61,069 bases of DNA from a virus: positions 1 to 61,069 of IMG/VR virus record IMGVR_UViG_3300035701_000033. One strand, written 5' to 3'. Below the pieces are notes generated by a model. The model saw only the letters and a list, made by a program, of their open reading frames with translations. It was not told the origin of the DNA and ran no database searches. How positions within the stretch are numbered: position 1 is the stretch's first letter; every line of letters begins with the position of its first letter. Made by a program: the position numbers and the translations under genes. Shown one piece after another: positions 1 through 61,069 of this stretch.

Positions 1-126
1 CTCGGGGAGAAAGATTTATGGATAGAAGCAACAAAGTACCTAGCAGCACCAGAGATGTTAATACATGCTTTTGCCCTTCTGGCCGGTGGGTTCGGTGCGC
101 CCCTAATGCGTTTTACCGGATATGCA
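1..126. repeat. Terminal direct repeat, left copy
   Basis: Bases 1-126 are identical to 60942-61067; the next base differs (G at 127, A at 61068). The repeat lies inside an open reading frame that continues seamlessly across the joint. This fits the overlap left when an assembler walks round a circular or circularly permuted phage molecule. A true short terminal repeat of the virion DNA is possible but less likely, because it would cut the primase-helicase gene. Confidence 0.9.
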
Positions 127-1284
127 GGGGCAGTACTGTCCATAGTAGGGAAGTCTGGAATTGGGAAGACTTTGATGGGAACTTTTATTTTGTCCCTTTA
201 CGGACGCCCTGAAAAACTATCCTGTCGGAAGGATGATACACCGAACGCTCTCATCTCACGGCTCGGCATCTTCGGATCATTACCAATGTATATCGATGAG
301 ACAAGTAATATTGATCCACTCGCCCTGAGTGATTTTGTTTACAAGATTACTCAGGGTCGGGACAAGGCACGGCTCACTCAAAAAGCTGTAGAAAAATCGA
401 ACCTCAATACATGGAATACTGTTACCATAACCTCATCAAATCATTCATTGATTGAACGTTTGGGTCAGGCCAAAGCAGATGCGTCCGCCGAAATTAATAG
501 GGTATTCGAAGTGTTCCCAATTGAGTCAGATTACTTGACACGCGAACTGGCTACGCATTTATACCGCACGATATCCATGAATTGTGGTTATGCTGGAGCA
601 GAATATATCAAATATCTGGTTCTGCATGCTGACGAACATCAAGCACAATTGGATAAACTGATATCACTGATCGAATCTCGGAGTGGGGGAACTGCGGAAG
701 AAAGGTTCTGGTCAGCATTGGGAGCTGTCGCCATTTACGGTGGACTGATCGCCAAGAAATTAGGACTCATTAAATTTGAAATTACCCCTATAATGGATTG
801 GTTCTGCGAGGCCATTTATGAAATGCGTGGATCTAAAAATGAACAGGTTACTTCACCAGCAGATGCACTAGCAACATTCATATCCCAATACGCTGGGAAT
901 ATTCTAGTCTGTGATAAACGTAAAGATGGTACCAATAAATCTTATGTCTTTGTATATCGGGAATTAAAAGGTGCAGTTTTCGGGCGACTAGAAATAGATA
1001 CCAAGAAACTCTATGTCTCCAAATCCAGATTGAAAGACTATTTTAAGACAGCATATATTTCTATGAAGCAATTCGCCGAAACCCTAAGTAACACACACCC
1101 ACGACCTATATTGCTTCGGGATAATGTACGTAAGAATCTCGGCAGTGGGGTTGACTATGTATCTACAATTGTTGAACCCTGTTTTGAATTTGACCTAACA
1201 ATCCCGGAACTTGGGTATGTTACCATGGCATTGGTATTCAATGCAGAGAAAGACAACGAGAATGAAGAAAGGAAAATAGCATGA
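1..1284 (+). CDS. Primase-helicase, C-terminal part (DUF927-type ATPase)
   Basis: This is the C-terminal 427 residues of the gene that starts at 59367; joined across the contig ends the protein is 952 residues. A Walker A motif GKSGIGKT lies at full-length residues 575-582, followed by the conserved layout of the DUF927 superfamily 3-like helicase domain found in phage and plasmid replication proteins. It should unwind DNA at the fork and is fused to an N-terminal primase. It is open from base 1 with no start codon of its own. The stop overlaps the next gene by ATGA, so translation is probably coupled. Confidence 0.88.
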   Translation, partial: LGEKDLWIEATKYLAAPEMLIHAFALLAGGFGAPLMRFTGYAGAVLSIVGKSGIGKTLMGTFILSLYGRPEKLSCRKDDTPNALISRLGIFGSLPMYIDETSNIDPLALSDFVYKITQGRDKARLTQKAVEKSNLNTWNTVTITSSNHSLIERLGQAKADASAEINRVFEVFPIESDYLTRELATHLYRTISMNCGYAGAEYIKYLVLHADEHQAQLDKLISLIESRSGGTAEERFWSALGAVAIYGGLIAKKLGLIKFEITPIMDWFCEAIYEMRGSKNEQVTSPADALATFISQYAGNILVCDKRKDGTNKSYVFVYRELKGAVFGRLEIDTKKLYVSKSRLKDYFKTAYISMKQFAETLSNTHPRPILLRDNVRKNLGSGVDYVSTIVEPCFEFDLTIPELGYVTMALVFNAEKDNENEERKIA

Positions 1285-1673
1285 AAGTATATCTGGCAGC
1301 ACGTTATTCGCAGAAAGGTGATATGCAATGTGTGGCTGCACTACTCGAAGCCAGAGGAATAGAAGTCACATCTACATGGTTGAAAGAACATTGGTCCCCC
1401 GGAATTACTATGGATCAGATTACCGAAGAAGAATTAGTAGATATTGCAGCACTGGATTTGGCTGACATTGATCGGGCAGATGGCGTGATTCTTTTCTCTC
1501 TTGATCCTTTAATTGCTGGGGTTCGGGGTGGTAGACATGTCGAATTCGGATATGCGCTTGGCAAAGATAAACCAATAGTTGTTGTTGGACCCAAGGAAAA
1601 TATATTCCATTACCTCCCTCGGGTTAAACATTGTGCCACAATCACTGAATTGTTCGTTATGTTAGGGGTCTAA
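1281..1673 (+). CDS. Nucleoside 2-deoxyribosyltransferase-like protein
   Basis: The 130-residue protein opens with a beta strand and YLAARYS, has the DIDRAD segment, and then RGGRHVEFGYALG. This is the pattern of the nucleoside deoxyribosyltransferase family, with an Arg/Ser-rich phosphate site and a conserved Glu in HVEFG. Family members cleave or exchange the N-glycosidic bond of deoxynucleosides or their monophosphates. It overlaps the primase-helicase stop by four bases and sits just upstream of a DUF5664-type gene, suggesting a nucleotide-pool role. Substrate is not inferable. Confidence 0.75.
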   Translation: MKVYLAARYSQKGDMQCVAALLEARGIEVTSTWLKEHWSPGITMDQITEEELVDIAALDLADIDRADGVILFSLDPLIAGVRGGRHVEFGYALGKDKPIVVVGPKENIFHYLPRVKHCATITELFVMLGV

Positions 1674-1674
1674 T

Positions 1675-1938
1675 ATGCCATTCATTAAACAAGAAGATAG
1701 AAAGAAATCGTTCCTTACATACTCACAGATTCCCGGCGAACGTTGCTACGCCCAGTATAAGGACATGATGGCAGCATGGATAGCATCCCCCCGTTGGGCT
1801 ACAGTGGACGCGATCCTCGCCAATTATATTCCAGATCAACTTAAACGTGCAGAATTTCTGGCATTTTTAGTATTCTTCAATCTTCATGTAATACCTTATG
1901 AAGAAATGAAGAGAAAGGAGAATGGAGATATATGTTAG
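1675..1938 (+). CDS. Conserved small phage protein (DUF6899-like)
   Basis: An 87-residue protein beginning MPFIKQEDRKK, the typical opening of a small family seen in phage replication regions (DUF6899 as I recall it). It is mostly helical by eye with no catalytic motif that I recognise. It starts one base after the preceding stop and overlaps the next start by seven bases, so it belongs to the same transcript. Function unknown. Confidence 0.7.
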   Translation: MPFIKQEDRKKSFLTYSQIPGERCYAQYKDMMAAWIASPRWATVDAILANYIPDQLKRAEFLAFLVFFNLHVIPYEEMKRKENGDIC

Positions 1939-2099
1939 ATATACCGAGTAAACTTCTTGATATCCGGTGTTCTTGCTGCCGCCAACGAGTACATTATGAT
2001 GGGCGAAAACAATGGTGTTTATGTAATATAGGCCCGGTATTTAATAAAAATCTTGAGTATGAAGTAGACCATGATCCATATAAATGGCTCTGGCCATAA
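1932..2099 (+). CDS. Small Cys-rich protein
   Basis: A 55-residue gene starting at ATG 1932, seven bases inside the end of the previous gene, behind GGAGATAT. It has two cysteine clusters, CSCC at residues 13-16 and CLC at 29-31, which could bind one zinc ion as a small treble-clef or ribbon. The C-terminus is rich in aromatic residues and ends in WLWP. No family recognised. The overlap and the good ribosome site argue that it is real. Confidence 0.65.
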   Translation: MLDIPSKLLDIRCSCCRQRVHYDGRKQWCLCNIGPVFNKNLEYEVDHDPYKWLWP

Positions 2100-2108
2100 G
2101 GAGAAAAA

Positions 2109-2156
2109 ATGAACTTACTATGCGAGGTACGGAGGACTAAAAATGCGAATATTTGA
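2109..2156 (+). CDS. Possible 15-codon leader ORF
   Basis: ATG at 2109 follows AAGGAGAAAAA and gives a 15-residue peptide. Its stop lies 14 bases inside the next gene, and it contains that gene's own ribosome site (ACGGAGGAC). This arrangement could couple or tune translation of the DUF5664-type gene. Coding status rests only on the ribosome site and position. Confidence 0.35.
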   Translation: MNLLCEVRRTKNANI

Positions 2157-2598
2157 AACAGGTGCAACCCGAGATAACAGTGATAGCAAGATCGACTATG
2201 ATGGATTTCTTTCGTCCTATGTACTTCGGGCATATGGGGAGTACATGCTAAAACACCAGACCCAAGCCGATGGTAAGAAGCGGGAATCTGATAATTGGCA
2301 GAAAGGTATACCAATTTCTGCATATATGAAATCTATGTATCGCCACTTTATGGATGTCTGGATGAATGTCAGGGGGATCAAATGCAGTGTTCTTCTGGAA
2401 GAAGCTCTGGTCGCGTTGTTCTTCAATGTCCACGGTATGCTGCATGAAGTAGTGAAACAACGATTAAATGAGGAGGCATATGAAAAATTCCAGAATGAAC
2501 TTTATGATGATATGAATATAACTGCAGATATAGAAAGGGCCTGTGGATGCGGAATTATACATCCTTGCCCAGTACATAGAAGCATTACCCAATTATAA
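2143..2598 (+). CDS. DUF5664-type (dATP/dGTP diphosphohydrolase N-domain-like) protein
   Basis: The 151-residue protein shows KIDYDGFLS, then ADGKKRESDNWQKGIP and YMKSMYRHFMDVW. This is the signature of DUF5664, which I recall being annotated as the N-terminal domain of dATP/dGTP diphosphohydrolase. A Cys/His-rich tail (CGCG...HPCPVH) is appended. Together with the deoxyribosyltransferase-like gene upstream and the phosphoesterase downstream it may process dNTPs. No PurZ or DatZ homologue is present, so it is not evidence for a Z-genome. Catalysis is inferred from the family only. Confidence 0.65.
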   Translation: MRIFETGATRDNSDSKIDYDGFLSSYVLRAYGEYMLKHQTQADGKKRESDNWQKGIPISAYMKSMYRHFMDVWMNVRGIKCSVLLEEALVALFFNVHGMLHEVVKQRLNEEAYEKFQNELYDDMNITADIERACGCGIIHPCPVHRSITQL

Positions 2599-2610
2599 CA
2601 TGGAGGCTAA

Positions 2611-3441
2611 ATGAAAACTAAACGAACGAACTTAATTGTTATATCAGATCTACACTGTGGATGCAGATTAGCTCTTTGCCCTCCCGGTGGAGTAAAATTG
2701 GATGATGGCGGGGTCTATATGGCCTCGAACTTCCAGAAGAAAATATGGAAAATGTGGCGCGAATTCTGGGATATCTGGGTTCCTATGGCTACACGAGGCG
2801 AAGTTTATGATGTATGTATCAACGGGGATTGTATCGATGGGAACCACCATAACAGCACTACACAGATCAGTCATAATCTTAAAGACCAGAAACGTATTGC
2901 TGAAATGATACTTCGACCTATTGTTGAAAACTGTCGCAACTTTTATATGGTTCGAGGTACTGAGGCGCATGTGGGGCAGTCAGGAGTGAATGAGGAAGAG
3001 GTTGCAGAAATCTTGGGGGCGATTCCTAATAAGGAAGGTCAGTACGCACGTCATGAACTTTGGTTATATGTAGGTGATTCTCTTGTGCATCTAATGCATC
3101 ATATCGGTTCTACAGGATCAGCGGCTTACGAATCTACAGCAGTACATAAGGAAATGACTGAAAGCCTTTGTGAAGCAGCAAGGCAAGGTCTAGAACCACC
3201 ATCTGTAATTATCCGAAGTCATCGACATCGTGCATTTAAAACTTCATTCCCTGCTGCTAGAGGGGAAATGATATCGGCAGTCAGTCCGGGATGGCAAGCT
3301 AAGACACCATTTGCATATAAAATCCCCGGAGGACGTATTTCTCTTCCTCAGTTCGGTGGTCTTATTGTTAGATCTGGGGACGAAGACCCTATCTTTGTGC
3401 GCCATAAAACTTGGCATATCGGCAGACCGGAGGCGGAATAA
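2611..3441 (+). CDS. Calcineurin-like metallophosphoesterase
   Basis: A 276-residue protein with the metallophosphoesterase motifs in order: DLHCG (DxH) at about residues 13-17, GDCIDG (GDxxD) near 72, an RGTEAH segment in place of GNHE near 115, and SHRHR (xHxH) near 204. These residues ligate a dinuclear metal centre. Phage members act on phosphodiesters or nucleotides; the substrate here is unknown. ATG follows TGGAGGCTAA, and the stop overlaps the next start (taATGa). Confidence 0.82.
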   Translation: MKTKRTNLIVISDLHCGCRLALCPPGGVKLDDGGVYMASNFQKKIWKMWREFWDIWVPMATRGEVYDVCINGDCIDGNHHNSTTQISHNLKDQKRIAEMILRPIVENCRNFYMVRGTEAHVGQSGVNEEEVAEILGAIPNKEGQYARHELWLYVGDSLVHLMHHIGSTGSAAYESTAVHKEMTESLCEAARQGLEPPSVIIRSHRHRAFKTSFPAARGEMISAVSPGWQAKTPFAYKIPGGRISLPQFGGLIVRSGDEDPIFVRHKTWHIGRPEAE

Positions 3442-3677
3442 TGATAGACATTAACTATGATGAATGGATCAAGGCTATTGAAGCAGCTGAGATAAAGAAT
3501 TCAGAAGTAGGATTGACCTCCAATGAACTGATGGATATAATTGGAAGTCGGGAACGGATCCGGAAGTTCCTACGGGACGGAATCAATAACGGTTCAATCA
3601 TCTTGGGGGAACGATATATCCCGAAAGATTGGGACGGCAGGGCAAGATACTACAAAGTTTATTCACTGCGCAAATAA
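3441..3677 (+). CDS. Small winged-helix-like protein
   Basis: A 78-residue protein. ATG at 3441 follows GGAGGCGG and is preferred over an upstream in-frame ATG at 3411 that lacks a site. The middle (LTSNELMDIIGSRERIRKFL) followed by a YIPKDWDGRARYYKVY strand-turn-strand resembles a small winged helix. It is the last gene of the rightward transcript, directly before the terminator. It may be a regulator; function unproven. Confidence 0.6.
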   Translation: MIDINYDEWIKAIEAAEIKNSEVGLTSNELMDIIGSRERIRKFLRDGINNGSIILGERYIPKDWDGRARYYKVYSLRK

Positions 3678-3710
3678 AGAAAGGGGGTTTTAAGCCCCCC
3701 TTTCTTTTTA
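3676..3710. terminator. Bidirectional rho-independent terminator
   Basis: A 12-bp perfect stem (3676-3687 AAAGAAAGGGGG with 3696-3707) and an 8-base loop. It is T-rich on the exit side and A-rich on the entry side, so it can stop both the rightward replication transcript and the leftward virion transcript that converge here. Confidence 0.9.
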
Positions 3711-3725
3711 TTCATCTCCATTTCA

Positions 3726-4259
3726 TTATTCTTCTATATGAAAACCAATCGGTTGTTTCTTATGCCGTTTTCTGATATTAAGTTTCTTCTGTGGTTCTTC
3801 TGTGGGTTTCTTTTCTTTTTCTATAACAGGTATCTTAGCTATAAGTTTTGCCAGTTTGGATTCATATTCAGTTTCTAATTCTCTGAATGCTCTAGCTGTG
3901 GCATGAACACTTACCTCATGTGCTGCTATGAATTGCTCGGCAAAATGTTGTGATAGTTCACGATCATTGATCTTTTCTACTATGGATTGCATAACTTCAG
4001 CCATTCCATTCTGATTGAGATGAATTAGTTCATGTACTATAACTGTTTCGGGGTCTTCACTATCTGCCACCATATTCAATTGCGCACAAGAACGCGAAGA
4101 ACAAGGAAGTATACATCCCTCAGTTTCGCCGGGGGTGATTCCGAGTTGGGATTCTACATCCTCATATTCTTTCTGGGAGAGTACATTAAAATCGATATCC
4201 CAATTCTGGAGACGTAATCGTTTTGCCCATTTATTACAGATTGATTGTAGCTTTTTCAT
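3726..4259 (-). CDS. Zincin-like metallopeptidase (HELIH)
   Basis: The 177-residue protein carries VIVHELIHL near residues 75-83, a classic HExxH zinc-peptidase motif, with a later AAHEVSVHA helix that could supply a third ligand. The N-terminal part (WAKRLRLQNWDIDF) resembles SprT-like or similar minimal metallopeptidases. The tail is Lys/Glu-rich. It is the last gene of the leftward late block, 15 bases after the giant virion protein. A role in virion maturation or host-protein cleavage is possible. Confidence 0.65.
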   Translation of the reverse strand: MKKLQSICNKWAKRLRLQNWDIDFNVLSQKEYEDVESQLGITPGETEGCILPCSSRSCAQLNMVADSEDPETVIVHELIHLNQNGMAEVMQSIVEKINDRELSQHFAEQFIAAHEVSVHATARAFRELETEYESKLAKLIAKIPVIEKEKKPTEEPQKKLNIRKRHKKQPIGFHIEE

Positions 4260-4274
4260 TTGCCACCTACCTTT

Positions 4275-7200
4275 CTATTCAGGTTGTTCAGCATTAGGGT
4301 AAAGCTTTTTAAAATGAGCCTCTTTAGTTTTCAGTATTTTTTCCAATAGAATCCTTTCCGCAGGAGTCGCTTTCTCCATGACCTTGCGTGCTTCATCAAG
4401 GGATAGGCGTTTGAATCCTGACGCTAATGGAGATAGTTTTGCCTCCGATTTAATCCGCTTTGCTGCGACTGTACTTATAATACCAGCTGCCACTGCTTCG
4501 TGCAAGTCATTTTCTGCATCGACGTTTTGCATGCGGAATTCTGAGGTTAATTTGGTCAGCATCTTGCTACGTTCAAATTCAACTGCAGTTTTAGTTGTTT
4601 TTGGCATACGTTCAGTTACGAATTTGCGAATCATTTTTTCCGCGGGTGTCCGATTCAGATCAGAGGGGGCTGGCATGATGCCAATGAAGGGTGCGCCCAT
4701 GGCTAGAGCTGTACCTCCGCGCTCTGCTTCTTTCTGCATACCACGAATCCAGAAAGGCATATACTGTTTAGCTGTGAAACCGACAAGCTGAGATGCCTGA
4801 GCAACAATGTTGTCGCCCTCATGACGAATCTCTGTACCATAGTAGTCTTTGTTCTGGATGATGTCACGACCCATACCAAGAGCAGGATGCAGTTTATGCA
4901 GTAGCGTGGTTCCCGGAGCTTCTGAGTATGCGAGTACGTCCTTCATGTAGGTCGGCAGCATGAAGCGTTCCTCAAACCCACGCTCGTCTACGTTACCGGT
5001 CCTGAATGCAATGAAGTCTCTACCCTCTGGGGCTTCACCGGTAAACAGGGCAGTCAATGCTCCGTTGGCAACTGCAGTGGTCAGCAGCAGTGACAGGGTA
5101 TAAGCAGTACGATCAGACATATTAGGTTTCTCGCCCTTAGCTACATTCCTGATTAGATCAGCCACGTCCTTAGCACCGCCGACGAGTTCGAGGATCGTAC
5201 CACCTGTCCACCCCGGAGCCCTTAGTGCGCCCTGTACCATGTTCTTAGCGACATTGTTCACGAAGAGGCGATCATATACGACCTGTCCCAGACGAGAATC
5301 GACACGGTTCCATATCTCCTGCATTGCTTCCCGGCGTTCTTTGAAGGATGCATTAGGATGTTCATTCATCCAGAAAGAACTCATGTCTGCAAAGACACCG
5401 AACTTCTGCCGGGGTACAAGCCATTCCATCAGAGGGCGAGCCATCTGCTCAATCATGGCGAACGGAGCCCGGACAGCAGCACCGATCTTATTCCCGTTGG
5501 CCCATGCTTCGAACATCTTCTCAGTGGTATGGGTCTGGAAGCGTGTATCCATTCCTTTCCTTGCCCCAGCAAGAACTGCATTCTCTGCGATCATGGGGAT
5601 GTCCATTCCATGAGTAATTCCTGCAGATGTCGGATCTGCCATGGCTGCGAGAACCTTACCACCGATCATCGGGTTACGGATAAACTCAGCCGGGGCTTCA
5701 GCAAGATACTTGACGCCGCTGGCAAAGTCGCCATTGGCTATTGCTTTCAAGCCCAGTGCGCCGTGACTTATGATCGCTTCGAGGGACGTGAATCCTGCAT
5801 GGAACATAGAGCCTACGCCGAGCTGCATTTGGTTCAGGTTGTTAGCTAGAGCCATGTAGCCAGAGAATGCTTTACCTATATACTTATTGTTATATAGGTT
5901 CTGGGAGAGGTAGTTGTTAATTACTTGAGCAACATCTTCCCGGACAGCATATTTATAAGACTTGAAGGAATCGAGAAGTTGAACACCATTGGCGTCTACA
6001 TCAGCCCGTTTGACAGTTCCATAGGTTCCGAGGATATTAAGTTCTCCCGGCTCCATCCCTTCCCCTGCGGGAACCAGACGAGCGAGGCCGTCAGATTCGA
6101 GGGACTGCAGCATCTTATGCGCTGCGATGTACCGATCCATTTCCCCGACCTTCATGAAGAATAGATCCATGGGGTTATTGGATACCAGTTTATGACCAGC
6201 TTCGATACCCTCATAGATATCCCCGAATACCCTTTTCTCTGCAAAGGACTTCCGGGTGTCCAGTGGACGTTTCGATATGGCAGTGCTGATGTCACGCATT
6301 GCATCGTCGGCGCGTTCCCAGTATCTTGGGAAATAAGGGTTCTCCCCTTCGCCGGTTCTGATATCCGTGAGTAGTCCTGTACCAAGTTGCTGGATTGTTT
6401 CTACTCTAGCATCGAACATCTCTTTCATGAAGTCGGCAATCTGCTGACGAGGTGCATCTATCTGAGGCTTCCCACTATCCATACGCGCCATGAAGTCATG
6501 TTGCTCACCTACCGGCATCTTGGCGAAGTATGTATCTGCCAGAGTCTTACCCTGTGAACGAACGAGGTCCATGACTGAAGTAACCGTAGAGACTTCGCCC
6601 TTGATACCTTTCATGATCTTGTCGATCTTGGTTGCAGACTGAAGTTGCTTATTCCACATTTCCCCCAGTACCTGACGGAATTCAGCCTGTGTCTGGAATG
6701 CAGCCTCGGAACGTGCGCCGGGGGCAAAGGCTCTACCTGCTTGGTCAATTGTTTCTCTTACATTCTTAATGGTATTAATGACCTTGGGCTTGACATCATC
6801 ATCAACGAACTTAGACTCCATCACGCTCTTGGCCATATCCTGAATTGCATATTTAGGTGCAGGTTTACCGAGAGAACCAAACATCTCCATGCTTTCTTTC
6901 GTGTATTTTCCATACATAGAATAGCGTTCTTCCATCTCACCCGATGCGAGTTTCTTGAATATGTTCTCATCAGTCATCATGAAAGTATTCTTGATGTTCT
7001 GGAAGAAATCTACAATCTTCTGCCAGTATACTTCAATGACGTTCTTCGGACGGTACTTCGGATTACCTGAGATTTTGTCAATATACGCCTGATATGCATC
7101 GGCCCGAGCTTCCTCGGTTGCATACTTCTTGGCGACGATATCTATCTCATGCCTAGTAAGAACTGAGTACTCAGCCCAATGCCATTTCTCGTGGTCGATG

Positions 7201-10200
7201 TTCTTGACACCGTTGGGGGTGAAGGACATGATGGTGTTCAACCCGAGTTCTGCAGCGGCAACTGGCATCTCTGTGGGTTTCAGCTCACGGCCATAGGCAC
7301 TCTCTGCAGCAATTCTTTCCCGAGGGGTCATGATGATTACGGACTGTTCCCGGAAAAGCATATCAGCCCCACCCGGAGTTTTCAGTTTGAACCCTTCAGG
7401 AGTTTCAGTGATCTGCGATTTCGGATATGCTTTCTGGATGATCTCTTTCGTAAGGGTCGGAGTAGTTCCACTGATGGCCTGTTCCAGAGCTTTAAGATTC
7501 TCAGCACTCAGACCACCTTCAGTTTTGATATGCTTATTCCCCAGTTCGGTAAGATCAACCCTGTCGTCCAGAACAGCGACGAGATCAGATCCGAACTTCT
7601 TGCCATAGGTATCCATCCATGCTTTATACTCAGAGCCGCGAGATGCTGCATTGGTATCGCCGCCGAGATCCGGGGTGACTCCGACTACCCTTGCTTTGAT
7701 TCCCAGACTGTCAATGACTGCCTGAGCTTCTGCAATGTCGTTCTTCAGTAGCGCACTTTCACGCCATGTGGAGCCCAAGACAACATCAGGATTACCATTG
7801 CGGTTCAGGATTTTGTTAAACTCTATGACTCTGGAAGGGTCGATGTTCCTACCACCCTCAGCGTTGGTATTGAATACACCGTCGATATCCAGACCGATCA
7901 CTTTCTTACTGGGGTTCGACAGAGCGATACCAGCTTCAGGAGTAGACTCTTGTTTACCGAGCATGTCCTCCATGGCAGCGCGATACTTCGACAGCACACG
8001 ATCAACCATGGCACCTGTCACCTTTTCACCCTGAGAGACAACAGCCATTTCTCCGTTGGCACCGATCCGCTGGATAACCAGATCATAAGCTCCCGGCTGG
8101 AAATCAGCTGCTTCCACTCCACGCAGGATGCCACCTTTACCTGAACGTGCATCGAAGCGAAGCCGTGGGGGTTCATTACCAGCACGACGAATTGCTTCCA
8201 GAGATGCCTCGGATTCACCAGATGCGTTCTCTTCAACTGCGAACTTCTTGGAGGGCATACCTTCTGCTTTGGCAAATGCACGATCAACGAACGCCCGAGC
8301 TTCAAGCGTCATCTCATCCATGTAATCGACAGTCAGTTTACCCTTAACCATTTCAGCTGTAGCGAGTACAGCCTGTGAGCGATCCATCAATTTGAGAGTA
8401 CCGTCCTTGCGAATGACAGCCATGTTCTCTGCAACCTGTACGAACCCACCCTCGGGAATTGCTTTCCCTTTAGGTAGGACTTTATCAGTAGCGGTTACTG
8501 GTGGGGCATCCACAATGGGTTCCTGTGCTGCAGCCTCTACCTTTACCTGTGGGGCGACCTTCGGGAAACGCTCATCGTGGTATGCCTGTAACAGTACGGC
8601 GCGTTCTGGGTTAAGATTCTGCGTCATGGCGATGTCTTTCTCAACCTGTGCTTTAGTCTTGGCATCGAACATCGCAACATCATCAGGAGAAAGACCGGTA
8701 CGCTCTGCTGATGCAGTTACTTCTTTTCCCGTTCTTTCGATAGGGCGATTGCTATTATTTGCTTCCTCGCCGCTTCTTTGGATTTCGGTTTTGGGCTGTT
8801 CCCTATATGTCCCTTCTCTTTCATCGACTGCGCCAGCTCTCTGAAGTTCTGTTCCTTGCTCCCCGGTCCTGATTTCAGTGGCATTGGGTGCCTCCTTCGT
8901 ACTATAATATTTCCCGGATTCCGGGTCGAAAGTATGGTTCTTGCCAACAGCTTCGGCAGCAGATATTTCATGAATCTGGCCGATAGACTTTTCTTCTCCG
9001 TTGGCGAATATATATTTTGCATTCCCCTCATTGTCGGTATGCATAATAGATTCTTGGTTGAACTTCTGCGCCAGTTTCTGCACCTTGGCTCTGTTCTCCG
9101 GGGTGTTCATAACCACGAAAGAGTCTTTGCCCATACCATCATATACACCTTGGACTCTCTTGAATTCCACACCAGCTGCCCGGAGTTCCTGCATAGCGGC
9201 AGTAGTATTAGATGCATCGGCTGCGGGGTCTATACCCTTGCTGACACTGAAGGTAAGTTGTTCGTTGAGTTCTGCGGGCGTTGCTTCAGGAGTTGATAGT
9301 TTAGTGTCAACCTTAGCAGCAAGATCAATATCAGGGTTGGCAATCTTCTCTTCAAGTGCGCTGATTATCTTCCCCCGAGATTTTGCAAGATCAACAGGAA
9401 TTGCTTTCTTGTTGATGATCGCGTCTAAAGCCATAGCACCAAAGCTTTCAGCCTCTGGGGATTTCGCTTCTTGTAAAGCACGTTGCACGTTCTCTGCAGC
9501 TGACCAACGTGCTGCTTCAGGAGCATTAGGATTACCAAGAATATTACGGAGCTTACGCAGTTCCATGGCTTTGTTGACACCAGATACTCCTTTGAACACT
9601 CCAGCGGTTAGAGCTGATTCAAGCCATGCTTCTGGATTTGCCCAGACTTCCTTCATTGCATCAGCTTCAGGACGTGCGCCTGACAGTGCTTCAGTTCCGA
9701 CTGTGGCAGCAGATGCCGCTTGCATGACACCTGTATTAGCGAGGATGTTCGCCCCAGCTCGTTGTGCCATACCTTTGAATGAAGGATTCAGGATCTCGGC
9801 GGCGGTCTTAGCAGCAGGAGCAAGACCCTCAGCATACTTGGCGACAGGACCCATGGCCAATGCGCCAAGTCCAGATACTGCGGCAGGAGCAGTAGCAGCT
9901 TTAATCGCTTCACTCTCTGGCATGCCCTGAGCCTTAGCTGATTCATAAGACCGTTCGAACTGGCCACCAGCCATCGACAAGGCGAAAGCAGGAAGTCCAA
10001 CCGGAGCAGATACAAGACCTGCAGCCAGTGGTGCCGTCGATGCGATAAGGTTCTCAGCGATATCGCCAGCCTTAGCCAGATATGGATGAGCAGCACGAGT
10101 TGCAGGAGTTACAGCTTCTTCCTCAGCAAGTTTCTTACCCCACTCTCTGAACCCTGTACCGATAGGTCTCTCCAGTGGTGCTGTTCCTTGATAAAGTGCA

Positions 10201-10355
10201 TTAAGGCCCCGCGCAATACCCTGTGCGCTGGTCCCCAATGATTCTGCTGTGCGTCCAACCACTCGTTTTATAAAACTACCATCGCCCTCAGACTCAACTT
10301 TTCCTGTATATGGAACACGATTTCCGTTTTCGTCTATAGTAAACTTATCTGACAT
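4275..10355 (-). CDS. Giant polyvalent internal virion protein (2026 aa)
   Basis: At 2026 residues this is the largest gene. Low-complexity Ala/Gly-rich helical stretches that could be membrane-active lie at about residues 90-260. A HAD-like domain starts at DIDGVF (residues 823-828), with STWR downstream and VLDD later, the signature of HAD 'Swiss Army Knife' phosphatase-like domains. A zincin motif HEKWH is at residues 1055-1059. The C-terminal half is long, mostly helical and without recognised motifs. Podoviruses often pack such multi-enzyme proteins in the capsid and eject them with DNA. It follows two other internal-virion candidates in the same operon. Confidence 0.75.
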   Translation of the reverse strand: MSDKFTIDENGNRVPYTGKVESEGDGSFIKRVVGRTAESLGTSAQGIARGLNALYQGTAPLERPIGTGFREWGKKLAEEEAVTPATRAAHPYLAKAGDIAENLIASTAPLAAGLVSAPVGLPAFALSMAGGQFERSYESAKAQGMPESEAIKAATAPAAVSGLGALAMGPVAKYAEGLAPAAKTAAEILNPSFKGMAQRAGANILANTGVMQAASAATVGTEALSGARPEADAMKEVWANPEAWLESALTAGVFKGVSGVNKAMELRKLRNILGNPNAPEAARWSAAENVQRALQEAKSPEAESFGAMALDAIINKKAIPVDLAKSRGKIISALEEKIANPDIDLAAKVDTKLSTPEATPAELNEQLTFSVSKGIDPAADASNTTAAMQELRAAGVEFKRVQGVYDGMGKDSFVVMNTPENRAKVQKLAQKFNQESIMHTDNEGNAKYIFANGEEKSIGQIHEISAAEAVGKNHTFDPESGKYYSTKEAPNATEIRTGEQGTELQRAGAVDEREGTYREQPKTEIQRSGEEANNSNRPIERTGKEVTASAERTGLSPDDVAMFDAKTKAQVEKDIAMTQNLNPERAVLLQAYHDERFPKVAPQVKVEAAAQEPIVDAPPVTATDKVLPKGKAIPEGGFVQVAENMAVIRKDGTLKLMDRSQAVLATAEMVKGKLTVDYMDEMTLEARAFVDRAFAKAEGMPSKKFAVEENASGESEASLEAIRRAGNEPPRLRFDARSGKGGILRGVEAADFQPGAYDLVIQRIGANGEMAVVSQGEKVTGAMVDRVLSKYRAAMEDMLGKQESTPEAGIALSNPSKKVIGLDIDGVFNTNAEGGRNIDPSRVIEFNKILNRNGNPDVVLGSTWRESALLKNDIAEAQAVIDSLGIKARVVGVTPDLGGDTNAASRGSEYKAWMDTYGKKFGSDLVAVLDDRVDLTELGNKHIKTEGGLSAENLKALEQAISGTTPTLTKEIIQKAYPKSQITETPEGFKLKTPGGADMLFREQSVIIMTPRERIAAESAYGRELKPTEMPVAAAELGLNTIMSFTPNGVKNIDHEKWHWAEYSVLTRHEIDIVAKKYATEEARADAYQAYIDKISGNPKYRPKNVIEVYWQKIVDFFQNIKNTFMMTDENIFKKLASGEMEERYSMYGKYTKESMEMFGSLGKPAPKYAIQDMAKSVMESKFVDDDVKPKVINTIKNVRETIDQAGRAFAPGARSEAAFQTQAEFRQVLGEMWNKQLQSATKIDKIMKGIKGEVSTVTSVMDLVRSQGKTLADTYFAKMPVGEQHDFMARMDSGKPQIDAPRQQIADFMKEMFDARVETIQQLGTGLLTDIRTGEGENPYFPRYWERADDAMRDISTAISKRPLDTRKSFAEKRVFGDIYEGIEAGHKLVSNNPMDLFFMKVGEMDRYIAAHKMLQSLESDGLARLVPAGEGMEPGELNILGTYGTVKRADVDANGVQLLDSFKSYKYAVREDVAQVINNYLSQNLYNNKYIGKAFSGYMALANNLNQMQLGVGSMFHAGFTSLEAIISHGALGLKAIANGDFASGVKYLAEAPAEFIRNPMIGGKVLAAMADPTSAGITHGMDIPMIAENAVLAGARKGMDTRFQTHTTEKMFEAWANGNKIGAAVRAPFAMIEQMARPLMEWLVPRQKFGVFADMSSFWMNEHPNASFKERREAMQEIWNRVDSRLGQVVYDRLFVNNVAKNMVQGALRAPGWTGGTILELVGGAKDVADLIRNVAKGEKPNMSDRTAYTLSLLLTTAVANGALTALFTGEAPEGRDFIAFRTGNVDERGFEERFMLPTYMKDVLAYSEAPGTTLLHKLHPALGMGRDIIQNKDYYGTEIRHEGDNIVAQASQLVGFTAKQYMPFWIRGMQKEAERGGTALAMGAPFIGIMPAPSDLNRTPAEKMIRKFVTERMPKTTKTAVEFERSKMLTKLTSEFRMQNVDAENDLHEAVAAGIISTVAAKRIKSEAKLSPLASGFKRLSLDEARKVMEKATPAERILLEKILKTKEAHFKKLYPNAEQPE

Positions 10356-10366
10356 TGTAAGTTCCT

Positions 10367-11467
10367 TTATTTTTTTGGTTTAGACGCATAAATGGGGCGT
10401 CCTTTCTCATCAGTACCAATGCGTATACTGTTTTTTGGGACCCAGCCCCCTAGTCCAGCTGGCTCATTCGCGCGGAACAAATGTTTTTTCCCTTCAGTAG
10501 GAACGGTAAGCTCCATACCATTTTTGAAATTTTGAACTGATACTGGGTCAAAGGGCATACCATTTGCCATAAGGTATTCTTTGATTTTACCTTCCTCGGT
10601 TAATTGTGCTTTAGTTCTAAGTAACTTCTCAGCGTTCTGTGCTTTTGTCTCAATATTATCCGCTGCAGTTCCACCCTTTTGCCCCGCAGCTTTTGCTGCT
10701 GCTAAAAAATGTATCGCCGAGGCTTTAGCCTGTTCTGATTGCGCCTTATGCAGTTCAATATCAGAAGGAAGTTTTTGTTCAGCAATAGCCTGTTTTCCAG
10801 CAGCTTCAGTTGCCAGATCCCTATAATGCTGTCCAGTAATATCGGTAGTACCCGCTGATGCTAACTGTGCGGCCTGTGTAGCAAAATCTTTACCTGACGC
10901 TTCTAATAATCCGGGAAGTACTTTGCCCCCCCAACCGGGAGATTTCATTGGCGCATTGGCAGTACTAAATCCAAAATTCATAGTGGGGTTCATATTCATC
11001 AGAGCACTTTGCAGAGCATCGGCGAGCCCACGTCTATATGTATCTGCTTCTGGACTGAAGGCCCCCCCATGCGCTCCACTACTATAAGGAGCTACATAAG
11101 AATGTCCGGGTATGCCTCGTATTTCTGTTACATCCCCTTGCTGTTGAATAGAACCCTGTAAACTAGGAAATTTATTATTAATCGCAGGAGTTGTTTCTGT
11201 AGGAGTAACTGCAGCAGTAGTTAGTCCTTTAGCCTTTGGGCGGAATGTTGCGGTTTGCTTTGCAGTTTCAGGATCAACTGTTGCAGGGGTTGCAGGAAGC
11301 ATAGATTTAGATAAAGTCACAGCAAGTCCAGTATCTAATGCATCTTTGGATACTGGTGGCAAAAGCATTGTATTAGATGCAAAATTTCTTTTTGCTACAT
11401 CCATATCCATCTGCTCTGGAGTATACCCTCCCCAGAATGATTTTCCGTAAGAACCTAATTGTGCCAT
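10367..11467 (-). CDS. Putative internal virion protein
   Basis: A 366-residue protein of the late block, rich in Ala, Gln and Thr in the first half. A coiled-coil-like helix occupies about residues 220-300 (repeats of EQAKASA and KAQNAEKLLRTKAQ). No enzymatic motif. It sits between the giant polyvalent gene and another helical virion gene, an order typical of podovirus internal core or ejection proteins. Structural role inferred from context. Confidence 0.55.
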   Translation of the reverse strand: MAQLGSYGKSFWGGYTPEQMDMDVAKRNFASNTMLLPPVSKDALDTGLAVTLSKSMLPATPATVDPETAKQTATFRPKAKGLTTAAVTPTETTPAINNKFPSLQGSIQQQGDVTEIRGIPGHSYVAPYSSGAHGGAFSPEADTYRRGLADALQSALMNMNPTMNFGFSTANAPMKSPGWGGKVLPGLLEASGKDFATQAAQLASAGTTDITGQHYRDLATEAAGKQAIAEQKLPSDIELHKAQSEQAKASAIHFLAAAKAAGQKGGTAADNIETKAQNAEKLLRTKAQLTEEGKIKEYLMANGMPFDPVSVQNFKNGMELTVPTEGKKHLFRANEPAGLGGWVPKNSIRIGTDEKGRPIYASKPKK

Positions 11468-11478
11468 GGCCTATCTCC

Positions 11479-12651
11479 TTATGCGGTCCGGTTAGTAATA
11501 TCTTGGGTGACAGTACTGAAGTTAGTGGTAGTCTGTGCAGACTCTGAAGTGCTGGCAGAGTTGGCTGCGCTTGCACCGAGACTTGCGTTAGCACTCATAC
11601 CTGTCAGTGCTGAAGCAGCGATCTGGGCATTAACCTGTGTCACAGCTTTCATCGCTTCTAGTTCAAGATTTAAGAATGCTGTAAGTTGACGGACAAGAAT
11701 TTCATCTTTACCAAGTTCTGTGGCATTGGCCTTAGCAACTGCATCTATTTCTGCGCTGTATTTCTGGACGGAAGCACCAATAATCTTGGTTTTGACATCA
11801 GCTTCGGAGGTATACATAGCTACCTGTGAACGGAAGATGTCGGCCTGAGCGTTGGTCTTTGTAGCGATGGCATTATATTGTGCCACGTAGACATTGATAC
11901 GCTCGACCTCAGCTCTATACATGGCGACTGCGATCTCTGGACCAGACTTAGCTGCTTCCAGTAACCGGTTGCGCATTGCTGTTGCATATGTCTGTTCAGT
12001 TCCTTCAAAGGAAATCCCAGCGTCAATGAATTTCTGTGTAGCCTGATATGCGAGATCCGCCTGTTTGGTCGAGATATCTCGATTTGATGTGAGTCGGGCA
12101 TCATTGTACTTGGTTTCCAAATCCAATAGCATGGCAGACATTACACCATCGGGCATAGGGAATCCATTTGCCCCGATCTCACCAGCCATACGATCAATCG
12201 CATCAATATGATCCAGCAGAGCACGTTCCTTTTCCCGATTCCAGATTCCTTCCTCAACAACTGCACCAAGTCCTGTGCCGCCATTATTAATCTTATCAAC
12301 AAGTTTTACCTTCAGTGCATCCTCGACTGTGGAGACATAGGCTGATTCAGTATAATTGAAATTGGTAGTAGGAGCAGCATTGATTACTGGGAGTGCAGGG
12401 AAATCACCCATGGTTGGAATAACTGGTTTCGTCAGATTAAACATAGCATCCAGTGCTTCGAAATCAGGAGATGCAATAATTGGAATAGAGTCTAATGGTT
12501 TCGAGTGCGCAATTAAGGAAATAGCGAAGTCAGTAAGTATCTGGGTGAGTGTGGTATTCCTATCAAAAGCTATACGCGCGAGGTTCATGCCCTCACTGAA
12601 ACGTTCTGCTACAAGGGCTGGTGCTGTATTTGTTACGGCTTGAACAGGCAT
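11479..12651 (-). CDS. Putative internal virion or tail protein
   Basis: A 390-residue protein, strongly helical and Ala-rich, with extended coiled coil at about residues 140-345 and a Ser/Ala/Thr-rich tail. ATG follows GGAGGTTTTATT. It has its own promoter (12680-12708) and leads a three-gene set with the two internal virion candidates downstream. No family recognised. Confidence 0.55.
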   Translation of the reverse strand: MPVQAVTNTAPALVAERFSEGMNLARIAFDRNTTLTQILTDFAISLIAHSKPLDSIPIIASPDFEALDAMFNLTKPVIPTMGDFPALPVINAAPTTNFNYTESAYVSTVEDALKVKLVDKINNGGTGLGAVVEEGIWNREKERALLDHIDAIDRMAGEIGANGFPMPDGVMSAMLLDLETKYNDARLTSNRDISTKQADLAYQATQKFIDAGISFEGTEQTYATAMRNRLLEAAKSGPEIAVAMYRAEVERINVYVAQYNAIATKTNAQADIFRSQVAMYTSEADVKTKIIGASVQKYSAEIDAVAKANATELGKDEILVRQLTAFLNLELEAMKAVTQVNAQIAASALTGMSANASLGASAANSASTSESAQTTTNFSTVTQDITNRTA

Positions 12652-12679
12652 AATAAAACCTCCATGGATTTATGATACA

Positions 12680-12708
12680 AGTATAGTGCGGTTTTATATT
12701 TAAGGCAA
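12680..12708 (-). promoter_or_regulatory. Late promoter P1 (CCCTTG family)
   Basis: On the minus strand TTGCCT is followed, 17 bases later, by TATACT, 28 bases upstream of the ATG at 12651. The -35 is preceded by CCC, giving CCCTTG, shared with three other sites in the late block (21504, 31303, 34767). Confidence 0.7.
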
Positions 12709-12716
12709 GGGTAATC

Positions 12717-14204
12717 TTATTTTACTTTCATAGAGTACAGAGTGGGGACTGCATAATAGGTCTTTTTCCCGAACTTAATAATCAAAAATCCGGGGGGTGG
12801 ATTGACGCCGGTATCCCCACTATCTGAACTTGGACTCGTTATATTTGAAACTGCATATGTTTTACTTTTCCATTTCTTAGATTTCGCTAAATAATAGAAC
12901 GACGTAATTGACACATACTTCCGGGCGGTAGTATATGGATCGGTAAGATATCTGGCTGTTTCGTCAATAGCCCCAGTCACAACGATGTCAGTTGCAGTGC
13001 GCACGTAATTATCATTCTGCATTTGCTGTCCCACAAACGTACTGATTAACTCAGTATGGATAGTGGTATCTGCCCAGTGCTGCACCAGACCTCCCCAATA
13101 ATTAAAAGAGTTTCCGTAGGTGGGTTCCACATAAACATATCCATCTTTAGGAGTGGCTTTGGTTTCAATATATTGATGGGCGATTACATGGTGTATGTAA
13201 AGTTGTGTTCCAGTAACATAATTGTATGGCCAAAAAGTTCCTTCGACCCCATATACATATTCTTCATTGTCAATAATCCCAAGATATTTATACCCATTAT
13301 ATGCATAGACTTGTCCATCCCAGCGATTAGAATAGTTCTCTATCGCCGACATAACTATGCGCCCATTGGCATATACACTACTACCCTGAGTACTGGAGAT
13401 ACTGCCCACATTTGTCTTAGCTACTACATCCAAAGTATCGGTAAAGGCCGAATAGTTTACGATGTTCCCATAGAAGATTTCTGCTTTATCGTTTTTGAAG
13501 AAACTATTTGCATCTGCGGCAATATATTGTCCTGTCTTTCTGGAGTTTGCCAATGTTGGCGAAGGAATATAGTTAGTACTGATATTATATTGGGTAAAGT
13601 AATACTCGTTATAAACCCCATAAGTAGATGTATAGGTCAATACATTGTGTTTGTCGTACCACGGAGAAGTTATATTATACTCATCCACAATTGTGCGTAA
13701 ACCATTTTCTGTTATATCGGAACCTTGCACTATAGCCAAATCATTAGCTGGAAATCCTATAGTATATATAGGGTACGATTCTCTAACTTTACTGGCCAAT
13801 AAGAAACGAACAGGATTAATCTCCCAATTAACAAATAAATAACCCCTACCTTCTTGTATCATTCCATTATATCCACCATGGTCGAAGCCAAGATATACGG
13901 CATATGCAAGTGGGCATGGCTGGAGTTCTAGTTCTTCTTTTTCTTTCTCCACTGATACTGGGGGAACAAGATAAATTTCTATAATTTCCTGCAGTCCTAC
14001 TTTAAGTGTCTTCAATATAGTACCATCATCAAGAATACGTTTCAATTCGAATGTAGTAAGCCCCAAAGCAGATAGACGTATCTGCTCTCGGGTTTGCTCC
14101 ATGAGAATCTGAGCCCGATGCATGTATGGTTGTGCAAGGTGTCTATCCCCTGCGCTACCATCGATATTAAATACTCTGATACTAAGTTGATCGCCTACGC
14201 CCAT
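12717..14204 (-). CDS. Putative tail protein
   Basis: A 495-residue protein rich in Tyr, Asn and Thr and mostly beta by eye, with many repeats of the Y-x-Y type (NYIPSP, YGNIVNYSAF, YAYNGYKYLG) reminiscent of beta-propeller or fibre-like tail proteins. Its start touches the stop of the upstream gene at 14204 (ATG/stop overlap), so the two are coupled. The promoter at 12680 follows its stop. Exact role unknown. Confidence 0.55.
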   Translation of the reverse strand: MGVGDQLSIRVFNIDGSAGDRHLAQPYMHRAQILMEQTREQIRLSALGLTTFELKRILDDGTILKTLKVGLQEIIEIYLVPPVSVEKEKEELELQPCPLAYAVYLGFDHGGYNGMIQEGRGYLFVNWEINPVRFLLASKVRESYPIYTIGFPANDLAIVQGSDITENGLRTIVDEYNITSPWYDKHNVLTYTSTYGVYNEYYFTQYNISTNYIPSPTLANSRKTGQYIAADANSFFKNDKAEIFYGNIVNYSAFTDTLDVVAKTNVGSISSTQGSSVYANGRIVMSAIENYSNRWDGQVYAYNGYKYLGIIDNEEYVYGVEGTFWPYNYVTGTQLYIHHVIAHQYIETKATPKDGYVYVEPTYGNSFNYWGGLVQHWADTTIHTELISTFVGQQMQNDNYVRTATDIVVTGAIDETARYLTDPYTTARKYVSITSFYYLAKSKKWKSKTYAVSNITSPSSDSGDTGVNPPPGFLIIKFGKKTYYAVPTLYSMKVK

Positions 14205-15163
14205 TACATTCTCCTACTGAGGATATCATAGAACAAAGCGATTTCATTAATATCAAGATTAGATCCATCTTTATTGGTGATAATGAATCTCCAGTTCCTA
14301 CCTTCACGGAATTTACTGGTTTTAAACCGATAATTATGTAACTTCATATCTCCATCATGAATGACATTGTAGATGTCGGGGGTATCCTGTTCATCAACTT
14401 CAACCAGAATTTCAAGAGTGCCATCTCCACGATAGTTTATATATCCATCACATAGACGTTTCCGGGCCTCTTCGCTGAAGTCAGTAATACCAAATTCCAT
14501 CCGGGCATCAATGCTATCTCCGTTATCGGTATCCCCAGTGAACACTTTAAACACCCCTGTCTCCCCGGCACCTAAGAAACTATTCACTGGGAACTCACAA
14601 TAGGAATTGAAATTGAAATTGGTATACTCAGTAAGTACTGCATGCATAGAATTAATGACTATGGTACTAAAGAATTCTGTCAGACTAAGACCATGGCATT
14701 CCAATATTGGGAATGTTCCTGCACCCTGAGCAATAGAAATAAGATGAGCTTCCCCATCGGATGTAAGTTTATATAAATTAGTTACACCTCTACCTACCTG
14801 CCCACAAATACCCTCACCATACCCTGTCAATTTTGCAAGCGTCGAAGCAGCATCAGCCTTAGAGGAAATGAACCCCGTACCTGTAGCAGTAAGGGTTACA
14901 ACATTGCCTGTGGCGTTTCCGCCAGCAGTCATGTAAACATCTAACGCCTTAAACTCTCCGTTACCAGATGCATGCTGAGTCTGTGACCCCGACCCATAGC
15001 ATTCCAGTGTCTTAAAGAACGAACCGGTTATATAGTTATGCGCCGTCGCGTCCCCAGTTAAAATAGGAAATGTCCCCAGCCCTGCACCAGCAGAAATAGG
15101 GGAGCTGCCTGCGCCGCCCCCCGTCAATTTATGAATTATACCAAATGAATATGCGATAGTCAT
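14204..15163 (-). CDS. Putative tail structural protein
   Basis: A 319-residue protein. The first half contains loose repeats GAGLGTFPILTGDA and GAGTFPILECHG alternating with glycine-rich loops. The second half is beta-rich and ends near RNWRFIITNKDGSNLDI, a fold often seen at the C-terminus of tail proteins. It is coupled to the downstream tail gene by a 1-base overlap. No specific family. Confidence 0.5.
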   Translation of the reverse strand: MTIAYSFGIIHKLTGGGAGSSPISAGAGLGTFPILTGDATAHNYITGSFFKTLECYGSGSQTQHASGNGEFKALDVYMTAGGNATGNVVTLTATGTGFISSKADAASTLAKLTGYGEGICGQVGRGVTNLYKLTSDGEAHLISIAQGAGTFPILECHGLSLTEFFSTIVINSMHAVLTEYTNFNFNSYCEFPVNSFLGAGETGVFKVFTGDTDNGDSIDARMEFGITDFSEEARKRLCDGYINYRGDGTLEILVEVDEQDTPDIYNVIHDGDMKLHNYRFKTSKFREGRNWRFIITNKDGSNLDINEIALFYDILSRRM

Positions 15164-15175
15164 GTTCGCCTCGGA

Positions 15176-15940
15176 TTATGCAGCCGACTCCGTGAATGTG
15201 AATGTATCAATCGTGAGCGTTACCCCCGTGATGCTGGAGTTAGGATTGATATTCAGATCAGCACCCGAGGTACTTACCGTACCGTCAACCCTGATTGCAG
15301 TTGTCGAAGAACCTGCAGACTCTGCAGCCGAACGACAGAACCTGTACCATCCGGGAGTACCATCAGCGACAGCCACGCCTGACCATGTACCTGACTTGGC
15401 AAGGACACCAGCTGCGGAAAGGCCGAAAGTCAGACCATTCACATTGGCGACACCACTGGCCATATCGGTTTTCGATGTGGTGATTGTGGTTGAAGTACAT
15501 GCGACAACCAGAGTATTGGGACTTGTACCCGTTCCCGGCATAGCTGAGATGGTAATAACCGCGCCAGTTGCTGATGCAGAATATTCAGGAACTGAAAGAG
15601 TAGTATTGATCTTAGCAGCAACATCCGTTGCCGTCTGGTTCAAGGACCCATTATAGGGAACTGCGCCGTCGAGGATGTCAATGCTGTTGACTGTAACTGT
15701 ATTAACCGACCCAGCCGCACCACCGGTCAGTGTAACCGACCCGGTTGAAATTGTCTCAGCTGTATGCGGCGTCCCGGAGCTGAGAGTCATTGTGTTTAGC
15801 AGTGTACCTACAGGTGCATCGTCTGCAGATGTCGGCTGAGTTCCGCTGTAAATCTGAAGAATCCCGCCCTGCAATGCGCGTTTGGTACTACCATTCTGCT
15901 GCCTGAAGTTTCTGAATGCTGTGCTTTCATGAAGTGACAT
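15176..15940 (-). CDS. Virion protein with Ig-like repeats
   Basis: A 254-residue, Ser/Thr/Ala-rich beta protein. The N-terminus (FRNFRQQNGSTKRALQGG) carries a short basic patch. The rest (GSVTLTGGAAGSVNTVTVNS, later AGVLAKSGTWSG) looks like Ig or bacterial Ig-like folds found in head or tail decoration proteins. ATG follows AAGGAGAAACACT. Structural role inferred from composition and location. Confidence 0.5.
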   Translation of the reverse strand: MSLHESTAFRNFRQQNGSTKRALQGGILQIYSGTQPTSADDAPVGTLLNTMTLSSGTPHTAETISTGSVTLTGGAAGSVNTVTVNSIDILDGAVPYNGSLNQTATDVAAKINTTLSVPEYSASATGAVITISAMPGTGTSPNTLVVACTSTTITTSKTDMASGVANVNGLTFGLSAAGVLAKSGTWSGVAVADGTPGWYRFCRSAAESAGSSTTAIRVDGTVSTSGADLNINPNSSITGVTLTIDTFTFTESAA

Positions 15941-15951
15941 AGTGTTTCTCC

Positions 15952-16890
15952 TTATCGAATAGTTGTGATTACTTGAGTATACCCCTCGGTTTTATCAGTT
16001 CTTGGACGAACAATACTTGCACCTACCAGACCAGCTGGCATGATGTACTTTGAACTCATAGGCGTGGATAACTTTCCTGCTGGGAAACCGTAACATGGCC
16101 CTTCTGAACTTGCCCAGACCGGAACGATCCCGCCATACAGACCTTCTTTGATACGAGTACCTGAGATATAAGTTCGACTTCCGTGAATGGCTCCAAATCC
16201 CGCTATAGGGCGAAGGTCAAATTTATGAGGGTTATCTCCTGTCAGGAAGTACGTTATCCCTCCTGCAGCCACGTAGAGTCCGTCCACCGTAGCAGCAACG
16301 AGTTCGATATCATCGGAAAATGCCTTGAAGTTATAACGCATATCCCGTTGAAAGAATCTGAATGCATCAGAAAACCAAAGAACTGAGCCAACAGCAACAT
16401 AGAGTCTCCCACGGAAATACTCCATACATGATCCTGCTGGTATTTGGGCTTTAAAGTTTTGGGTTACTATTGGAAGATCTGATACAACAGCCTCGTTTAA
16501 CATATATATTACTTGCCCATTTGTAACATAGATACCATCAGGTGTTTCCTGAAAAACAAAATCGTTGCTTAGGACGTGCTTAATAGCCGTAAATGTATAG
16601 TCCATGTTAATCAGGCATAGGAAAGAATTGCGCACACAATATGCAAGGGTTCGATTTTGATTCGACCATAGACTATAAGTTGGGGTCGTATCTACTTCTT
16701 CGAATCCTGCTCGACGAGAAGGCATAAGCGCATGATCGATATCAATATTCTCTGCAGCACTTAGTTCATATGAAACATCCTCATCCTTTGGATTAAAGGG
16801 CTTAGGAGCTGCAGGAGATTTAACATCTTCCCTGTTCGTACGGTTATTAATACCCAAACATTTTTGGTATGATGCATACTTAGTAGTCAT
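15952..16890 (-). CDS. Putative tail or adaptor protein, beta-propeller-like
   Basis: A 312-residue protein with repeated short beta motifs (GIYVTNGQVIYML, LYVAVGSVLWFSDAF, LYVAAGGITYFLTG) spaced like propeller blades, as in tail-hub or stabilisation proteins of podoviruses. Its ATG overlaps the stop of the connector candidate upstream at 16890. Late-operon member; function inferred. Confidence 0.5.
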   Translation of the reverse strand: MTTKYASYQKCLGINNRTNREDVKSPAAPKPFNPKDEDVSYELSAAENIDIDHALMPSRRAGFEEVDTTPTYSLWSNQNRTLAYCVRNSFLCLINMDYTFTAIKHVLSNDFVFQETPDGIYVTNGQVIYMLNEAVVSDLPIVTQNFKAQIPAGSCMEYFRGRLYVAVGSVLWFSDAFRFFQRDMRYNFKAFSDDIELVAATVDGLYVAAGGITYFLTGDNPHKFDLRPIAGFGAIHGSRTYISGTRIKEGLYGGIVPVWASSEGPCYGFPAGKLSTPMSSKYIMPAGLVGASIVRPRTDKTEGYTQVITTIR

Positions 16891-17564
16891 TATCGGAATG
16901 TGTATAACTTGTTAGGAGCACACCGAATATGTGTAGCCCGTTGCCTTTGGAAAAGTCGTTTCCCTCTTGGGACATACAGAGTATCATATAGGGCTTTATG
17001 GTCAGACGCCTTGGGCATATTGGCCTGTTCTCTATCATGATGCATATAAGCCTTGAATGCTGCATACTCTATAATACCCCGATGAATCGTAGCCGGGATG
17101 AGAGGACTGTCTTCTTCATCCAGAGATTCAAACGGAATACGCTCATATCTCCAGACCCTCAGTTTGAATACAGACCCATCGACGCCCGGAGTCGGGTACA
17201 TAGTGATATGCCCTGATTCTTGGTCGCACTGCCATGAGAATGGAACTGTTGCCGGGGAGTCCCAGATAGGAACCAGATCTGGCCTGTCACTTTCATCGAA
17301 TTGAGAAAGTCTGACATTAGTAACTGCATTCCAAACCTCCAGAACTTCAATAATACGTCCATCAATATTGAACGGATATGATGCCACGTTCGCTAGAGTG
17401 GAGATTGTGTAATTGGAAAAGTCTATGAAGAAACCTGTATCTTCACAGAGAGCGTCCATACCTTCAGACAGGTAAGCGTCAACGATAGTATCATCCCAGC
17501 CATATGGTTGAATGTAGTCGTCGATTACCTTCCTGAATTCGGTACGTAGTTCTTTCTTTTTCAT
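16890..17564 (-). CDS. Putative head-tail adaptor
   Basis: The 224-residue protein begins with KELRTEFRKVIDDY and IVDAYLSEGMDALCEDTGFF. This helical start, followed by a beta middle (YPFNIDGRIIEVLEVWN) and a helical tail with AAFKAYMHHDREQANM, is the layout of phage head-tail adaptors such as the P22 gp4 or gp6-like families. It lies directly after a small head gene, in the right place for a connector. Confidence 0.55.
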   Translation of the reverse strand: MKKKELRTEFRKVIDDYIQPYGWDDTIVDAYLSEGMDALCEDTGFFIDFSNYTISTLANVASYPFNIDGRIIEVLEVWNAVTNVRLSQFDESDRPDLVPIWDSPATVPFSWQCDQESGHITMYPTPGVDGSVFKLRVWRYERIPFESLDEEDSPLIPATIHRGIIEYAAFKAYMHHDREQANMPKASDHKALYDTLYVPRGKRLFQRQRATHIRCAPNKLYTFR

Positions 17565-17565
17565 T

Positions 17566-17919
17566 TTAGTATGGGCCTCTTATAACTGAATAAGGTACAG
17601 CTGATTGGTCCTGCCATTCTTGCCGTGATGTTCCATCAGGCAAGGGCATAACGACAAGCCGAGCTGCGATTGCGTTCCGCAGAACCTCGACTACTTCTTC
17701 AGGGACCGATACGACAACACCGCGCCATATCTGATACACCTTACCGTTTACGCCAATTTTGATGTCCCTTGGTTCCCCTTCCTGTGCATCCACCCGGATG
17801 TCGAAGCGTTTCTGTTTCTCCGCTACGTTCTTGCCCGGACCTTTCGGTTTTACTACTACTGCTGGTTGCTCTGTTGCAGGGGGGGTTACTCCAGACCCGA
17901 AGCCGAATTCGTCTACCAT
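17566..17919 (-). CDS. Conserved small head-module protein
   Basis: A 117-residue protein. A Pro-rich N-terminus is followed by GVNGKVYQIWRGVVVSVP and EEVVEVLRNAIA, a combination common in phage head modules (a short beta segment, then a helix that begins VPEEVVEVL). No enzymatic motif. It ends one base before the adaptor gene. Function unknown. Confidence 0.6.
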   Translation of the reverse strand: MVDEFGFGSGVTPPATEQPAVVVKPKGPGKNVAEKQKRFDIRVDAQEGEPRDIKIGVNGKVYQIWRGVVVSVPEEVVEVLRNAIAARLVVMPLPDGTSRQEWQDQSAVPYSVIRGPY

Positions 17920-17923
17920 TTGC

Positions 17924-18187
17924 CTACTCCTTTCCTTCTATCATATTTGCGTTCCTGAGAACGTACATCTCTGCCTCTGATAAATGTAATTTTACACCAG
18001 TTGGCAGGTGCTTTACAACCCCATTAATACTTATAATGAAGTAATCTCCATATTCCTTTGAGATTACACATAATTCGTCGTCAGGTAAATCCTGCAGATT
18101 CAATTCTTCTTTGATCTTTATTGCTCTTCTTGATCCGAGATCACGTATTATATTAATCACGGACGCTGGGGGGAATTCATTAGTCAT
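17924..18187 (-). CDS. Small conserved phage protein
   Basis: The 87-residue gene begins at ATG 18187 (MTNEFPPAS), eight bases inside the previous gene and behind GAGGAAAAAGAAG. The much longer reading frame upstream is only a shadow of the neighbouring gene. Features: SVINIIRDLGSRRAIKIKEE helix, then YGDYFIISINGVVKHLP strands. Function unknown; head-module context. Confidence 0.6.
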   Translation of the reverse strand: MTNEFPPASVINIIRDLGSRRAIKIKEELNLQDLPDDELCVISKEYGDYFIISINGVVKHLPTGVKLHLSEAEMYVLRNANMIEGKE

Positions 18188-18458
18188 CTTCTTTTTCCTC
18201 GGATACTGCCTTACCAAATGCAGCAGCGAATTCTTTCTCAGTAGAATATTCACCGTCAAGTTTCGGTAGGATCTCTTGGATCTTTGCAGCGACTTCCATC
18301 TCATCCTTTGCCACGAACTGTTCTTCGAACTCACTACCACAGCAGCAAGAGGGTTCGCCCTTTTTGCCCTTCTCTTCTTTCTTAGGAACACATACTTCAA
18401 TGATGTAACCATTTGCTGCCTTGCCGATCTTAATCATTTCTTTACAGTACATGCTCAT
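18180..18458 (-). CDS. Small acidic head-module protein
   Basis: Start set at ATG 18458 behind AAGGAGAACGAAA, giving 92 residues; a longer in-frame start at 18503 lacks a ribosome site and lies in a hairpin. The N-terminus NGYIIEVCVP is followed by a CCCG cluster at about residues 38-41 and a Glu/Asp-rich helical tail ending EEKEDD. It is a common type of small phage capsid-region protein of unknown function. Confidence 0.6.
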   Translation of the reverse strand: MSMYCKEMIKIGKAANGYIIEVCVPKKEEKGKKGEPSCCCGSEFEEQFVAKDEMEVAAKIQEILPKLDGEYSTEKEFAAAFGKAVSEEKEDD

Positions 18459-18481
18459 TTTCGTTCTCCTTAAATGAAAGA

Positions 18482-18505
18482 GGGTGGGTTTGCGAGTTCC
18501 CACCC
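18482..18505 (-). terminator. Hairpin terminator
   Basis: On the minus strand GGGTGGG pairs with CCCACCC across a 10-base loop and is followed by TCTTTCATTT. It lies between the 148-residue gene and the small acidic gene and may attenuate late transcription. Confidence 0.6.
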
Positions 18506-18515
18506 CCTTAGTTTA

Positions 18516-18962
18516 TTACATGATGAGCGTGAGCGCATCCGGGTCAGTTACAGAGATTGCTGCCGGGGCAGCAGAGGTAACAGCATTTGGAGCAGATGAG
18601 GTCAAGGCCACAGGAGCAGCAGATGTTTTTGCTGCAGGATTAGCATAGTTCTCATCTGTTACACCAGTATCCAGATTGAGTTTTGCGATAAGAGCTGCAT
18701 ACCCAGTATAGATAGCTGCTACGTCAGTCTGCACAGCGGCCAATGTTGTATGAATGTCTTTTTCATCAGCTTGAACCCGCAGCAATGTACCTCTCAACGC
18801 AGCAATATCGACCTGCATTGCAGTGACGTTGGCTACAAAAGCGACCATATCAGAAGCTGCGAGTGCTGTACGCAAGGTGGTCATATCGTTTATGATCGCC
18901 TCGAATACATCAAGCAGGTCTGGATTATGCGCTTTAGATCTTGCACTAATTTTGGTTGACAT
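18516..18962 (-). CDS. Helical virion protein
   Basis: A 148-residue protein. Residues 15-95 are predicted helical, with heptad-like hydrophobics and repeated Ala (ALRGTLLRVQADEKDIHTTL); the tail is Ala/Ser/Thr/Pro-rich with repeats of S-A-P. It lies between the capsid-region gene and a terminator hairpin. Structural role likely, identity unknown. Confidence 0.5.
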   Translation of the reverse strand: MSTKISARSKAHNPDLLDVFEAIINDMTTLRTALAASDMVAFVANVTAMQVDIAALRGTLLRVQADEKDIHTTLAAVQTDVAAIYTGYAALIAKLNLDTGVTDENYANPAAKTSAAPVALTSSAPNAVTSAAPAAISVTDPDALTLIM

Positions 18963-18973
18963 GAGCCGCCCCC

Positions 18974-19477
18974 TTATACTACTACGGATGTAGGGATGCA
19001 GGACAGATTGACAAAAGTAAACGTACAGGCTGCTTTGTCATGGTCTGATGTACCCGGAGTAAACGTAGTATTGGCCGTTACGATTTTGACATAACCGATA
19101 GGGCAATACCCAGCAGGAACTGGAGGAAGTTTTGCTACCCCAGTGTCGGAAGTAATCGTAGTCAGATCGGACAATGTAGTACATGCATTGCCAGCTACGA
19201 CCAGCGCACTACCAGCGATGTTAAGGCAGCACAGATATGCTTTCGTTGTATATGTCGGCTGCACTGTTACGTCGGTGTGAGTAAAGCAGTCATTGGTAAT
19301 GGCCACATGGGTAATCACACCGTCGATGCAGTAATCAACTGCGGAGTCCAGATCAATGTGGTGCTTGTTTGTGCCGACGGCAAGTGTCCCCATGAGGAAG
19401 CAACGTGTGCCGATCAGGGCTCTTTCAATTGCCCGGAAGACATCTCCGAGTCCTTTTGCTGATTCATAGTAAAGCAT
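18974..19477 (-). CDS. Putative head decoration or fibre protein
   Basis: Start placed at the second ATG (19477), seven bases after AAAGGAG; the first ATG at 19483 is too close to that site. The 167-residue product is beta-rich with many Thr and Cys residues (YTTKAYLCCLNIAGSALVV, GYCPIGYVKIVTAN). It follows the major capsid gene, the usual place of decoration or minor capsid proteins. Identity inferred. Confidence 0.5.
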   Translation of the reverse strand: MLYYESAKGLGDVFRAIERALIGTRCFLMGTLAVGTNKHHIDLDSAVDYCIDGVITHVAITNDCFTHTDVTVQPTYTTKAYLCCLNIAGSALVVAGNACTTLSDLTTITSDTGVAKLPPVPAGYCPIGYVKIVTANTTFTPGTSDHDKAACTFTFVNLSCIPTSVVV

Positions 19478-19504
19478 GGTCATTCTCCTTTTATCGTAAA
19501 GTAA

Positions 19505-19528
19505 GGGGTGGAGGGGTTAGCTCCACCC
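19505..19528 (-). terminator. Hairpin after the capsid gene
   Basis: On the minus strand GGGTGGAG pairs with CTCCACCC across a 7-base loop, followed by CTTACTTTA. It sits between the major capsid stop and the next start. It could set the capsid-to-downstream transcript ratio or protect the capsid mRNA end. Confidence 0.6.
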
Positions 19529-19537
19529 GGTTATTGT

Positions 19538-20530
19538 TTACAGTTCAGTTGCAGCACATTCGAGACGTGCCATCCAGAGCTGATTCAGGATGACGGCTGT
19601 TGTCATGACCTTCCAACTTACAAAGCCTCTCTGACCCAGTTCGTCGCCCTGTACGGGCTGATTTGGATTCTTTACCATAGGAGTAATGGAATCCTTGCCT
19701 TTAAGGGGGACGAGCCCATAGGCATCTCTTGCAAAAAATAGGATAGGATATACATCAGCCAAAGTACCTGCTGTAGATACCATTGTTCCTTTTGCGCCGC
19801 CACCGTCAGCAAACGAAGTTGCGACTGTCGAACGGATGTAACGAACGTCTTCAACCGCACCGATCTCATAAACATCAGCAGGAACCTGCGATGCGTAGTT
19901 GACTGCATCTTTGAACCCAGAGATGGCGCGAACGTCGTTTTCGAGGTCAGGGTGGATGTAGCCGATGTACCCGGCGCGGGTCGGCAGAGTGCCGTAAGCA
20001 GGAGAACTTGCTGTCTGCTGAGTAATGTAACCAGCGTTCTGACGTTTGAATGCGCGGGTAATCTTGCGCTGCAGAGTCAGGGTGACAACGGTGTTAACAT
20101 CTGTACGCAGTGTGCCGTTTGCATAAAATACATTTGTACCGGCTTTCAGGATGTTAAACCGAACAGCTTCAACAGTCTGTGCAGCCTGTTCTGCGATGAT
20201 CTGCATGTACTGCTGCAGGACTGGGTCTTCATGGGTATCCTGAATTACGTCAGTGATAATGACGAAAGAACCATACTGAGCCAGAGTTGCAGTGTAGTCT
20301 GTAACTGTGGGGTTATTACCTGTAGGGGTAACGCCCTCAGACAGAGGTGTAGTTGCCAGAGGGAGTGCCTCATAGCGACGGAACTTCGCTACCTTCGTGC
20401 TATTGGTAGGAATAGGATAAGCCTGTCCCCATTTTTCAAGTACGAGGTAGGGAAGGGCTCTTTTCAGAAGTTGGGCGACTGCGTAAGCAGCGGTCCTTGG
20501 GGTGATATCCCCATATACAGTAACTGCCAT
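19538..20530 (-). CDS. Major capsid protein, N4-gp56-like
   Basis: The 330-residue length and sequence pattern match the N4-gp56 family. The start is YGDITPRTAAYAVAQLLKRA, then PTNSTKVAKFRRYEALP and LSEGVTPTGN with LAQYGSFVIITDVIQDTHEDP, and later TLPTRAGYIGYIHPDLENDV. It builds the icosahedral shell with an HK97-like fold. The scaffold gene lies directly upstream and the order portal-scaffold-capsid is normal for podoviruses. Ribosome site AAGGAGAATCGTC. Confidence 0.85.
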   Translation of the reverse strand: MAVTVYGDITPRTAAYAVAQLLKRALPYLVLEKWGQAYPIPTNSTKVAKFRRYEALPLATTPLSEGVTPTGNNPTVTDYTATLAQYGSFVIITDVIQDTHEDPVLQQYMQIIAEQAAQTVEAVRFNILKAGTNVFYANGTLRTDVNTVVTLTLQRKITRAFKRQNAGYITQQTASSPAYGTLPTRAGYIGYIHPDLENDVRAISGFKDAVNYASQVPADVYEIGAVEDVRYIRSTVATSFADGGGAKGTMVSTAGTLADVYPILFFARDAYGLVPLKGKDSITPMVKNPNQPVQGDELGQRGFVSWKVMTTAVILNQLWMARLECAATEL

Positions 20531-20550
20531 GACGATTCTCCTTTTTCTTT

Positions 20551-21480
20551 TTAAACGACTTTCAATGCTTCTTCAAAAGCACCATTAAAGTCTGTTGGGT
20601 CTACTTCAGTCGCTACTCCAGTGCGCGAGGCTTTTGGAGATTCGAGGGATTTCAGCTTGCGCTGTTTCTCCGCTTCGATTTCCTGCGCTTTTGGATCGGG
20701 AATTGGTTCAGTTTTTACCCGACCTGTTTGCGTTTTAAACGTATCATAAATTTCTATGATATCCTTGACATTGCCACTATCCAATACTTCGTTTGCTGCT
20801 TTCTGCTGGTACTTAGGAAGTGTAGATATCCATTTCTCAACATCGGGGATCAGAGCTACGGCATCTTCATGCACAGAAAGAATTGAGTTCATCATCTTCT
20901 CTTGTGCAGTTTCAGCGACTGCGCCCTCAGTAGCAGTAAGTTTTTCCATTACGGGGGTAAGCACTTTTGAAAGAACAACGGTCACTTCGTCAATCAATGT
21001 CTTGCGCTGCATGTTGAACATTGCTGCATGATCTGGCCAATCTTCTTCGAACTTTTTGGAGAATGCTTCAGTTTTCTTTTTTACTTCTTCTACTTCTGCG
21101 ATCTCTGCTGCCGTTGGACCTTTCGGTTCTTCCTTGGGGGGGGTAGCAACCTGTTTCTCCAGAGCTGCGATCTTATCCATAAGCTCTGCGATCTTTGGAT
21201 CTTCCTTAACCGGTTCTTCTTTAACTGGTTCTTCCTTAACCGGTTCTTCCTTAGCAGATTCTTCCTTAACCGGTTCTTCCTTAGCAGATTCTTCCTTAAC
21301 CGGTTCTTCTTTAACTGGTTCTTCCTTAGCAGATTCTTCCTTAACCGGTTCTTCCTTATTTGGGGCGTTGTACTCAGGTTCGACAGCTGCAAGTTCTTTA
21401 CTTGCCAGCGCGTCGGCGAAGAAAGCGTCAAAATTTTTGTCATTTTCTTCGGGGGTTACATCTGCTTTTTTAGTTGCCAT
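20551..21480 (-). CDS. Scaffolding protein
   Basis: Start at ATG 21480 behind AAAGGAGTTATTTTT, 309 residues. The protein is highly charged. Residues about 40-95 are made of five-residue repeats PVKEE and SAKEE, then a coiled coil (LMDKIAALEKQV) and an acidic helical centre, ending in a short basic and hydrophobic C-terminus that would contact the capsid protein. Position between portal and capsid genes fits scaffold. Its own promoter is at 21504-21533. Confidence 0.75.
   Translation of the reverse strand: MATKKADVTPEENDKNFDAFFADALASKELAAVEPEYNAPNKEEPVKEESAKEEPVKEEPVKEESAKEEPVKEESAKEEPVKEEPVKEEPVKEDPKIAELMDKIAALEKQVATPPKEEPKGPTAAEIAEVEEVKKKTEAFSKKFEEDWPDHAAMFNMQRKTLIDEVTVVLSKVLTPVMEKLTATEGAVAETAQEKMMNSILSVHEDAVALIPDVEKWISTLPKYQQKAANEVLDSGNVKDIIEIYDTFKTQTGRVKTEPIPDPKAQEIEAEKQRKLKSLESPKASRTGVATEVDPTDFNGAFEEALKVV
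21201..21357. repeat. 15-bp tandem repeat in the scaffold gene
   Basis: About ten units of a 15-bp repeat, on the minus strand CCGGTTAAGGAAGAA (PVKEE) alternating with TCTGCTAAGGAAGAA (SAKEE). The in-frame unit length means slippage changes only the length of the charged linker. Individual units are near identical, suggesting recent expansion or homogenisation. Confidence 0.85.
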
Positions 21481-21503
21481 AAAAATAACTCCTTTCTGCA
21501 TAT

Positions 21504-21533
21504 ATACTACGATGGTTTATACTAATAAAGCAA
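21504..21533 (-). promoter_or_regulatory. Late promoter P2 (CCCTTG family)
   Basis: On the minus strand TTGCTT, 18 bases, TAGTAT, with CCC before the -35. It lies between the 61-codon gene and the scaffold ATG at 21480, so it would boost scaffold and capsid expression. Confidence 0.6.
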
Positions 21534-21539
21534 GGGTGT

Positions 21540-21725
21540 TTACTTAAAGATTTTAATCATGTTCCTGACTTCCATTGCCATACCCCGAGTAAGTTCAGAA
21601 TTATCGTCCACAAGCTTATTTTTTTTCTTATCAAATTCTATTTCCAGCCACTCCAAAAGGACTATTCCGCACTCGCTATTTCTTAGCTGCTTTAGTCTTA
21701 CTTCCAGTTCTTGTTGGTGGTCCAC
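21540..21725 (-). CDS. Small charged protein after portal (GTG start)
   Basis: A 61-residue frame starting at GTG 21725 inside the last 50 bases of the portal gene, with GGAG about ten bases upstream. The product is helical and charged (EVRLKQLRNSECGIVLLEWL). It ends in the promoter region before scaffold. Its position would suit a small capsid-assembly factor, but coding rests on frame length and overlap. Confidence 0.5.
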   Translation of the reverse strand: MDHQQELEVRLKQLRNSECGIVLLEWLEIEFDKKKNKLVDDNSELTRGMAMEVRNMIKIFK

Positions 21726-23853
21726 TTGGCTTTTCTCCTTCCTTTAGAGTTTCTAGCATGACCTTCATATGCTCCAGATTTGATTTCTCCTTCATTGATT
21801 TTGCCCCTGTCAGATTTGCCTCAACCTTGGAAAGCAGTTCAGCAAGTTTCGCTTGGTTCTGCGAAGTAATGCTCTCTGTCTCAGCGGTAGTTTTACCTGC
21901 CTTTGCAGTGAGATCCTGAGCCTTGGCAGTATTGATCCCGTCTTCAATCTGGGATTTATTCTGTGCTGCCTGAGCATTACCCGCATCAATGGCGTCACAT
22001 GATTTCTGATCCTTGATTCGTTTGGGGTCCAGATCCCGAGCAGCAAATCTATCGATTAATAATCCACGGAGATCGATGTACTGTCGTTCTTCTTGGGTTA
22101 AGGTTGTAGCCAGTTGGTCAAGTGCAGCCCCCCGGACTTCTTTAGCTACAAGCGAAATAGTTCCTCGCGGTTGTACTTCGTAATCACCCTTGATCTCTTC
22201 TTTATCATTGAACTCCATATTCCATTTAACCTGAGATTCTATCAGCGATTTCGTATAGTTATCGAAACTTCTAACATTGTCTTTAGTAATGATGTTAGCC
22301 CCACCTGTCATCTGGGACATATTCTGTGAGGTCCTGAACGCTTCACCTAAAGGTTGGGCATTACCAACTGTCCATGAAGGGAGATTACTTTCTATATCTA
22401 TATCCTTCTTCAATTCTTGCTCCACTGATAATAATTCAGTAAGATGCGATTCAGTATTGAGTTGCCGTACCGCTGGAACCTGAGCGTCTGGGCCTGTACC
22501 CTGACGATATATCGTCTGGAAGGAATGAATCGCCGCTACTTCTTTCCCCCTAGCAAGTAACTCTTCATTGACTTCCCAGATAGGACCTGCGACAGAGGCA
22601 CCGTTGTCCATAATCATTCTGCGCACTGCGCATCTTGACATCTGGGTGTCTCTCAGAATCTCAGGAAGTCCGATGCCGGTAAGCCCAGAATCCTCGTCAT
22701 CCATGTGGATAAAAGCATGGTACATATCACTTGGCTTATCCCCGAATGCTGCGAGTTCAGCCTTGATAACTACATTCTCCAGAACCCAGACATCGGAAAG
22801 AATGTCAATGTATAGATCCTTCTCCGTTATGTTCATACCCAATTGCTGCAGTTCATGCCCGGTCAAGTACCCGAAATATCTAATTACTTCGTACTTACGA
22901 GAGTCCCGTTTATTCAGGTTGGCGGTTAGGTTCAGAACATTGAGTTGTGTTTCATATGCCCTGCACTTATAATTGCCCTCTTGGTTGCTACGTAAGTAGT
23001 CTTTAATGTTCTTTGCGATCATATCCTCACGTTTAGCTAGTGCCGTCAATTGGTTCCGAGCAAATACAATACGCTCGAACATGAACTCTTGGTCGTTCCA
23101 ATGTTTAGCTGCGAGGTCAGGAAAGATGTCCCAAACCTTTACATGCTCATAATAAGGCCGGGGTTTCTGTTTCTTCTCTGCAGTAAAAGTTCCGTCCTCT
23201 CCTTGGAGCCATTCGCGTGTTTCCACATATTTGACCATAGGCCCCTTTGTGACCCCAATGCCATATTTAGCCCCACTACTTAACGCACGTTTGCTCAAAT
23301 CTGGGTGGTCGATCTCGGCCAATTGGTCAAGGCATTCGGTCATCATATTCTCAGCCCGTTCGTCTGCAAACTTCTTGACAGCATCTTCGATCTCAGCTGA
23401 TGTGGGCTCAAATGCTTTAGGGTCCTGCATCTGTTGCATCTGTTGCATCTGTTGTTGTGCTGCTTCAGGATTCTGCTGGGCTTGTTCCTGCATTTGTTGC
23501 ATCAGCATCTGTTGTTTCTGCACTCTCAATCCGTCAAGAATATTCTGCAGATCCTTCTGGGCAATGTTTGGGTAAGGCGTTGCATTAATACTGAAATTAT
23601 GTTCAGTAGCCGGGAACATCATTTCCATCATCTTTGCTACGAATGTTACAATCTTGACATAGGTATCACCGGGATAGACCTTACTGCGTTCTTTAGGGAT
23701 GAGGTCTTCAATTTCTGGGTCATATTTCTTCCTATATTGCCGGAGATTTTTTAGCCATTGCTGTTCGAGAACAACCCTATCAGCTGCAGCTAGATCAAAC
23801 TTGGATTTCATCGCAACCCCAAGTTTTTCCAGAGCTTCTTTATTGAATTCCAT
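21676..23853 (-). CDS. Portal protein (podovirus type)
   Basis: ATG 23853 follows AAGGAGATAGCT and is chosen over upstream in-frame starts that run into terL. The 725-residue product has helical N-terminal WLKNLRQYRKKYDPEIEDLIP and GDTYVKIVTFVAKMMEMMFPATEHNF, a Gln/Met-rich insertion near residues 120-155, and a GLPEILRDTQMSRCAVRRMIMDN stretch typical of dodecameric podovirus-type portals. The C-terminus is coiled coil with a basic tail (the barrel). It follows terL directly. Confidence 0.82.
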   Translation of the reverse strand: MEFNKEALEKLGVAMKSKFDLAAADRVVLEQQWLKNLRQYRKKYDPEIEDLIPKERSKVYPGDTYVKIVTFVAKMMEMMFPATEHNFSINATPYPNIAQKDLQNILDGLRVQKQQMLMQQMQEQAQQNPEAAQQQMQQMQQMQDPKAFEPTSAEIEDAVKKFADERAENMMTECLDQLAEIDHPDLSKRALSSGAKYGIGVTKGPMVKYVETREWLQGEDGTFTAEKKQKPRPYYEHVKVWDIFPDLAAKHWNDQEFMFERIVFARNQLTALAKREDMIAKNIKDYLRSNQEGNYKCRAYETQLNVLNLTANLNKRDSRKYEVIRYFGYLTGHELQQLGMNITEKDLYIDILSDVWVLENVVIKAELAAFGDKPSDMYHAFIHMDDEDSGLTGIGLPEILRDTQMSRCAVRRMIMDNGASVAGPIWEVNEELLARGKEVAAIHSFQTIYRQGTGPDAQVPAVRQLNTESHLTELLSVEQELKKDIDIESNLPSWTVGNAQPLGEAFRTSQNMSQMTGGANIITKDNVRSFDNYTKSLIESQVKWNMEFNDKEEIKGDYEVQPRGTISLVAKEVRGAALDQLATTLTQEERQYIDLRGLLIDRFAARDLDPKRIKDQKSCDAIDAGNAQAAQNKSQIEDGINTAKAQDLTAKAGKTTAETESITSQNQAKLAELLSKVEANLTGAKSMKEKSNLEHMKVMLETLKEGEKPSGPPTRTGSKTKAAKK

Positions 23854-23863
23854 AGCTATCTCC

Positions 23864-26314
23864 TTAATATCCTGTACGCGAATCTGCAGGTCGGTAAGAT
23901 GTATTCCCAGTAAATGCATTATGAGTGATTCTAATATAATCGTCAACCCTATAATACTTCCCGGTCAGGAAAAGAATCCCATACTGCGCTGCCTCAGCGA
24001 CATGGGACCAGTTGTTTTTATCTGGGCGATCATGGTACTTGTTGTCCGATCCTTTGATCCGCCCATATCTATATTTATTTCTCATGGCCTGAATAAGCAT
24101 GGTACATGAAGGATCAATCATGACGAGTGGATCACCATCTGGATATGTCCTTAATGCCTCATCCAATGCCGTAATCCTACGAATAGGATCATTGGTTTCT
24201 GCCGACTTCACATGATGCCCTTCTTCTCGTTTGAATATAGCAGTAAGTTCTTTCTTCCATGAGTTATCATCAGTATCATTCTGCCGTACCCAACTGGGGT
24301 CGCCTATGAAAACAAGCGGATTCTCTATGGCATCATTACGAAGAACCGGACGCAGTTTCATGGATACGAAAGTCTTAGCCCCCATATCAAAACCTGTTGC
24401 CTCTCTTAAAATATTGATTCTCCCATTTGGTAACATCTGCATTAGAACCGATGCAGGTGAACGGGCGCAGTCTTGCCCAATAATGATTGGAAGATTTGCC
24501 CATAGTTTTAATGGGACCTTCGAGATATGTCTTTCTGGTTTGAACGTCTTCTCGTATACTGGTTTACCTTTAATTGAACGTGCGTACTTAACCTGTACCA
24601 TTGTCCTATACCATTCATCAGATTCCCCAGACTGTTCATAATAGCCAAAGGGCAGATTTTCTATGTTCTCTGCATCTGGGGAATCCCCTGCTGGTTGTTT
24701 GAACGTGTCACATGCGAGTACTGAATTTGGATTATCCTCGTCAATAGGTAAATGATCGAATATATGTTGCCAATAACTATCTTCCTCTGGGGCGTTGGTG
24801 TCTCCAAATAATCCCGCATATGTAGGCCACTCTGCTGCTGGTACTGCCTCTGGCTTTTGCCTTGCGCTTGGATACCGACCGCACCTTTTACCTAAGTTCT
24901 CTACGATCTCTCGGGGGATCTCACGACATTCGTTTATCCATCCTGCAGTGACTTCCATGGAAAGTACTTTGGCAACGTCAGCCGCATCGTCAAGAGCTAC
25001 AAACATAACTTCCGAGCAGACAGGTATCCCATCTGGAGGGATAAAATTCATCATGTAGGTTTTTGCTGCGATCTTGTATACTCCTAATGGGCCATCAGGA
25101 AACCATTCCTGCCATGTCTTCAACGTAGTTTTATTCAATTGGTCTTGAGTATTACGGACAATAACAAACCGAGTACGTCGTATACCATCAATACCGGGAG
25201 CCTGATTCAAAGCAATCCTAAATATTTTTATACAGCAACCTACTGATTTCCCAGAATTACCAGTAACAAAAATTTTGCCATTATATCGAGCCAGAAAAAA
25301 ACTACTCGGGACAACAAAACAGTATTTAAATCCATCAGTTGATTCTATTTGCCCATAGGTCGCATTTCTAAAAGTCACACATTGATCTAATTGTCTCACG
25401 GCATATACTGTGTAATGCGGCCCCCATTTACCATCCCCTCGTGGGTCATTAAACTTAGATATAGTAGCCCTGTGCCCAACTGCGCTACATATAAACTGAA
25501 TATATGAAGCATCGGTTTCAGAAGTAGTTGAAAAACGAATTTCCCCATCAGCATGAATCAATCCGTCCCAATATGGGAACTCATTATAAATAATCTCAGC
25601 CTGTGTTTGGGTTACTTTGTACCAAGAACTAGTATAATGCTTTGATATTGTAGGAGCTATAAAGGTAAAAATAGATTCCGTGGGTCTTCCTGCGTAGACC
25701 CGTTCGGTCCATGATATATGGGCATCGACCAATATTGAACGTAATCTAGTTTTTTTCCGTTCCTTACGAATACCAATTACACACTTTGGAATATTTCTTT
25801 CTCTATAATATTGCACAAAATGCCCGTCCGCATGGACCGCAACCATTACACGCAGTTCTGCATCAGTTAACCACAGACCCTCTTGTTTTTCTGGGAGCCT
25901 AAATGTAACTGGAATATCATATCTTGGGCCTTCGGTACGATTTTTTTTAAACTGCACAGCAATTTTATCCGCTGTTGTTATTGATAATTCCTTACGCCAA
26001 TTATAGTAGCAGATACGATGTTCATTTGAAACAGGCATATCTATAGAATGTGCGGTTGTAAATCTATGAAATGGTTCTTCCTGTGGGAGTTTTACATACT
26101 CAGGAGAAATAAAAGTAATACGCCCACTTTCGTCCCATTGGGCAACTAGATCCCCCGGTAAAAAAGTATCCATTCGTTTCCATCCGATAGGGGACAAAAA
26201 TTCAGCTTCTGCAGGTAAACACCCAACCGGACCAAGGATGAACGCACGTTTTGCTGTGGATTTGATGAACTGAGAAACTGTAGGAGGTGCGGTATAATTA
26301 AATTCGAATGCCAT
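23864..26314 (-). CDS. terL: Terminase large subunit interrupted by an intein
   Basis: ATG 26314 is preceded by GGAGATTCTA and overlaps the upstream stop (TAATG). The 816-residue precursor holds a 322-residue intein at residues 32-353. Removing it gives a 494-residue TerL with Walker A GPVGSGKS rebuilt across the junction, Walker B-like GWINECREIP, a C-terminal nuclease with GQDCA and FIGDPSW acidic positions, and a late RITALDEAL helix. TerL powers DNA packaging through the portal encoded next. Without splicing the ATPase should be dead. Confidence 0.92.
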   Translation of the reverse strand: MAFEFNYTAPPTVSQFIKSTAKRAFILGPVGCLPAEAEFLSPIGWKRMDTFLPGDLVAQWDESGRITFISPEYVKLPQEEPFHRFTTAHSIDMPVSNEHRICYYNWRKELSITTADKIAVQFKKNRTEGPRYDIPVTFRLPEKQEGLWLTDAELRVMVAVHADGHFVQYYRERNIPKCVIGIRKERKKTRLRSILVDAHISWTERVYAGRPTESIFTFIAPTISKHYTSSWYKVTQTQAEIIYNEFPYWDGLIHADGEIRFSTTSETDASYIQFICSAVGHRATISKFNDPRGDGKWGPHYTVYAVRQLDQCVTFRNATYGQIESTDGFKYCFVVPSSFFLARYNGKIFVTGNSGKSVGCCIKIFRIALNQAPGIDGIRRTRFVIVRNTQDQLNKTTLKTWQEWFPDGPLGVYKIAAKTYMMNFIPPDGIPVCSEVMFVALDDAADVAKVLSMEVTAGWINECREIPREIVENLGKRCGRYPSARQKPEAVPAAEWPTYAGLFGDTNAPEEDSYWQHIFDHLPIDEDNPNSVLACDTFKQPAGDSPDAENIENLPFGYYEQSGESDEWYRTMVQVKYARSIKGKPVYEKTFKPERHISKVPLKLWANLPIIIGQDCARSPASVLMQMLPNGRINILREATGFDMGAKTFVSMKLRPVLRNDAIENPLVFIGDPSWVRQNDTDDNSWKKELTAIFKREEGHHVKSAETNDPIRRITALDEALRTYPDGDPLVMIDPSCTMLIQAMRNKYRYGRIKGSDNKYHDRPDKNNWSHVAEAAQYGILFLTGKYYRVDDYIRITHNAFTGNTSYRPADSRTGY
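25256..26221 (-). other. Intein with LAGLIDADG (DOD) homing endonuclease
   Basis: The intein starts at Cys32 of the precursor (CLPAEAEFLSPIGW, block A), has a block B-like VSNEHRI, two LAGLIDADG-type helices (VMVAVHADGHF and WDGLIHADGEI), and ends FVTGN followed by Ser. The last residue is Asn as required, but the usual penultimate His is Gly. The insertion splits the P-loop between GPVG and SGKS, a site that tolerates no insertion without splicing. Both endonuclease helices keep their Asp residues, so homing may be active. Confidence 0.9.
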
Positions 26315-26931
26315 TAGAATCTCCATTCCGAATATGCGCCTACATAACCTTCGAATCTATCTTTATCTTTAGGAGCATCAATACGCGCTTTGCCTGCGAT
26401 TTCTCCTTTAATATACATATCTTTTATTCGAAATAAATCTCGGTTATAATAAACCTTGGCCTTACTATCCCCATTAAAATGCTGTTCGACTCCACCGCCT
26501 ATAGCATTACCTCGTTCTAAGGCAAACCATGGTGCTGGTTTTTCTTTGATTTGGGTGTGTGCTGTGCTAGTCGTAGTATCCATTGTGACAATCGCAGTAT
26601 GACCATTATGAGATGGAGGAATATCTGCAGTATCGATAACCTCTTCATGTGATGCAATATTGGCGTCTGGATAATAGTGCTGCACAATTGGTTTAGGGAT
26701 AACCTGTAAGGGTTTAATTAATGTTGATCCCGGTACTTTAGGAATATTAGTTAACCCCTGTATTTGTGGGGGTATCTGAAAAGATCCAGATCCAACTGAG
26801 GGTTTGTGAAACACACTCCATCCTAAATATCCTAATACGAATATTAATATAATCCCATATATAATTTTTCGCCACATAGGTACTGAATTAATCTGAATCG
26901 TAAGAGTACTTAAATCTTCTTTAATGCTCAT
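26314..26931 (-). CDS. Single-TM protein in the lysis cassette
   Basis: A 205-residue protein. A hydrophobic segment at about residues 22-40 (IIYGIILIFVLGYLGWSVF) is preceded by a basic patch, so N-in, C-out topology is likely. A Pro-rich stretch follows, then a beta-rich C-terminal domain (AIGGGVEQHFNGDSKAKVYYN). It lies between the endolysin and terL, overlapping both by four and one bases. It could be a spanin-like or membrane-anchored lysis factor; unproven. Confidence 0.55.
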   Translation of the reverse strand: MSIKEDLSTLTIQINSVPMWRKIIYGIILIFVLGYLGWSVFHKPSVGSGSFQIPPQIQGLTNIPKVPGSTLIKPLQVIPKPIVQHYYPDANIASHEEVIDTADIPPSHNGHTAIVTMDTTTSTAHTQIKEKPAPWFALERGNAIGGGVEQHFNGDSKAKVYYNRDLFRIKDMYIKGEIAGKARIDAPKDKDRFEGYVGAYSEWRF

Positions 26932-27584
26932 TTTTTCTTCCTTTTCTCAATCGGAATAGCCACGCCCATAAACTTGACATGCGCTGTGGACTCAGAAGAT
27001 TGAATCCTGTAATATACACCCTGTTTATGAGAGTTAATAACTTTTAGTAAATCTTTACCAATAACTTCCCCACGTTGCTCCATGATATTATCTGTATCGA
27101 TGCCCACAGTATTTCCAGCAATTGCCATAAAATGTGTTTCGTCCAGTTGCCCTGCAAATAAAACAGCATGCCCTGTCTTACCCCCATTATAATGGTAAAT
27201 AGCAATACCCCCTACAGCCATAAACCCTCTATAATTTTTGAGATCCGCAGTTGTTATTATTTTATACTTTTTAGGATGTGCCTTGATATACTCCCAAAAA
27301 TAAATAGTTCCCGCTACTTTGGGAAATGGGTTCTTCGGATATACCTGTCCCCAAACATAAACATCGAATGCGAGACACCATGCTAAACCTTTCTGCGTAC
27401 CTGTATATTTAAGGAAACGTTCGATCATAACTCCATCATTATGGTTAGTTAATTCCCTGACTGTCGTATATTTGGTTGCCTCTTTGATTATCGCTGTTCC
27501 ACTATATGCAAAACAGAACTGTGAACATAAAGTTATAATAAGTATTATACATACAGCAACTAACTTAATTCTCCTGTCGGCCAT
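26928..27584 (-). CDS. Endolysin, CHAP-like with signal peptide
   Basis: Start at ATG 27584 with AAAGGA nine bases upstream; longer frames lack sites. The 218-residue protein opens with a signal sequence (basic residues, then LVAVCIILIITLC and a cleavage-like FCFA). The catalytic region has Cys in AWCLAFDVY, His in TGHAVLFAG and Asn in IAGNT, the triad order of CHAP and NlpC-type peptidoglycan hydrolases. A signal peptide means export through Sec rather than by the holin alone. Confidence 0.72.
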   Translation of the reverse strand: MADRRIKLVAVCIILIITLCSQFCFAYSGTAIIKEATKYTTVRELTNHNDGVMIERFLKYTGTQKGLAWCLAFDVYVWGQVYPKNPFPKVAGTIYFWEYIKAHPKKYKIITTADLKNYRGFMAVGGIAIYHYNGGKTGHAVLFAGQLDETHFMAIAGNTVGIDTDNIMEQRGEVIGKDLLKVINSHKQGVYYRIQSSESTAHVKFMGVAIPIEKRKKK

Positions 27585-27846
27585 GATATGTAATCCTTTC
27601 ATGCCTTGGAATAAGAACTGTTTTAATAATATCCTTAACCTCCAATACCTGTTTTTCTGCATGGTCAAGGCGAACCGACATTTCTTTATATGAACTGATA
27701 TTCATTATAAGCACTACCAAAATCGCTATCATTACTGAACCAATTCCGGTGAGTATTACATAGGCAACTTTAAACTTGCTGTTCATACCCTCATGCATAT
27801 CCGTTACTTTTTGGTTCAAAGAACCATGGTCTTCGCAGTGGTTCAT
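27565..27846 (-). CDS. Putative holin
   Basis: ATG 27846 follows GGAGG and is preferred to an ATG four codons earlier that overlaps the upstream stop. The 93-residue product has a charged N-terminus (HCEDHGSLNQKV), one transmembrane segment near residues 30-50 (VAYVILTGIGSVMIAILVVL) and a coiled-coil tail. This XhlA-like layout, directly before the endolysin (20-bp overlap), suits a holin or holin-associated protein. Confidence 0.6.
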   Translation of the reverse strand: MNHCEDHGSLNQKVTDMHEGMNSKFKVAYVILTGIGSVMIAILVVLIMNISSYKEMSVRLDHAEKQVLEVKDIIKTVLIPRHERITYHGRQEN

Positions 27847-27857
27847 GATATCCTCCA

Positions 27858-28247
27858 TTAAATGTTTGTTCCCACTATAGTTGCAGTCCCGCCTAATGCA
27901 TACCCACTGGTAGGGATTATATCCAATGATGGGGGCAGACTGTATAAATTTACAATTTCATAGAGATATTCAACTGGAGTTTGTCCCCCGAGAGCATATT
28001 GCACGACCACTGTTATTGCCCTAGTTTCTGTAGTCTTATCAAGATCAAGAATCCTATTATGTTCTTCTTTGATGGTAAGCTCATGCGTCGAGGCAGTAGG
28101 CACAAAATCAACCCATGATAGAATAACAGTTTTAGAGTCCATATCAGATACCTGATATCTACCACTGATCGGGATTACTGCCTTACCTACTTTATCTTTA
28201 AATGTAAGTTTTAGAAATGCTGTGGTTCTTTCGTTAAGCTGTTTCAT
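27858..28247 (-). CDS. Baseplate or tail accessory protein (BppU-like)
   Basis: A 129-residue protein. The N-terminus TAFLKLTFKDKVGKAVIPISG and centre TRAITVVVQYALGGQTPVEYLYEIVNL recur in phage tail-tip accessory proteins. The last residues contain SGYALGGTATIVG, one copy of the GGxxGG-type repeat that fills the next genes upstream. It lies between the repeat-rich tail gene and the holin. Confidence 0.55.
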   Translation of the reverse strand: MKQLNERTTAFLKLTFKDKVGKAVIPISGRYQVSDMDSKTVILSWVDFVPTASTHELTIKEEHNRILDLDKTTETRAITVVVQYALGGQTPVEYLYEIVNLYSLPPSLDIIPTSGYALGGTATIVGTNI

Positions 28248-28315
28248 TATCTACACCCCATTTAGTCAAGTGGTCCTATTTGGTTCTTATCAGTATGGAG
28301 TACATATTCTGGCTC

Positions 28316-29803
28316 TTATACCAATACTTTACATTGTATCTCATTATAGGTCAAGTCTGTTTCAACGCTATTGGTTGAGAGCTCTACATTAGTCTCGTAA
28401 GCACTTAAAGTTGCACATACATTTAACAATCCAAAATAAATCTGATATGCAGTAAGCCCAGTTCCGCCGAATATAAATCCCCCGGTTCCGACTATTGACG
28501 TTGGAACCTGATTGCTATATATGATTGCATTGCCTCCGGCTATACCCCCGGCAGTTGGCTGAAGACTTCCTCCCTGTAGATATGTTGCATGTCCTCCTGT
28601 AAGGAACCCGCCTGTGCCAACACACTCGTAGGACCCGGTATAAATTGCCGATGTAATTACCGCTGCACCACCGACTACTCCACCAGCATTTCCTAAAATA
28701 TCATAGGTTGCAGTCTTGCTTATAGTTCCTGAACCACCGATCAACCCACCCTCAGTTCCTGAGATTGAATATGTTTGGGTCTTAGCAATCGTAGCAGTCC
28801 CACCAATCAATCCTCCGGCATTACCTGAAATTGAGTATGTCAGATGCTTGGCGATTGTTCCTATTCCACCAACTATATATCCCCCAGTACCTACTATACT
28901 CTGGGTCTGCAGGGCAAAGATAGAGGTCCATCTTCCTGAATCAGTTAATTTAGTACCTACCGAACGTCCCTGTTCAGTGACACCAGCAGCTGAAATGAAT
29001 CGACCCCGTTCATCTAAGAAGACAATCGCTTGGTTGGTAATAGTCGCAGTCCCACCGACTACTCCACCCTCAGTCCCTGAGATTGAATAAGATCCCGTAG
29101 ATCCTACGACTACCCATATGATTTCGGGCTCATAGATTTGGTATGGGTTAGTAGAAATACTTATTGCCTGTTCCGGTGATAGCTGTAGACCATACATCAG
29201 GGTTAAATGTATGACTTCTTTCCATTGAGATGCGGATAAATTTACAATTCCAATAGTTGCATCAGCGCATGGCGTTGTGTTTGCCGTCTGGGTGGCACTC
29301 CCACTGAATACCCCATTAGTATAAAGGCTGCTATTAGCCCCATTATTCGACCATAATGCTACTGAGGTAAATATACCACCTGATATAGTAGGAATAGTCC
29401 CGAAATAAGCACCACTACCACACCTAAATTGTATAATATAGCTGCCTTGCCCCCGTATTATATATCTACGGTTACTGGATGCTGATCCAAACGCAAACTC
29501 CGAGACACTTGTGTCATTATTTGCTGTTGCAGTGACTACAATAGTACCGGCACTGACATTAGGTTGAGTATCTAATAAAATTCCGCCTATTCCATATCTG
29601 GTATTAACCCCCTCGGGTTCCCAAATACAGCCGCTGGATAATGTAGACCTCTTAGTATTCACAGCGTTGAATGCAAGCGCCCCAGCTCCCTCATTTAACG
29701 CCCATGCACCCACTAATCCCTGAACACTCCAATGCCCATCGGAGCGTAGGGGAGTGCCTAAAGGTGGTTTTTCGGTTCTGTCTTTGCGGATAGGAATCAG
29801 CAC
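28316..29803 (-). CDS. Receptor-binding candidate with LamG-like domain and GG repeats
   Basis: A 495-residue protein with a GTG start (29803) and a short gap to its neighbour. Residues about 30-225 look like a concanavalin/LamG lectin domain (WALNEGAGALAFNAV, VALWSNNGANSSLYTNG, IGIVNLSASQWKEVIHLTLM). Residues about 230-455 carry eight glycine-rich repeats with consensus SxSGxxGGxxGGxAxIxK, then a short C-terminal tail. This combination fits a tail fibre or receptor-binding protein. Flanking genes share the repeat. Confidence 0.65.
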   Translation of the reverse strand: MLIPIRKDRTEKPPLGTPLRSDGHWSVQGLVGAWALNEGAGALAFNAVNTKRSTLSSGCIWEPEGVNTRYGIGGILLDTQPNVSAGTIVVTATANNDTSVSEFAFGSASSNRRYIIRGQGSYIIQFRCGSGAYFGTIPTISGGIFTSVALWSNNGANSSLYTNGVFSGSATQTANTTPCADATIGIVNLSASQWKEVIHLTLMYGLQLSPEQAISISTNPYQIYEPEIIWVVVGSTGSYSISGTEGGVVGGTATITNQAIVFLDERGRFISAAGVTEQGRSVGTKLTDSGRWTSIFALQTQSIVGTGGYIVGGIGTIAKHLTYSISGNAGGLIGGTATIAKTQTYSISGTEGGLIGGSGTISKTATYDILGNAGGVVGGAAVITSAIYTGSYECVGTGGFLTGGHATYLQGGSLQPTAGGIAGGNAIIYSNQVPTSIVGTGGFIFGGTGLTAYQIYFGLLNVCATLSAYETNVELSTNSVETDLTYNEIQCKVLV

Positions 29804-29804
29804 G

Positions 29805-30230
29805 TTATGCGCTCCGCTTCTCTATTAACCTTGCGCGTACAACAATATTCCGAGTTGCAGCCTGTGGACAGGTAACAATTAATTTGCCTCCTTTAACACC
29901 TACAGCAATCGGTGCCGTCTTTCGAGCAGGATCTTCTCCCGGAGTATTCGTTGCATATGTATCCATAATCATGAGAGGGGCTGCATGCTCTGTGGTATCA
30001 TAGTCATCAGCAGAGTCCCCTAATATATCTCCGTTTGTATACGCAACCTGAAATGTCGCTGTATCTCCACTTGCAGCTGTTCCTGCATTATCTACTGATA
30101 CCTGTATTGAAGCCGCGATGGTTGTAGCATCAATCAAAAATGCATCCGATGTCACTGCCGTTGCTGCTGACACAGTAACGCTCGTTGCAGAGGACCATAC
30201 AATTTGGGTTTCTGTTAATGTTATCGCCAT
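29805..30230 (-). CDS. Beta-rich structural protein
   Basis: A 141-residue, Thr/Ala-rich protein whose layout (TQIVWSSATSVTVSAAT, IQVSVDNAGTAASGDTATFQV, GKLIVTCPQAATRNIVVRARL) is a beta sandwich resembling decoration or tail-associated domains. It follows its neighbour by one base and ends just before the GTG of the lectin-like gene, so they are co-transcribed. Confidence 0.5.
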   Translation of the reverse strand: MAITLTETQIVWSSATSVTVSAATAVTSDAFLIDATTIAASIQVSVDNAGTAASGDTATFQVAYTNGDILGDSADDYDTTEHAAPLMIMDTYATNTPGEDPARKTAPIAVGVKGGKLIVTCPQAATRNIVVRARLIEKRSA

Positions 30231-30231
30231 A

Positions 30232-30543
30232 TTACACCTCTATCCTTGCTTCGGTTTCGGTCAGTATCATACCAATGGCCGTGGTAAAATCAGGAGTACC
30301 GAACTGAGAATATACCAGACCTGCAACCACTTTTAGTTGGTCTATATATTCCTGTGCCTGTCGTGTTAGTTCGGATATAACCAGCTCTTTAAAGTCTACC
30401 CTATCAAGGTTGGCAGTATATCCCAGTACCGTTGTGGCCAAAACTGTAGCATTATCATCTGCTAATATATCCAACGTACAAGATATCGTTGCTGCTCCCC
30501 CTTTAACATAGCTATATATCGGGGTGCTTAATTTCTTAATCAT
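30232..30543 (-). CDS. Small tail-region protein
   Basis: A 103-residue protein. The first half looks beta (STPIYSYVKGGAATISCTL), the second helical (FKELVISELTRQAQEYIDQL). It overlaps the preceding gene by four bases. No family recognised; tail-region context. Confidence 0.5.
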   Translation of the reverse strand: MIKKLSTPIYSYVKGGAATISCTLDILADDNATVLATTVLGYTANLDRVDFKELVISELTRQAQEYIDQLKVVAGLVYSQFGTPDFTTAIGMILTETEARIEV

Positions 30544-30752
30544 AAAAACTCCTTTTGGATATTATTAATACAGTGTTCACGTTCCCCAGTTAAGTGAAAC
30601 ATGATCCAATCGATTACTCGTTCCTGCCATTTCCCATGATAATTAATACCAACATAGGATGATATTGTTTGTCCTACAGGTACGTAGAATAAACAGGCAA
30701 TAAACTCGTCAATACCAATTAATAAATTTAACCAATATGGACGTTTAACCAT
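30540..30752 (-). CDS. Conserved small phage protein with hydrophobic segment
   Basis: Start moved to ATG 30752 behind GGGGGAGCT; an earlier in-frame ATG at 30812 falls in the terminator stem. The 70-residue product (LNLLIGIDEFIACLF then VPVGQTISSYVG, WQERVIDWIMF and HC) follows a conserved phage pattern in which LIGIDxxxxxLF, TISSxxG and IDWxxxxxGHC appear in order. Its role is unknown. The hydrophobic segment at residues 8-25 might touch membrane. Confidence 0.6.
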   Translation of the reverse strand: MVKRPYWLNLLIGIDEFIACLFYVPVGQTISSYVGINYHGKWQERVIDWIMFHLTGEREHCINNIQKEFL

Positions 30753-30769
30753 AGCTCCCCCATAAAATA

Positions 30770-30803
30770 AACAGCCCCCTCCGAACTTGCGAAGGAGGCT
30801 GTT
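30770..30803 (-). terminator. Rho-independent terminator
   Basis: On the minus strand AACAGCCTCCTTCG pairs with the following CGGAGGGGGCTGTT across a short loop and is followed by TATTTTATGG. It lies between the 143-codon virion gene and the small conserved protein and sets the translation start of the latter. Confidence 0.8.
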
Positions 30804-30832
30804 CATCCTCAATGAATATGCCGTACCACTTA

Positions 30833-31264
30833 TTAGGTTGGAGTACCTTTGGACAGCTGGACAATCGGAGTAACCTTGTATGTATCACCATTGTTTGCTG
30901 GGGTAAATGTCGCACCAGCCTTTTCTGCATACACCAGAACTCCGTCAGCATCCACAACATAGTACCCATATATTGCTGGGTTTGTAGTTAGAGGCCCAGT
31001 AAACGTAAAGGTCTGCTGCGCATAGGCAACCTGTTCAATGCCACCGACCTGCGATTCTACCCAGCCTGTACCATTTGTTAGGGTAATAGCTGCATACCCG
31101 CCCCCTGCTGCCTCTGTAAAGGAACCAGCTGTCGAAGTATCTGCCGGGGTTACGTCAGTAGCAAACAGTTTCAAGGTAAGATTTTTACCCCCTGCTGGCC
31201 ATACATTTTGAAAAGCTGCTTTTAGCAGCATTACTGCGCCTACATCTGCAAGAACTAAGGCCAT
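30833..31264 (-). CDS. Structural protein
   Basis: A 143-residue beta-rich protein (KNLTLKLFATDVTPADTSTAG, YAAITLTNGTGWVESQVGG, FTFTGPLTTNPAIYGYYVV). The centre NPAIYGYYVVDADGVLVYAE is a pattern seen in many phage tail or decoration proteins. It has its own promoter (31303-31331) and a terminator after it, so it is a one-gene late transcript that may be expressed at high level. Confidence 0.6.
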   Translation of the reverse strand: MALVLADVGAVMLLKAAFQNVWPAGGKNLTLKLFATDVTPADTSTAGSFTEAAGGGYAAITLTNGTGWVESQVGGIEQVAYAQQTFTFTGPLTTNPAIYGYYVVDADGVLVYAEKAGATFTPANNGDTYKVTPIVQLSKGTPT

Positions 31265-31302
31265 GATATATTCTCCTTTTATTTATAATTTCAGATAGTA
31301 TT

Positions 31303-31331
31303 ATTAAACGCCTATTTCATATTTTATTCAA
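31303..31331 (-). promoter_or_regulatory. Late promoter P3 (CCCTTG family)
   Basis: On the minus strand TTGAAT, 17 bases, TTTAAT, with ACCC before the -35; the downstream gene starts at 31264. It shares CCCTTG with P1, P2 and P4. Confidence 0.6.
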
Positions 31332-31336
31332 GGGTA

Positions 31337-31837
31337 TTATGCCGTTGTTTTCCATTCACCATTTATCTTAACCGAGATTGTTGCTACCTGTTTCCATGCG
31401 CCGCCTACTTTTACATACACGGCATTCGCGGTTTTCCATACTCCGCCTATATTAACCCTAAGTACAAGCCCTGATGATCCTATTGGTGATCCGGTTCCGC
31501 CAATTAGTCCACCTGCTGCGCCGGATATAGATCCATTAAAATTCTTAGTAATCGCCGCTGATCCCCCGGCCAAACCACCTTCGGAACCTAGCGCAATAAA
31601 ACCCTTAGCAACTACTCCAGACCCTCCAATCAAACCACCCTCGGCACCTGAGATTGAATAAGATGCCGACGCTGCGGTCCCAAAGGCTGAACCCGTACCG
31701 CCGCATAAACACCCCCCAGTTCCAAGCATCCCAATTCCATATTCTACTTGTGTATAGACTTGAGAAATTTTTTGTCTTCTGGGATCTTCCCATTCTACTT
31801 GTGCATAGACTTGAGAAATTTTTTGTAGATCAGCCAT
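31337..31837 (-). CDS. GG-repeat tail protein
   Basis: A 166-residue protein. The N-terminus has a duplicated KISQVYAQVEWEDPRR / KISQVYTQVEYG unit, then four copies of the SxSGxxGGxxGG repeat (GMLGTGGCLCGG to AAGGLIGGTG), then a C-terminal beta domain with repeated GGVWKTAN / GGAWKQVA / NGEWKTTA strands. It probably belongs to the same tail complex as the 495-residue protein, which has the same repeats. Confidence 0.6.
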   Translation of the reverse strand: MADLQKISQVYAQVEWEDPRRQKISQVYTQVEYGIGMLGTGGCLCGGTGSAFGTAASASYSISGAEGGLIGGSGVVAKGFIALGSEGGLAGGSAAITKNFNGSISGAAGGLIGGTGSPIGSSGLVLRVNIGGVWKTANAVYVKVGGAWKQVATISVKINGEWKTTA

Positions 31838-31840
31838 ATA

Positions 31841-32809
31841 TTACGCCTTTGCTTTTATGCCAATTTCTATATCATTTATCGTACTCTCTGTCCAAACTAC
31901 ACTGCCATTAGGATTAAGCTCCCAAATATTTGTATATCCCACGTAAGATGTGGTAAGTGATTTATCTGTACTAGTGTAATTAGTGGAGTTAGTACGTATG
32001 ACAAGATCAAGTTTTGTTACTGCCGCTGCGCCCTCATATAAAGCTCTAGCTTGGACTTGTACCCCTTTGATCTCTCCAACAGACCCAGTTAAATTCCCTA
32101 ATATATAAGTATCTATTTCATCTGCGGTATTAGTACTTACATAATCAGTATCAGAATATGGTATTTCATCGACGCACGCATAGTTAGATCCTGTACTGGG
32201 ATCATACTGAGTCGAATTTCCAGCCCCTGTTATGGCAATACCTTGAATTTTTGTACCAGTAGGCATCGTAGTTGAGTCCACAATAAAGGTGTCGAAATTC
32301 GCATTAGGTTCCCCCGATCTAGCACCTAAAACAACATTATCCATAGTTGTTTCCGTTCCGGGTTTAGTATCCCCCGTAAAATCAATATCTGTGGCACCAT
32401 CAACAGTTACTTTGAACCTACCTGCCGAATCATCAATCTTTATGTAAACCCCTATTTTTCTAGTTGTAGAAGTAGGAGTAGTCGCGGTCCCGGTAGCAAG
32501 CAAACTAGACCCATATCCGCTATAAGCTTTTAAGTTTCCCGAACTATTGTTGGTTCTCCATAATGAGCATAAGGTAGTAGTCCCGCTTCGTACTTCTAAA
32601 ACCCGTTCGCCGTTATCTGCTTGGCTATTATACCAAAAAGCAAAATAATATTCTCCTGCTGCTGGAAGATTTTTTTGAACCCAGTACGTTCCTCCATACA
32701 ATCGTAAGCAATAATTTCCGTCCATTCCCGACGTTATTACAGGGGCACTAGAAGAATCCCATAGTCCAATAGACCCATCCTCAAAACCATCCATAAATAT
32801 TCGTGCCAT
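31841..32809 (-). CDS. Concanavalin/LamG-like tail protein
   Basis: A 322-residue protein. The N-terminal MARIFMDGFEDGSIGLWDSS, with LRLYGGTYWVQKNLPAAGEYYF and RKIGVYIKIDDSAGRFKVTVDG, is typical of phage proteins with a single LamG-like lectin fold. The C-terminal part is a beta domain ending in EIGIKAKA. It is a likely surface or tail-fibre component. Confidence 0.6.
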   Translation of the reverse strand: MARIFMDGFEDGSIGLWDSSSAPVITSGMDGNYCLRLYGGTYWVQKNLPAAGEYYFAFWYNSQADNGERVLEVRSGTTTLCSLWRTNNSSGNLKAYSGYGSSLLATGTATTPTSTTRKIGVYIKIDDSAGRFKVTVDGATDIDFTGDTKPGTETTMDNVVLGARSGEPNANFDTFIVDSTTMPTGTKIQGIAITGAGNSTQYDPSTGSNYACVDEIPYSDTDYVSTNTADEIDTYILGNLTGSVGEIKGVQVQARALYEGAAAVTKLDLVIRTNSTNYTSTDKSLTTSYVGYTNIWELNPNGSVVWTESTINDIEIGIKAKA

Positions 32810-32818
32810 GATTAACTC

Positions 32819-33904
32819 CTATGCATTATACTTAATCCAAACATCGCCGTTCTGTCCCCCAGATGGGGCGGATACTGATTCAATTACATTCCGCATTTGC
32901 GCTGTTGTATAATCCGTATTTTCATCCGCGATTAATGCGCCGGTCATAGTTGTTCCCACAACCGGAACAAACCCCGTATGTCCTGAAGTGGCGTAGGCCA
33001 AATTGGATAACGAGGCATGGTCAGTTGATGGTGATGCCGAGAATGCAGTAATAAACACACTATCAATTTGTGTGGCCGTGGCTCCATTCAGTACTACTAT
33101 AATTCTACCCACCAACATCGCATGTGAACTGATAAGCGGTGGATGTGTCGGCGGTTGAGCTGCCTGAGCCTGAACCAGATTATAGTTCCCTGTACCCAGA
33201 GTAATATAGATATCCTTCTGCGATTCGATGCCCCGATATACCCAGTTCACTGCATACTTAGCTGCTCCTAATGATACCAGTGCAGTACCATCATCATACT
33301 GGGTATTATTATATTGAGTAACTGTACTCTCTGTCCATACTCCTGCAACATGATAGCAAAATACTATATTATCCGTCGCTGAATTTACTTCATCCAGATC
33401 AAGAGGTACTGATAATGCCTCGTATACTCGACCTGCGAGAGTCTTTACATTCCGAGTACCATACTCACTGAGGTCAAGACCATTCGCCCGGATGAAACGT
33501 AAATACGTACTCGCCGCAGCGAAGAATATTTTCTCTGGTAGTGCGACCCCTAGTGAATCCCAGTTGGTTACATGCAGGTGTATGCCATTTCGGTATACAG
33601 TAAATATGGGTACATGCGTTCCCAGTTCGAATAACGCTCGGTCTGTAACTATCTGGAATGCTGGAGAACCCCCATTAAATAACGCTCCAATATAACTCAG
33701 GGCATTATCCGTAGGCGTAAGCGTTGCCCCCGGTATAAGATATGTTTTTGGCACCCCACCATTAGTGGCGTTATCATATATGTTGACGCTGTATGTTCCT
33801 ATAGTAATAGTACCGTTCCCATTATCCGTAAAGGTGGGAGTCAAGAGCATACCCTTATATTTCGTCTGCATCTCCTGTAAGGAGTCAAGTATTTTTAATG
33901 GCAT
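32819..33904 (-). CDS. Tail protein, beta-rich N-terminal domain
   Basis: A 361-residue protein: coiled-coil start (LQEMQTKYKG), beta domain with TFTDNGNGTITIGTYSVNIYD, and a C-terminal SSPSTDHASLSNLAYATSGHTGF, a motif common near the end of tail-fibre or fibre-adaptor proteins (HxxLxNL...GH). It is followed downstream by the LamG-like gene. Fibre role inferred. Confidence 0.55.
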   Translation of the reverse strand: MPLKILDSLQEMQTKYKGMLLTPTFTDNGNGTITIGTYSVNIYDNATNGGVPKTYLIPGATLTPTDNALSYIGALFNGGSPAFQIVTDRALFELGTHVPIFTVYRNGIHLHVTNWDSLGVALPEKIFFAAASTYLRFIRANGLDLSEYGTRNVKTLAGRVYEALSVPLDLDEVNSATDNIVFCYHVAGVWTESTVTQYNNTQYDDGTALVSLGAAKYAVNWVYRGIESQKDIYITLGTGNYNLVQAQAAQPPTHPPLISSHAMLVGRIIVVLNGATATQIDSVFITAFSASPSTDHASLSNLAYATSGHTGFVPVVGTTMTGALIADENTDYTTAQMRNVIESVSAPSGGQNGDVWIKYNA

Positions 33905-33914
33905 GGATTACTCC

Positions 33915-34205
33915 TTATTTTGTATATATGCCGTCAGCACAGATATTGTTCGACGCCGCATTGGTATTTTTCACGCGATAGTATTTTGTATTTGTGCAAT
34001 GGAGAAACACACCCATCCATGAGCCATTTCCTGCTATAGTGTCTACCGTAACCGCCGTTGCCCCATCGTAGAACTCCAGAACTGCATCGGTGCTATGAGA
34101 AATATTATGGATCACTATCTCAGTCCCAGCTCCGGGCTGCATATTGAAATAGTTATTCTGCGCTACTGCTGAAACTCCCAATTGATAAACGTCGCCAGCT
34201 GCCAT
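33915..34205 (-). CDS. Small virion protein
   Basis: A 96-residue protein with an all-beta pattern (YQLGVSAVAQNNYF, TEIVIHNISHSTDAVLEFYD, CTNTKYYRVKNTNA). Small Ig-like folds of this kind serve as decoration or tail accessory proteins. Ribosome site AAAGGAGAAATGAT. Identity unknown. Confidence 0.5.
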   Translation of the reverse strand: MAAGDVYQLGVSAVAQNNYFNMQPGAGTEIVIHNISHSTDAVLEFYDGATAVTVDTIAGNGSWMGVFLHCTNTKYYRVKNTNAASNNICADGIYTK

Positions 34206-34217
34206 ATCATTTCTCCT

Positions 34218-34760
34218 TTAAAGGTTGATCTGAATATTAACTTGGTTCGCGTTGGACTGTGTATCCTTTGAAACCTGTGGTGTCAGTCCTGCAAATTCTG
34301 CTACCTTTGTCCATGCTGTTATCCGATCCTTGGCAGCTACATGCGTGTTCGTTATGAGCCCAAAGATATCTTCGAGGGTTTCTTCAGCAATCAGTTTCGC
34401 CTTAACTGCAAACGTGACTCCTGACTCCCTGAGTGTCTTGGTATGGATCTGCAGTTCCTGCCTGAATGCTGGTTGTTGAACGATCCGAGCGAACTCGGGC
34501 TCAGATAGTAAATATCTTTCCCGGATCGTGTCTTCGTCCTCTACTCCCAGAGCTACATCAAAGACCATTCTGGGGTTCCACCCTCCCAGTATTGGCTCGG
34601 GACGCAGTGCCAGTTCCTGCGACATATTCTCTTTGGCCTGCCTGTATGCCCCATCTATAGTCGATTGAGCAGAAAGAGTCCGGGCCTTTTCAGGCTCCAG
34701 ACTATCTTCATACAGGTCATCGAACCCGTCTTCGTATGGATCTAAGAGTTCTCTATTCAT
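34218..34760 (-). CDS. Putative terminase small subunit
   Basis: A 180-residue protein with an acidic N-terminus (DPYEDGFDDLYEDS), a helical core LRESGVTFAVKAKLIAEETL and a C-terminal TAWTKVAEFAGLTPQ preceding NQVNIQINL. The C-terminal AGLxP plus basic, beta tail resembles podovirus TerS proteins. There is no Shine-Dalgarno sequence at the usual distance, and a -10-like TATGAT ends seven bases before the ATG, so the message may be leaderless. TerL is 8 kb downstream. Confidence 0.5.
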   Translation of the reverse strand: MNRELLDPYEDGFDDLYEDSLEPEKARTLSAQSTIDGAYRQAKENMSQELALRPEPILGGWNPRMVFDVALGVEDEDTIRERYLLSEPEFARIVQQPAFRQELQIHTKTLRESGVTFAVKAKLIAEETLEDIFGLITNTHVAAKDRITAWTKVAEFAGLTPQVSKDTQSNANQVNIQINL

Positions 34761-34766
34761 GCGATA

Positions 34767-34795
34767 ATCATATCAATCCTTGAAAGTTAATACAA
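34767..34795 (-). promoter_or_regulatory. Late promoter P4, predicts a leaderless transcript
   Basis: On the minus strand TTGTAT, 17 bases, TATGAT, with CCC before the -35. The expected start site coincides with the ATG at 34760. It shares CCCTTG with P1-P3. Confidence 0.55.
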
Positions 34796-34945
34796 GGGAG
34801 TTTCTTGGCGTTCAATCTCCTTCATTATTTCATCATGTAGTTTCCCTAATCTGTTGTGTTGATCTGGCAATCCCATCATTATGCACATGAGCATAATAAT
34901 CCTGAATGTCTTACGCATTATTTTTATCTGATCATGTGCTGTCAT
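34787..34945 (-). CDS. Small helical protein between PhoH and TerS
   Basis: A 52-residue ORF starting at ATG 34945 behind AGGAGATCC, just after the PhoH stop. The sequence is Met-rich and helical (KIMRKTFRIIMLMCIMMGLP) and then charged (HDEIMKEIERQ). The frame, ribosome site and tight packing support expression. Function unknown; the hydrophobic part may be amphipathic. Confidence 0.6.
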   Translation of the reverse strand: MTAHDQIKIMRKTFRIIMLMCIMMGLPDQHNRLGKLHDEIMKEIERQETPLY

Positions 34946-34955
34946 GGCGGATCTC

Positions 34956-36338
34956 CTATAAAATCTCCGCAGCTATAGAAGCAAGTTCAGATCTTTCGCC
35001 TTTTGTTAGGGTAATATGTGCTGCAATCTTCTGATTCCTGAATCTCTCTACTACATAGGTCAGACCGTTCGACGATGCATCCAACCAAGGATTATCAATT
35101 TGCTGAGGATCGCCAGTTAAAATAATTTTGGTTCCTTCCCCAGCTCTGGTTATTATAGTCTTAACTTCATGTGGTGTCAAGTTCTGTGCTTCATCAATTA
35201 TCAGGTACTGATTCGGGATAGACCGACCACGAATGTAAGTCAGTGGCTCGATCTCCATTATCCCTGCAGCAAGTAGCTCCATATAAGCATTACCAAATTG
35301 CCCCCGCTCTTTTTCAATACACGCTGAATCATTTGCAGGGATGTCTCCTTTGGATTTCCCCAGTTTCTTTTTCGTTTCCAGTGGCTTCATGATCCGGGAT
35401 GACCCGACCTGATACCCCGACAGTAGAAATTCTACGTTATCATAGATCGGCTGCATGTACGGTGCCAGTTTCTCCCTGATATCTCCCGGCAGGAACCCGA
35501 TATCTTTCCCCATCTGAAAGACCGGACGCCCGACCAGCAGTTTTCTATAAGTAAAGTCCTCAGTCACAGCTTTGATCCCCGCAGCGAGAGCAAGAAGGGT
35601 CTTCCCTGTACCTGCTTTGCCCACCAGCGTCACCAATTTTATGTTATCGTCAAGCAAAATGTCGAGAGCCATACGCTGCTCGTCGTTTCTTGGCTCCAAA
35701 TCACAGATTTTTCCGGAGTCTGGGACTGTATTGAACAGATCAGCCTCGGCATCATAGCGACACATAACTCCGTATTCATCTATTACAAATTCATTAGGAG
35801 ATATATTCTCTACAGGATAAAATCCGAGTCTAAAACCTTCAGGTAATCTGATTACTCCAGTATACATCTCGTCCATTGATACAGTATTAGTGTCATATGT
35901 CTCTGCCCGAATGCCAACAACGTCTGCTTTGATCCGCAGATTCATATCTCGCGTGATTAGAACCACCTCTTGATCCTGATATATGTAACTATTTTCTATA
36001 GCCACTGCCAGAATCCGGGTATCTGCCATCTTATGATCCATATCCGAGGGTACTTTGCAGAGAAACTCATCGGTACAGAAATCTACTCTGAGGATACCAC
36101 CATGTTCATGCAGAGGGATGCCATCAATAAGCGAACCTTTTTCCCTCATCGCGTCGATAAAGCGGGAGAATGCTCTTGAATTGCGTCCAAGATCGTTCAT
36201 TTCCTTCTTGAAATGGTCAAGTTCTTCAAGTACAACCATGGGTACTATAACTGTGTGAGGTCCGAAAGTCATTACAGATTGGGCATCATGCAAGATGATA
36301 TTGGTATCGATCACAAATATGGTGGGTTTTTCTGACAT
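34956..36338 (-). CDS. phoH: PhoH-like ATPase with PIN domain
   Basis: A 460-residue protein. The N-terminal PIN domain shows FVIDTNIILHD with acidic nuclease positions (VDFCTDE, KMADTRI). A P-loop GKAGTGKT lies near residue 240 and Walker B YLIIDEAQN near 372, with the PhoH-specific TGDPQQIDNPWLD. PIN-PhoH2 proteins are RNA helicase-nuclease fusions. It is the first gene of the leftward block with its own promoter and ribosome site AAAGGAGAATCC. Confidence 0.88.
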   Translation of the reverse strand: MSEKPTIFVIDTNIILHDAQSVMTFGPHTVIVPMVVLEELDHFKKEMNDLGRNSRAFSRFIDAMREKGSLIDGIPLHEHGGILRVDFCTDEFLCKVPSDMDHKMADTRILAVAIENSYIYQDQEVVLITRDMNLRIKADVVGIRAETYDTNTVSMDEMYTGVIRLPEGFRLGFYPVENISPNEFVIDEYGVMCRYDAEADLFNTVPDSGKICDLEPRNDEQRMALDILLDDNIKLVTLVGKAGTGKTLLALAAGIKAVTEDFTYRKLLVGRPVFQMGKDIGFLPGDIREKLAPYMQPIYDNVEFLLSGYQVGSSRIMKPLETKKKLGKSKGDIPANDSACIEKERGQFGNAYMELLAAGIMEIEPLTYIRGRSIPNQYLIIDEAQNLTPHEVKTIITRAGEGTKIILTGDPQQIDNPWLDASSNGLTYVVERFRNQKIAAHITLTKGERSELASIAAEIL

Positions 36339-36390
36339 GGGGATTCTCCTTTTGTGGGGGTAAATGTCGTATCGAACCTTATATGATTAT

Positions 36391-36419
36391 AGGATAACTG
36401 TTTTGAAAGGGGATGTCAA
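36391..36419 (-). promoter_or_regulatory. Leftward promoter for the PhoH operon
   Basis: On the minus strand TTGACA (36414-36419), 17 bases, TATCCT (36391-36396), about 55 bases upstream of the ATG. Its consensus -35 differs from the CCCTTG family of the later promoters, suggesting earlier or host-driven expression. A CGTATCG element lies just downstream. Confidence 0.7.
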
Positions 36420-36538
36420 GAGATATTATATGGATACTACGATACATCCTTATAGTGAAAATTTTTTGTAATTTCGTATCTTGCGTTACATCCTTCGGTC
36501 TAAGCCTTTTGGTATGTACGAACCTATACTTCACTACT

Positions 36539-36562
36539 CCCCTCCCCCCTCGTAGCCCCCCC
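36539..36562 (-). promoter_or_regulatory. G-quadruplex-type motif in the divergent control region
   Basis: Runs of four, six and seven C on the plus strand give the pattern G7, six bases, G6, one base, G4 on the minus strand, enough for four stacked G3 tracts. It lies between the leftward and rightward promoters, in the 373-base stretch without genes (36339-36711). Confidence 0.5.
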
Positions 36563-36654
36563 TTTGCCTTTATGTAATGATCCCGGATACTTAGGCCTTT
36601 TAGTACCGGATTTTACCTCTATACATATATAAAACATCAAAAGAAAGAATTTTC

Positions 36655-36682
36655 TTGCAATGTCCCGATGTTTTGGTATAGT
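36655..36682 (+). promoter_or_regulatory. Rightward early promoter
   Basis: TTGCAA, 16 bases, TATAGT, 30 bases upstream of the first rightward gene (ATG 36712, ribosome site AAAGGAGG). It launches the rightward early block. The gene-free DNA upstream also holds two CGATAC/CGTATC elements (36438, 36475) and a repeated TACATCCTT. Confidence 0.65.
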
Positions 36683-36711
36683 TTAATCAAACGAACAAAG
36701 GAGGAAAGACC

Positions 36712-36897
36712 ATGAGACAGTTAGAATCTTTCTATAATGAATATAAAAATGAGCGCAATATATTTACAGTTCAAGCTCTATGCAAACACTATAAAGTACA
36801 AATCCTTGCTACAACTACTAATCATGATTCATTAATTGTACGCTTTAACCGCTATCGGTATTATGTAACAAATAATAAGATTGAACAAATACGCTAA
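36712..36897 (+). CDS. First early gene, small protein
   Basis: A 61-residue protein behind AAAGGAGGAAAGACC, immediately after the rightward promoter. Basic and aromatic-rich (FYNEYKNERNIFTV, FNRYRYYV). First genes of lytic phages usually target host functions, but there is no recognisable domain here. Confidence 0.65.
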   Translation: MRQLESFYNEYKNERNIFTVQALCKHYKVQILATTTNHDSLIVRFNRYRYYVTNNKIEQIR

Positions 36898-36984
36898 AAG
36901 GAGAAAGAACAAGAACGGCCAATTTACGAAAAGCTAGTTACTCTTTGGTTAGTTGGTTAAAATACTATTTAAAAGGAGTTTATT

Positions 36985-37386
36985 ATGAAATATCAAAAAC
37001 TAACATTAAAAGCCGGTGCTGGATCAACAAAAATTAGTTTAGAAAATGCTATAAAATTTTTAGGTGCCGATGCAATTGAAGCTGGTGAAAAGCGCGGTAC
37101 ATCTAAACACTATGGACCTTATAGTATCATTACAAGTTATACTGCGCTTGCTACAACCGCAACGTGGAAAGATATTGGCCTTACATACGGCGTAGTTAAT
37201 GAATATACTTTGCATGGCAATAGAACAATAACTAATCCTAAACAGTCCGGTTATGGTCTCGAAGGTTATGTTAGCATTGACGGCATTAAAAGAAGTTGTT
37301 TCACCTCTTCAATATTGTTTGAAATAGAAGAGACTAAACAACTAATTGACGTTGCTGTTATTCATGTAAGAACTAAAAAGGACTAA
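36985..37386 (+). CDS. Small early protein
   Basis: A 133-residue protein behind AAAAGGAGTTTATT. Mixed alpha/beta with STKISLENAIKFLGADAI, SIITSYTALATT, GYVSIDGIKRSCFTSS. No family or catalytic motif recognised. It is in the early region, so a host-interaction role is possible. The 87 bases before it hold no other gene. Confidence 0.6.
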   Translation: MKYQKLTLKAGAGSTKISLENAIKFLGADAIEAGEKRGTSKHYGPYSIITSYTALATTATWKDIGLTYGVVNEYTLHGNRTITNPKQSGYGLEGYVSIDGIKRSCFTSSILFEIEETKQLIDVAVIHVRTKKD

Positions 37387-37391
37387 TTGCC

Positions 37392-37445
37392 ATGTTAACA
37401 CTGATAGAAATAGAATTATTCTGTGATATGTTTGAGATTGACTAA
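37392..37445 (+). CDS. Possible 17-codon mini-ORF
   Basis: ATG at 37392 lies nine bases after AAAAGGA, which overlaps the previous stop. The peptide is 17 residues, acidic and hydrophobic. It could be a leader or a remnant; only the ribosome site supports it. Confidence 0.25.
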   Translation: MLTLIEIELFCDMFEID

Positions 37446-37464
37446 AATTTAAAGGAGAAAGACC

Positions 37465-37617
37465 ATGACACGCAAAGATTATCAATTGATTGCTTACACA
37501 TTACGTGACAGTGAAGCACCTGAAAATGTAATAGAGGCATTAGCAGAAGCATTTGCGGCGGATAATCCGCGATTCGACGAAACAAGATTTATACTTGCCG
37601 CCTTAGACAAAGGTTAG
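37465..37617 (+). CDS. Small conserved phage protein (MTRKDY type)
   Basis: A 50-residue protein starting MTRKDYQLIAYTLRD and ending NPRFDETRFILAAL. The MTRKDY opening plus NPRFDxxRFxxA end defines a short protein I know to be common in unrelated phages. Ribosome site AAAGGAGAAAGACC. Function unknown. Confidence 0.75.
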   Translation: MTRKDYQLIAYTLRDSEAPENVIEALAEAFAADNPRFDETRFILAALDKG

Positions 37618-37626
37618 GAGGATAAC

Positions 37627-37806
37627 ATGAGATACTACGATATCATTGCTTACAGCCCTGAATGGGGCGGATACTTCGATGGATTTGGATACGAAGCAAG
37701 AAGAGAAGACGCGATAGCGTTAGAAGACGGAACAATCAGATATATGAAGTCAAGCCGGGAATACTCTGATTTGGTCTTTAAACCGCGAAGGATTTATGCT
37801 GCCTAA
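37627..37806 (+). CDS. Small early protein
   Basis: A 59-residue protein behind TTAGGAGGATAAC. Tyr- and Gly-rich with alternating charges (YSPEWGGYFDGFGYEAR). It begins ten bases after the preceding stop. Function unknown. Confidence 0.65.
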   Translation: MRYYDIIAYSPEWGGYFDGFGYEARREDAIALEDGTIRYMKSSREYSDLVFKPRRIYAA

Positions 37807-37830
37807 CAACCTAACAGGAGGACACACGTC

Positions 37831-38094
37831 ATGCTAACAAGAATCTTAACAGAGGATATACTTGGAACTGAAAACATTGTAGCAGAACTGTTTGATGGCT
37901 TTACAGTCATACATGTGACAGGATACTGGAAGGGACAGCAAGAAAAAAGCGTGATCTTTGAAATTGTAGATGCCGATCCGCAAACGGTGCTTGCTTGCGT
38001 CGAATTAATTAATCACATTAATAAACAGGAATGCTGTCTGATTCAGAATATTGGTTGTGACAGTCAGTTTGTTTGTTCAGAGATGAAATATTAA
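37831..38094 (+). CDS. Small early protein
   Basis: An 87-residue protein behind AACAGGAGGACACACG. Beta then alpha: NIVAELFDGFTVIHVTGYW and PQTVLACVELINHI, with a cluster of Cys residues near the end (CCLIQNIGCD). No family recognised. Confidence 0.6.
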   Translation: MLTRILTEDILGTENIVAELFDGFTVIHVTGYWKGQQEKSVIFEIVDADPQTVLACVELINHINKQECCLIQNIGCDSQFVCSEMKY

Positions 38095-38106
38095 AAGGAG
38101 ACGCAA

Positions 38107-38292
38107 ATGGCATACGATAAACTAGGGGCCATGATGGCATGGGAAGAGGGCGAACTTGACGATACCGAAACTATAGAACTGTTTCAGCACTTAATTGACT
38201 CAGGACTTGCATGGAGTTTACAAGGCTGTTATGGACGAATGGCAGCGGCTTTAATTGAAAGAGGATACTGCGAACCAAAACAGGTAAATTAG
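38107..38292 (+). CDS. Conserved early protein (DUF7417-like)
   Basis: A 61-residue protein with MMAWEEGELDDTETIELFQ followed by LIDSGLAWSLQGCYGRMAA. The EGEL-E-TIELFQxLIDSGLAWxLQGxYGR motif is a hallmark of a widespread small phage family (DUF7417 as I recall). Ribosome site AAAAGGAGACGCAA. Function unknown. Confidence 0.75.
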   Translation: MAYDKLGAMMAWEEGELDDTETIELFQHLIDSGLAWSLQGCYGRMAAALIERGYCEPKQVN

Positions 38293-38470
38293 AAAAACAC
38301 AATCATTAGTAGGCTTCAATATTAGAGCAAAAAAGACTCTAATATTGATACAAATTAATGAGCAAAAAGTATTAGTATTTATGGAATCAGGTACTTTAGG
38401 TGAACGTAACAATATCAAGTATTTACAAGCGAAAATGTATCGCCCAAAAAAGTGTCAAGTTTTAATGTAA
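38293..38470 (+). pseudogene. Open frame without a start, probable gene remnant
   Basis: From the stop of the previous gene to TAA at 38470 the frame stays open and reads like protein (SLVGFNIRAKKTLILIQI, then VLVFMESGTLGERNNIKYL and YRPKKC). There is no ATG with a ribosome site at its start; the first internal ATG is halfway along. The composition looks coding, unlike the kilobase that follows. Likely a truncated homologue of a small phage protein. Confidence 0.4.
38317..38347 (+). terminator. Hairpin after the early operon
   Basis: A perfect 11-bp inverted repeat (CAATATTAGAG at 38317-38327, its complement at 38337-38347) with a 9-base A-rich loop lies 25 bases after the stop of the DUF7417-like gene. 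No T-tract follows, so it may act as an mRNA end-protecting stem rather than a true terminator. Confidence 0.45.
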
Positions 38471-39372
38471 TTTTAATATAAGAAAAAGTTCTTTGATAAC
38501 TGTAGTCTACGCCATTATTGCTATTTTAATGTGAAGTGAAGTGATATGTAGTTTATAAAAAGCTTACAAAAAAGGCCATTTTCAAAAGAAAAAAGTCGCA
38601 ATACACGATATACATAAGAATGTCCAGAATACCATGGAATCTACTTCTCCAATATGTAACTCTTAATAACGATGAATTGAAATGATGACTTAAAATAAAT
38701 TATATAGACGGAAATTCGCTTAAATCATACTATTCGTAGAATTCAGCATTATTTGCTTTACACTTTTTTATACGATACACGAAAATATGTCTACAAATAC
38801 TATGAACAAGCGTTTTTAGACGTCTCTTGTTTTGGAAATGTATCGCTGTAATTACATACTTTTTAGACGATACAACAAGAAAGCGAGACTTTATGGACAT
38901 CTGGACATACACTGATTTCAAAAGCCAGCGATTATTTTCATTTAGTGTCCCACACATACTTGTCCAGTAATCCCGCAAAAAGGCCAAATATTAAGGTAAC
39001 TTGGACACTCAACTATAACCGATGTATCGCACCAAAGTTACATGACATTTTTGACACAAAACCTACACTAAACTTACATTTATGCATTCTTTTAGTATTC
39101 GTAGACATAATATGTGTCGTTTATGCTACACTTTCGAGGCAAAAGGCTAAAATGTCCTCATGTAACGCTGCCCGATCTTGTTCCAAAAACTTTCATTTTG
39201 GCGTCCTGAATTTCTATGTTTGTATCGCTGAAATGATGTAAAAATGTGCTTCATTATATGGAAACATGCATGTATCTCTCGAAAAAGTGTAAAGTAAATT
39301 TCATCATTTTCATTGTAACCGTAGACAAACTTAAAAATAATATGTCTACAAATACTAATAAAAAGTTTGACA
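38436..39372. repeat. Non-coding kilobase with dispersed short motifs
   Basis: About 1 kb (38471-39470) with no plausible gene. It is AT-rich and holds recurring elements in both orientations. TGTATC(G/T), four or five bases, then AAAAAGTGTAAAG or similar occurs at 38436, 38779 (reverse), 38874 (reverse) and 39271. ATGTCTACAAATACTA occurs at 38786 and 39341, with a reverse copy at about 39091. TGTCCAG occurs at 38620, 38903 (reverse) and 38961. CAAAAAGGC occurs at 38977, with variants at 38571 and 39140. It may be a replication origin, centromere-like site or regulator-binding array. Confidence 0.7.
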
Positions 39373-39395
39373 AACCCAAAATATAGGCGTAGGAT
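39367..39395 (+). promoter_or_regulatory. Rightward promoter
   Basis: TTGACA, 17 bases, TAGGAT, about 75 bases upstream of the ATG at 39471, at the right end of the motif-rich non-coding region. The last TGTCTAC element lies 17 bases upstream of the -35. Confidence 0.6.
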
Positions 39396-39470
39396 TATAG
39401 TTAAGGATAAGGAAAAAACGGTTATAAGGCAACACTAAACTTTAACCATTTTTAATATTCGAGGTGTATT

Positions 39471-39995
39471 ATGAACACAAAAGATAAAGTCATAATGCTG
39501 GGATTAGCAGAATATGAAGCTGAAATATATATTACTCTTGAAGATTTAGCATTAAACAATAAGGTATTAAACGTAATAGATTTGGAGTATTTAACTGGAA
39601 ATATAGATGGTAGATATAATTGTTGGGGGTTTACAGCTTTTAGCATGGGGTGGGACTATGAGTTAGCTTGGTGGGGGGCAAAGGAGATGAACGCTCTTTT
39701 AGAAACTCATAGTGAAAAGGTTGATATTCCGCGCAAAGGCGACATAGCAGTATATCGGGATACATTTTGCAATGAACTTATGCATACCGCGATAGTTATT
39801 AGCAATGAATATTGTGGCAGTGGGGATCCAATGGACCCAATGATTATTCATAAACCCGGTATGCATCGGCTGGAGATAACATGGGCTGAACATACTCGGA
39901 AAGGATATAATGTTTTCACGACTGGGCGATGTACATTGGATTTTTACCGTCCTATATTGGGTGAAATACCAGAACAGATAGAACTACCATTTTAA
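39471..39995 (+). CDS. Papain-fold (CHAP/NlpC-like) hydrolase candidate
   Basis: A 174-residue protein. RYNCWGFTAFSMGW has the Cys after a turn, PRKGDIAVYRD the GD(I/L)xxY strand, and LMHTAIVISNE the catalytic-type His. This order matches NlpC/P60 and CHAP peptidases. It lacks a signal peptide and lies in the early region, so it may act in the cytoplasm, for example on a host protein, rather than on the wall. Ribosome site GAGGTGTATT. Confidence 0.5.
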   Translation: MNTKDKVIMLGLAEYEAEIYITLEDLALNNKVLNVIDLEYLTGNIDGRYNCWGFTAFSMGWDYELAWWGAKEMNALLETHSEKVDIPRKGDIAVYRDTFCNELMHTAIVISNEYCGSGDPMDPMIIHKPGMHRLEITWAEHTRKGYNVFTTGRCTLDFYRPILGEIPEQIELPF

Positions 39996-40007
39996 TCGGA
40001 GGATGAT

Positions 40008-40217
40008 ATGAACATTGTAGAAGCGTTACAGTTAAGAAAAGGGGATTTGGTTCGTTGCCCATCTGATCGGGGAAACCCGGAATATGTAGGGCGCGTAATA
40101 GAGGAATTTGTTGGAGGGAAAGTCCATAAGAATTTGAAGGAAAAGGAATACATATGGGTTTTGATAGCATCGCAATCAGGACATAAAGAGACTTGGCCGT
40201 CAAATAGATTAGAATAA
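40008..40217 (+). CDS. Small SH3-like protein
   Basis: A 69-residue protein with short beta segments (KGDLVRCPSD, YVGRVIEEFVGG, YIWVLIASQ) and a final basic turn, resembling small SH3-like folds. It follows the hydrolase candidate and precedes the first pentapeptide-repeat gene. Ribosome site CGGAGGATGAT. Function unknown. Confidence 0.55.
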   Translation: MNIVEALQLRKGDLVRCPSDRGNPEYVGRVIEEFVGGKVHKNLKEKEYIWVLIASQSGHKETWPSNRLE

Positions 40218-40229
40218 AAGGAGCTTAAA

Positions 40230-41072
40230 ATGAAACCTGAAGAATTGAAAGAAGTATTACGACTGCACAAACTATGGCTCGAAGGTAATCCAGAAGGTAA
40301 ATGCGCGGACTTTTCGGGCGCGAACTTGGCATATGCGAACTTATCGCACGTGAACTTGACAGACGCGAACTTGGCATATGCGAACTTATCGCACGTGAAC
40401 TTGACAGGCGCGGACTTGGCATATGCGGACTTGTCATATGCGATCTTGAGAGGCGCGAACTTGTCGCGGGTGAATTTGACAGGCGCGAACTTGAGAGACG
40501 CGATCTTGTCGCGGGTGAATTTGACAGACGCGAACTTGACAGACGCGAACTTGACAGACGCGAACTTGAGAGACGCGAACTTGACAGACGCGAACTTGAC
40601 ACGCGCGAACTTGACAGGCGCGAACTTGACAGACGCGAACTTGACAAACGCGGACTTGTCATATGCGAACTTGACAGGCGCGAACTTGAGAGACGCGATC
40701 TTGTCGCGGGTGAACTTGAGAGACGCGAAGCTCCCGAATTTTCAGATATGTCCAGAAGTAGGGAGTTTTCGAGCGTTTAAAAAACTGGCAAACGGCGATA
40801 TCGTAGAACTGGAGATACCGGCAAGAGCAAAACGTACAAGTTCGCTCGTTGGGCGAAAATGTAGGGCTGAATTTGCCAAGGTTATAACATTCTGGAATAC
40901 AGATCATTCAAAATCAAAATCAATAATTGGGAAGAGCACTTATATCAATAGTTTCAAATATGTTAAAGGCTCAGTAGTTCATTCGTATTCATACGACGAT
41001 GATATAAGAATTGAGTGTACGCACGGAATACACTTTTTCGTAACTTTTAAAGAAGCCGCAGAGTATTGCTGA
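40230..41072 (+). CDS. Pentapeptide-repeat protein 1 with DUF5758-like C-domain
   Basis: A 280-residue protein. The N-terminus MKPEELKEVLRLHKLWLEGN is a helix shared by all four paralogues; about 27 tandem pentapeptides (A(N/D)LxX) follow to residue 168. The C-terminal domain (FRAFKKLANGDIVELEIP, RKCRAEFAKVI, HGIHFFVTFKEAAEY) matches DUF5758, often found after pentapeptide repeats in phages. Pentapeptide coils are right-handed beta helices that can mimic DNA and bind gyrase. Only this copy keeps the DUF5758 domain. Confidence 0.8.
   Translation: MKPEELKEVLRLHKLWLEGNPEGKCADFSGANLAYANLSHVNLTDANLAYANLSHVNLTGADLAYADLSYAILRGANLSRVNLTGANLRDAILSRVNLTDANLTDANLTDANLRDANLTDANLTRANLTGANLTDANLTNADLSYANLTGANLRDAILSRVNLRDAKLPNFQICPEVGSFRAFKKLANGDIVELEIPARAKRTSSLVGRKCRAEFAKVITFWNTDHSKSKSIIGKSTYINSFKYVKGSVVHSYSYDDDIRIECTHGIHFFVTFKEAAEYC
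40301..40734. repeat. 15-bp tandem repeat array 1
   Basis: Tandem 15-bp units of the form GCG(A/G)A(C)TTG followed by six bases chosen from a small set (ACAGAC, ACAGGC, AGAGAC, TCATAT, TCGCGG and a few more). Because the units lack stop codons in most frames, shadow reading frames on both strands look long here; only the ANLTD frame has a ribosome site and a unique domain. Confidence 0.85.
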
Positions 41073-41079
41073 TTTATAC

Positions 41080-41109
41080 ACCATCTCGGAACTGAGAATC
41101 TGAGATGGT
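41080..41109 (+). terminator. Hairpin after pentapeptide gene 1
   Basis: ACCATCTC pairs perfectly with GAGATGGT across 14 bases, starting eight bases after the stop. It has no T-tract, so it is more likely an RNA processing or stabilising stem. Confidence 0.45.
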
Positions 41110-41142
41110 AATGGATCAACAACACGAAGAAAGGAGAAAATC

Positions 41143-41295
41143 ATGGATGTACAAGCGAGTAATACCACTGAGTTTATACCCAATCAGACCAAATTAAGTC
41201 GTCGTAAAAGGAGAGTAGAAAATACATTGGTCGTCTGTCCGCACGAACGGGAATTGTTTACATCGAAGGAATTTAAAAAATACTTAACGACCTAA
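41143..41295 (+). CDS. Small basic protein
   Basis: A 50-residue gene behind AAAGGAGAAAATC. The product has a basic centre (KLSRRKRRVENTL) and ends with TSKEFKKYLTT. It could bind nucleic acid; no family recognised. It lies between pentapeptide gene 1 and a small zinc-ribbon gene. Confidence 0.6.
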   Translation: MDVQASNTTEFIPNQTKLSRRKRRVENTLVVCPHERELFTSKEFKKYLTT

Positions 41296-41384
41296 TCAAT
41301 TTAGGATCAACTTTCAAATATGTAAAGGAGCAGATAGAAAAAGCAAACTGTAAATTGCCGTCTGGAAAAAAGGGGGAGCTTAAA

Positions 41385-41537
41385 ATGAGATGCCCTATAT
41401 GTAAAAGTAAATTGTCGGATGATGAATGTCTGAGTTGTGAAAAAGTCAACGATTATAAATGCGAACCTGACAGTTTTACAATTCTACGCAAATTCCATAA
41501 TTATGATTTTGAACTACAGGCCAAGGGGGAAGTATGA
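41385..41537 (+). CDS. Small zinc-ribbon protein
   Basis: A 50-residue protein starting at ATG 41385, behind GGGGGAGCTTAAA, the same ribosome site that precedes the pentapeptide genes. MRCPICKSKLS and CLSCEKVNDYKC give a CPxC plus CxxC zinc ribbon. An in-frame ATG ten codons earlier lacks a site. Overlaps the next gene by ATGA. Confidence 0.65.
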   Translation: MRCPICKSKLSDDECLSCEKVNDYKCEPDSFTILRKFHNYDFELQAKGEV

Positions 41538-41731
41538 AAACAATAGATAAAGCAGTAAAGTTTAAGCTTAGAGAATGTGTGGTAGTGGACACTCCTGATG
41601 ATGAGTCAGACGATCCATATCTAACCGAAAAAGGAGTAGTTATACACAATTTTTTTGGTAGGTATTATACAATAACTTTTTCTGACGGCAATTGTTATTT
41701 CTATGCTGACCATGAATTAAGTAAATGCTAA
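41534..41731 (+). CDS. Small acidic protein
   Basis: A 65-residue protein coupled to the zinc-ribbon gene by an ATGA overlap. Acidic loop DTPDDESDDPYLT followed by strands GVVIHNFFGRYYTITFSDG, an SH3-like or similar beta pattern. Function unknown. Confidence 0.6.
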   Translation: MKTIDKAVKFKLRECVVVDTPDDESDDPYLTEKGVVIHNFFGRYYTITFSDGNCYFYADHELSKC

Positions 41732-41746
41732 AAGGGGGAGCTTAAA

Positions 41747-42352
41747 ATGAAACTTGAAGAATTGAAAGAAGTATTACGACTGCACAAACTATGGCTCGAA
41801 GGTAATCCAGAAGGTAAATGCGCAGACTTGTCATATGCGGACTTTTCGGGCGCGGACTTGTCAGACGCGGACTTTTCGGGCGCGATCTTGAGAGGCGCGA
41901 ACTTGACAGGCGCGAACTTGTCGCGGGTGAATTTGACAGGCGCGAACTTGAGAGACGCGATCTTGAGAGACGCGATCTTGTCGCGGGTGAATTTGACAGG
42001 CGCGAACTTGACAGGCGCGAACTTGAGAGACGCGATCTTGTCGCGGGTGAATTTGACAGACGCGAACTTGACAGACGCGAACTTGAGAGACGCGAACTTG
42101 ACAGACGCGAACTTGACACGCGCGGACTTGACAGGCGCGAACTTGACAGGCGCGAACTTGACAGACGCGAACTTGTCATATGCGGACTTGTCATATGCGA
42201 ACTTATCGCACGTGAACTTGTCATATGCGGACTTTTCGGGCGCGATCTTGACAGGCGCGAACTTGACAAACGCGAACTTGACACGCGCGAACTTAGATTA
42301 TGCTGCATGGCCTTTAAGGTGTAGTAGCGTAAATGTAAAAGGGGGAGCTTAA
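41747..42352 (+). CDS. Pentapeptide-repeat protein 2 (truncated by tandem duplication)
   Basis: A 201-residue paralogue with the shared N-terminal helix and about 32 pentapeptides. Its tail NLDYAAWPLRCSSVNVK is identical to that of copy 3, but then the DNA switches into the ribosome site of copy 3 and the frame stops at TAA just one base before the next ATG. The C-terminal domain that copy 3 retains is therefore missing. This marks a tandem duplication breakpoint. Confidence 0.8.
   Translation: MKLEELKEVLRLHKLWLEGNPEGKCADLSYADFSGADLSDADFSGAILRGANLTGANLSRVNLTGANLRDAILRDAILSRVNLTGANLTGANLRDAILSRVNLTDANLTDANLRDANLTDANLTRADLTGANLTGANLTDANLSYADLSYANLSHVNLSYADFSGAILTGANLTNANLTRANLDYAAWPLRCSSVNVKGGA
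41820..42291. repeat. 15-bp tandem repeat array 2
   Basis: About thirty 15-bp units of the same vocabulary as array 1, including the ordered pair AGAGAC-TCGCGG after GCGATCTTG that is repeated three times here. Shared sub-blocks across arrays suggest unequal recombination or gene conversion. Confidence 0.85.
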
Positions 42353-42353
42353 A

Positions 42354-42956
42354 ATGAAACTTGAAGAATTGAAAGAAGTATTACGACTGCACAAACTATG
42401 GCTCGAAGGTAATCCAGAAGGTAAATGCGCAGACTTGTCATATGCAGACTTGTCATATGCGGACTTTTCGGGCGCGGACTTGGCATATGCGGACTTGGCA
42501 TATGCGGACTTGGCATATGCGGACTTTTCGGGCGCGATCTTGTCAGACGCGGACTTGTCAGACGCGAACTTGTCATATGCGGACTTTTCGGGCGCGAACT
42601 TGACAAACGCGGACTTGACAGGCGCGATCTTGACAGGCGCGATCTTGAGAGACGCGATCTTGACAGGCGCGAACTTGTCATATGCGGACTTTTCGGGCGC
42701 GAACTTGACAAACGCGGACTTGACAGGCGCGGACTTGACAGGCGCGAACTTGTCAGACGCGAACTTAGATTATGCTGCATGGCCTTTAAGGTGTAGTAGC
42801 GTAAATGTAAAAGTGGATAATCAAATAGCAGCGCAATTATTGTTTCATGCGTTCGCAGTTGCAGGAATAAATCCTACGGCTGAACAGATAAAATATATCC
42901 GAGCGTTTAGGCGTTTTGACGAGTGTGGCGGAGCAGATAGACTACTTAAAAAATAA
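42354..42956 (+). CDS. Pentapeptide-repeat protein 3
   Basis: A 200-residue paralogue. Shared N-terminal helix, about 23 pentapeptides dominated by ADFSG, ADLAY and AILTG, then a C-terminal helical domain (IAAQLLFHAFAVAGINPT, IKYIRAFRRFDECGG) not seen in the other copies. Its ribosome site GGGGGAGCTTAAA doubles as the end of copy 2. Confidence 0.8.
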   Translation: MKLEELKEVLRLHKLWLEGNPEGKCADLSYADLSYADFSGADLAYADLAYADLAYADFSGAILSDADLSDANLSYADFSGANLTNADLTGAILTGAILRDAILTGANLSYADFSGANLTNADLTGADLTGANLSDANLDYAAWPLRCSSVNVKVDNQIAAQLLFHAFAVAGINPTAEQIKYIRAFRRFDECGGADRLLKK

Positions 42957-42967
42957 AGGGATTTAAA

Positions 42968-43192
42968 ATGGAGTCTCATGAGAAATTATGGAGATTGAGA
43001 AAGGAGAAGGTTATGTGGATGGAGAATGTAACATTGGTTTATGAGCAAAGAGCTGAAGCAGAAAAGAAAAAGCTGGCTGTAATGCAAACAGAAATGGCCT
43101 CTGCCATAGATGCACTACATCAGGTCGGTAAGGAACTGCGGGATCATCCCGAAGCGATCGAGCAATGCATCAAGGTCTTACAGGAGGGATAA
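42968..43192 (+). CDS. Coiled-coil protein
   Basis: A 74-residue charged coiled coil (LVYEQRAEAEKKKLAVMQ, IDALHQVGKELRD). Two starts are possible: 42968 behind AAAGGGATTTAA, and 43013 behind the stronger AAAGGAGAAGGTT, giving 59 residues. Function unknown. Confidence 0.6.
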   Translation: MESHEKLWRLRKEKVMWMENVTLVYEQRAEAEKKKLAVMQTEMASAIDALHQVGKELRDHPEAIEQCIKVLQEG

Positions 43193-43261
43193 ATGGGGCT
43201 ATTTATTTTTGTGATAATAGTTTGGGCATTATTAAAGTTGATGGAAAAACGGCATAAATAA
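43193..43261 (+). CDS. 22-residue membrane peptide
   Basis: ATG 43193 follows CAGGAGGGATAA, overlapping the previous stop. The product MGLFIFVIIVWALLKL then MEKRHK is a single hydrophobic helix with a basic tail, expected to insert N-out or N-in in the inner membrane. Similar mini-membrane genes recur at 52718 and 55180. Confidence 0.6.
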   Translation: MGLFIFVIIVWALLKLMEKRHK

Positions 43262-43296
43262 AAGATCTTTCTTTAAAGAGAGAAAAGGAGCTTAAA

Positions 43297-44001
43297 ATGA
43301 AACCTGAAGAATTGAAAGAAGTATTACGACTGCACAAACTATGGCTCGAAGGTAATCCAGAAGGTAAATGCGCGGACTTTTCGGGCGCGAACTTGACAGA
43401 CGCGAACTTGACAGACGCGAACTTGACAGACGCGAACTTGAGAGACGCGAACTTGACAGACGCGAACTTGACAGACGCGAACTTGAGAGACGCGAACTTG
43501 ACAGGCGCGAACTTGACAGACGCGAACTTGTCATATGCGGACTTGTCATATGCGAACTTATCGCACGTGAACTTCACAGACGCGAACTTGTCGCGGGTGA
43601 ATTTGACAGGCGCGAACTTGACAGGCGCGAACTTGACATGCGCGAACTTGAGAGACGCGAACTTGACAGGCGCGATCTTGAGAGACGCGATCTTGACAGG
43701 CGCGAACTTGAGAGACGCGAACTTGTCGCGGGTGAATTTGACAGACGCGAACTTGTCATATGCGGACTTGTCATATGCGAACTTATCGCACGTGAACTTC
43801 ACAGACGCGAACTTGTCGCGGGTGAATTTGACATGTGCGAACTTGACAGGCGCGAACTTCACAGACGCGAACTTTGCAGGCGCGGACTTGTCATATGCGG
43901 ACTTGACACGCGCGAACTTGTCAGACGCGGACTTGTCAGACGCGAACTTGTCGCGGGTGAATTTGACATGTGCGAACTTGACAGGCGTTATAACTAAATG
44001 A
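43297..44001 (+). CDS. Pentapeptide-repeat protein 4
   Basis: A 234-residue paralogue with the shared N-terminal helix and about 41 pentapeptides that run to the end; the frame closes shortly after the last unit, ANLTGVITK. It has no C-terminal domain. It contains two copies of a 13-unit-scale block (SYADLSYANLSHVNFTDANL) that differ little, pointing to internal duplication. Confidence 0.8.
   Translation: MKPEELKEVLRLHKLWLEGNPEGKCADFSGANLTDANLTDANLTDANLRDANLTDANLTDANLRDANLTGANLTDANLSYADLSYANLSHVNFTDANLSRVNLTGANLTGANLTCANLRDANLTGAILRDAILTGANLRDANLSRVNLTDANLSYADLSYANLSHVNFTDANLSRVNLTCANLTGANFTDANFAGADLSYADLTRANLSDADLSDANLSRVNLTCANLTGVITK
43371..43987. repeat. 15-bp tandem repeat array 4
   Basis: About forty 15-bp units. 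Two near-identical blocks, around 43525-43600 and 43750-43830, contain the rare TTCACAGAC variant, evidence of segmental duplication inside the array. Both strands stay open in several frames because of unit composition. Confidence 0.8.
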
Positions 44002-44102
44002 TACCTCTATTAATATTATTTTCAACCCTATAAATGCGGATAATTCCTAATAGAACTTAGCTTTTTTGCTGTTATATTATTTTAAATAATTAAGGAACTG
44101 TA

Positions 44103-44699
44103 ATGTCCAGCTATGATCCAGATGATTGCATGAATGATGAAGAACGAGATCTTTATGACCAAAAGTACCAACTTAGAAAATATAAGCCAATACAGGTTGA
44201 AGTAGAAGTCCTAGAAGAAAGAATCGTTATACGTCCATGCAGCCGCCGGGTGAGTGTAAAGTTTAGAGAATTTAGGCTATGGGTATTAGGCAAGATAAAA
44301 GAAGGGCGTTCGGTAGCTGATATATACAACCTGATTGAACAGAACCGGAAATTGTACCACGATTATATAGAACACGGTATACCTCCGCCAGAAGGGATAA
44401 CAATTGATGAAATGATATTAAGTTGTGGGAAGTCATATCAGGTAGTTAGATATTGGGTTAGGAAGATAAGTGGTAAAATAGATGTTCCGGTATCCATGAA
44501 TAAGGCTGGTAGTAAGCCAAATCAGTTCGCCCGAGATTATGTAGCAGCATTCGGAGGGGTAAAATCGGCAGAACAGATGCATCAAGAGCTTGGAATATCA
44601 AAAGCCGCTGTTTATAAATATCAGACGTTGGCAGGGATACCGGCAAAAAGAGAGAGACAAAAGAAAGTTGTTGACACTCGGCATTTGGACACTGTATAG
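44103..44699 (+). CDS. HTH DNA-binding regulator
   Basis: A 198-residue protein. The N-terminal half is charged; HTH-like segments occur at VKFREFRLWVLGKIKEGRS, SCGKSYQVVRYWVRKI and, strongest, MHQELGISKAAVYKYQTLAGIP near the C-terminus. A similar HTH is found in the gene at 47421. A near-palindrome ATTATTTTAAATAAT lies 9-23 bases before the ATG and may be an operator. Ribosome site AAGGAACTGTA. The gene's 3' end carries the next promoter. Confidence 0.65.
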   Translation: MSSYDPDDCMNDEERDLYDQKYQLRKYKPIQVEVEVLEERIVIRPCSRRVSVKFREFRLWVLGKIKEGRSVADIYNLIEQNRKLYHDYIEHGIPPPEGITIDEMILSCGKSYQVVRYWVRKISGKIDVPVSMNKAGSKPNQFARDYVAAFGGVKSAEQMHQELGISKAAVYKYQTLAGIPAKRERQKKVVDTRHLDTV

Positions 44700-44700
44700 T
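44671..44700 (+). promoter_or_regulatory. Promoter within the regulator's 3' end
   Basis: TTGACA, 18 bases, TATAGT, 28 bases before the ATG at 44729. It would drive the following small genes and the ClpX-like gene independently of the upstream repeat region. Confidence 0.7.
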
Positions 44701-44728
44701 AAAATTATTAAAACAAACGAGGTAATGA

Positions 44729-45055
44729 ATGAAGACAAGCGAAGTGGTACAGCTTCTAGTAAATGCACTTGAGAACACAATGGTTGAATTGGAGAAACAG
44801 GATATCTGGTGTGGGGAAGTACTAGATAATGACATCCAAGGTGTCCTTATGGTAGGGCGAGCCATAGTAGCAGCAGCGAAGGAGCTTGAAATGGAAGAAC
44901 GCATTTATACAATACCAGAATTAAAAGAACTTGTCAGAGAATTTCTGGCAGAACGAGACAATGCTGCGAAGTCCGCATGGGTTGATACTGATCGGAATTT
45001 TGGCAGACGAGAATTGGATCGATTTTTCCTACAACTTGAAAGAAAGGAGAAGTAA
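44729..45055 (+). CDS. Helical protein
   Basis: A 108-residue, largely helical, acidic protein (VQLLVNALENTMVELEKQ, IPELKELVREFLAERD, LDRFFLQLERKEK). No family recognised. Weak ribosome site GAGGTAATGA. First gene after the 44671 promoter. Confidence 0.6.
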   Translation: MKTSEVVQLLVNALENTMVELEKQDIWCGEVLDNDIQGVLMVGRAIVAAAKELEMEERIYTIPELKELVREFLAERDNAAKSAWVDTDRNFGRRELDRFFLQLERKEK

Positions 45056-45056
45056 A

Positions 45057-45251
45057 ATGAGAACTTCGCCAAATGATAGAACAAAAAGATCAGCATGTCC
45101 AGACCTTCCAGCACATCTCAGGAGTGTAATTAAAGGGGCAGGGCATAACAACTTCCGGCTGGTCGAAGAAAACCGGCAGACAAACGCAGAATATGCAAGA
45201 GAACATAATTGCACAGCACGTCAGGCATCCAAGCAGCGTAGGGGGTATTAA
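45057..45251 (+). CDS. Small basic protein
   Basis: A 64-residue protein behind AAAGGAGAAGTAAA. Basic and polar (TSPNDRTKRSACPDLPAHL, CTARQASKQRRGY). The end NAEYAREHNCTARQASK could be a small HTH or nucleic-acid contact. Starts one base after the previous stop. Confidence 0.55.
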   Translation: MRTSPNDRTKRSACPDLPAHLRSVIKGAGHNNFRLVEENRQTNAEYAREHNCTARQASKQRRGY

Positions 45252-45422
45252 ATGTCGAGCCAAATGGATAATCGTTTGGGACGCATAGCGGTCGCAATAA
45301 TGAATATTATGAAATATACATATCCGCTTGAGCGTGACCGAAGGAAAGCACAAATGGTAATACGGTTGATTAAGGACGATGCACTTAGGGAAAAACTTCA
45401 AGATAAGCTGGATAGAATATAA
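45252..45422 (+). CDS. Small helical protein
   Basis: A 56-residue protein that starts directly at the previous stop (TAAATG). Helical and charged (LGRIAVAIMNIMKYTYPLE, VIRLIKDDALREKLQDKL). It lies 17 bases before the ClpX-like gene and could be an adaptor for it, but nothing in the sequence shows this. Confidence 0.55.
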   Translation: MSSQMDNRLGRIAVAIMNIMKYTYPLERDRRKAQMVIRLIKDDALREKLQDKLDRI

Positions 45423-45439
45423 AGAAAGGGCGATAGCAA

Positions 45440-46534
45440 ATGGAACCGGAAATCCTTAGCGAAAATGAACTACCATCCCCCCGCGAGATAAAAGCGGTAC
45501 TGGATAAATATGTAGTGGGGCAGGATAAAGCTAAGAAGATTCTATCAGTCGCAGTATATAATCATTATAGGCGTATTGATACAATCGCAGACCCGGATGA
45601 AGTTGAGATGCAAAAAAGTAATATCCTCCTTCTTGGCCCAACTGGATCAGGTAAAACTCTTTTGGCCCAGACATTGGCCCAGACACTAAAGGTTCCATTT
45701 GCAATGGCTGATGCAACCTCATTGACTCAAGCAGGATATGTTGGCGAGGATGTAGAAAGTATCCTTACGAAACTATTGGCTTCAGCAGATGGCAATATAG
45801 ACGAAGCCCAGCGCGGGATCGTGTATATCGATGAGATCGACAAGATCGCTCAGCGGGACGTAACATCCACATCAAGGGATGTATCGGGCGAGGGTGTACA
45901 ACAGGCACTGTTAAAGATCATTGAAGGAACAATAGCCAATGTCCCATTGCAGCGAGGTCTGAAATTCGCAGATAAGCAGACTGTCAAAATGGATACCAAG
46001 AATATCCTTTGCATATGTGGTGGGGCCTTTGCCAAGATTGAAGATATTATTCAGCAAAGAATGAACATTAAGCGGATAGGATTTTCTAATATAGTAACTG
46101 CGAAGAATAGTAAAAAAGGTAATGAATTTTTAAGTGAGGTTACACCAAACGACTTGCGTACATTCGGACTTATCCCGGAGTTTATCGGTAGATTGCCTAT
46201 ACTTGCTATCCTGAATGAACTTGAAGAGGCTACACTTGTCCAGATATTGAAAGACCCGAAGAACGCATTGGTTAAACAATATAGCAAATTATTCGCCTTA
46301 TCAAGCGTGGAACTTATTTTCCGGGATGAAGCACTGGAAGCTATAGCCCGGAAAGCAATTAAGTACAATACCGGGGCTAGAGGGCTAAGAGCAATACTAG
46401 AACATACCATGCTGAATATCATGTATGAAATTCCGCAATCCAATATTAGCCAAGTCGTCATAACTGCTGAGGTAATATCAGGAGTTGCCGAACCTCTCAT
46501 TAAGTGTAAAGGAGTAAAGTATGCTCAGGAATAA
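45440..46534 (+). CDS. ClpX-like AAA+ unfoldase lacking the N-terminal zinc domain
   Basis: A 364-residue protein. It starts at the AAA+ module with [20 protein letters not shown], then Walker A GPTGSGKT, pore loop GYVGED, Walker B VYIDEID, sensor [11 protein letters not shown], and the C-terminal small domain [12 protein letters not shown]. Cellular ClpX has about 420 residues with a Cys4 zinc domain in front; that is missing here. The IGF loop (RIGFSN) used to dock ClpP is kept, so it may still pair with host ClpP while ignoring adaptors. Ribosome site AAAGAAAGGGCGATAGCAA is moderate. Confidence 0.88.
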
Positions 46535-46709
46535 GATCCAAGAATATGCTGATCGCATTTATTAAAACCGATGGAAGAGTAGTAGTGGTATTAATGTCTG
46601 TATTAGGGCTATAGCCTATGCCCACTATCCTAAAAATATGCGCCAATGGGCAGCAGACGAGATACTTCTGGCACTGGTACGGAGACAATATGGACAGGCT
46701 CAGGAATAA
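46521..46709 (+). pseudogene. Broken small gene
   Basis: ATG 46521 follows AAAGGAGTAAAGT and opens [14 protein letters not shown], then a stop at 46563. The same frame resumes and reads protein-like (RAIAYAHYPKNMRQW, DEILLALVRRQYGQ) to 46709. The next gene begins with a related LRNKFEE segment. This looks like a gene interrupted by a stop, or a short gene followed by a remnant. Confidence 0.4.
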
Positions 46710-46839
46710 ATTTGAAGAGCGTCTTAGACGACAGAATCTACGCCCCAACAGTCAAGAGTGGATCATAGAAATACAAGATTATGATTTTCAAAAACGAACA
46801 ATGGAAAGGACAATAAAAAATGAATTGCACAAACTGTAA
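46690..46839 (+). CDS. Small charged protein
   Basis: A 49-residue protein starting at ATG 46690 behind GGAGACAAT. Very basic and helical (RLRNKFEERLRRQNLRPN, DFQKRTMERTIKNEL). It overlaps the next start by 20 bases. May bind nucleic acid; no family known. Confidence 0.5.
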   Translation: MDRLRNKFEERLRRQNLRPNSQEWIIEIQDYDFQKRTMERTIKNELHKL

Positions 46840-46954
46840 ACATATAATAACATGCAAAAAATGTATGTGGTGTAGATGGGAAGGATCAGACATCTGTGAT
46901 GATTGCAGTTCCAACGACGGCGAATGTCGGTTTCAAGAAGGAGGCGTACAATGA
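46820..46954 (+). CDS. Cys-rich microprotein A
   Basis: A 44-residue protein with eight Cys at 3, 6, 12, 15, 18, 26, 29 and 36 (MNCTNCKHIITCKKC then WC, CDDC, EC). It is one of three tandem relatives with the same Cys spacing, which should bind two zinc ions. Linked to the next by an ATGA overlap. Internal ribosome-like GGACAATAAAAA is weak, so translation may be coupled. Confidence 0.7.
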   Translation: MNCTNCKHIITCKKCMWCRWEGSDICDDCSSNDGECRFQEGGVQ

Positions 46955-47094
46955 GATGTGAAGACTGTCCAAACTTTGTTGGATGTCGAGCATGTATAAT
47001 ATGTGAACATAGAGTCGAGGCATATTATTCTTCTATTTGTAAAGAATGTATGTCTATGCTTGGGGCTTGTAACTTTAAGGAGCGTAAATTATGA
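46951..47094 (+). CDS. Cys-rich microprotein B
   Basis: A 47-residue protein with eight Cys at 3, 6, 12, 15, 18, 30, 33 and 40 (MRCEDCPNFVGCRAC then IC, CKEC, ACNF). Start behind AAGGAGGCGTACA. Shares the CxxC-CxxCxxC-CxxC-CxF pattern with A and C. Confidence 0.75.
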   Translation: MRCEDCPNFVGCRACIICEHRVEAYYSSICKECMSMLGACNFKERKL

Positions 47095-47231
47095 AATGCA
47101 AAGAGTGCGAAAAATATCATCAGCCTTGCTGGCTTTGCATTAATTGCAAACATTTTATGGATAAGAACTGGCAACGCTGTATATCTTGCATGAAAAGTAC
47201 AGATATATGCGTCTGGGAGGAAAAGAAATGA
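47091..47231 (+). CDS. Cys-rich microprotein C
   Basis: A 46-residue protein with eight Cys at 3, 6, 13, 16, 19, 30, 33 and 40 (MKCKECEKYHQPCWLC then NC, CISC, ICVW). Start overlaps B by ATGA and lies behind AAGGAGCGTAAATT. Third member of the trio. Confidence 0.75.
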   Translation: MKCKECEKYHQPCWLCINCKHFMDKNWQRCISCMKSTDICVWEEKK

Positions 47232-47437
47232 GCGATGACAAGCTTGTTGCTGGAATTCCAGCAAAGTTTCAGAACAAGGCGGAACGGGCAAAGTTTGTAC
47301 TTGATTTTTATGGAGCTTTACTTTGTGAGGGAAATGATTTTGTATCCTCGGGTGAACTTCTGAAGGATCTCAAAGAATTTTATGAGGAACAGCAAATTAC
47401 ATTTACTTATGGAGTATTTGATGAAAAAGTACAATAA
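47228..47437 (+). CDS. Small protein coupled to the Cys-rich trio
   Basis: A 69-residue protein; its ATGA overlaps the stop of microprotein C. Helical (IPAKFQNKAERAKFVLDFYG, GELLKDLKEFYEEQQ) with no Cys cluster. The unbroken overlap chain means the four genes are translated together. Function unknown. Confidence 0.65.
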   Translation: MSDDKLVAGIPAKFQNKAERAKFVLDFYGALLCEGNDFVSSGELLKDLKEFYEEQQITFTYGVFDEKVQ

Positions 47438-47951
47438 TGAAATGCTGATGTCAACTAGAGAAACAGCACTTAATATGTATAAGGCTCTTCCCGGATCAAA
47501 ATTATATGCCACGGTACATGAGATATGTGCAACACTGGGAATTTCCCGAACTATGCTGTATCTTTGGCTAAAGAGTGCAGGAATCAGTACTGTAAGAAAA
47601 ACTCGGGCGGATAAATTCATCGCTAATCCGGGGCCTGTACAATTGATGGCTGTAGAACGAGGGGTATCATATCCAACTGCTCGGAAATATGTACGGATCA
47701 AATCCAAGATGATTACCCAAGGATTCTTGACATATAAGGATCTCCATGATTATGGGTACACATTTAATAAGATCGCATCTATTCGGGCTGAACTTGGAAT
47801 GTTGGGAATTGAATTGAACATAGAACGGCAATATATTAAGAGCAAGAAAGGAATCTGTATGCTTGATGTATTTGAAATACTTGAAATACTGAGCAATCCT
47901 CGAAAGTTTCTTTTTGTAAATGCAGCAGATATTATAGCGAGGTGGGAATAA
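47421..47951 (+). CDS. HTH protein
   Basis: A 176-residue protein starting at ATG 47421 behind TGGAGTATTTG, overlapping the previous gene by 17 bases. VHEICATLGISRTMLYLWLKSAGIS is a strong HTH, similar to the HTH in the 44103 regulator; a second HTH-like element AVERGVSYPTARKYVRIK follows. Probably a paralogous DNA-binding protein. Its last codons overlap the next start. Confidence 0.65.
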   Translation: MKKYNNEMLMSTRETALNMYKALPGSKLYATVHEICATLGISRTMLYLWLKSAGISTVRKTRADKFIANPGPVQLMAVERGVSYPTARKYVRIKSKMITQGFLTYKDLHDYGYTFNKIASIRAELGMLGIELNIERQYIKSKKGICMLDVFEILEILSNPRKFLFVNAADIIARWE

Positions 47952-48097
47952 TGATTGGGCGAGAAAAATTAAAGACAAGAAGATTTAGTTTTTTATGTGG
48001 TATAGTCTATGGCATAGGGCTAGTGGCACTTTGGTGTTTACTTGTTCAAGCGTGCATGATATTCTTTCAAACAGTATTAGGGAGGTTATTCCTATGA
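47951..48097 (+). CDS. Small membrane protein
   Basis: A 48-residue protein whose ATG overlaps the preceding stop (TAATG). A basic N-terminus (REKLKTRRF) precedes a hydrophobic segment (LCGIVYGIGLVALWCLLV), so it is likely a single-pass membrane protein. ATGA overlap with the next gene. Confidence 0.6.
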   Translation: MIGREKLKTRRFSFLCGIVYGIGLVALWCLLVQACMIFFQTVLGRLFL

Positions 48098-48297
48098 CCT
48101 CAACTGAATTAAAAGTAATGGATGATCTCATTAGTGCAGTCAAGTGTGAACTTCTTGGAATACATTGTACTGCTGATTGGGGCCCGAGGTTTGCCAATAC
48201 TATCCAGCGTTGTGAAGAGCTTATTGTTTCAGAACGGCGACGGCATATTGCAATGAGAGAAAAAGCTAATATCATTGAGATTCCACGAGTTGTTTAA
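48094..48297 (+). CDS. Small protein, helical
   Basis: A 67-residue protein with ATG 48094 behind GGGAGGTTATTCCT, which lies within the upstream membrane gene. Helical (MTSTELKVMDDLISAVKCEL, RCEELIVSERRRHIAMREK). Function unknown. Confidence 0.6.
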   Translation: MTSTELKVMDDLISAVKCELLGIHCTADWGPRFANTIQRCEELIVSERRRHIAMREKANIIEIPRVV

Positions 48298-48308
48298 AGG
48301 AGAAAGAT

Positions 48309-48497
48309 ATGAATGAGTACGAAAAAATCAGCACTATTTTGCGGGATGAAGCACTGAATAATGGGCGGTTTGCATTGCTGTATTCTCTTGCACTGGTTAT
48401 GGTCAATGGTTTGACCGGAGATTATATTTATACTAGCAATTCATTCGAAGGGCCAAACGCTGACATCTATTTCAGAATGAGTCAGGAGGCAGAGTAA
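48309..48497 (+). CDS. Small protein
   Basis: A 62-residue protein behind AAAGGAGAAAGAT. Mixed helical (EYEKISTILRDEALNNG) then hydrophobic (FALLYSLALVMVNGL) and polar end. The hydrophobic middle could be a short membrane or core helix. TAATG overlap with the next gene. Confidence 0.6.
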   Translation: MNEYEKISTILRDEALNNGRFALLYSLALVMVNGLTGDYIYTSNSFEGPNADIYFRMSQEAE

Positions 48498-48721
48498 TGC
48501 AATCCAATGATATCATGAAAGCATTTTATGTCTCAGTAATGGTTCACGAAAAACAGCCAGAAGCCATATATCTTGGCCGTGATAACTTTGATCGGCTTCG
48601 AGTAGAGGTTAGGCTGGATCTCCGGGAAAAATGGGCAGGGCATACGCGATCTGGCCGCGCTGAGTTCAACGGCCTACCTATTTATATAGTGGACGAAGAT
48701 GAATTTCTCATGGTAATATAA
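48497..48721 (+). CDS. Small protein upstream of the polymerase
   Basis: A 74-residue protein coupled to both neighbours by TAATG overlaps. Beta-alpha-beta (AFYVSVMVHEKQPEAIYLG, LRVEVRLDLREKW, GLPIYIVDEDEFLMVI). No family recognised. Its stop overlaps the start of the polymerase exonuclease half. Confidence 0.6.
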   Translation: MQSNDIMKAFYVSVMVHEKQPEAIYLGRDNFDRLRVEVRLDLREKWAGHTRSGRAEFNGLPIYIVDEDEFLMVI

Positions 48722-49800
48722 TGCGACTCTTAACCATGGACTTTGAAACATTTTATGGAACTGGATACACTCTCAGTTCAATGACGAACGAGGAATATAT
48801 CCGGGACCCAAGATTTGAAATCATCATGTGTAGCTTCAAGATGGATGAGAATCCATGCTTCTGGGTTCCGGGTCCACAGGTCTGGTCGGTACTAGCCAAG
48901 ATACCGTGGCATGAGACTGCGGTGATTAGTCATCATTCACATTTTGACATGGCGATTCTTAACTGGATATATGGATATCGCCCTGCTTTTATTCTCGACA
49001 CGCTCCCGATGTTCCGGGCTCTATTTCCTGCAGAACGCGCATCGTTAAAAAATATGTGCGAGGTTCTGGGAATAGGAGCTAAAGGAACTGAGGTTGAGAA
49101 CGCGAGAGGTAAGCACTACAGGGATTTCTCCCCGCAGGAGTTAGCTCGGTATGGGTCATACTGCGTAAATGACACAGAGAGGACAAGAGAAGCGTTCGAC
49201 ATCATGAAGGTTGGTTATCCTCTTTCCGAGTTACAACTTAACGATATGATTACTCGACTGTTTACAGAACCAATGGTCGAATTAGATCGAGATCTACTTA
49301 TTCTTATGCGGGATGATGAGATCGAAGAGAAGCGTAGACTCATGGAGAAACTGAATGTTGATCGGTCTGTCATATCCTCGAATCCTCAGTTCGCTGCATT
49401 GTTGCTAGAGTGCGGGGTAGACCCGCCGAAGAAGATCAGTCCAGCATGGCGTAAGGCACATCCAGACGAAGACCCCGGTGAGGAACCTGTTGGACTTCTC
49501 CCGGACGGTATGAAGTCATGGGCCTATGCTCTGGCTAAGAACGACGAAGCTGCCAAGGAACTGGCCGCGAGTGAAGACGTGCTGATAAGTGCGCTTATGG
49601 AAGCGCGGTTCGGAATTAAGAGTACTATCAAACAGACACGATCCCAGCGGTTCATAGGCATAGCAGAACGAGGAACCTTCCCCATCTACCTGAAAGCCTA
49701 TGCTGCCCATACCGGACGGCTTGGTGGCGGGGATAAATCGAATGCTCAGAACTTAACCAAGAAGTGTAGTTACTGCGATGGAAATGGAGAGGTGCTATGA
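48721..49800 (+). CDS. Split family A DNA polymerase, N-terminal half (3'-5' exonuclease)
   Basis: A 359-residue protein. The DEDDy exonuclease has MDFETFYG (Asp7, Glu9) and HHSHFDMAI near 80, then YCVNDTERTREAF near 155. The thumb follows and the sequence reaches KAYAAHTGRLGGGDKSNAQNL, normally continuous with the palm. Here it ends KKCSYCDGNGEVL. Cys349 and Cys352 with GxG form half of a DnaJ-like CxxCxGxG element. The downstream gene carries the rest of the polymerase. Confidence 0.85.
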   Translation: MRLLTMDFETFYGTGYTLSSMTNEEYIRDPRFEIIMCSFKMDENPCFWVPGPQVWSVLAKIPWHETAVISHHSHFDMAILNWIYGYRPAFILDTLPMFRALFPAERASLKNMCEVLGIGAKGTEVENARGKHYRDFSPQELARYGSYCVNDTERTREAFDIMKVGYPLSELQLNDMITRLFTEPMVELDRDLLILMRDDEIEEKRRLMEKLNVDRSVISSNPQFAALLLECGVDPPKKISPAWRKAHPDEDPGEEPVGLLPDGMKSWAYALAKNDEAAKELAASEDVLISALMEARFGIKSTIKQTRSQRFIGIAERGTFPIYLKAYAAHTGRLGGGDKSNAQNLTKKCSYCDGNGEVL

Positions 49801-50039
49801 AATACAGAGTGATTGAGATTGTAAAAAGATCAACGGTTGCACTTGATCGTTATTTTCAGATTGAACGACGGTATTCGTTTTGGCCATGGTGGTGTGTGAT
49901 GCGCAATGTAATTGGCCCAATAAGTTTTTATTCAAAGGACGCAGCAATCGGGTATATTAACCGTGAGATTCAGAATAAAGAATACGTAGAAGAGCACAAA
50001 AAAACACTGACAGAGACAAGGACTATTCATGAAGTGTGA
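49797..50039 (+). CDS. Small protein inserted between the polymerase halves
   Basis: An 80-residue protein overlapping the end of the N-half by ATGA and the start of the C-half by 11 bases, with its own site GGAGAGGTGCT. Content: IVKRSTVALDRYFQIERRYSF, aromatic WPWWC, SFYSKDAAIGYINREIQ. No homing endonuclease, intron or intein motif is visible. It may be a moron or a bridging subunit. Confidence 0.7.
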   Translation: MKYRVIEIVKRSTVALDRYFQIERRYSFWPWWCVMRNVIGPISFYSKDAAIGYINREIQNKEYVEEHKKTLTETRTIHEV

Positions 50040-51021
50040 TCGTTGTGACGGTACAGGTATCTCAGCACTCAGACGTGCGATTATGGCACCTCCCGGCCAC
50101 GTCATAGTGGTACGCGACTTGTCGCAGATCGAAGCGCGGGTAAACTTCTGGATAGCTGAACAGCAGAGCATGGTCGATACCTATCGCCGGGGGGAGGATA
50201 CCTATTGTAAGATGGCCTCGACTATATTCGGTCGGCCTATTATAAAGAAAGAACATCCTCGGGAAAGATTTCTTGGAAAAACTACGGTCCTCGGTTGCGG
50301 GTACGGGCTCGGCTGGAAGAAGTTCCAAGGCATGTTACGAATAGGCATGTTGGGTGAGAAGGGTTTGATCCTCGGAGAAGAGATCTCTCAGGCACTGGGC
50401 GTATATCCAGAGCAGTTCCTTGAACGGCATAGAAAATATGTGGACGAGTCAATGCCACCGAACATTCCATATCCTATCCATGCCACGCACTGCGCGAATG
50501 CAGAGAGAATAATCAAGACCTTCCGGGATAACAATCCCATGTTGATTCAGTTCTGGAAGACCTGTCAGGAAGCACTCGGACATATACTGGCCGGGGATTA
50601 TGGCTGGAAGTTCGGGAATGGCGGCATCATCGAAACTTGTGCAGAAGGATTGCGATTGCCTAACGGCATGATAATGCGGTACGTCGAACTGAGGACCAAG
50701 AAAGAAGGAAAATACAATGAGTTCAGTATCCTGCGGGATAGAAAGAAAGGACAAAGGGAGAAGTTGTACGGCGGAAAAGTCGATGAGAATATCGTACAAG
50801 CGTTGGCACGAATCGTTATCACCGACGACATGCTCAGGATGCGCAAAGAGGGGATTCATGTCGTGCATCAAGTGCATGATGAGATCTTGGCTGTTTGTCC
50901 TGAGAATGAGGCTAAAGCTACGTATGAGCAGATGGGATTGGTAATGTCTAAAGCCCCGTCGTGGGCTCCAGACTTGCCCCTCGGATCAGAGGGTGGATGG
51001 GACAGGCGTTATATAAAATAA
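50029..51021 (+). CDS. Split family A DNA polymerase, C-terminal half (palm and fingers)
   Basis: A 330-residue protein. It begins MKCDRCDGTG (Cys3, Cys6), the matching CxxCxGxG half, then resumes polymerase with SALRRAIMAPPGHV. Motif A DLSQIEARV is at 30-38, motif B region ERFLGKTTVLGCGYGLG at 79-95 and motif C VHDE at 282-285, so both catalytic acids are present. The split sits between the thumb/NAQNL motif and motif A. Confidence 0.9.
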   Translation: MKCDRCDGTGISALRRAIMAPPGHVIVVRDLSQIEARVNFWIAEQQSMVDTYRRGEDTYCKMASTIFGRPIIKKEHPRERFLGKTTVLGCGYGLGWKKFQGMLRIGMLGEKGLILGEEISQALGVYPEQFLERHRKYVDESMPPNIPYPIHATHCANAERIIKTFRDNNPMLIQFWKTCQEALGHILAGDYGWKFGNGGIIETCAEGLRLPNGMIMRYVELRTKKEGKYNEFSILRDRKKGQREKLYGGKVDENIVQALARIVITDDMLRMRKEGIHVVHQVHDEILAVCPENEAKATYEQMGLVMSKAPSWAPDLPLGSEGGWDRRYIK

Positions 51022-51024
51022 TTG

Positions 51025-51053
51025 TTGACAGCATGGATTAAAAGAAGTAGGGT
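51025..51053 (+). promoter_or_regulatory. Replication-module promoter
   Basis: TTGACA, 17 bases, TAGGGT, between the polymerase stop and the ATG at 51074. The same TTGACA-N17-TARGGT form occurs at 57087. Confidence 0.65.
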
Positions 51054-51073
51054 AGTATTTAAAGGGGAAATAA

Positions 51074-52195
51074 ATGGCAACTATATTTGAAGGGTTTGCC
51101 CCAGAAGTACCTCGGACATGGGTATATATTCACCAAATGCCATTTCCGAAATTACTTACTACTAATGAGGCATTATGCAATCTTATTGGAATATTATATA
51201 CTGGTCCTGATAGGCGTTTTGACTATCATGATGAAATCGGGATGCGTAGTCTATGGTCTGCATGGCAGAAAGATATCCAGAAAGCAGAAGCAATGGGTAG
51301 TAAGTACAAGGTTCCAGATGTGGCAATGGACTACTTCCAAAAGACTAAACATCTCTCACGTCCGCCGAGATGTAGCGATACAAACATTCAGCAGACCGGA
51401 CCTATCGATGAATTATTGGTGGTTGATATTGAAGCATTTGTAAAGAAACATGCAGAGAATTCAGTTCCTGCGGTTATACTCGAAGAAAAGATTCAATCCG
51501 TTCCTGTTGTACCGGGGTTTAAACCTCCTAAATTTTCATGGTCTTATACTTCACTGGTTAATTTTGAAACTTGCCCATTGTCCTTTGCTGAACAGAGATA
51601 TTACAAGACAATCAAATTCATGGAAACCCCAGAGATTAAAGATGGCAATGTAGTGCATATTGGGTTGGAGAATTATCTAAAGTCCAAAGTTCGGATTGAT
51701 CGGATCACTGATTATACAAAATTTGCAGACGCTATTATCGCTGCATCTGAGGGCGGAGAACTACTGATCGAACAGGAATTGTGTATTAACGAAGGAATGC
51801 AAATGACAGGTTGGTTCGCTCCAGATGCATGGGGTCGAGCCAAATTGGACGTAGCGATTATCAAGGATGGAGTAGCCAAGATATATGATTGGAAAACTGG
51901 TAAAGAGAAGAAAGATGACGACCAGTTGGAAATCTTCTGCATCTTCTTGGCATTAGCCCGGAGAGATGTCCACACTTTTATCTCCAGATATATCTGGTTG
52001 AAGAATGGCAATGTATCTGCGCCTATTACCCTAACAAGAGCAGATCTATTGCCAGCGATAAAGACTCTGCTCGGACGTATTGCCAGATGCCGAGAAGCAT
52101 GGGATCATCAACTTTGGATGGCCAAGACTTCTGGACTCTGTAAGAAATATTGCGATGTCATGACCTGCGTACATAATGGTAAAAGAGAATGTTAA
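51074..52195 (+). CDS. PD-(D/E)XK nuclease, RecB/Cas4-like
   Basis: A 373-residue protein. The N-terminal 130 residues are less conserved. KFSWSYTSLVNFETCPLSF is the RecB-family start; the catalytic core shows WGRAKLDVAIIKDG (Asp) then AKIYDWKTGKEKKDDDQLEIF (D-x-K with QL...). Cys near 355-365 (CKKYCDVMTC) may bind Fe-S or Zn. Similar phage nucleases trim or recombine replication ends. Ribosome site AAAGGGGAAATAA. Confidence 0.8.
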   Translation: MATIFEGFAPEVPRTWVYIHQMPFPKLLTTNEALCNLIGILYTGPDRRFDYHDEIGMRSLWSAWQKDIQKAEAMGSKYKVPDVAMDYFQKTKHLSRPPRCSDTNIQQTGPIDELLVVDIEAFVKKHAENSVPAVILEEKIQSVPVVPGFKPPKFSWSYTSLVNFETCPLSFAEQRYYKTIKFMETPEIKDGNVVHIGLENYLKSKVRIDRITDYTKFADAIIAASEGGELLIEQELCINEGMQMTGWFAPDAWGRAKLDVAIIKDGVAKIYDWKTGKEKKDDDQLEIFCIFLALARRDVHTFISRYIWLKNGNVSAPITLTRADLLPAIKTLLGRIARCREAWDHQLWMAKTSGLCKKYCDVMTCVHNGKREC

Positions 52196-52428
52196 TTACC
52201 GAGCGCACTCAATCGCGCATCTTGAAGAAAATAACAGCAACGGAGTTTACTTATAATGCTGTAGAGATGGAAGAACTGCATGCATGGTGTGTTGCAATGT
52301 ATACAGTAAATAGTCCCCCGTGTCTTGAATGTCTGGAGGCAATATTTGCTTATTGTGCAGACACAGGATTTCAATGCCCTACGTTTTCCAAATATATAGA
52401 AGGAGAAAAAAATGTATTACTAGTATAA
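52189..52428 (+). CDS. Small protein
   Basis: A 79-residue protein, overlapping the nuclease end by seven bases. Helical with five Cys (WCVAMYTVNSPPCLECLEAI, YCADTGFQCPTFSKY). No family. It might be a zinc-binding partner of the nuclease, but nothing shows this. Confidence 0.5.
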   Translation: MLITERTQSRILKKITATEFTYNAVEMEELHAWCVAMYTVNSPPCLECLEAIFAYCADTGFQCPTFSKYIEGEKNVLLV

Positions 52429-52483
52429 ATTGGTTAATATTTATTAATAGTTTTTGATAACCCATGGAATTAGGGAGTTCGTT

Positions 52484-52663
52484 ATGTTCGCCAAACCCAG
52501 AGATGAATATTGCGCTGATTGTTATAGGATGCAAGAAAAGATAATTTATAAGACAAAAACGTATGAACCAATAAACCTAGATCAAATTAATCTATTGTTA
52601 TATGAAGAAGAATTGAATGAAAAGTTATATTTATTAGCTTTAAGCAAAGTCAGAAAGGGATAG
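52484..52663 (+). CDS. Small Cys-containing protein
   Basis: Start set at ATG 52484 behind AGGGAGTTCGTT; an in-frame ATG ten codons earlier lacks a site. 59 residues with YCADCYRMQEKI and a helical end. Function unknown. Confidence 0.5.
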   Translation: MFAKPRDEYCADCYRMQEKIIYKTKTYEPINLDQINLLLYEEELNEKLYLLALSKVRKG

Positions 52664-52696
52664 CAAGTGGTTTAGATAAACAATTGTTTCACTTGC
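52664..52696 (+). terminator. Hairpin at the left edge of the cassette-like region
   Basis: GCAAGTG (52663-52669 region) pairs with CACTTGC about 20 bases later, with an inner GTTTA/TAAAC pairing. No T-tract follows. It could be a stabilising stem or terminator. Confidence 0.4.
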
Positions 52697-52717
52697 GCCT
52701 TGGAAGGAGGTGGTTTT

Positions 52718-52813
52718 ATGTCTTTAGAATTATTTTACTTACTAGTTGTAATGCTGCCCATAGCAATTATATTTGTACTTACGGTTATAGTATTTTTGAA
52801 ACTTTCAAAATAA
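52718..52813 (+). CDS. 31-residue membrane peptide
   Basis: ATG 52718 follows AAGGAGGTGGTTTT. Product MSLELFYLLVVMLPIAII then FVLTVIVFLKLSK is one long hydrophobic helix with a short charged end. Its stop (TAA in AAATAAC) is the first element of the attC-like spacer that follows. Confidence 0.6.
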   Translation: MSLELFYLLVVMLPIAIIFVLTVIVFLKLSK

Positions 52814-52864
52814 CGGCTTGAGTAGCACCAGCATATTTCTGGCTGATGCATATGATGATTATAT
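52808..52864 (+). repeat. attC-like spacer 1 (57 bp)
   Basis: Spacer from AAATAAC (52808) to ATTATAT (52858), with the preceding stop codon inside the first heptamer and an imperfect hairpin (CCAG/CTGG) between. The right heptamer differs from the expected GTTATAT by one base. It is the weakest of the three sites. Confidence 0.4.
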
Positions 52865-52881
52865 TTCGTAGGAGGGTGGCC

Positions 52882-53226
52882 ATGTCTATAATTGTAGAAA
52901 AATGCACCAAGTGTAAGCGAGAGGTCAGTATATTTGAATTATCAGAGCGAGGTCATTCGTGGCTGTGTCCCATTTGCACCGTTGCCCACGATGCACAGGT
53001 AGAGAGCAATGAAAGTGTTTGCCGCGAGTATATAGATTCAGATATTGAAACTCTTCTCCTGAAACTGATAGCAGAAAATAAACGTCTTAAAGAGGCATTG
53101 CAAAAGATCGCCCAAGGCGTTGTTTACACTCAGCCAATGGACATAGTTTCAGAGCGCATGCTGATAGCAGGGAACAACGTCAGTCTGGTAATGCAACATA
53201 TTGCCAAAGTAGCATTAGAAATATAA
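52882..53226 (+). CDS. Cassette-0 zinc-ribbon protein
   Basis: ATG 52882 follows TAGGAGGGTGGCC; 114 residues. An N-terminal zinc ribbon (KCTKCKREVSIFEL, SWLCPICTVAHD), then a coiled coil with LLKLIAENKRLKEALQKIAQ. The gene lies between TTATAT (52859) and ATATAAC (53221), inverted relative to each other, and its stop codon sits inside ATATAAC. Coding frame good, function unknown. Confidence 0.65.
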   Translation: MSIIVEKCTKCKREVSIFELSERGHSWLCPICTVAHDAQVESNESVCREYIDSDIETLLLKLIAENKRLKEALQKIAQGVVYTQPMDIVSERMLIAGNNVSLVMQHIAKVALEI

Positions 53227-53342
53227 CGGCCAAAGGGTACAGTAGCCTGTCGCTGGTTTCGGGGATTCTCCCCATGCCGCAATGAACGATTTTGACAACG
53301 ATTGCGTTTCAGCCTGAATAGGCTGGAATAAGCTGGTTAGAT
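53221..53342 (+). repeat. attC-like spacer 2 (122 bp)
   Basis: Runs from ATATAAC (53221-53227) to GTTAGAT (53336-53342). Internal hairpins: GGGGATTCTCCCC near 53261 and CAGCCTGAATAGGCTG near 53311. The 122-bp length is close to that of long chromosomal-integron attC sites. The right heptamer fits the GTTRRRY consensus. Confidence 0.5.
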
Positions 53343-53359
53343 TACGAAAGGATAGTTTT

Positions 53360-53698
53360 ATGTCTGATGCAAAATTTACAGAATGGCTGGAATCATTTAC
53401 CGAGTCGGACGAGTACAAGGATGATTCATTCCATTGGAGTCAGATGGCAAGAGCCGCTTACGATCAGGGTTGGCATGATGGCGATGAATTCCAACTCGAC
53501 TGTCACCAAGACCACGAAAAATATAAACTGGAACGTCTGCGCGATCAGTTTGCGATGGCTGCATTAACAACAGTCATAAATAAAATTGGTTGGCAAAGAT
53601 TAGGTCATAATATGTATTCAAATTTTGAAGAGGTATCAAACACTTCTTATTTGATTGCAGCCGCAATGATGTCAGCAAGAACTAAGCAATCAGAGTAA
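53360..53698 (+). CDS. Cassette-A protein
   Basis: A 112-residue protein; ribosome site AAAGGATAGTTTT. It is acidic with KFTEWLESFTESDEYKDD, HDGDEFQLDCHQDHEKY and a C-terminal RDQFAMAALTTVIN and LIAAAMMSARTK that resembles small prophage proteins. It is bracketed by GTTAGAT (53336) and ATCTAAC (53698), perfect inverted repeats, with the stop immediately before the right one. Function unknown. Confidence 0.65.
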   Translation: MSDAKFTEWLESFTESDEYKDDSFHWSQMARAAYDQGWHDGDEFQLDCHQDHEKYKLERLRDQFAMAALTTVINKIGWQRLGHNMYSNFEEVSNTSYLIAAAMMSARTKQSE

Positions 53699-53756
53699 TC
53701 TAACGGGCCGGGAAATCACCCGCTCGCTTTTGGCGGGTGCATTTATCTGGTTAGCA
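53698..53756 (+). repeat. attC-like spacer 3 (59 bp)
   Basis: From ATCTAAC (53698-53704) to GTTAGCA (53750-53756), exactly 59 bp. CTAAC pairs with GTTAG at the ends, and an inner stem pairs AAAT.CACCCGC with GCGGGTG.C.ATTT, leaving one extra C unpaired on one side, as the extrahelical base of attC would be. Unpaired spacers lie between the two stems. This is the best attC-like site. Confidence 0.6.
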
Positions 53757-53777
53757 ATTTTTTCGGAGGATCACGGG

Positions 53778-54002
53778 ATGACAGTAGCTCAGTTAATAAA
53801 ACAACTCCAAAAACTGCCCAAAAATGCACAGGTCGGCGTTAGTCACGGCGACAACTCAGTCCATGAAATTGCTGGATGGGTTGAGTCAGCTGTGTACCAC
53901 AAAAAATCTGATTATCAGGGTGATGTTGATAAACTCACAGACCATTTTGACAGAGACGCATACGCAGGTCATCCAGATTCGTGGGTAACTCTGCATTGCT
54001 AA
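53778..54002 (+). CDS. Cassette-B protein
   Basis: Start at ATG 53778 behind TTCGGAGGATCACGGG; an upstream in-frame ATG lacks a site. 74 residues: VAQLIKQLQKLPKNAQVGV then SHGDNSVHEIAGWVESAVY. It lies between GTTAGCA (53750) and TGCTAAC (53997), a perfect inverted pair, and its stop TAA is inside the right heptamer. Confidence 0.65.
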   Translation: MTVAQLIKQLQKLPKNAQVGVSHGDNSVHEIAGWVESAVYHKKSDYQGDVDKLTDHFDRDAYAGHPDSWVTLHC

Positions 54003-54003
54003 C
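53997..54003 (+). repeat. R''-like heptamer ending the cassette array
   Basis: TGCTAAC, the exact complement of GTTAGCA at 53750. A short hairpin (TGGT/ACCA) follows, but no matching GTTRRRY is found before the VRR-NUC gene, so the array seems cut off here. Confidence 0.5.
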
Positions 54004-54034
54004 AACTGGTATAAACCACTGAAAGGAAAGAACT

Positions 54035-54370
54035 ATGATTCTCGAAAGGAAGGTCAAACAGGCGGTTAAAGAGATGTTGGAAGAGCTAGGATGTATTAGT
54101 GCAGGTCAGGCAGTATTAGCTACAGCCAATAATACAGGTTGGTTTTTCATGCCGGTATCCAATGGTATGGGGGTTCACGGCATCCCAGATTTCCTTGGGG
54201 AATATAAAGGTAGGTTCTTTGCCATTGAAACAAAGACTCCCGGCAATAACCCAACGCCACTACAACAACATCAAATCCATGCCATCCATATTTCTGGAGG
54301 TCTGGCAGTAGTTGTTCGGGACAGATGTGATATTGAAGTACTAAACATAACTCTGCGAAAAGGATTATAA
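54035..54370 (+). CDS. VRR-NUC endonuclease
   Basis: A 111-residue single-domain protein. VHGIPDFLGEYKGRFFAIETK has the PD...ExK core of VRR-NUC nucleases, with VKQAVKEMLEELG in front and GGLAVVVRD at the end. Phage VRR-NUC proteins are stand-alone structure-specific nucleases, often beside SNF2 helicases as here (55540). Ribosome site AAAGGAAAGAACT. Confidence 0.82.
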   Translation: MILERKVKQAVKEMLEELGCISAGQAVLATANNTGWFFMPVSNGMGVHGIPDFLGEYKGRFFAIETKTPGNNPTPLQQHQIHAIHISGGLAVVVRDRCDIEVLNITLRKGL

Positions 54371-54372
54371 CT

Positions 54373-54648
54373 GTGGAAGTAATTCTTGTAATGTTCGGGT
54401 TCACCAAAAAGATGAAGATCGACGCCAAAGAACCGCCTCCTTATATCAAAACAAAATTGCAGAACAATGCTCCAGTAGTGAGCAACTTTATAATCAAATG
54501 TAATTCAGATGGCTCTGCACTATATCCAGAACGTATGAATGTAGTATTCGAATACCAAGGATTAGTAGCAGGGATACCTTTTTACATCGCCGATTTTTCA
54601 TTCGACGCAGATTCAGAAAAAGGAGAAAATATTTATGTCTATAATTGA
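54373..54648 (+). CDS. Small protein
   Basis: A 91-residue protein starting at GTG 54373 (AAGGATTATAACT upstream) or ATG 54391. Mixed: PPPYIKTKLQNNAPVVSNFI, YPERMNVVFEYQGLVAG, FYIADFSFDADSEK. The beta-rich pattern is not recognisable. Overlaps the next gene by 14 bases. Confidence 0.5.
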   Translation: MEVILVMFGFTKKMKIDAKEPPPYIKTKLQNNAPVVSNFIIKCNSDGSALYPERMNVVFEYQGLVAGIPFYIADFSFDADSEKGENIYVYN

Positions 54649-54928
54649 GAAAAATGAAAAGTTACATGCAGACATTTCAAAATTTGTGGCTGATGCTATC
54701 GTTGCCAAACTCGCCCAGCTCGGGGTGGATACTATCACCAACAGCCCCGAAGTATTTACCAAGAGCATTATAGACAAACAGATACGCATGGACAATCTGA
54801 TGTTCCCAGATACACCCAAAAAGGATGGTATCTACTTTACCAAGAATGGTCTGTTCGTTGGCTTCATCCATGTTCCTCGGGAAGAAGGGATCAGTATGAT
54901 TCCCGATCTGATGGAAGACCATGCTTGA
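54635..54928 (+). CDS. Small protein
   Basis: A 97-residue protein behind AAAAAGGAGAAAATATTT. Helical N-terminus (ISKFVADAIVAKLAQLG) then FPDTPKKDGIYFTKNGLFVGFIHV. Function unknown; replication-region context. Confidence 0.6.
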   Translation: MSIIEKNEKLHADISKFVADAIVAKLAQLGVDTITNSPEVFTKSIIDKQIRMDNLMFPDTPKKDGIYFTKNGLFVGFIHVPREEGISMIPDLMEDHA

Positions 54929-55178
54929 TATTGACACCATCAATGGGCTGTTTGTCTTTGGTGGTGCAAGCTATGCATGGGCTAATGCTTTCAAACTATG
55001 GAGGGATCAACAGGTAAAAGGTATCTTTGTTTCTTCCACAATTTTCATGACACTCTGGACATTCTGGAGTATAATATACTATTATAAACTTGAACAGTGG
55101 TTTAGTCTTGGATGCAATATCTTTATGGCCATAGCTGATTGTTTCTGGGTCTGGATGGCCATGAAAAAAAGAGGCTAA
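54921..55178 (+). CDS. Three-TM membrane protein
   Basis: An 85-residue protein with three hydrophobic segments (GLFVFGGASYAWANAF, GIFVSSTIFMTLWTFWSIIYY, SLGCNIFMAIADCFWVWMAM) ending in a KKRG basic tail. It overlaps the preceding gene by eight bases. Possibly PQ-loop-like; function unknown. Confidence 0.6.
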   Translation: MLDIDTINGLFVFGGASYAWANAFKLWRDQQVKGIFVSSTIFMTLWTFWSIIYYYKLEQWFSLGCNIFMAIADCFWVWMAMKKRG

Positions 55179-55179
55179 T

Positions 55180-55272
55180 ATGTGGGATGTAGGGTTTAAA
55201 GTATTTTTAATGCACTGGGAAATTATCTGCTTTGTTCTATTCGTATGTTGGATATTTAGGGGAACCAAATGA
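55180..55272 (+). CDS. 30-residue membrane peptide
   Basis: ATG 55180 directly after the previous stop (TAATATG). MWDVGFKVFLMHWEIICFVL then FVCWIFRGTK is a single hydrophobic helix with a basic end. Overlaps the next mini-ORF by ATGA. Confidence 0.5.
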   Translation: MWDVGFKVFLMHWEIICFVLFVCWIFRGTK

Positions 55273-55343
55273 TTTGCATTGTAACAGGTAAGCAAGTACC
55301 AGAGCATTGTGGTGGATGTTTAGGTAGTGACGAAGATAAATAG
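55269..55343 (+). CDS. 24-residue Cys peptide
   Basis: ATG 55269 behind AGGGGAACCAA. The product MICIVTGKQVPEHC then GGCLGSDEDK resembles a minimal zinc-binding peptide (CxVTGxxVPEHCxxC). The stop is followed directly by the structured region. Confidence 0.45.
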   Translation: MICIVTGKQVPEHCGGCLGSDEDK

Positions 55344-55530
55344 CTCAGCGGCCCCACGTAGGGGAGAATCCGTCATAGGAGAACTTGTTCGGTGTAGTGA
55401 TACGATGCGGACAAGACTAGCCAAATGGGTATGATAAGCTGGCGGACAAGACGTAAAACGAGGCGACATCACAAACGCGCCTATCCTATGAATAGTAGGT
55501 ATAAATCCTACCTGAGTTACTAAAAATAGC
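55344..55530 (+). ncRNA. Candidate structured RNA or leader
   Basis: About 190 bases without a gene. TCATAGGA (55373-55380) pairs perfectly with TCCTATGA (55484-55491), enclosing three hairpins: CTTGTTC/GGACAAG (55384-55390 with 55409-55415), GCCA/TGGC (55420-55423 with 55440-55443) and AGGCG/CGCCT (55461-55465 with 55478-55482). Flanking hairpins are CCCC/GGGG at 55352 and GTAGG/CCTAC at about 55495. The pattern is a multibranch RNA. GCGGACAAGAC occurs twice inside. It may be a 5' element of the helicase gene. Confidence 0.5.
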
Positions 55531-55539
55531 GGAGGAACG

Positions 55540-57090
55540 ATGTATCCAGTTCGAATAATCAACGGATACTTTGTATTCCAAGCATTAGAGTATGTGATGT
55601 CGATCTTTCCACAGCACAAGTACGCCGATAATTTCGGAGCAGTACCTGCGAATATAGAGAACGCTCTACTCTTACGCAACATGGGATATGAAGCGCAGAG
55701 TCCTATAAGATTCAACTATGATTGGCCTATACGTCCGGGGCGACAGCCACAATGGTATCAGGTAGACACTGCGGAGTTTGCCACATTAAACAAACGGGCG
55801 TTCATCCTTAATGCCATGCGCACAAGGAAAACCAATTCAGTTCTATGGGCTGCAGACTTCTTGCGTAAACAAAAGATGATCCACAAAACATTAATCGCTG
55901 CACCTTTATCTACACTAGAACGGGTATGGGGTGATACTCTTTTTATTGACTATCACGGTTCTAAGTTTAAAGTACTATATGGCAGTGCTGCAAAACGGAA
56001 GGACTTATTAAATTCCGAAGCCGATTATTATATCATCAATCACGATGGAATAGAAGTTATTCTCAAAGAATTGCAGGAAAGAAAAGATATCAACCATATA
56101 ATTATTGACGAGGTAGCGATCTATAGGAACTCTCAGATGCGTACAGGTAGCGATAAATTGACACGGTATGGATGTATGAAGACTCTAATTCGTCCAGATC
56201 ATTGGGTATGGGGGCTGACAGGAACACCGACCCCAAACGCACCGACAGATGCATATGGTCAGGCCAAACTTATCAAGCCAGAAAACTTCGGTGGATCATT
56301 CACTAAGTTCAGGGAGTTGACGATGCAGCAGTATGGCCCATATCGTTGGTTGCCACGGCATGATGCAGCTGATACAGTAGCACGGATCTTATTTCCCGCC
56401 ATTCGTTTTTCCAGAACTGTCGTAACCGATATGGAACCAACGATTATTGAACGTCAAGCAGAACTATCAGTTACCCAAAAGCAGCACTATGATCGACTGA
56501 AGAAAGATTCAGTCACTATGATGGGCGAGACTCAGGTGACAGCAGTGAATGCTGCGGTCATGGTGTCCAAACTCATACAGACAGCATGTGGTGTTGTCTA
56601 TGGCGTTGATGGCTCCTTAGCAGAACTGGACTTCGGCCCTCGGTTAAAGGTGTTGGAAGAACTGATTGAAGAGAATGAAGAAAAGGTACTGGTTTTCGTT
56701 CCGTTTACTGGAGTACTTGATGCCCTTGCTCGGGAATTGCGCAAACGCTGGACTGTAGAAATCGTTGATGGCGGGGTTCCAGCTGCCAAGAGGAATAGAA
56801 TATTCAGTGCATTCCAGAATGATTCCGAACCACATATCATTCTCGCCCACCCCGGTTGCATGGCTCATGGACTTGAACTTACTAAGGCGTCTCTAATAAT
56901 ATGGTACGCCCCGGTATCTAAGAACGAATTGCATGAACAAGCCAATGCCCGTATTGATGGCGGTGGGCAGACGGTGAAGATGGATATAGCCTACATCTCA
57001 GCCATACCGGAAGAACGAAAAGCCTACGATGTATTGAATGGGAAATGTACGTGGCAGCAAATTGTTTTAGATATGATAAAAAATTATTGA
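55540..57090 (+). CDS. SNF2-type DEAD/DEAH helicase-like ATPase
   Basis: A 516-residue protein: KYADNFGAVPANIENALLL is the phage SNF2 opening; ATPase motif I is NAMRTRKTNS, where the usual GxGKT glycine is Arg; motif II is IIIDEVAIYRNS; TGTPTPN is motif III; and HEQANARIDGGGQ is the arginine-finger motif VI. It remodels or unwinds DNA and pairs in phages with VRR-NUC. Ribosome site CGGAGGAACG. The structured RNA lies directly before it. Confidence 0.85.
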   Translation: MYPVRIINGYFVFQALEYVMSIFPQHKYADNFGAVPANIENALLLRNMGYEAQSPIRFNYDWPIRPGRQPQWYQVDTAEFATLNKRAFILNAMRTRKTNSVLWAADFLRKQKMIHKTLIAAPLSTLERVWGDTLFIDYHGSKFKVLYGSAAKRKDLLNSEADYYIINHDGIEVILKELQERKDINHIIIDEVAIYRNSQMRTGSDKLTRYGCMKTLIRPDHWVWGLTGTPTPNAPTDAYGQAKLIKPENFGGSFTKFRELTMQQYGPYRWLPRHDAADTVARILFPAIRFSRTVVTDMEPTIIERQAELSVTQKQHYDRLKKDSVTMMGETQVTAVNAAVMVSKLIQTACGVVYGVDGSLAELDFGPRLKVLEELIEENEEKVLVFVPFTGVLDALARELRKRWTVEIVDGGVPAAKRNRIFSAFQNDSEPHIILAHPGCMAHGLELTKASLIIWYAPVSKNELHEQANARIDGGGQTVKMDIAYISAIPEERKAYDVLNGKCTWQQIVLDMIKNY

Positions 57091-57115
57091 CAACTACGAT
57101 ACATGCTGGTAAGGT
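57087..57115 (+). promoter_or_regulatory. Promoter with CGATAC element
   Basis: TTGACA, 17 bases, TAAGGT, overlapping the helicase stop and 22 bases before ATG 57137. CTACGATACAT in the spacer matches the element at 36438 and the palindrome half at 58989, suggesting control by a phage DNA-binding protein. Confidence 0.65.
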
Positions 57116-57136
57116 AATAAATAACGGAGGAAGCAG

Positions 57137-57358
57137 ATGAGAGTAATTGCCTCAGTAAATGGCTGGTTTAAGGTAGTGCATGATGTTCTAGAGAGTTGTT
57201 TGACTACTGGAGTTCTATATATAAGGCTCATACACCCATTGAATATACTGGTTACAAACTCAAACGCGCCAGTGGATACCATTGCTGGATTAGATATTAA
57301 ACTTCGGTATTACGGTAATAAGAATTCAGCAGGTATACCTATATTTGAGTATAGATAA
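57137..57358 (+). CDS. Small protein
   Basis: A 73-residue beta-rich protein (VIASVNGWFKVVHDVLES, VLYIRLIHPLNILVTNS, DIKLRYYGNKN). Ribosome site CGGAGGAAGCAG. First gene behind the 57087 promoter. Confidence 0.55.
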   Translation: MRVIASVNGWFKVVHDVLESCLTTGVLYIRLIHPLNILVTNSNAPVDTIAGLDIKLRYYGNKNSAGIPIFEYR

Positions 57359-57372
57359 CGGAGGAATTAAAC

Positions 57373-57783
57373 ATGGCACCAACATTAGAAGCGGTAGTAT
57401 CCAAGTATCTGGAAGATCGACTCGCTCTGGACCAGATGGAAAAAGATTATAAGGAAAGCATTAAGGATCTTGTTGCCTTTCAGGTTGCCCGAGAGAAGTA
57501 CATCGGGACGCTCCTTGATGCCCAAGGTATGCAGAATGCCAAGATCAAAGGGGTGGGTACTGCGTTTTTCCATCGGCATGAGTCAGTTACCATTGAGGAT
57601 TTTGACAAACTGAAAGACTACATCAAAGAAACGGGAAAGGAGGAACTACTCAACAAGTCAGTAAATAAAACAGCAGTACAAGAAATCATGGGTGAAGTGG
57701 ATGCACATGGAGCCCGGCCAAACCCCGCACCCCCCGGTGTCAAATATGTATCAACCCGAGTAGTACAAATAAGGAGAGGATAA
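57373..57783 (+). CDS. Conserved phage replication-region protein
   Basis: A 136-residue protein, coiled coil near residues 12-40 (LEDRLALDQMEKDYKES). The middle VGTAFFHRHESVTIEDFDKL and the end LLNKSVNKTAVQEIMGE then PPGVKYVSTRVVQIRRG match a protein often beside phage SSB or recombination genes (SVNKTAV...PPG...RxxxVRR). Function unknown. Ribosome site CGGAGGAATTAAAC. Confidence 0.7.
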   Translation: MAPTLEAVVSKYLEDRLALDQMEKDYKESIKDLVAFQVAREKYIGTLLDAQGMQNAKIKGVGTAFFHRHESVTIEDFDKLKDYIKETGKEELLNKSVNKTAVQEIMGEVDAHGARPNPAPPGVKYVSTRVVQIRRG

Positions 57784-57812
57784 ATATTTTACCCCAAATT
57801 ACATGTGGTTAT

Positions 57813-57946
57813 CCATTCTGTGGGAATCAACTAAAAGGAGAAAAAATAATGGAATACTATACTAAAGATTGTGAATTCTGCTCATGCAAAGATGAATGCG
57901 AAACCCCGTTCTGCGGGAACTAACCAAAAGGAGAAATAAAAAAATG
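57813..57946 (+). repeat. Short imperfect tandem duplication
   Basis: CCATTCTGTGGGAATCAAC-TAAAAGGAGAAA (57813) and CCGTTCTGCGGGAACTAAC-CAAAAGGAGAAA (57905) are two copies about 92 bp apart. They duplicate a PFCGN-coding end plus the ribosome site, so each copy now precedes a start codon. Confidence 0.6.
57849..57923 (+). CDS. 24-residue Cys peptide
   Basis: ATG 57849 behind AAAAGGAGAAAAAATA. MEYYTKDCEFCSCKDEC then ETPFCGN has five Cys and may bind a metal. Just before it an in-frame stretch reads CGYPFCGNQ without a start, so the end of this peptide is a duplicated module. Confidence 0.5.
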   Translation: MEYYTKDCEFCSCKDECETPFCGN

Positions 57947-58972
57947 TCCGAAAATTTGCCAACAACATTGCCAGCCCACGTCCTTGCCCTTCGTTCACAA
58001 TGCAGTGGTATCCTTGAAACTCTGGAAGAAGATGCTCTTGCTGGATTGTATGCCGGTTCACCTCCCCAGATCAAACTGAGTGGGACTCGCTTCATCGTAT
58101 CCAAGGATGGTGAAGAACATGCCCTCGATAGAACAAGCATTGGCCTTGTAATTGTCCGTGGTAAAGCCACGCTGGACAAAGTATTCTATATCAAAGCATT
58201 TACTCCCGGCGACGAACCTGTAAAACCTGATTGCTTTTCACGAGATGGCATTACACCTGATTCTTCAGCTGAATTGAAGCAAGCCAATGCTTGTGCCGGT
58301 TGTCCGAAGAATCAGTTTGGTACAGGTCGGGATGCTCAGGGTAATGCCACTGACGGTAAAGCATGCCGTGATTTCAAAAAAATTGCAGTTACTCCCGGTA
58401 GTAGAGATGGCATCTTTCAGTTCAGTATTCCTCCTGCTTCCCTCGGTGGTTTCGCCAAGTATGTAGCCAGCCTGAAGGGTCGTGGTATCCATCTGGCTGA
58501 AGCGATCACCACTATCGGATTTGATATCAAATGTTCATACCCAAAACTGACATTCGAGTTTGCCGGTCTGCTGCCCGAGGCTGAACTAGCCTATGTATAT
58601 GATGTCATCGATAGTCAAGAAGTTCGTGATATCGTGAACGTCAAGATAGCAGCACCGCAACAACAACAACAGCAGATTGCTCAGACTCTTGCTCCTGTGG
58701 CGACTCTTGCTCCTGTGGCGACTCTTGCTCCTGTGGCGACTCCTGCTCCTGCGTTCGGTAGCTTTGATGCTCCTGCTACTCCTATGGCGACTCCGAAATC
58801 CAACAGGAAAAAAGCTGACCTCGCTCCTGCGACAGCAGAGATTCCAATTCGGGCTGTAGTACAGGAACCTGCTCTTGATGCTACGGTGGCCATGGGGTTC
58901 GGCGCATCGACACCCACAACTGCAGCTAGTATGCCGACTGATGACGCACTCTCTGCCCTGCTCGGGCTGTAA
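57944..58972 (+). CDS. Candidate single-strand DNA-binding protein
   Basis: Start at ATG 57944 (AAAAGGAGAAATAAAAAA upstream), not at the in-frame ATG 57896. 342 residues: OB-like N-terminal body with CAGCPKNQFGTGRDAQGN and CRDF (Cys cluster near 115-140), then a Gln/Ala/Pro-rich flexible tail from about residue 230, and a short acidic-hydrophobic C-terminus DDALSALLGL typical of SSBs. Gene order (next to primase and HTH) fits. Identity inferred from layout. Confidence 0.6.
   Translation: MSENLPTTLPAHVLALRSQCSGILETLEEDALAGLYAGSPPQIKLSGTRFIVSKDGEEHALDRTSIGLVIVRGKATLDKVFYIKAFTPGDEPVKPDCFSRDGITPDSSAELKQANACAGCPKNQFGTGRDAQGNATDGKACRDFKKIAVTPGSRDGIFQFSIPPASLGGFAKYVASLKGRGIHLAEAITTIGFDIKCSYPKLTFEFAGLLPEAELAYVYDVIDSQEVRDIVNVKIAAPQQQQQQIAQTLAPVATLAPVATLAPVATPAPAFGSFDAPATPMATPKSNRKKADLAPATAEIPIRAVVQEPALDATVAMGFGASTPTTAASMPTDDALSALLGL
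58685..58738 (+). repeat. 18-bp tandem repeat in the SSB linker
   Basis: Three perfect copies of ACTCTTGCTCCTGTGGCG encode TLAPVA in the flexible linker; a degenerate fourth follows. Slippage would change only linker length. Confidence 0.85.
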
Positions 58973-58988
58973 TTAACCGAAATGGCCT

Positions 58989-59010
58989 CGATACGGGAAT
59001 TCCCGTATCG
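58989..59010 (+). promoter_or_regulatory. 22-bp perfect palindrome, probable operator
   Basis: CGATACGGGAA is followed immediately by its exact inverted complement. It lies 17 bases before the ATG of the HTH gene and has no T-tract. Its half-site CGATAC recurs in the 57087 promoter and in the 38.4-39.3 kb region, so it may be the high-affinity site of the adjacent HTH protein. Confidence 0.65.
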
Positions 59011-59027
59011 GAGTCATAGGAGTTTAT

Positions 59028-59297
59028 ATGTCAACCGCTATAGAAACAATTGAGTTCGCCATCGTCGCTTCGAGAATAACTTTCGCTGAGGCCGCAACTG
59101 TTATGCGAGTAACAAGGAATACGTTGTACCACTGGAGGAATGGAAGAGTCCCAAGAGTACAGGTTCAGGCTGACTTCGCATTGCACCAGATGAAGAAAGT
59201 GATTCGCGCAATAGATGCGCGCAAATTACCACTACCAGTGGATACCCCACCGAAGGAACGTATGCAAATGCTGTTAGAAATAGTTAAGATTGCATAA
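59028..59297 (+). CDS. Small HTH DNA-binding protein
   Basis: An 89-residue protein. ASRITFAEAATVMRVTRNTLYHWRNGRVPRV is a strong HTH. Ribosome site ATAGGAGTTTAT. The palindrome at 58989 sits just upstream, suggesting autoregulation, and the protein may also act at other CGATAC sites. Confidence 0.7.
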   Translation: MSTAIETIEFAIVASRITFAEAATVMRVTRNTLYHWRNGRVPRVQVQADFALHQMKKVIRAIDARKLPLPVDTPPKERMQMLLEIVKIA

Positions 59298-59302
59298 AAC
59301 AG

Positions 59303-59332
59303 TTGACACAATATCAGAACTGAGACTAATAT
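59303..59332 (+). promoter_or_regulatory. Primase-helicase promoter
   Basis: TTGACA, 18 bases, TAATAT, about 35 bases before the ATG at 59367. Confidence 0.65.
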
Positions 59333-59366
59333 AAAGACTCATACTGAATAATATATTGGGGTCTAT

Positions 59367-61069
59367 ATGAATTTTTTTGAAAAGGTTTTTCCCTTGCAAG
59401 GTTTGATATGCGTGGTTCATGTAGGGACGAGAGGTTTACAGCAAAGATTTTTTGAGTCCTTGGATGATGCAATTGCAAATGCAATGGCTCTTGATGCTCA
59501 GGGGCATACAGTATATATGGCACAGGCGACTTACTCCGAAGAGAAGATTGCTGCAGCCACATTGTTTAATTCCAATCTGCCGAAAGATGCACTGAAGACT
59601 GATCGGAAGAAACGTAGATCACAGGCCAATGTTCATCTGGTGAAATCGTTCTGGCTGGATATCGACTGCGGCCCCGGTAAACCATACGCCGATCAGACCG
59701 CTGGATGTGAAGCGATCTCGCAAATGGTAGCTCAGACCAATCTCCCATTCCCCTGTGTCGTCCGTTCTGGTAATGGCCTATATGCACACTGGTTCCTGAA
59801 TGAAGAAATCCCAGAAGCGCAATGGCGTGGAGTTGCGCGACTGCTTAAAGACACACTTATAGCCTATGACTTCACGGCTGACCCAGCCCGGACATCTGAC
59901 TCTGCCAGTATTCTGCGTCCTCCGGGAACAACCAACAGAAAGAATGGAACTGAGAAACCTGTCGTCATCATCAAAGACGCCGAGCCAATTCCCTTCGCAA
60001 CCTTCACAGATGCCCTCAGTGCAGCAGCGAAGATAGTAAAAGTAGATACTGCTGTTCTGAAGATCCCGAAGAAGCAGACAGCATATGATGAGTTCCTGAG
60101 TGGTATTTCTACTGGCCCTGCAAGTAGTGCTGCAGTCATTGCTGAGAAGTGTAACCAGATCAAGATCATCAGGGACACCAAGGGTAATGTACCTGAACCA
60201 TTCTGGTATGCTGCTCTTTGCCTATTGCACTACACAGAAGAAGCTCCAGAGATTCAGCATCTGTGGTCTAGTGGTCATCCAGAATATTCCTACGAACAGA
60301 CCGAAGCGAAAGACCTGCAAATTCACACACCTCCAACTACATGTCATATGTTTGGCATGGTGAACCCCCAAGGCTGCGTCGGCTGCGCTCATGCCCAGAA
60401 GCTACATTCACCTATTGCCCTCGGATATAACAAAGCGATGTCTGAAGAGGGCAAGTGGTGCCCGGTAGGATTCAAACGCACGAAAGACGGGCTCATGTAT
60501 GAAGATGAGGATGGCACCACACTGGTTTACCCATGGGACATCTGGGTAGATCAGATTGCTTTCGATGAGAGTCTGGGATATGAAACAATTATCATTAAAC
60601 ATATGATGCCATTTGAAGGTGAACGAGAATTGGCAGTACGATCCTCACTCCCCAATGATAACAAGGCGTTCATGATTGAGCTACACGATCATCACGTCCA
60701 GATCATTGGAAAAAGGGAGAAGTTATTAATGGGAGCATACATGGACAATTATATCAGGCGGCTAAGGACCCAGCAGAAAATGTCCATGCTGTTCTGTCAG
60801 ATGGGATGGCGCGGCGATGATGAAGAAGACAAAACCAATATCCGGTTCGTACTTGGGGAATCTGTATTCGGCCCCGGAGATAAAGTACAAGGAGCAGGAC
60901 TCGCCAAGAACATCCCAGATCTGGTTAAAGGATTTAAATGCCTCGGGGAGAAAGATTTATGGATAGAAGCAACAAAGTACCTAGCAGCACCAGAGATGTT
61001 AATACATGCTTTTGCCCTTCTGGCCGGTGGGTTCGGTGCGCCCCTAATGCGTTTTACCGGATATGCAAG
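59367..61069 (+). CDS. Primase-helicase, N-terminal part (AEP-like primase plus DUF927)
   Basis: Start at ATG 59367; the frame is open to the window edge and continues in frame at base 1. WLDIDCG (Asp98, Asp100) and VVRSGNGLYAHWF then DPARTSDSASILRPPGTTNRKNG form the RepB/AEP-like primase core; a CVGCAH cluster follows near residue 335. The rest leads into the ATPase. Ribosome site is weak (TATTGGGGTCTAT). Primase and helicase in one chain is common in podoviruses. Confidence 0.88.
   Translation, partial: MNFFEKVFPLQGLICVVHVGTRGLQQRFFESLDDAIANAMALDAQGHTVYMAQATYSEEKIAAATLFNSNLPKDALKTDRKKRRSQANVHLVKSFWLDIDCGPGKPYADQTAGCEAISQMVAQTNLPFPCVVRSGNGLYAHWFLNEEIPEAQWRGVARLLKDTLIAYDFTADPARTSDSASILRPPGTTNRKNGTEKPVVIIKDAEPIPFATFTDALSAAAKIVKVDTAVLKIPKKQTAYDEFLSGISTGPASSAAVIAEKCNQIKIIRDTKGNVPEPFWYAALCLLHYTEEAPEIQHLWSSGHPEYSYEQTEAKDLQIHTPPTTCHMFGMVNPQGCVGCAHAQKLHSPIALGYNKAMSEEGKWCPVGFKRTKDGLMYEDEDGTTLVYPWDIWVDQIAFDESLGYETIIIKHMMPFEGERELAVRSSLPNDNKAFMIELHDHHVQIIGKREKLLMGAYMDNYIRRLRTQQKMSMLFCQMGWRGDDEEDKTNIRFVLGESVFGPGDKVQGAGLAKNIPDLVKGFKCLGEKDLWIEATKYLAAPEMLIHAFALLAGGFGAPLMRFTGYA
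60942..61067. repeat. Terminal direct repeat, right copy
   Basis: Identical to bases 1-126, with a mismatch immediately after (A at 61068 versus G at 127). The matching frame continuation shows the ends should be merged. Confidence 0.9.

Follow-up and report, generated by a model that had tools for sequence, protein, structure and literature searches.

Is a phage DNA polymerase whose gene is broken into two open reading frames (ORFs), each carrying a cysteine pair at the break, still one enzyme, and what would hold it together? This question is raised by the IMG/VR record IMGVR_UViG_3300035701_000033, of which a stretch of 61,069 nt (hereafter the window) was analysed and the piece 48,498-51,021 was examined for the polymerase region. 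Three ORFs follow one another there on the + strand: the exonuclease/thumb half of a family A DNA polymerase (359 aa; 48721..49800), an ORF of 80 aa that fills the gap (49797..50039), and the palm/fingers half (330 aa; 50029..51021). In the window translation, the exonuclease half ends in NAQNLTKKCSYCDGNGEVL and the palm half begins with MKCDRCDGTGISALRRAI. The C-terminal tail of the former, KCSYCDGNGEVL (49762..49797, +), carries a knuckle formed by C349 and C352, and the N-terminal tail of the latter, MKCDRCDGTG (50029..50058, +), carries a second one formed by C3 and C6. Coordinates, tail sequences and the overlaps of 4 bp (exonuclease half/80-aa ORF) and 11 bp (80-aa ORF/palm half) reported in an earlier, sequence-only reading of this DNA were all reproduced. 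Probable ribosome-binding sites were recognised for the 80-aa gene within the exonuclease tail (GGAGAGG, 49786..49792, +) and for the palm half 6 nt upstream of its ATG (AAGGA, 50018..50022, +).

The assignment to family A was based on profile matches of both halves. The palm half scored 63.3 bits with Pfam DNA_pol_A, above the curated cut-off of 34.3, and matched the DNA polymerase profile phrog_17 with an E of 4.5e-47 from profile position 994 onwards. The exonuclease half matched positions 670-988 of the same profile (E 2.4e-15) and was further identified by its identity to the corresponding halves of the relatives L005 and L102 described below. Since the first match ends at 988 and the second starts at 994, the family-wide profile stops and resumes at the break. 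Exonuclease motifs I (D7-F-E9, 48739..48747, +), II (F75-D76, 48943..48948, +) and III (Y147-xxx-D151, 49159..49173, +) are complete, with D7 and E9 invariant among nine relatives and motifs II and III likewise invariant among relatives. The palm half has motif A (DLSQIEAR with D30 and E35, 50116..50139, +), motif B (R80xxxK84xxxxxxxY92G93, 50266..50307, +) and motif C (H283-D284-E285, 50875..50883, +). All catalytic residues of the exonuclease (D7/E9, D76, Y147/D151) and of the polymerase (D30/E35, R80/K84/Y92, H283-D284-E285) are thus retained, as had been claimed from the sequence alone. A search of the window record found no second PolA, no PolB and no PolIII alpha, which leaves this two-chain family A enzyme as the only DNA polymerase detected there. 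It is not encoded as a single polypeptide, as its two ORFs are separated by 8 in-frame stops. One polypeptide is the common arrangement in family A but does not strictly define it, and split members exist.

The final conserved block before the break is NAQNL (49741..49755, +), the equivalent of NLQNI in Klenow, and mapping onto E. coli Pol I placed the break within the loop NLQNIPVRNEEGRRIRQAF. The break thus lies between the NAQNL and motif A segments, as the sequence-only reading had it, and within one short loop. This loop lies inside the palm in the published Klenow layout, so that neither chain holds a complete palm: the first chain would contain the thumb and an initial palm segment in addition to the 3'-5' exonuclease, and the second the remaining palm with motifs A and C plus the fingers with motif B. 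Among the distinct whole polymerases in the retrieved loci, the spacing from NxQNL to APxG is exactly 11 residues in 109 of 115, and none of the 115 has a CxxC in the break loop. Of these 11 residues, the split exonuclease half provides 2 and the palm half 9, and the sole additions in the split enzyme are therefore the two cysteine tails. Within genuine-looking ORFs of the window, CxxCxGxG matches only these two tails; one extra match, with a relaxed last position, falls in an ORF antisense to a gene of 2026 aa. The combined patterns of knuckle plus NxQNL and of knuckle plus motif A each gave one match in the window and none in 100 shuffles. The polymerase of Pseudomonas phage Rollin (L001:3001-5142) is whole and carries about 47 additional residues, with no CxxC among them, at the position of the break loop.

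Scans of viral and genome collections with proteins and sequence patterns yielded only two further split members; the phages and plasmids collections gave whole or distant polymerases only. The first, IMGVR_UViG_3300036884_000037 (IMG/VR; loci L005 and L085), is 82% identical to the window in the exonuclease half, which ends in NAQNLTKLCGRCNGEKEVPDENV, and 84% in the palm half, which starts with MKCDRCDGTGISALRR. The second, IMGVR_UViG_3300044712_000496 (IMG/VR; L102), is 46% identical in the exonuclease half, which ends in NLQNLSRSCTICDGSGKINV, and 59% in the palm half (its intein removed), which starts with MSECPCEKCAGTGVSPLRR; its two half ORFs share 8 bp, which leaves no sequence between the knuckles. 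The break is at the same residue in the window, L005 and L102, and all three retain the CxxC of the exonuclease tail and the CxxCxGTG of the palm tail, with C349, C352 and G354 of the former and C3, C6, G8, T9 and G10 of the latter invariant. Both cysteine pairs are hence present in every split relative found, in agreement with the conservation expected in the earlier reading. Phylogenetic analysis of 38 polymerases grouped the split members in one clade (support 100/100) with the unsplit polymerase of L103 as sister (99/94), and a single origin of the split therefore suffices. Locus L222 was rejected as a further member, being a chance antisense match, and so were matches from Corynebacterium, Microcystis and Streptococcus phages that apparently reached the tail, as they have no CxxC there. 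The polymerases of this group also differ in insertions. About 45 residues after motif B (window 50340-50520, MLGEKG...ILGEEISQALGVYPE) are common to all split members and the unsplit L103 and missing from the other aligned relatives, and motif B of the L102 palm half is interrupted in frame by an intein-like stretch of about 129 aa (L102:4235-4621; CLTGDNRVL...YILVHN, then Cys), which is absent from the window and L005.

Introns are common in phage polymerase genes, and an intron was suspected by the authors in the split polymerase gene of phage MEP401 (PMC10580990), so rejoining of the halves by an intron, a frameshift or a bypass, or else an assembly error, had to be weighed against a true split. 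Rfam gave no intron match in the window region, L005 or L102, and the overlapping ORFs of L102 have no space for one. In the window, the halves are in the same frame with the 8 stops between them; the frame of the palm half relative to the exonuclease half is 0 in the window, 1 in L005 and 1 in L102. Together with the lack of a gap in L102, these results exclude a conserved splice, bypass or frameshift, and the same break in three separate assemblies rules out a sequencing error. Readthrough or frameshifting was rejected on the in-frame stops and the unconserved frame. A split intein was rejected because the two tails, at 12 and 10 residues, could not accommodate the halves of an intein and no intein Pfam match was obtained, and a gene split by a homing endonuclease because the 80-aa ORF has no Pfam match and L102 has no intervening gene. 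The sequence-only reading had seen no intron or intein signal, which the Rfam and Pfam searches confirmed, and had named rejoining of the halves through an error or an intron as one outcome that would overturn it; this outcome was not borne out. The split occurs naturally and has been selected; it is not an error, and rejoined or misassembled halves are highly improbable.

Gene splitting often signals decay, and one or both halves might be degenerating while another polymerase replicates the phage. Pairwise comparison of the window with L005 gave pS 0.78 and pN 0.11 for the exonuclease core and pS 0.64 and pN 0.10 (omega ~0.07) for the palm core, i.e. synonymous sites are near saturation in both halves (pS 0.64-0.78) at a pN of about 0.10. 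Both halves are under strong purifying selection. This, the intact catalytic residues and the lack of any other polymerase family among those searched for make decay hardly credible. In the same comparison, the palm tail has 4 synonymous changes and none of its 24.3 non-synonymous sites changed, and the exonuclease tail has a pN of 0.40, yet both of its cysteines and the first glycine are unchanged. These substitution patterns indicate that the tails are translated, and the retention of cysteines among diverging neighbours is as would be expected for metal ligands.

For structure prediction, the window was read through as exonuclease half, 77-residue junk linker and palm half, with stops as residues, and 80 relatives were aligned. 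The AlphaFold model reached a pLDDT of 88.6 and a pTM of 0.85, with only residues 358-427 below 50 (disordered), and Foldseek aligned it across both halves to Klenow, Taq and Bst with E values of about 1e-18, with 8oo6 and 1kfs among the matches. The halves are thus predicted to fit together as one Klenow-like enzyme. The two chains would be translated separately from the adjacent ORFs and fold against each other like the unbroken enzyme; they presumably associate in the cell, and the enzyme presumably replicates the phage genome. A working polymerase of two chains is, in our view, very probable.

Each of the two chains carries one CxxC at the break, conserved in the three members, and since every split relative found has kept both pairs, the best reading of the tails is an interchain zinc bridge. 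The CxxC of the exonuclease tail and that of the palm tail would bind one zinc as Zn(Cys)4 and thereby pin the broken loop. We consider such a clasp, in which four cysteines from two chains share one zinc, reasonably likely. When hypothetically joined, the tails scored 20.9, 17.3 and 23.0 bits with the DnaJ central domain (PF00684, cut-off 32.7) and also stayed below threshold for Anti-TRAP; they therefore bear a likeness to a known zinc module but fall outside it, and they hold two CXXCXGXG repeats compared to the four required of a DnaJ domain. Counted against the clasp were the moderate confidence of the modelled knuckle regions (mean 60 for block 351-360 and 59 for block 431-440), the loss of the second glycine from the exonuclease tail of L005, the small number of known split members of this type (three only), and the lack, among the relatives, of an unsplit polymerase with two knuckles at the break loop. 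The sequence-only reading had suggested looking for such an unsplit relative; the known unsplit case with two motifs, the HMO-2011-type polymerases discussed below, has them in the thumb. As to the order of events, the loop may first have taken up a zinc hairpin that later broke at its turn, or the break may have come first and gained the knuckles afterwards.

It is possible, though clearly less probable than the clasp, that the two-chain polymerase works with its halves held by ordinary domain packing and that the knuckles have another role, either binding metal together with a different partner (a second copy of the same chain, a helicase or DNA) or forming a redox-sensitive disulfide. The halves would be expected from the model to share a large palm interface anyway, the halves of phage MEP401 have no CxxC at their break, and the phage proteins gp43A and gp43B co-purify and are active (PMC2988022). 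On the other hand, the knuckles sit exactly at both ends of the break, are kept together in 3/3 members and are absent from the 115 whole relatives, and the sharing of one zinc by CxxC pairs of two chains is an established arrangement, as in the zinc hook of Rad50, where each of two chains contributes one CXXC (PMC9569753). Rad50 is a coiled-coil homodimer of unrelated sequence and serves as a mechanistic analogy only. Going beyond a structural clasp, the zinc site may act as a switch, with palm assembly and activity depending on zinc and reduced cysteines and with a free exonuclease chain or an assembled polymerase under different conditions or stages, which we regard as unlikely. Quite unlikely, too, is that the tails are relics of a gene-breaking event, left behind by a DnaJ-like insert or by a cassette that invaded the gene, and devoid of a current role: small genes do invade the junction, and Rollin has its insert at the same loop, but the tail cysteines persist despite near-saturated synonymous sites and purifying selection acts on the palm tail.

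The content of the junction varies, with one gene in the window, two in L005 and none in L102. The two genes of L005 (L005:6046-6563) encode a cysteine-containing protein of about 82 aa (MKTCSGCKHF...) and one of 79 aa; the latter gave no BLASTP match with the 80-aa protein of the window (pN 0.52). For the 80-aa ORF itself, no Pfam match was found and the best PHROG match was weak (E 0.03), to a family of unknown function. The two genes in L005 show that small genes come and go at this junction, and the variable number and the lack of conservation suggest that the 80-aa gene probably entered a junction that already existed and is not part of the polymerase machine. A role of the 80-aa protein as third subunit was rejected, as it is conserved neither in L005 nor in L102. 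The earlier proposal that all three genes are coupled accordingly goes too far: the translational overlaps are real, but functional coupling is unsupported.

Both split phage polymerases and unsplit phage PolA with two CXXCXGXG motifs are already known. The HMO-2011-type polymerases (Puniceispirillum phage HMO-2011 gp12; CRP-1/2/3) are family A enzymes with two CXXCXGXG motifs, which represent a partial DnaJ domain (PMC9038755, PMC6918029, PMC8528129) and are taken to bind zinc (PMC9038755, PMC6918029). They share with the window enzyme the family and the two motifs, but form an unbroken chain that has both motifs between its exonuclease and polymerase domains; in our alignment, the motifs precede NMQNMP by about 135 residues, in the thumb, and the NMQNMP-motif A loop is uninterrupted. 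The window polymerase does not belong to this type, as its motifs are divided between two chains and lie at a different site, the palm break. In Methylophilales phages MEP401 and MEP402, PolA is likewise broken in the segment from NLQN to motif A, and a single small ORF of unknown function (77 aa) separates the halves (PMC10580990); their break lies about 15 residues downstream of that in the window (NLQNFDGEIKTLFLSRYGE / MILNADAKALEW), their tails lack CxxC and the sequence is distant from that of the window. Aeromonas phage 25 gp43A/gp43B and the split NrdA of phage Aeh1 are also phage replication enzymes in two chains, which reassemble and are active, but they belong to family B and to the ribonucleotide reductases, respectively, and are associated with homing endonucleases or an untranslated spacer; zinc knuckles are not described in the available part of the report (PMC2988022). 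In LUZ24-like phages, PolA is spread over separated ORFs as well (DNA polymerase part I and part II; PMC3890496), but the break falls where the exonuclease and polymerase domains meet, about ten ORFs separate the parts, and the arrangement is described as intron-related. Our search of the open-access literature turned up no description of a broken polymerase with a zinc knuckle at both ends of the break. If the interchain clasp is real, a catalytic domain has been naturally cut in two and repaired by a metal site between chains, which would show that selection can stabilise a broken essential enzyme and would provide a directly testable, genetically split, metal-dependent polymerase. The loop between NxQNL and motif A would then be a tolerated break point in phage PolA, as seen in the window clade, nearby in MEP401 and in the insert of Rollin.

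Other features were observed elsewhere in the window. Three tandem small ORFs (46820-47231) encode cysteine-rich, CxxC-rich proteins (e.g. MKCKECEKYHQPCWLC) with matches in L005, and a ClpX-like AAA+ gene (45440-46534; AAA_2, ClpB_D2-small) is 70% identical in L005. A run of pentapeptide-repeat genes (40230-44001) contains 15-bp DNA repeats in up to 38 copies and has long open frames on the opposite strand, too. The 2026-aa gene mentioned above occupies 4275-10355 on the - strand, and a nearly perfect 18-bp tandem repeat of 3.8 copies is located at 58684-58751.
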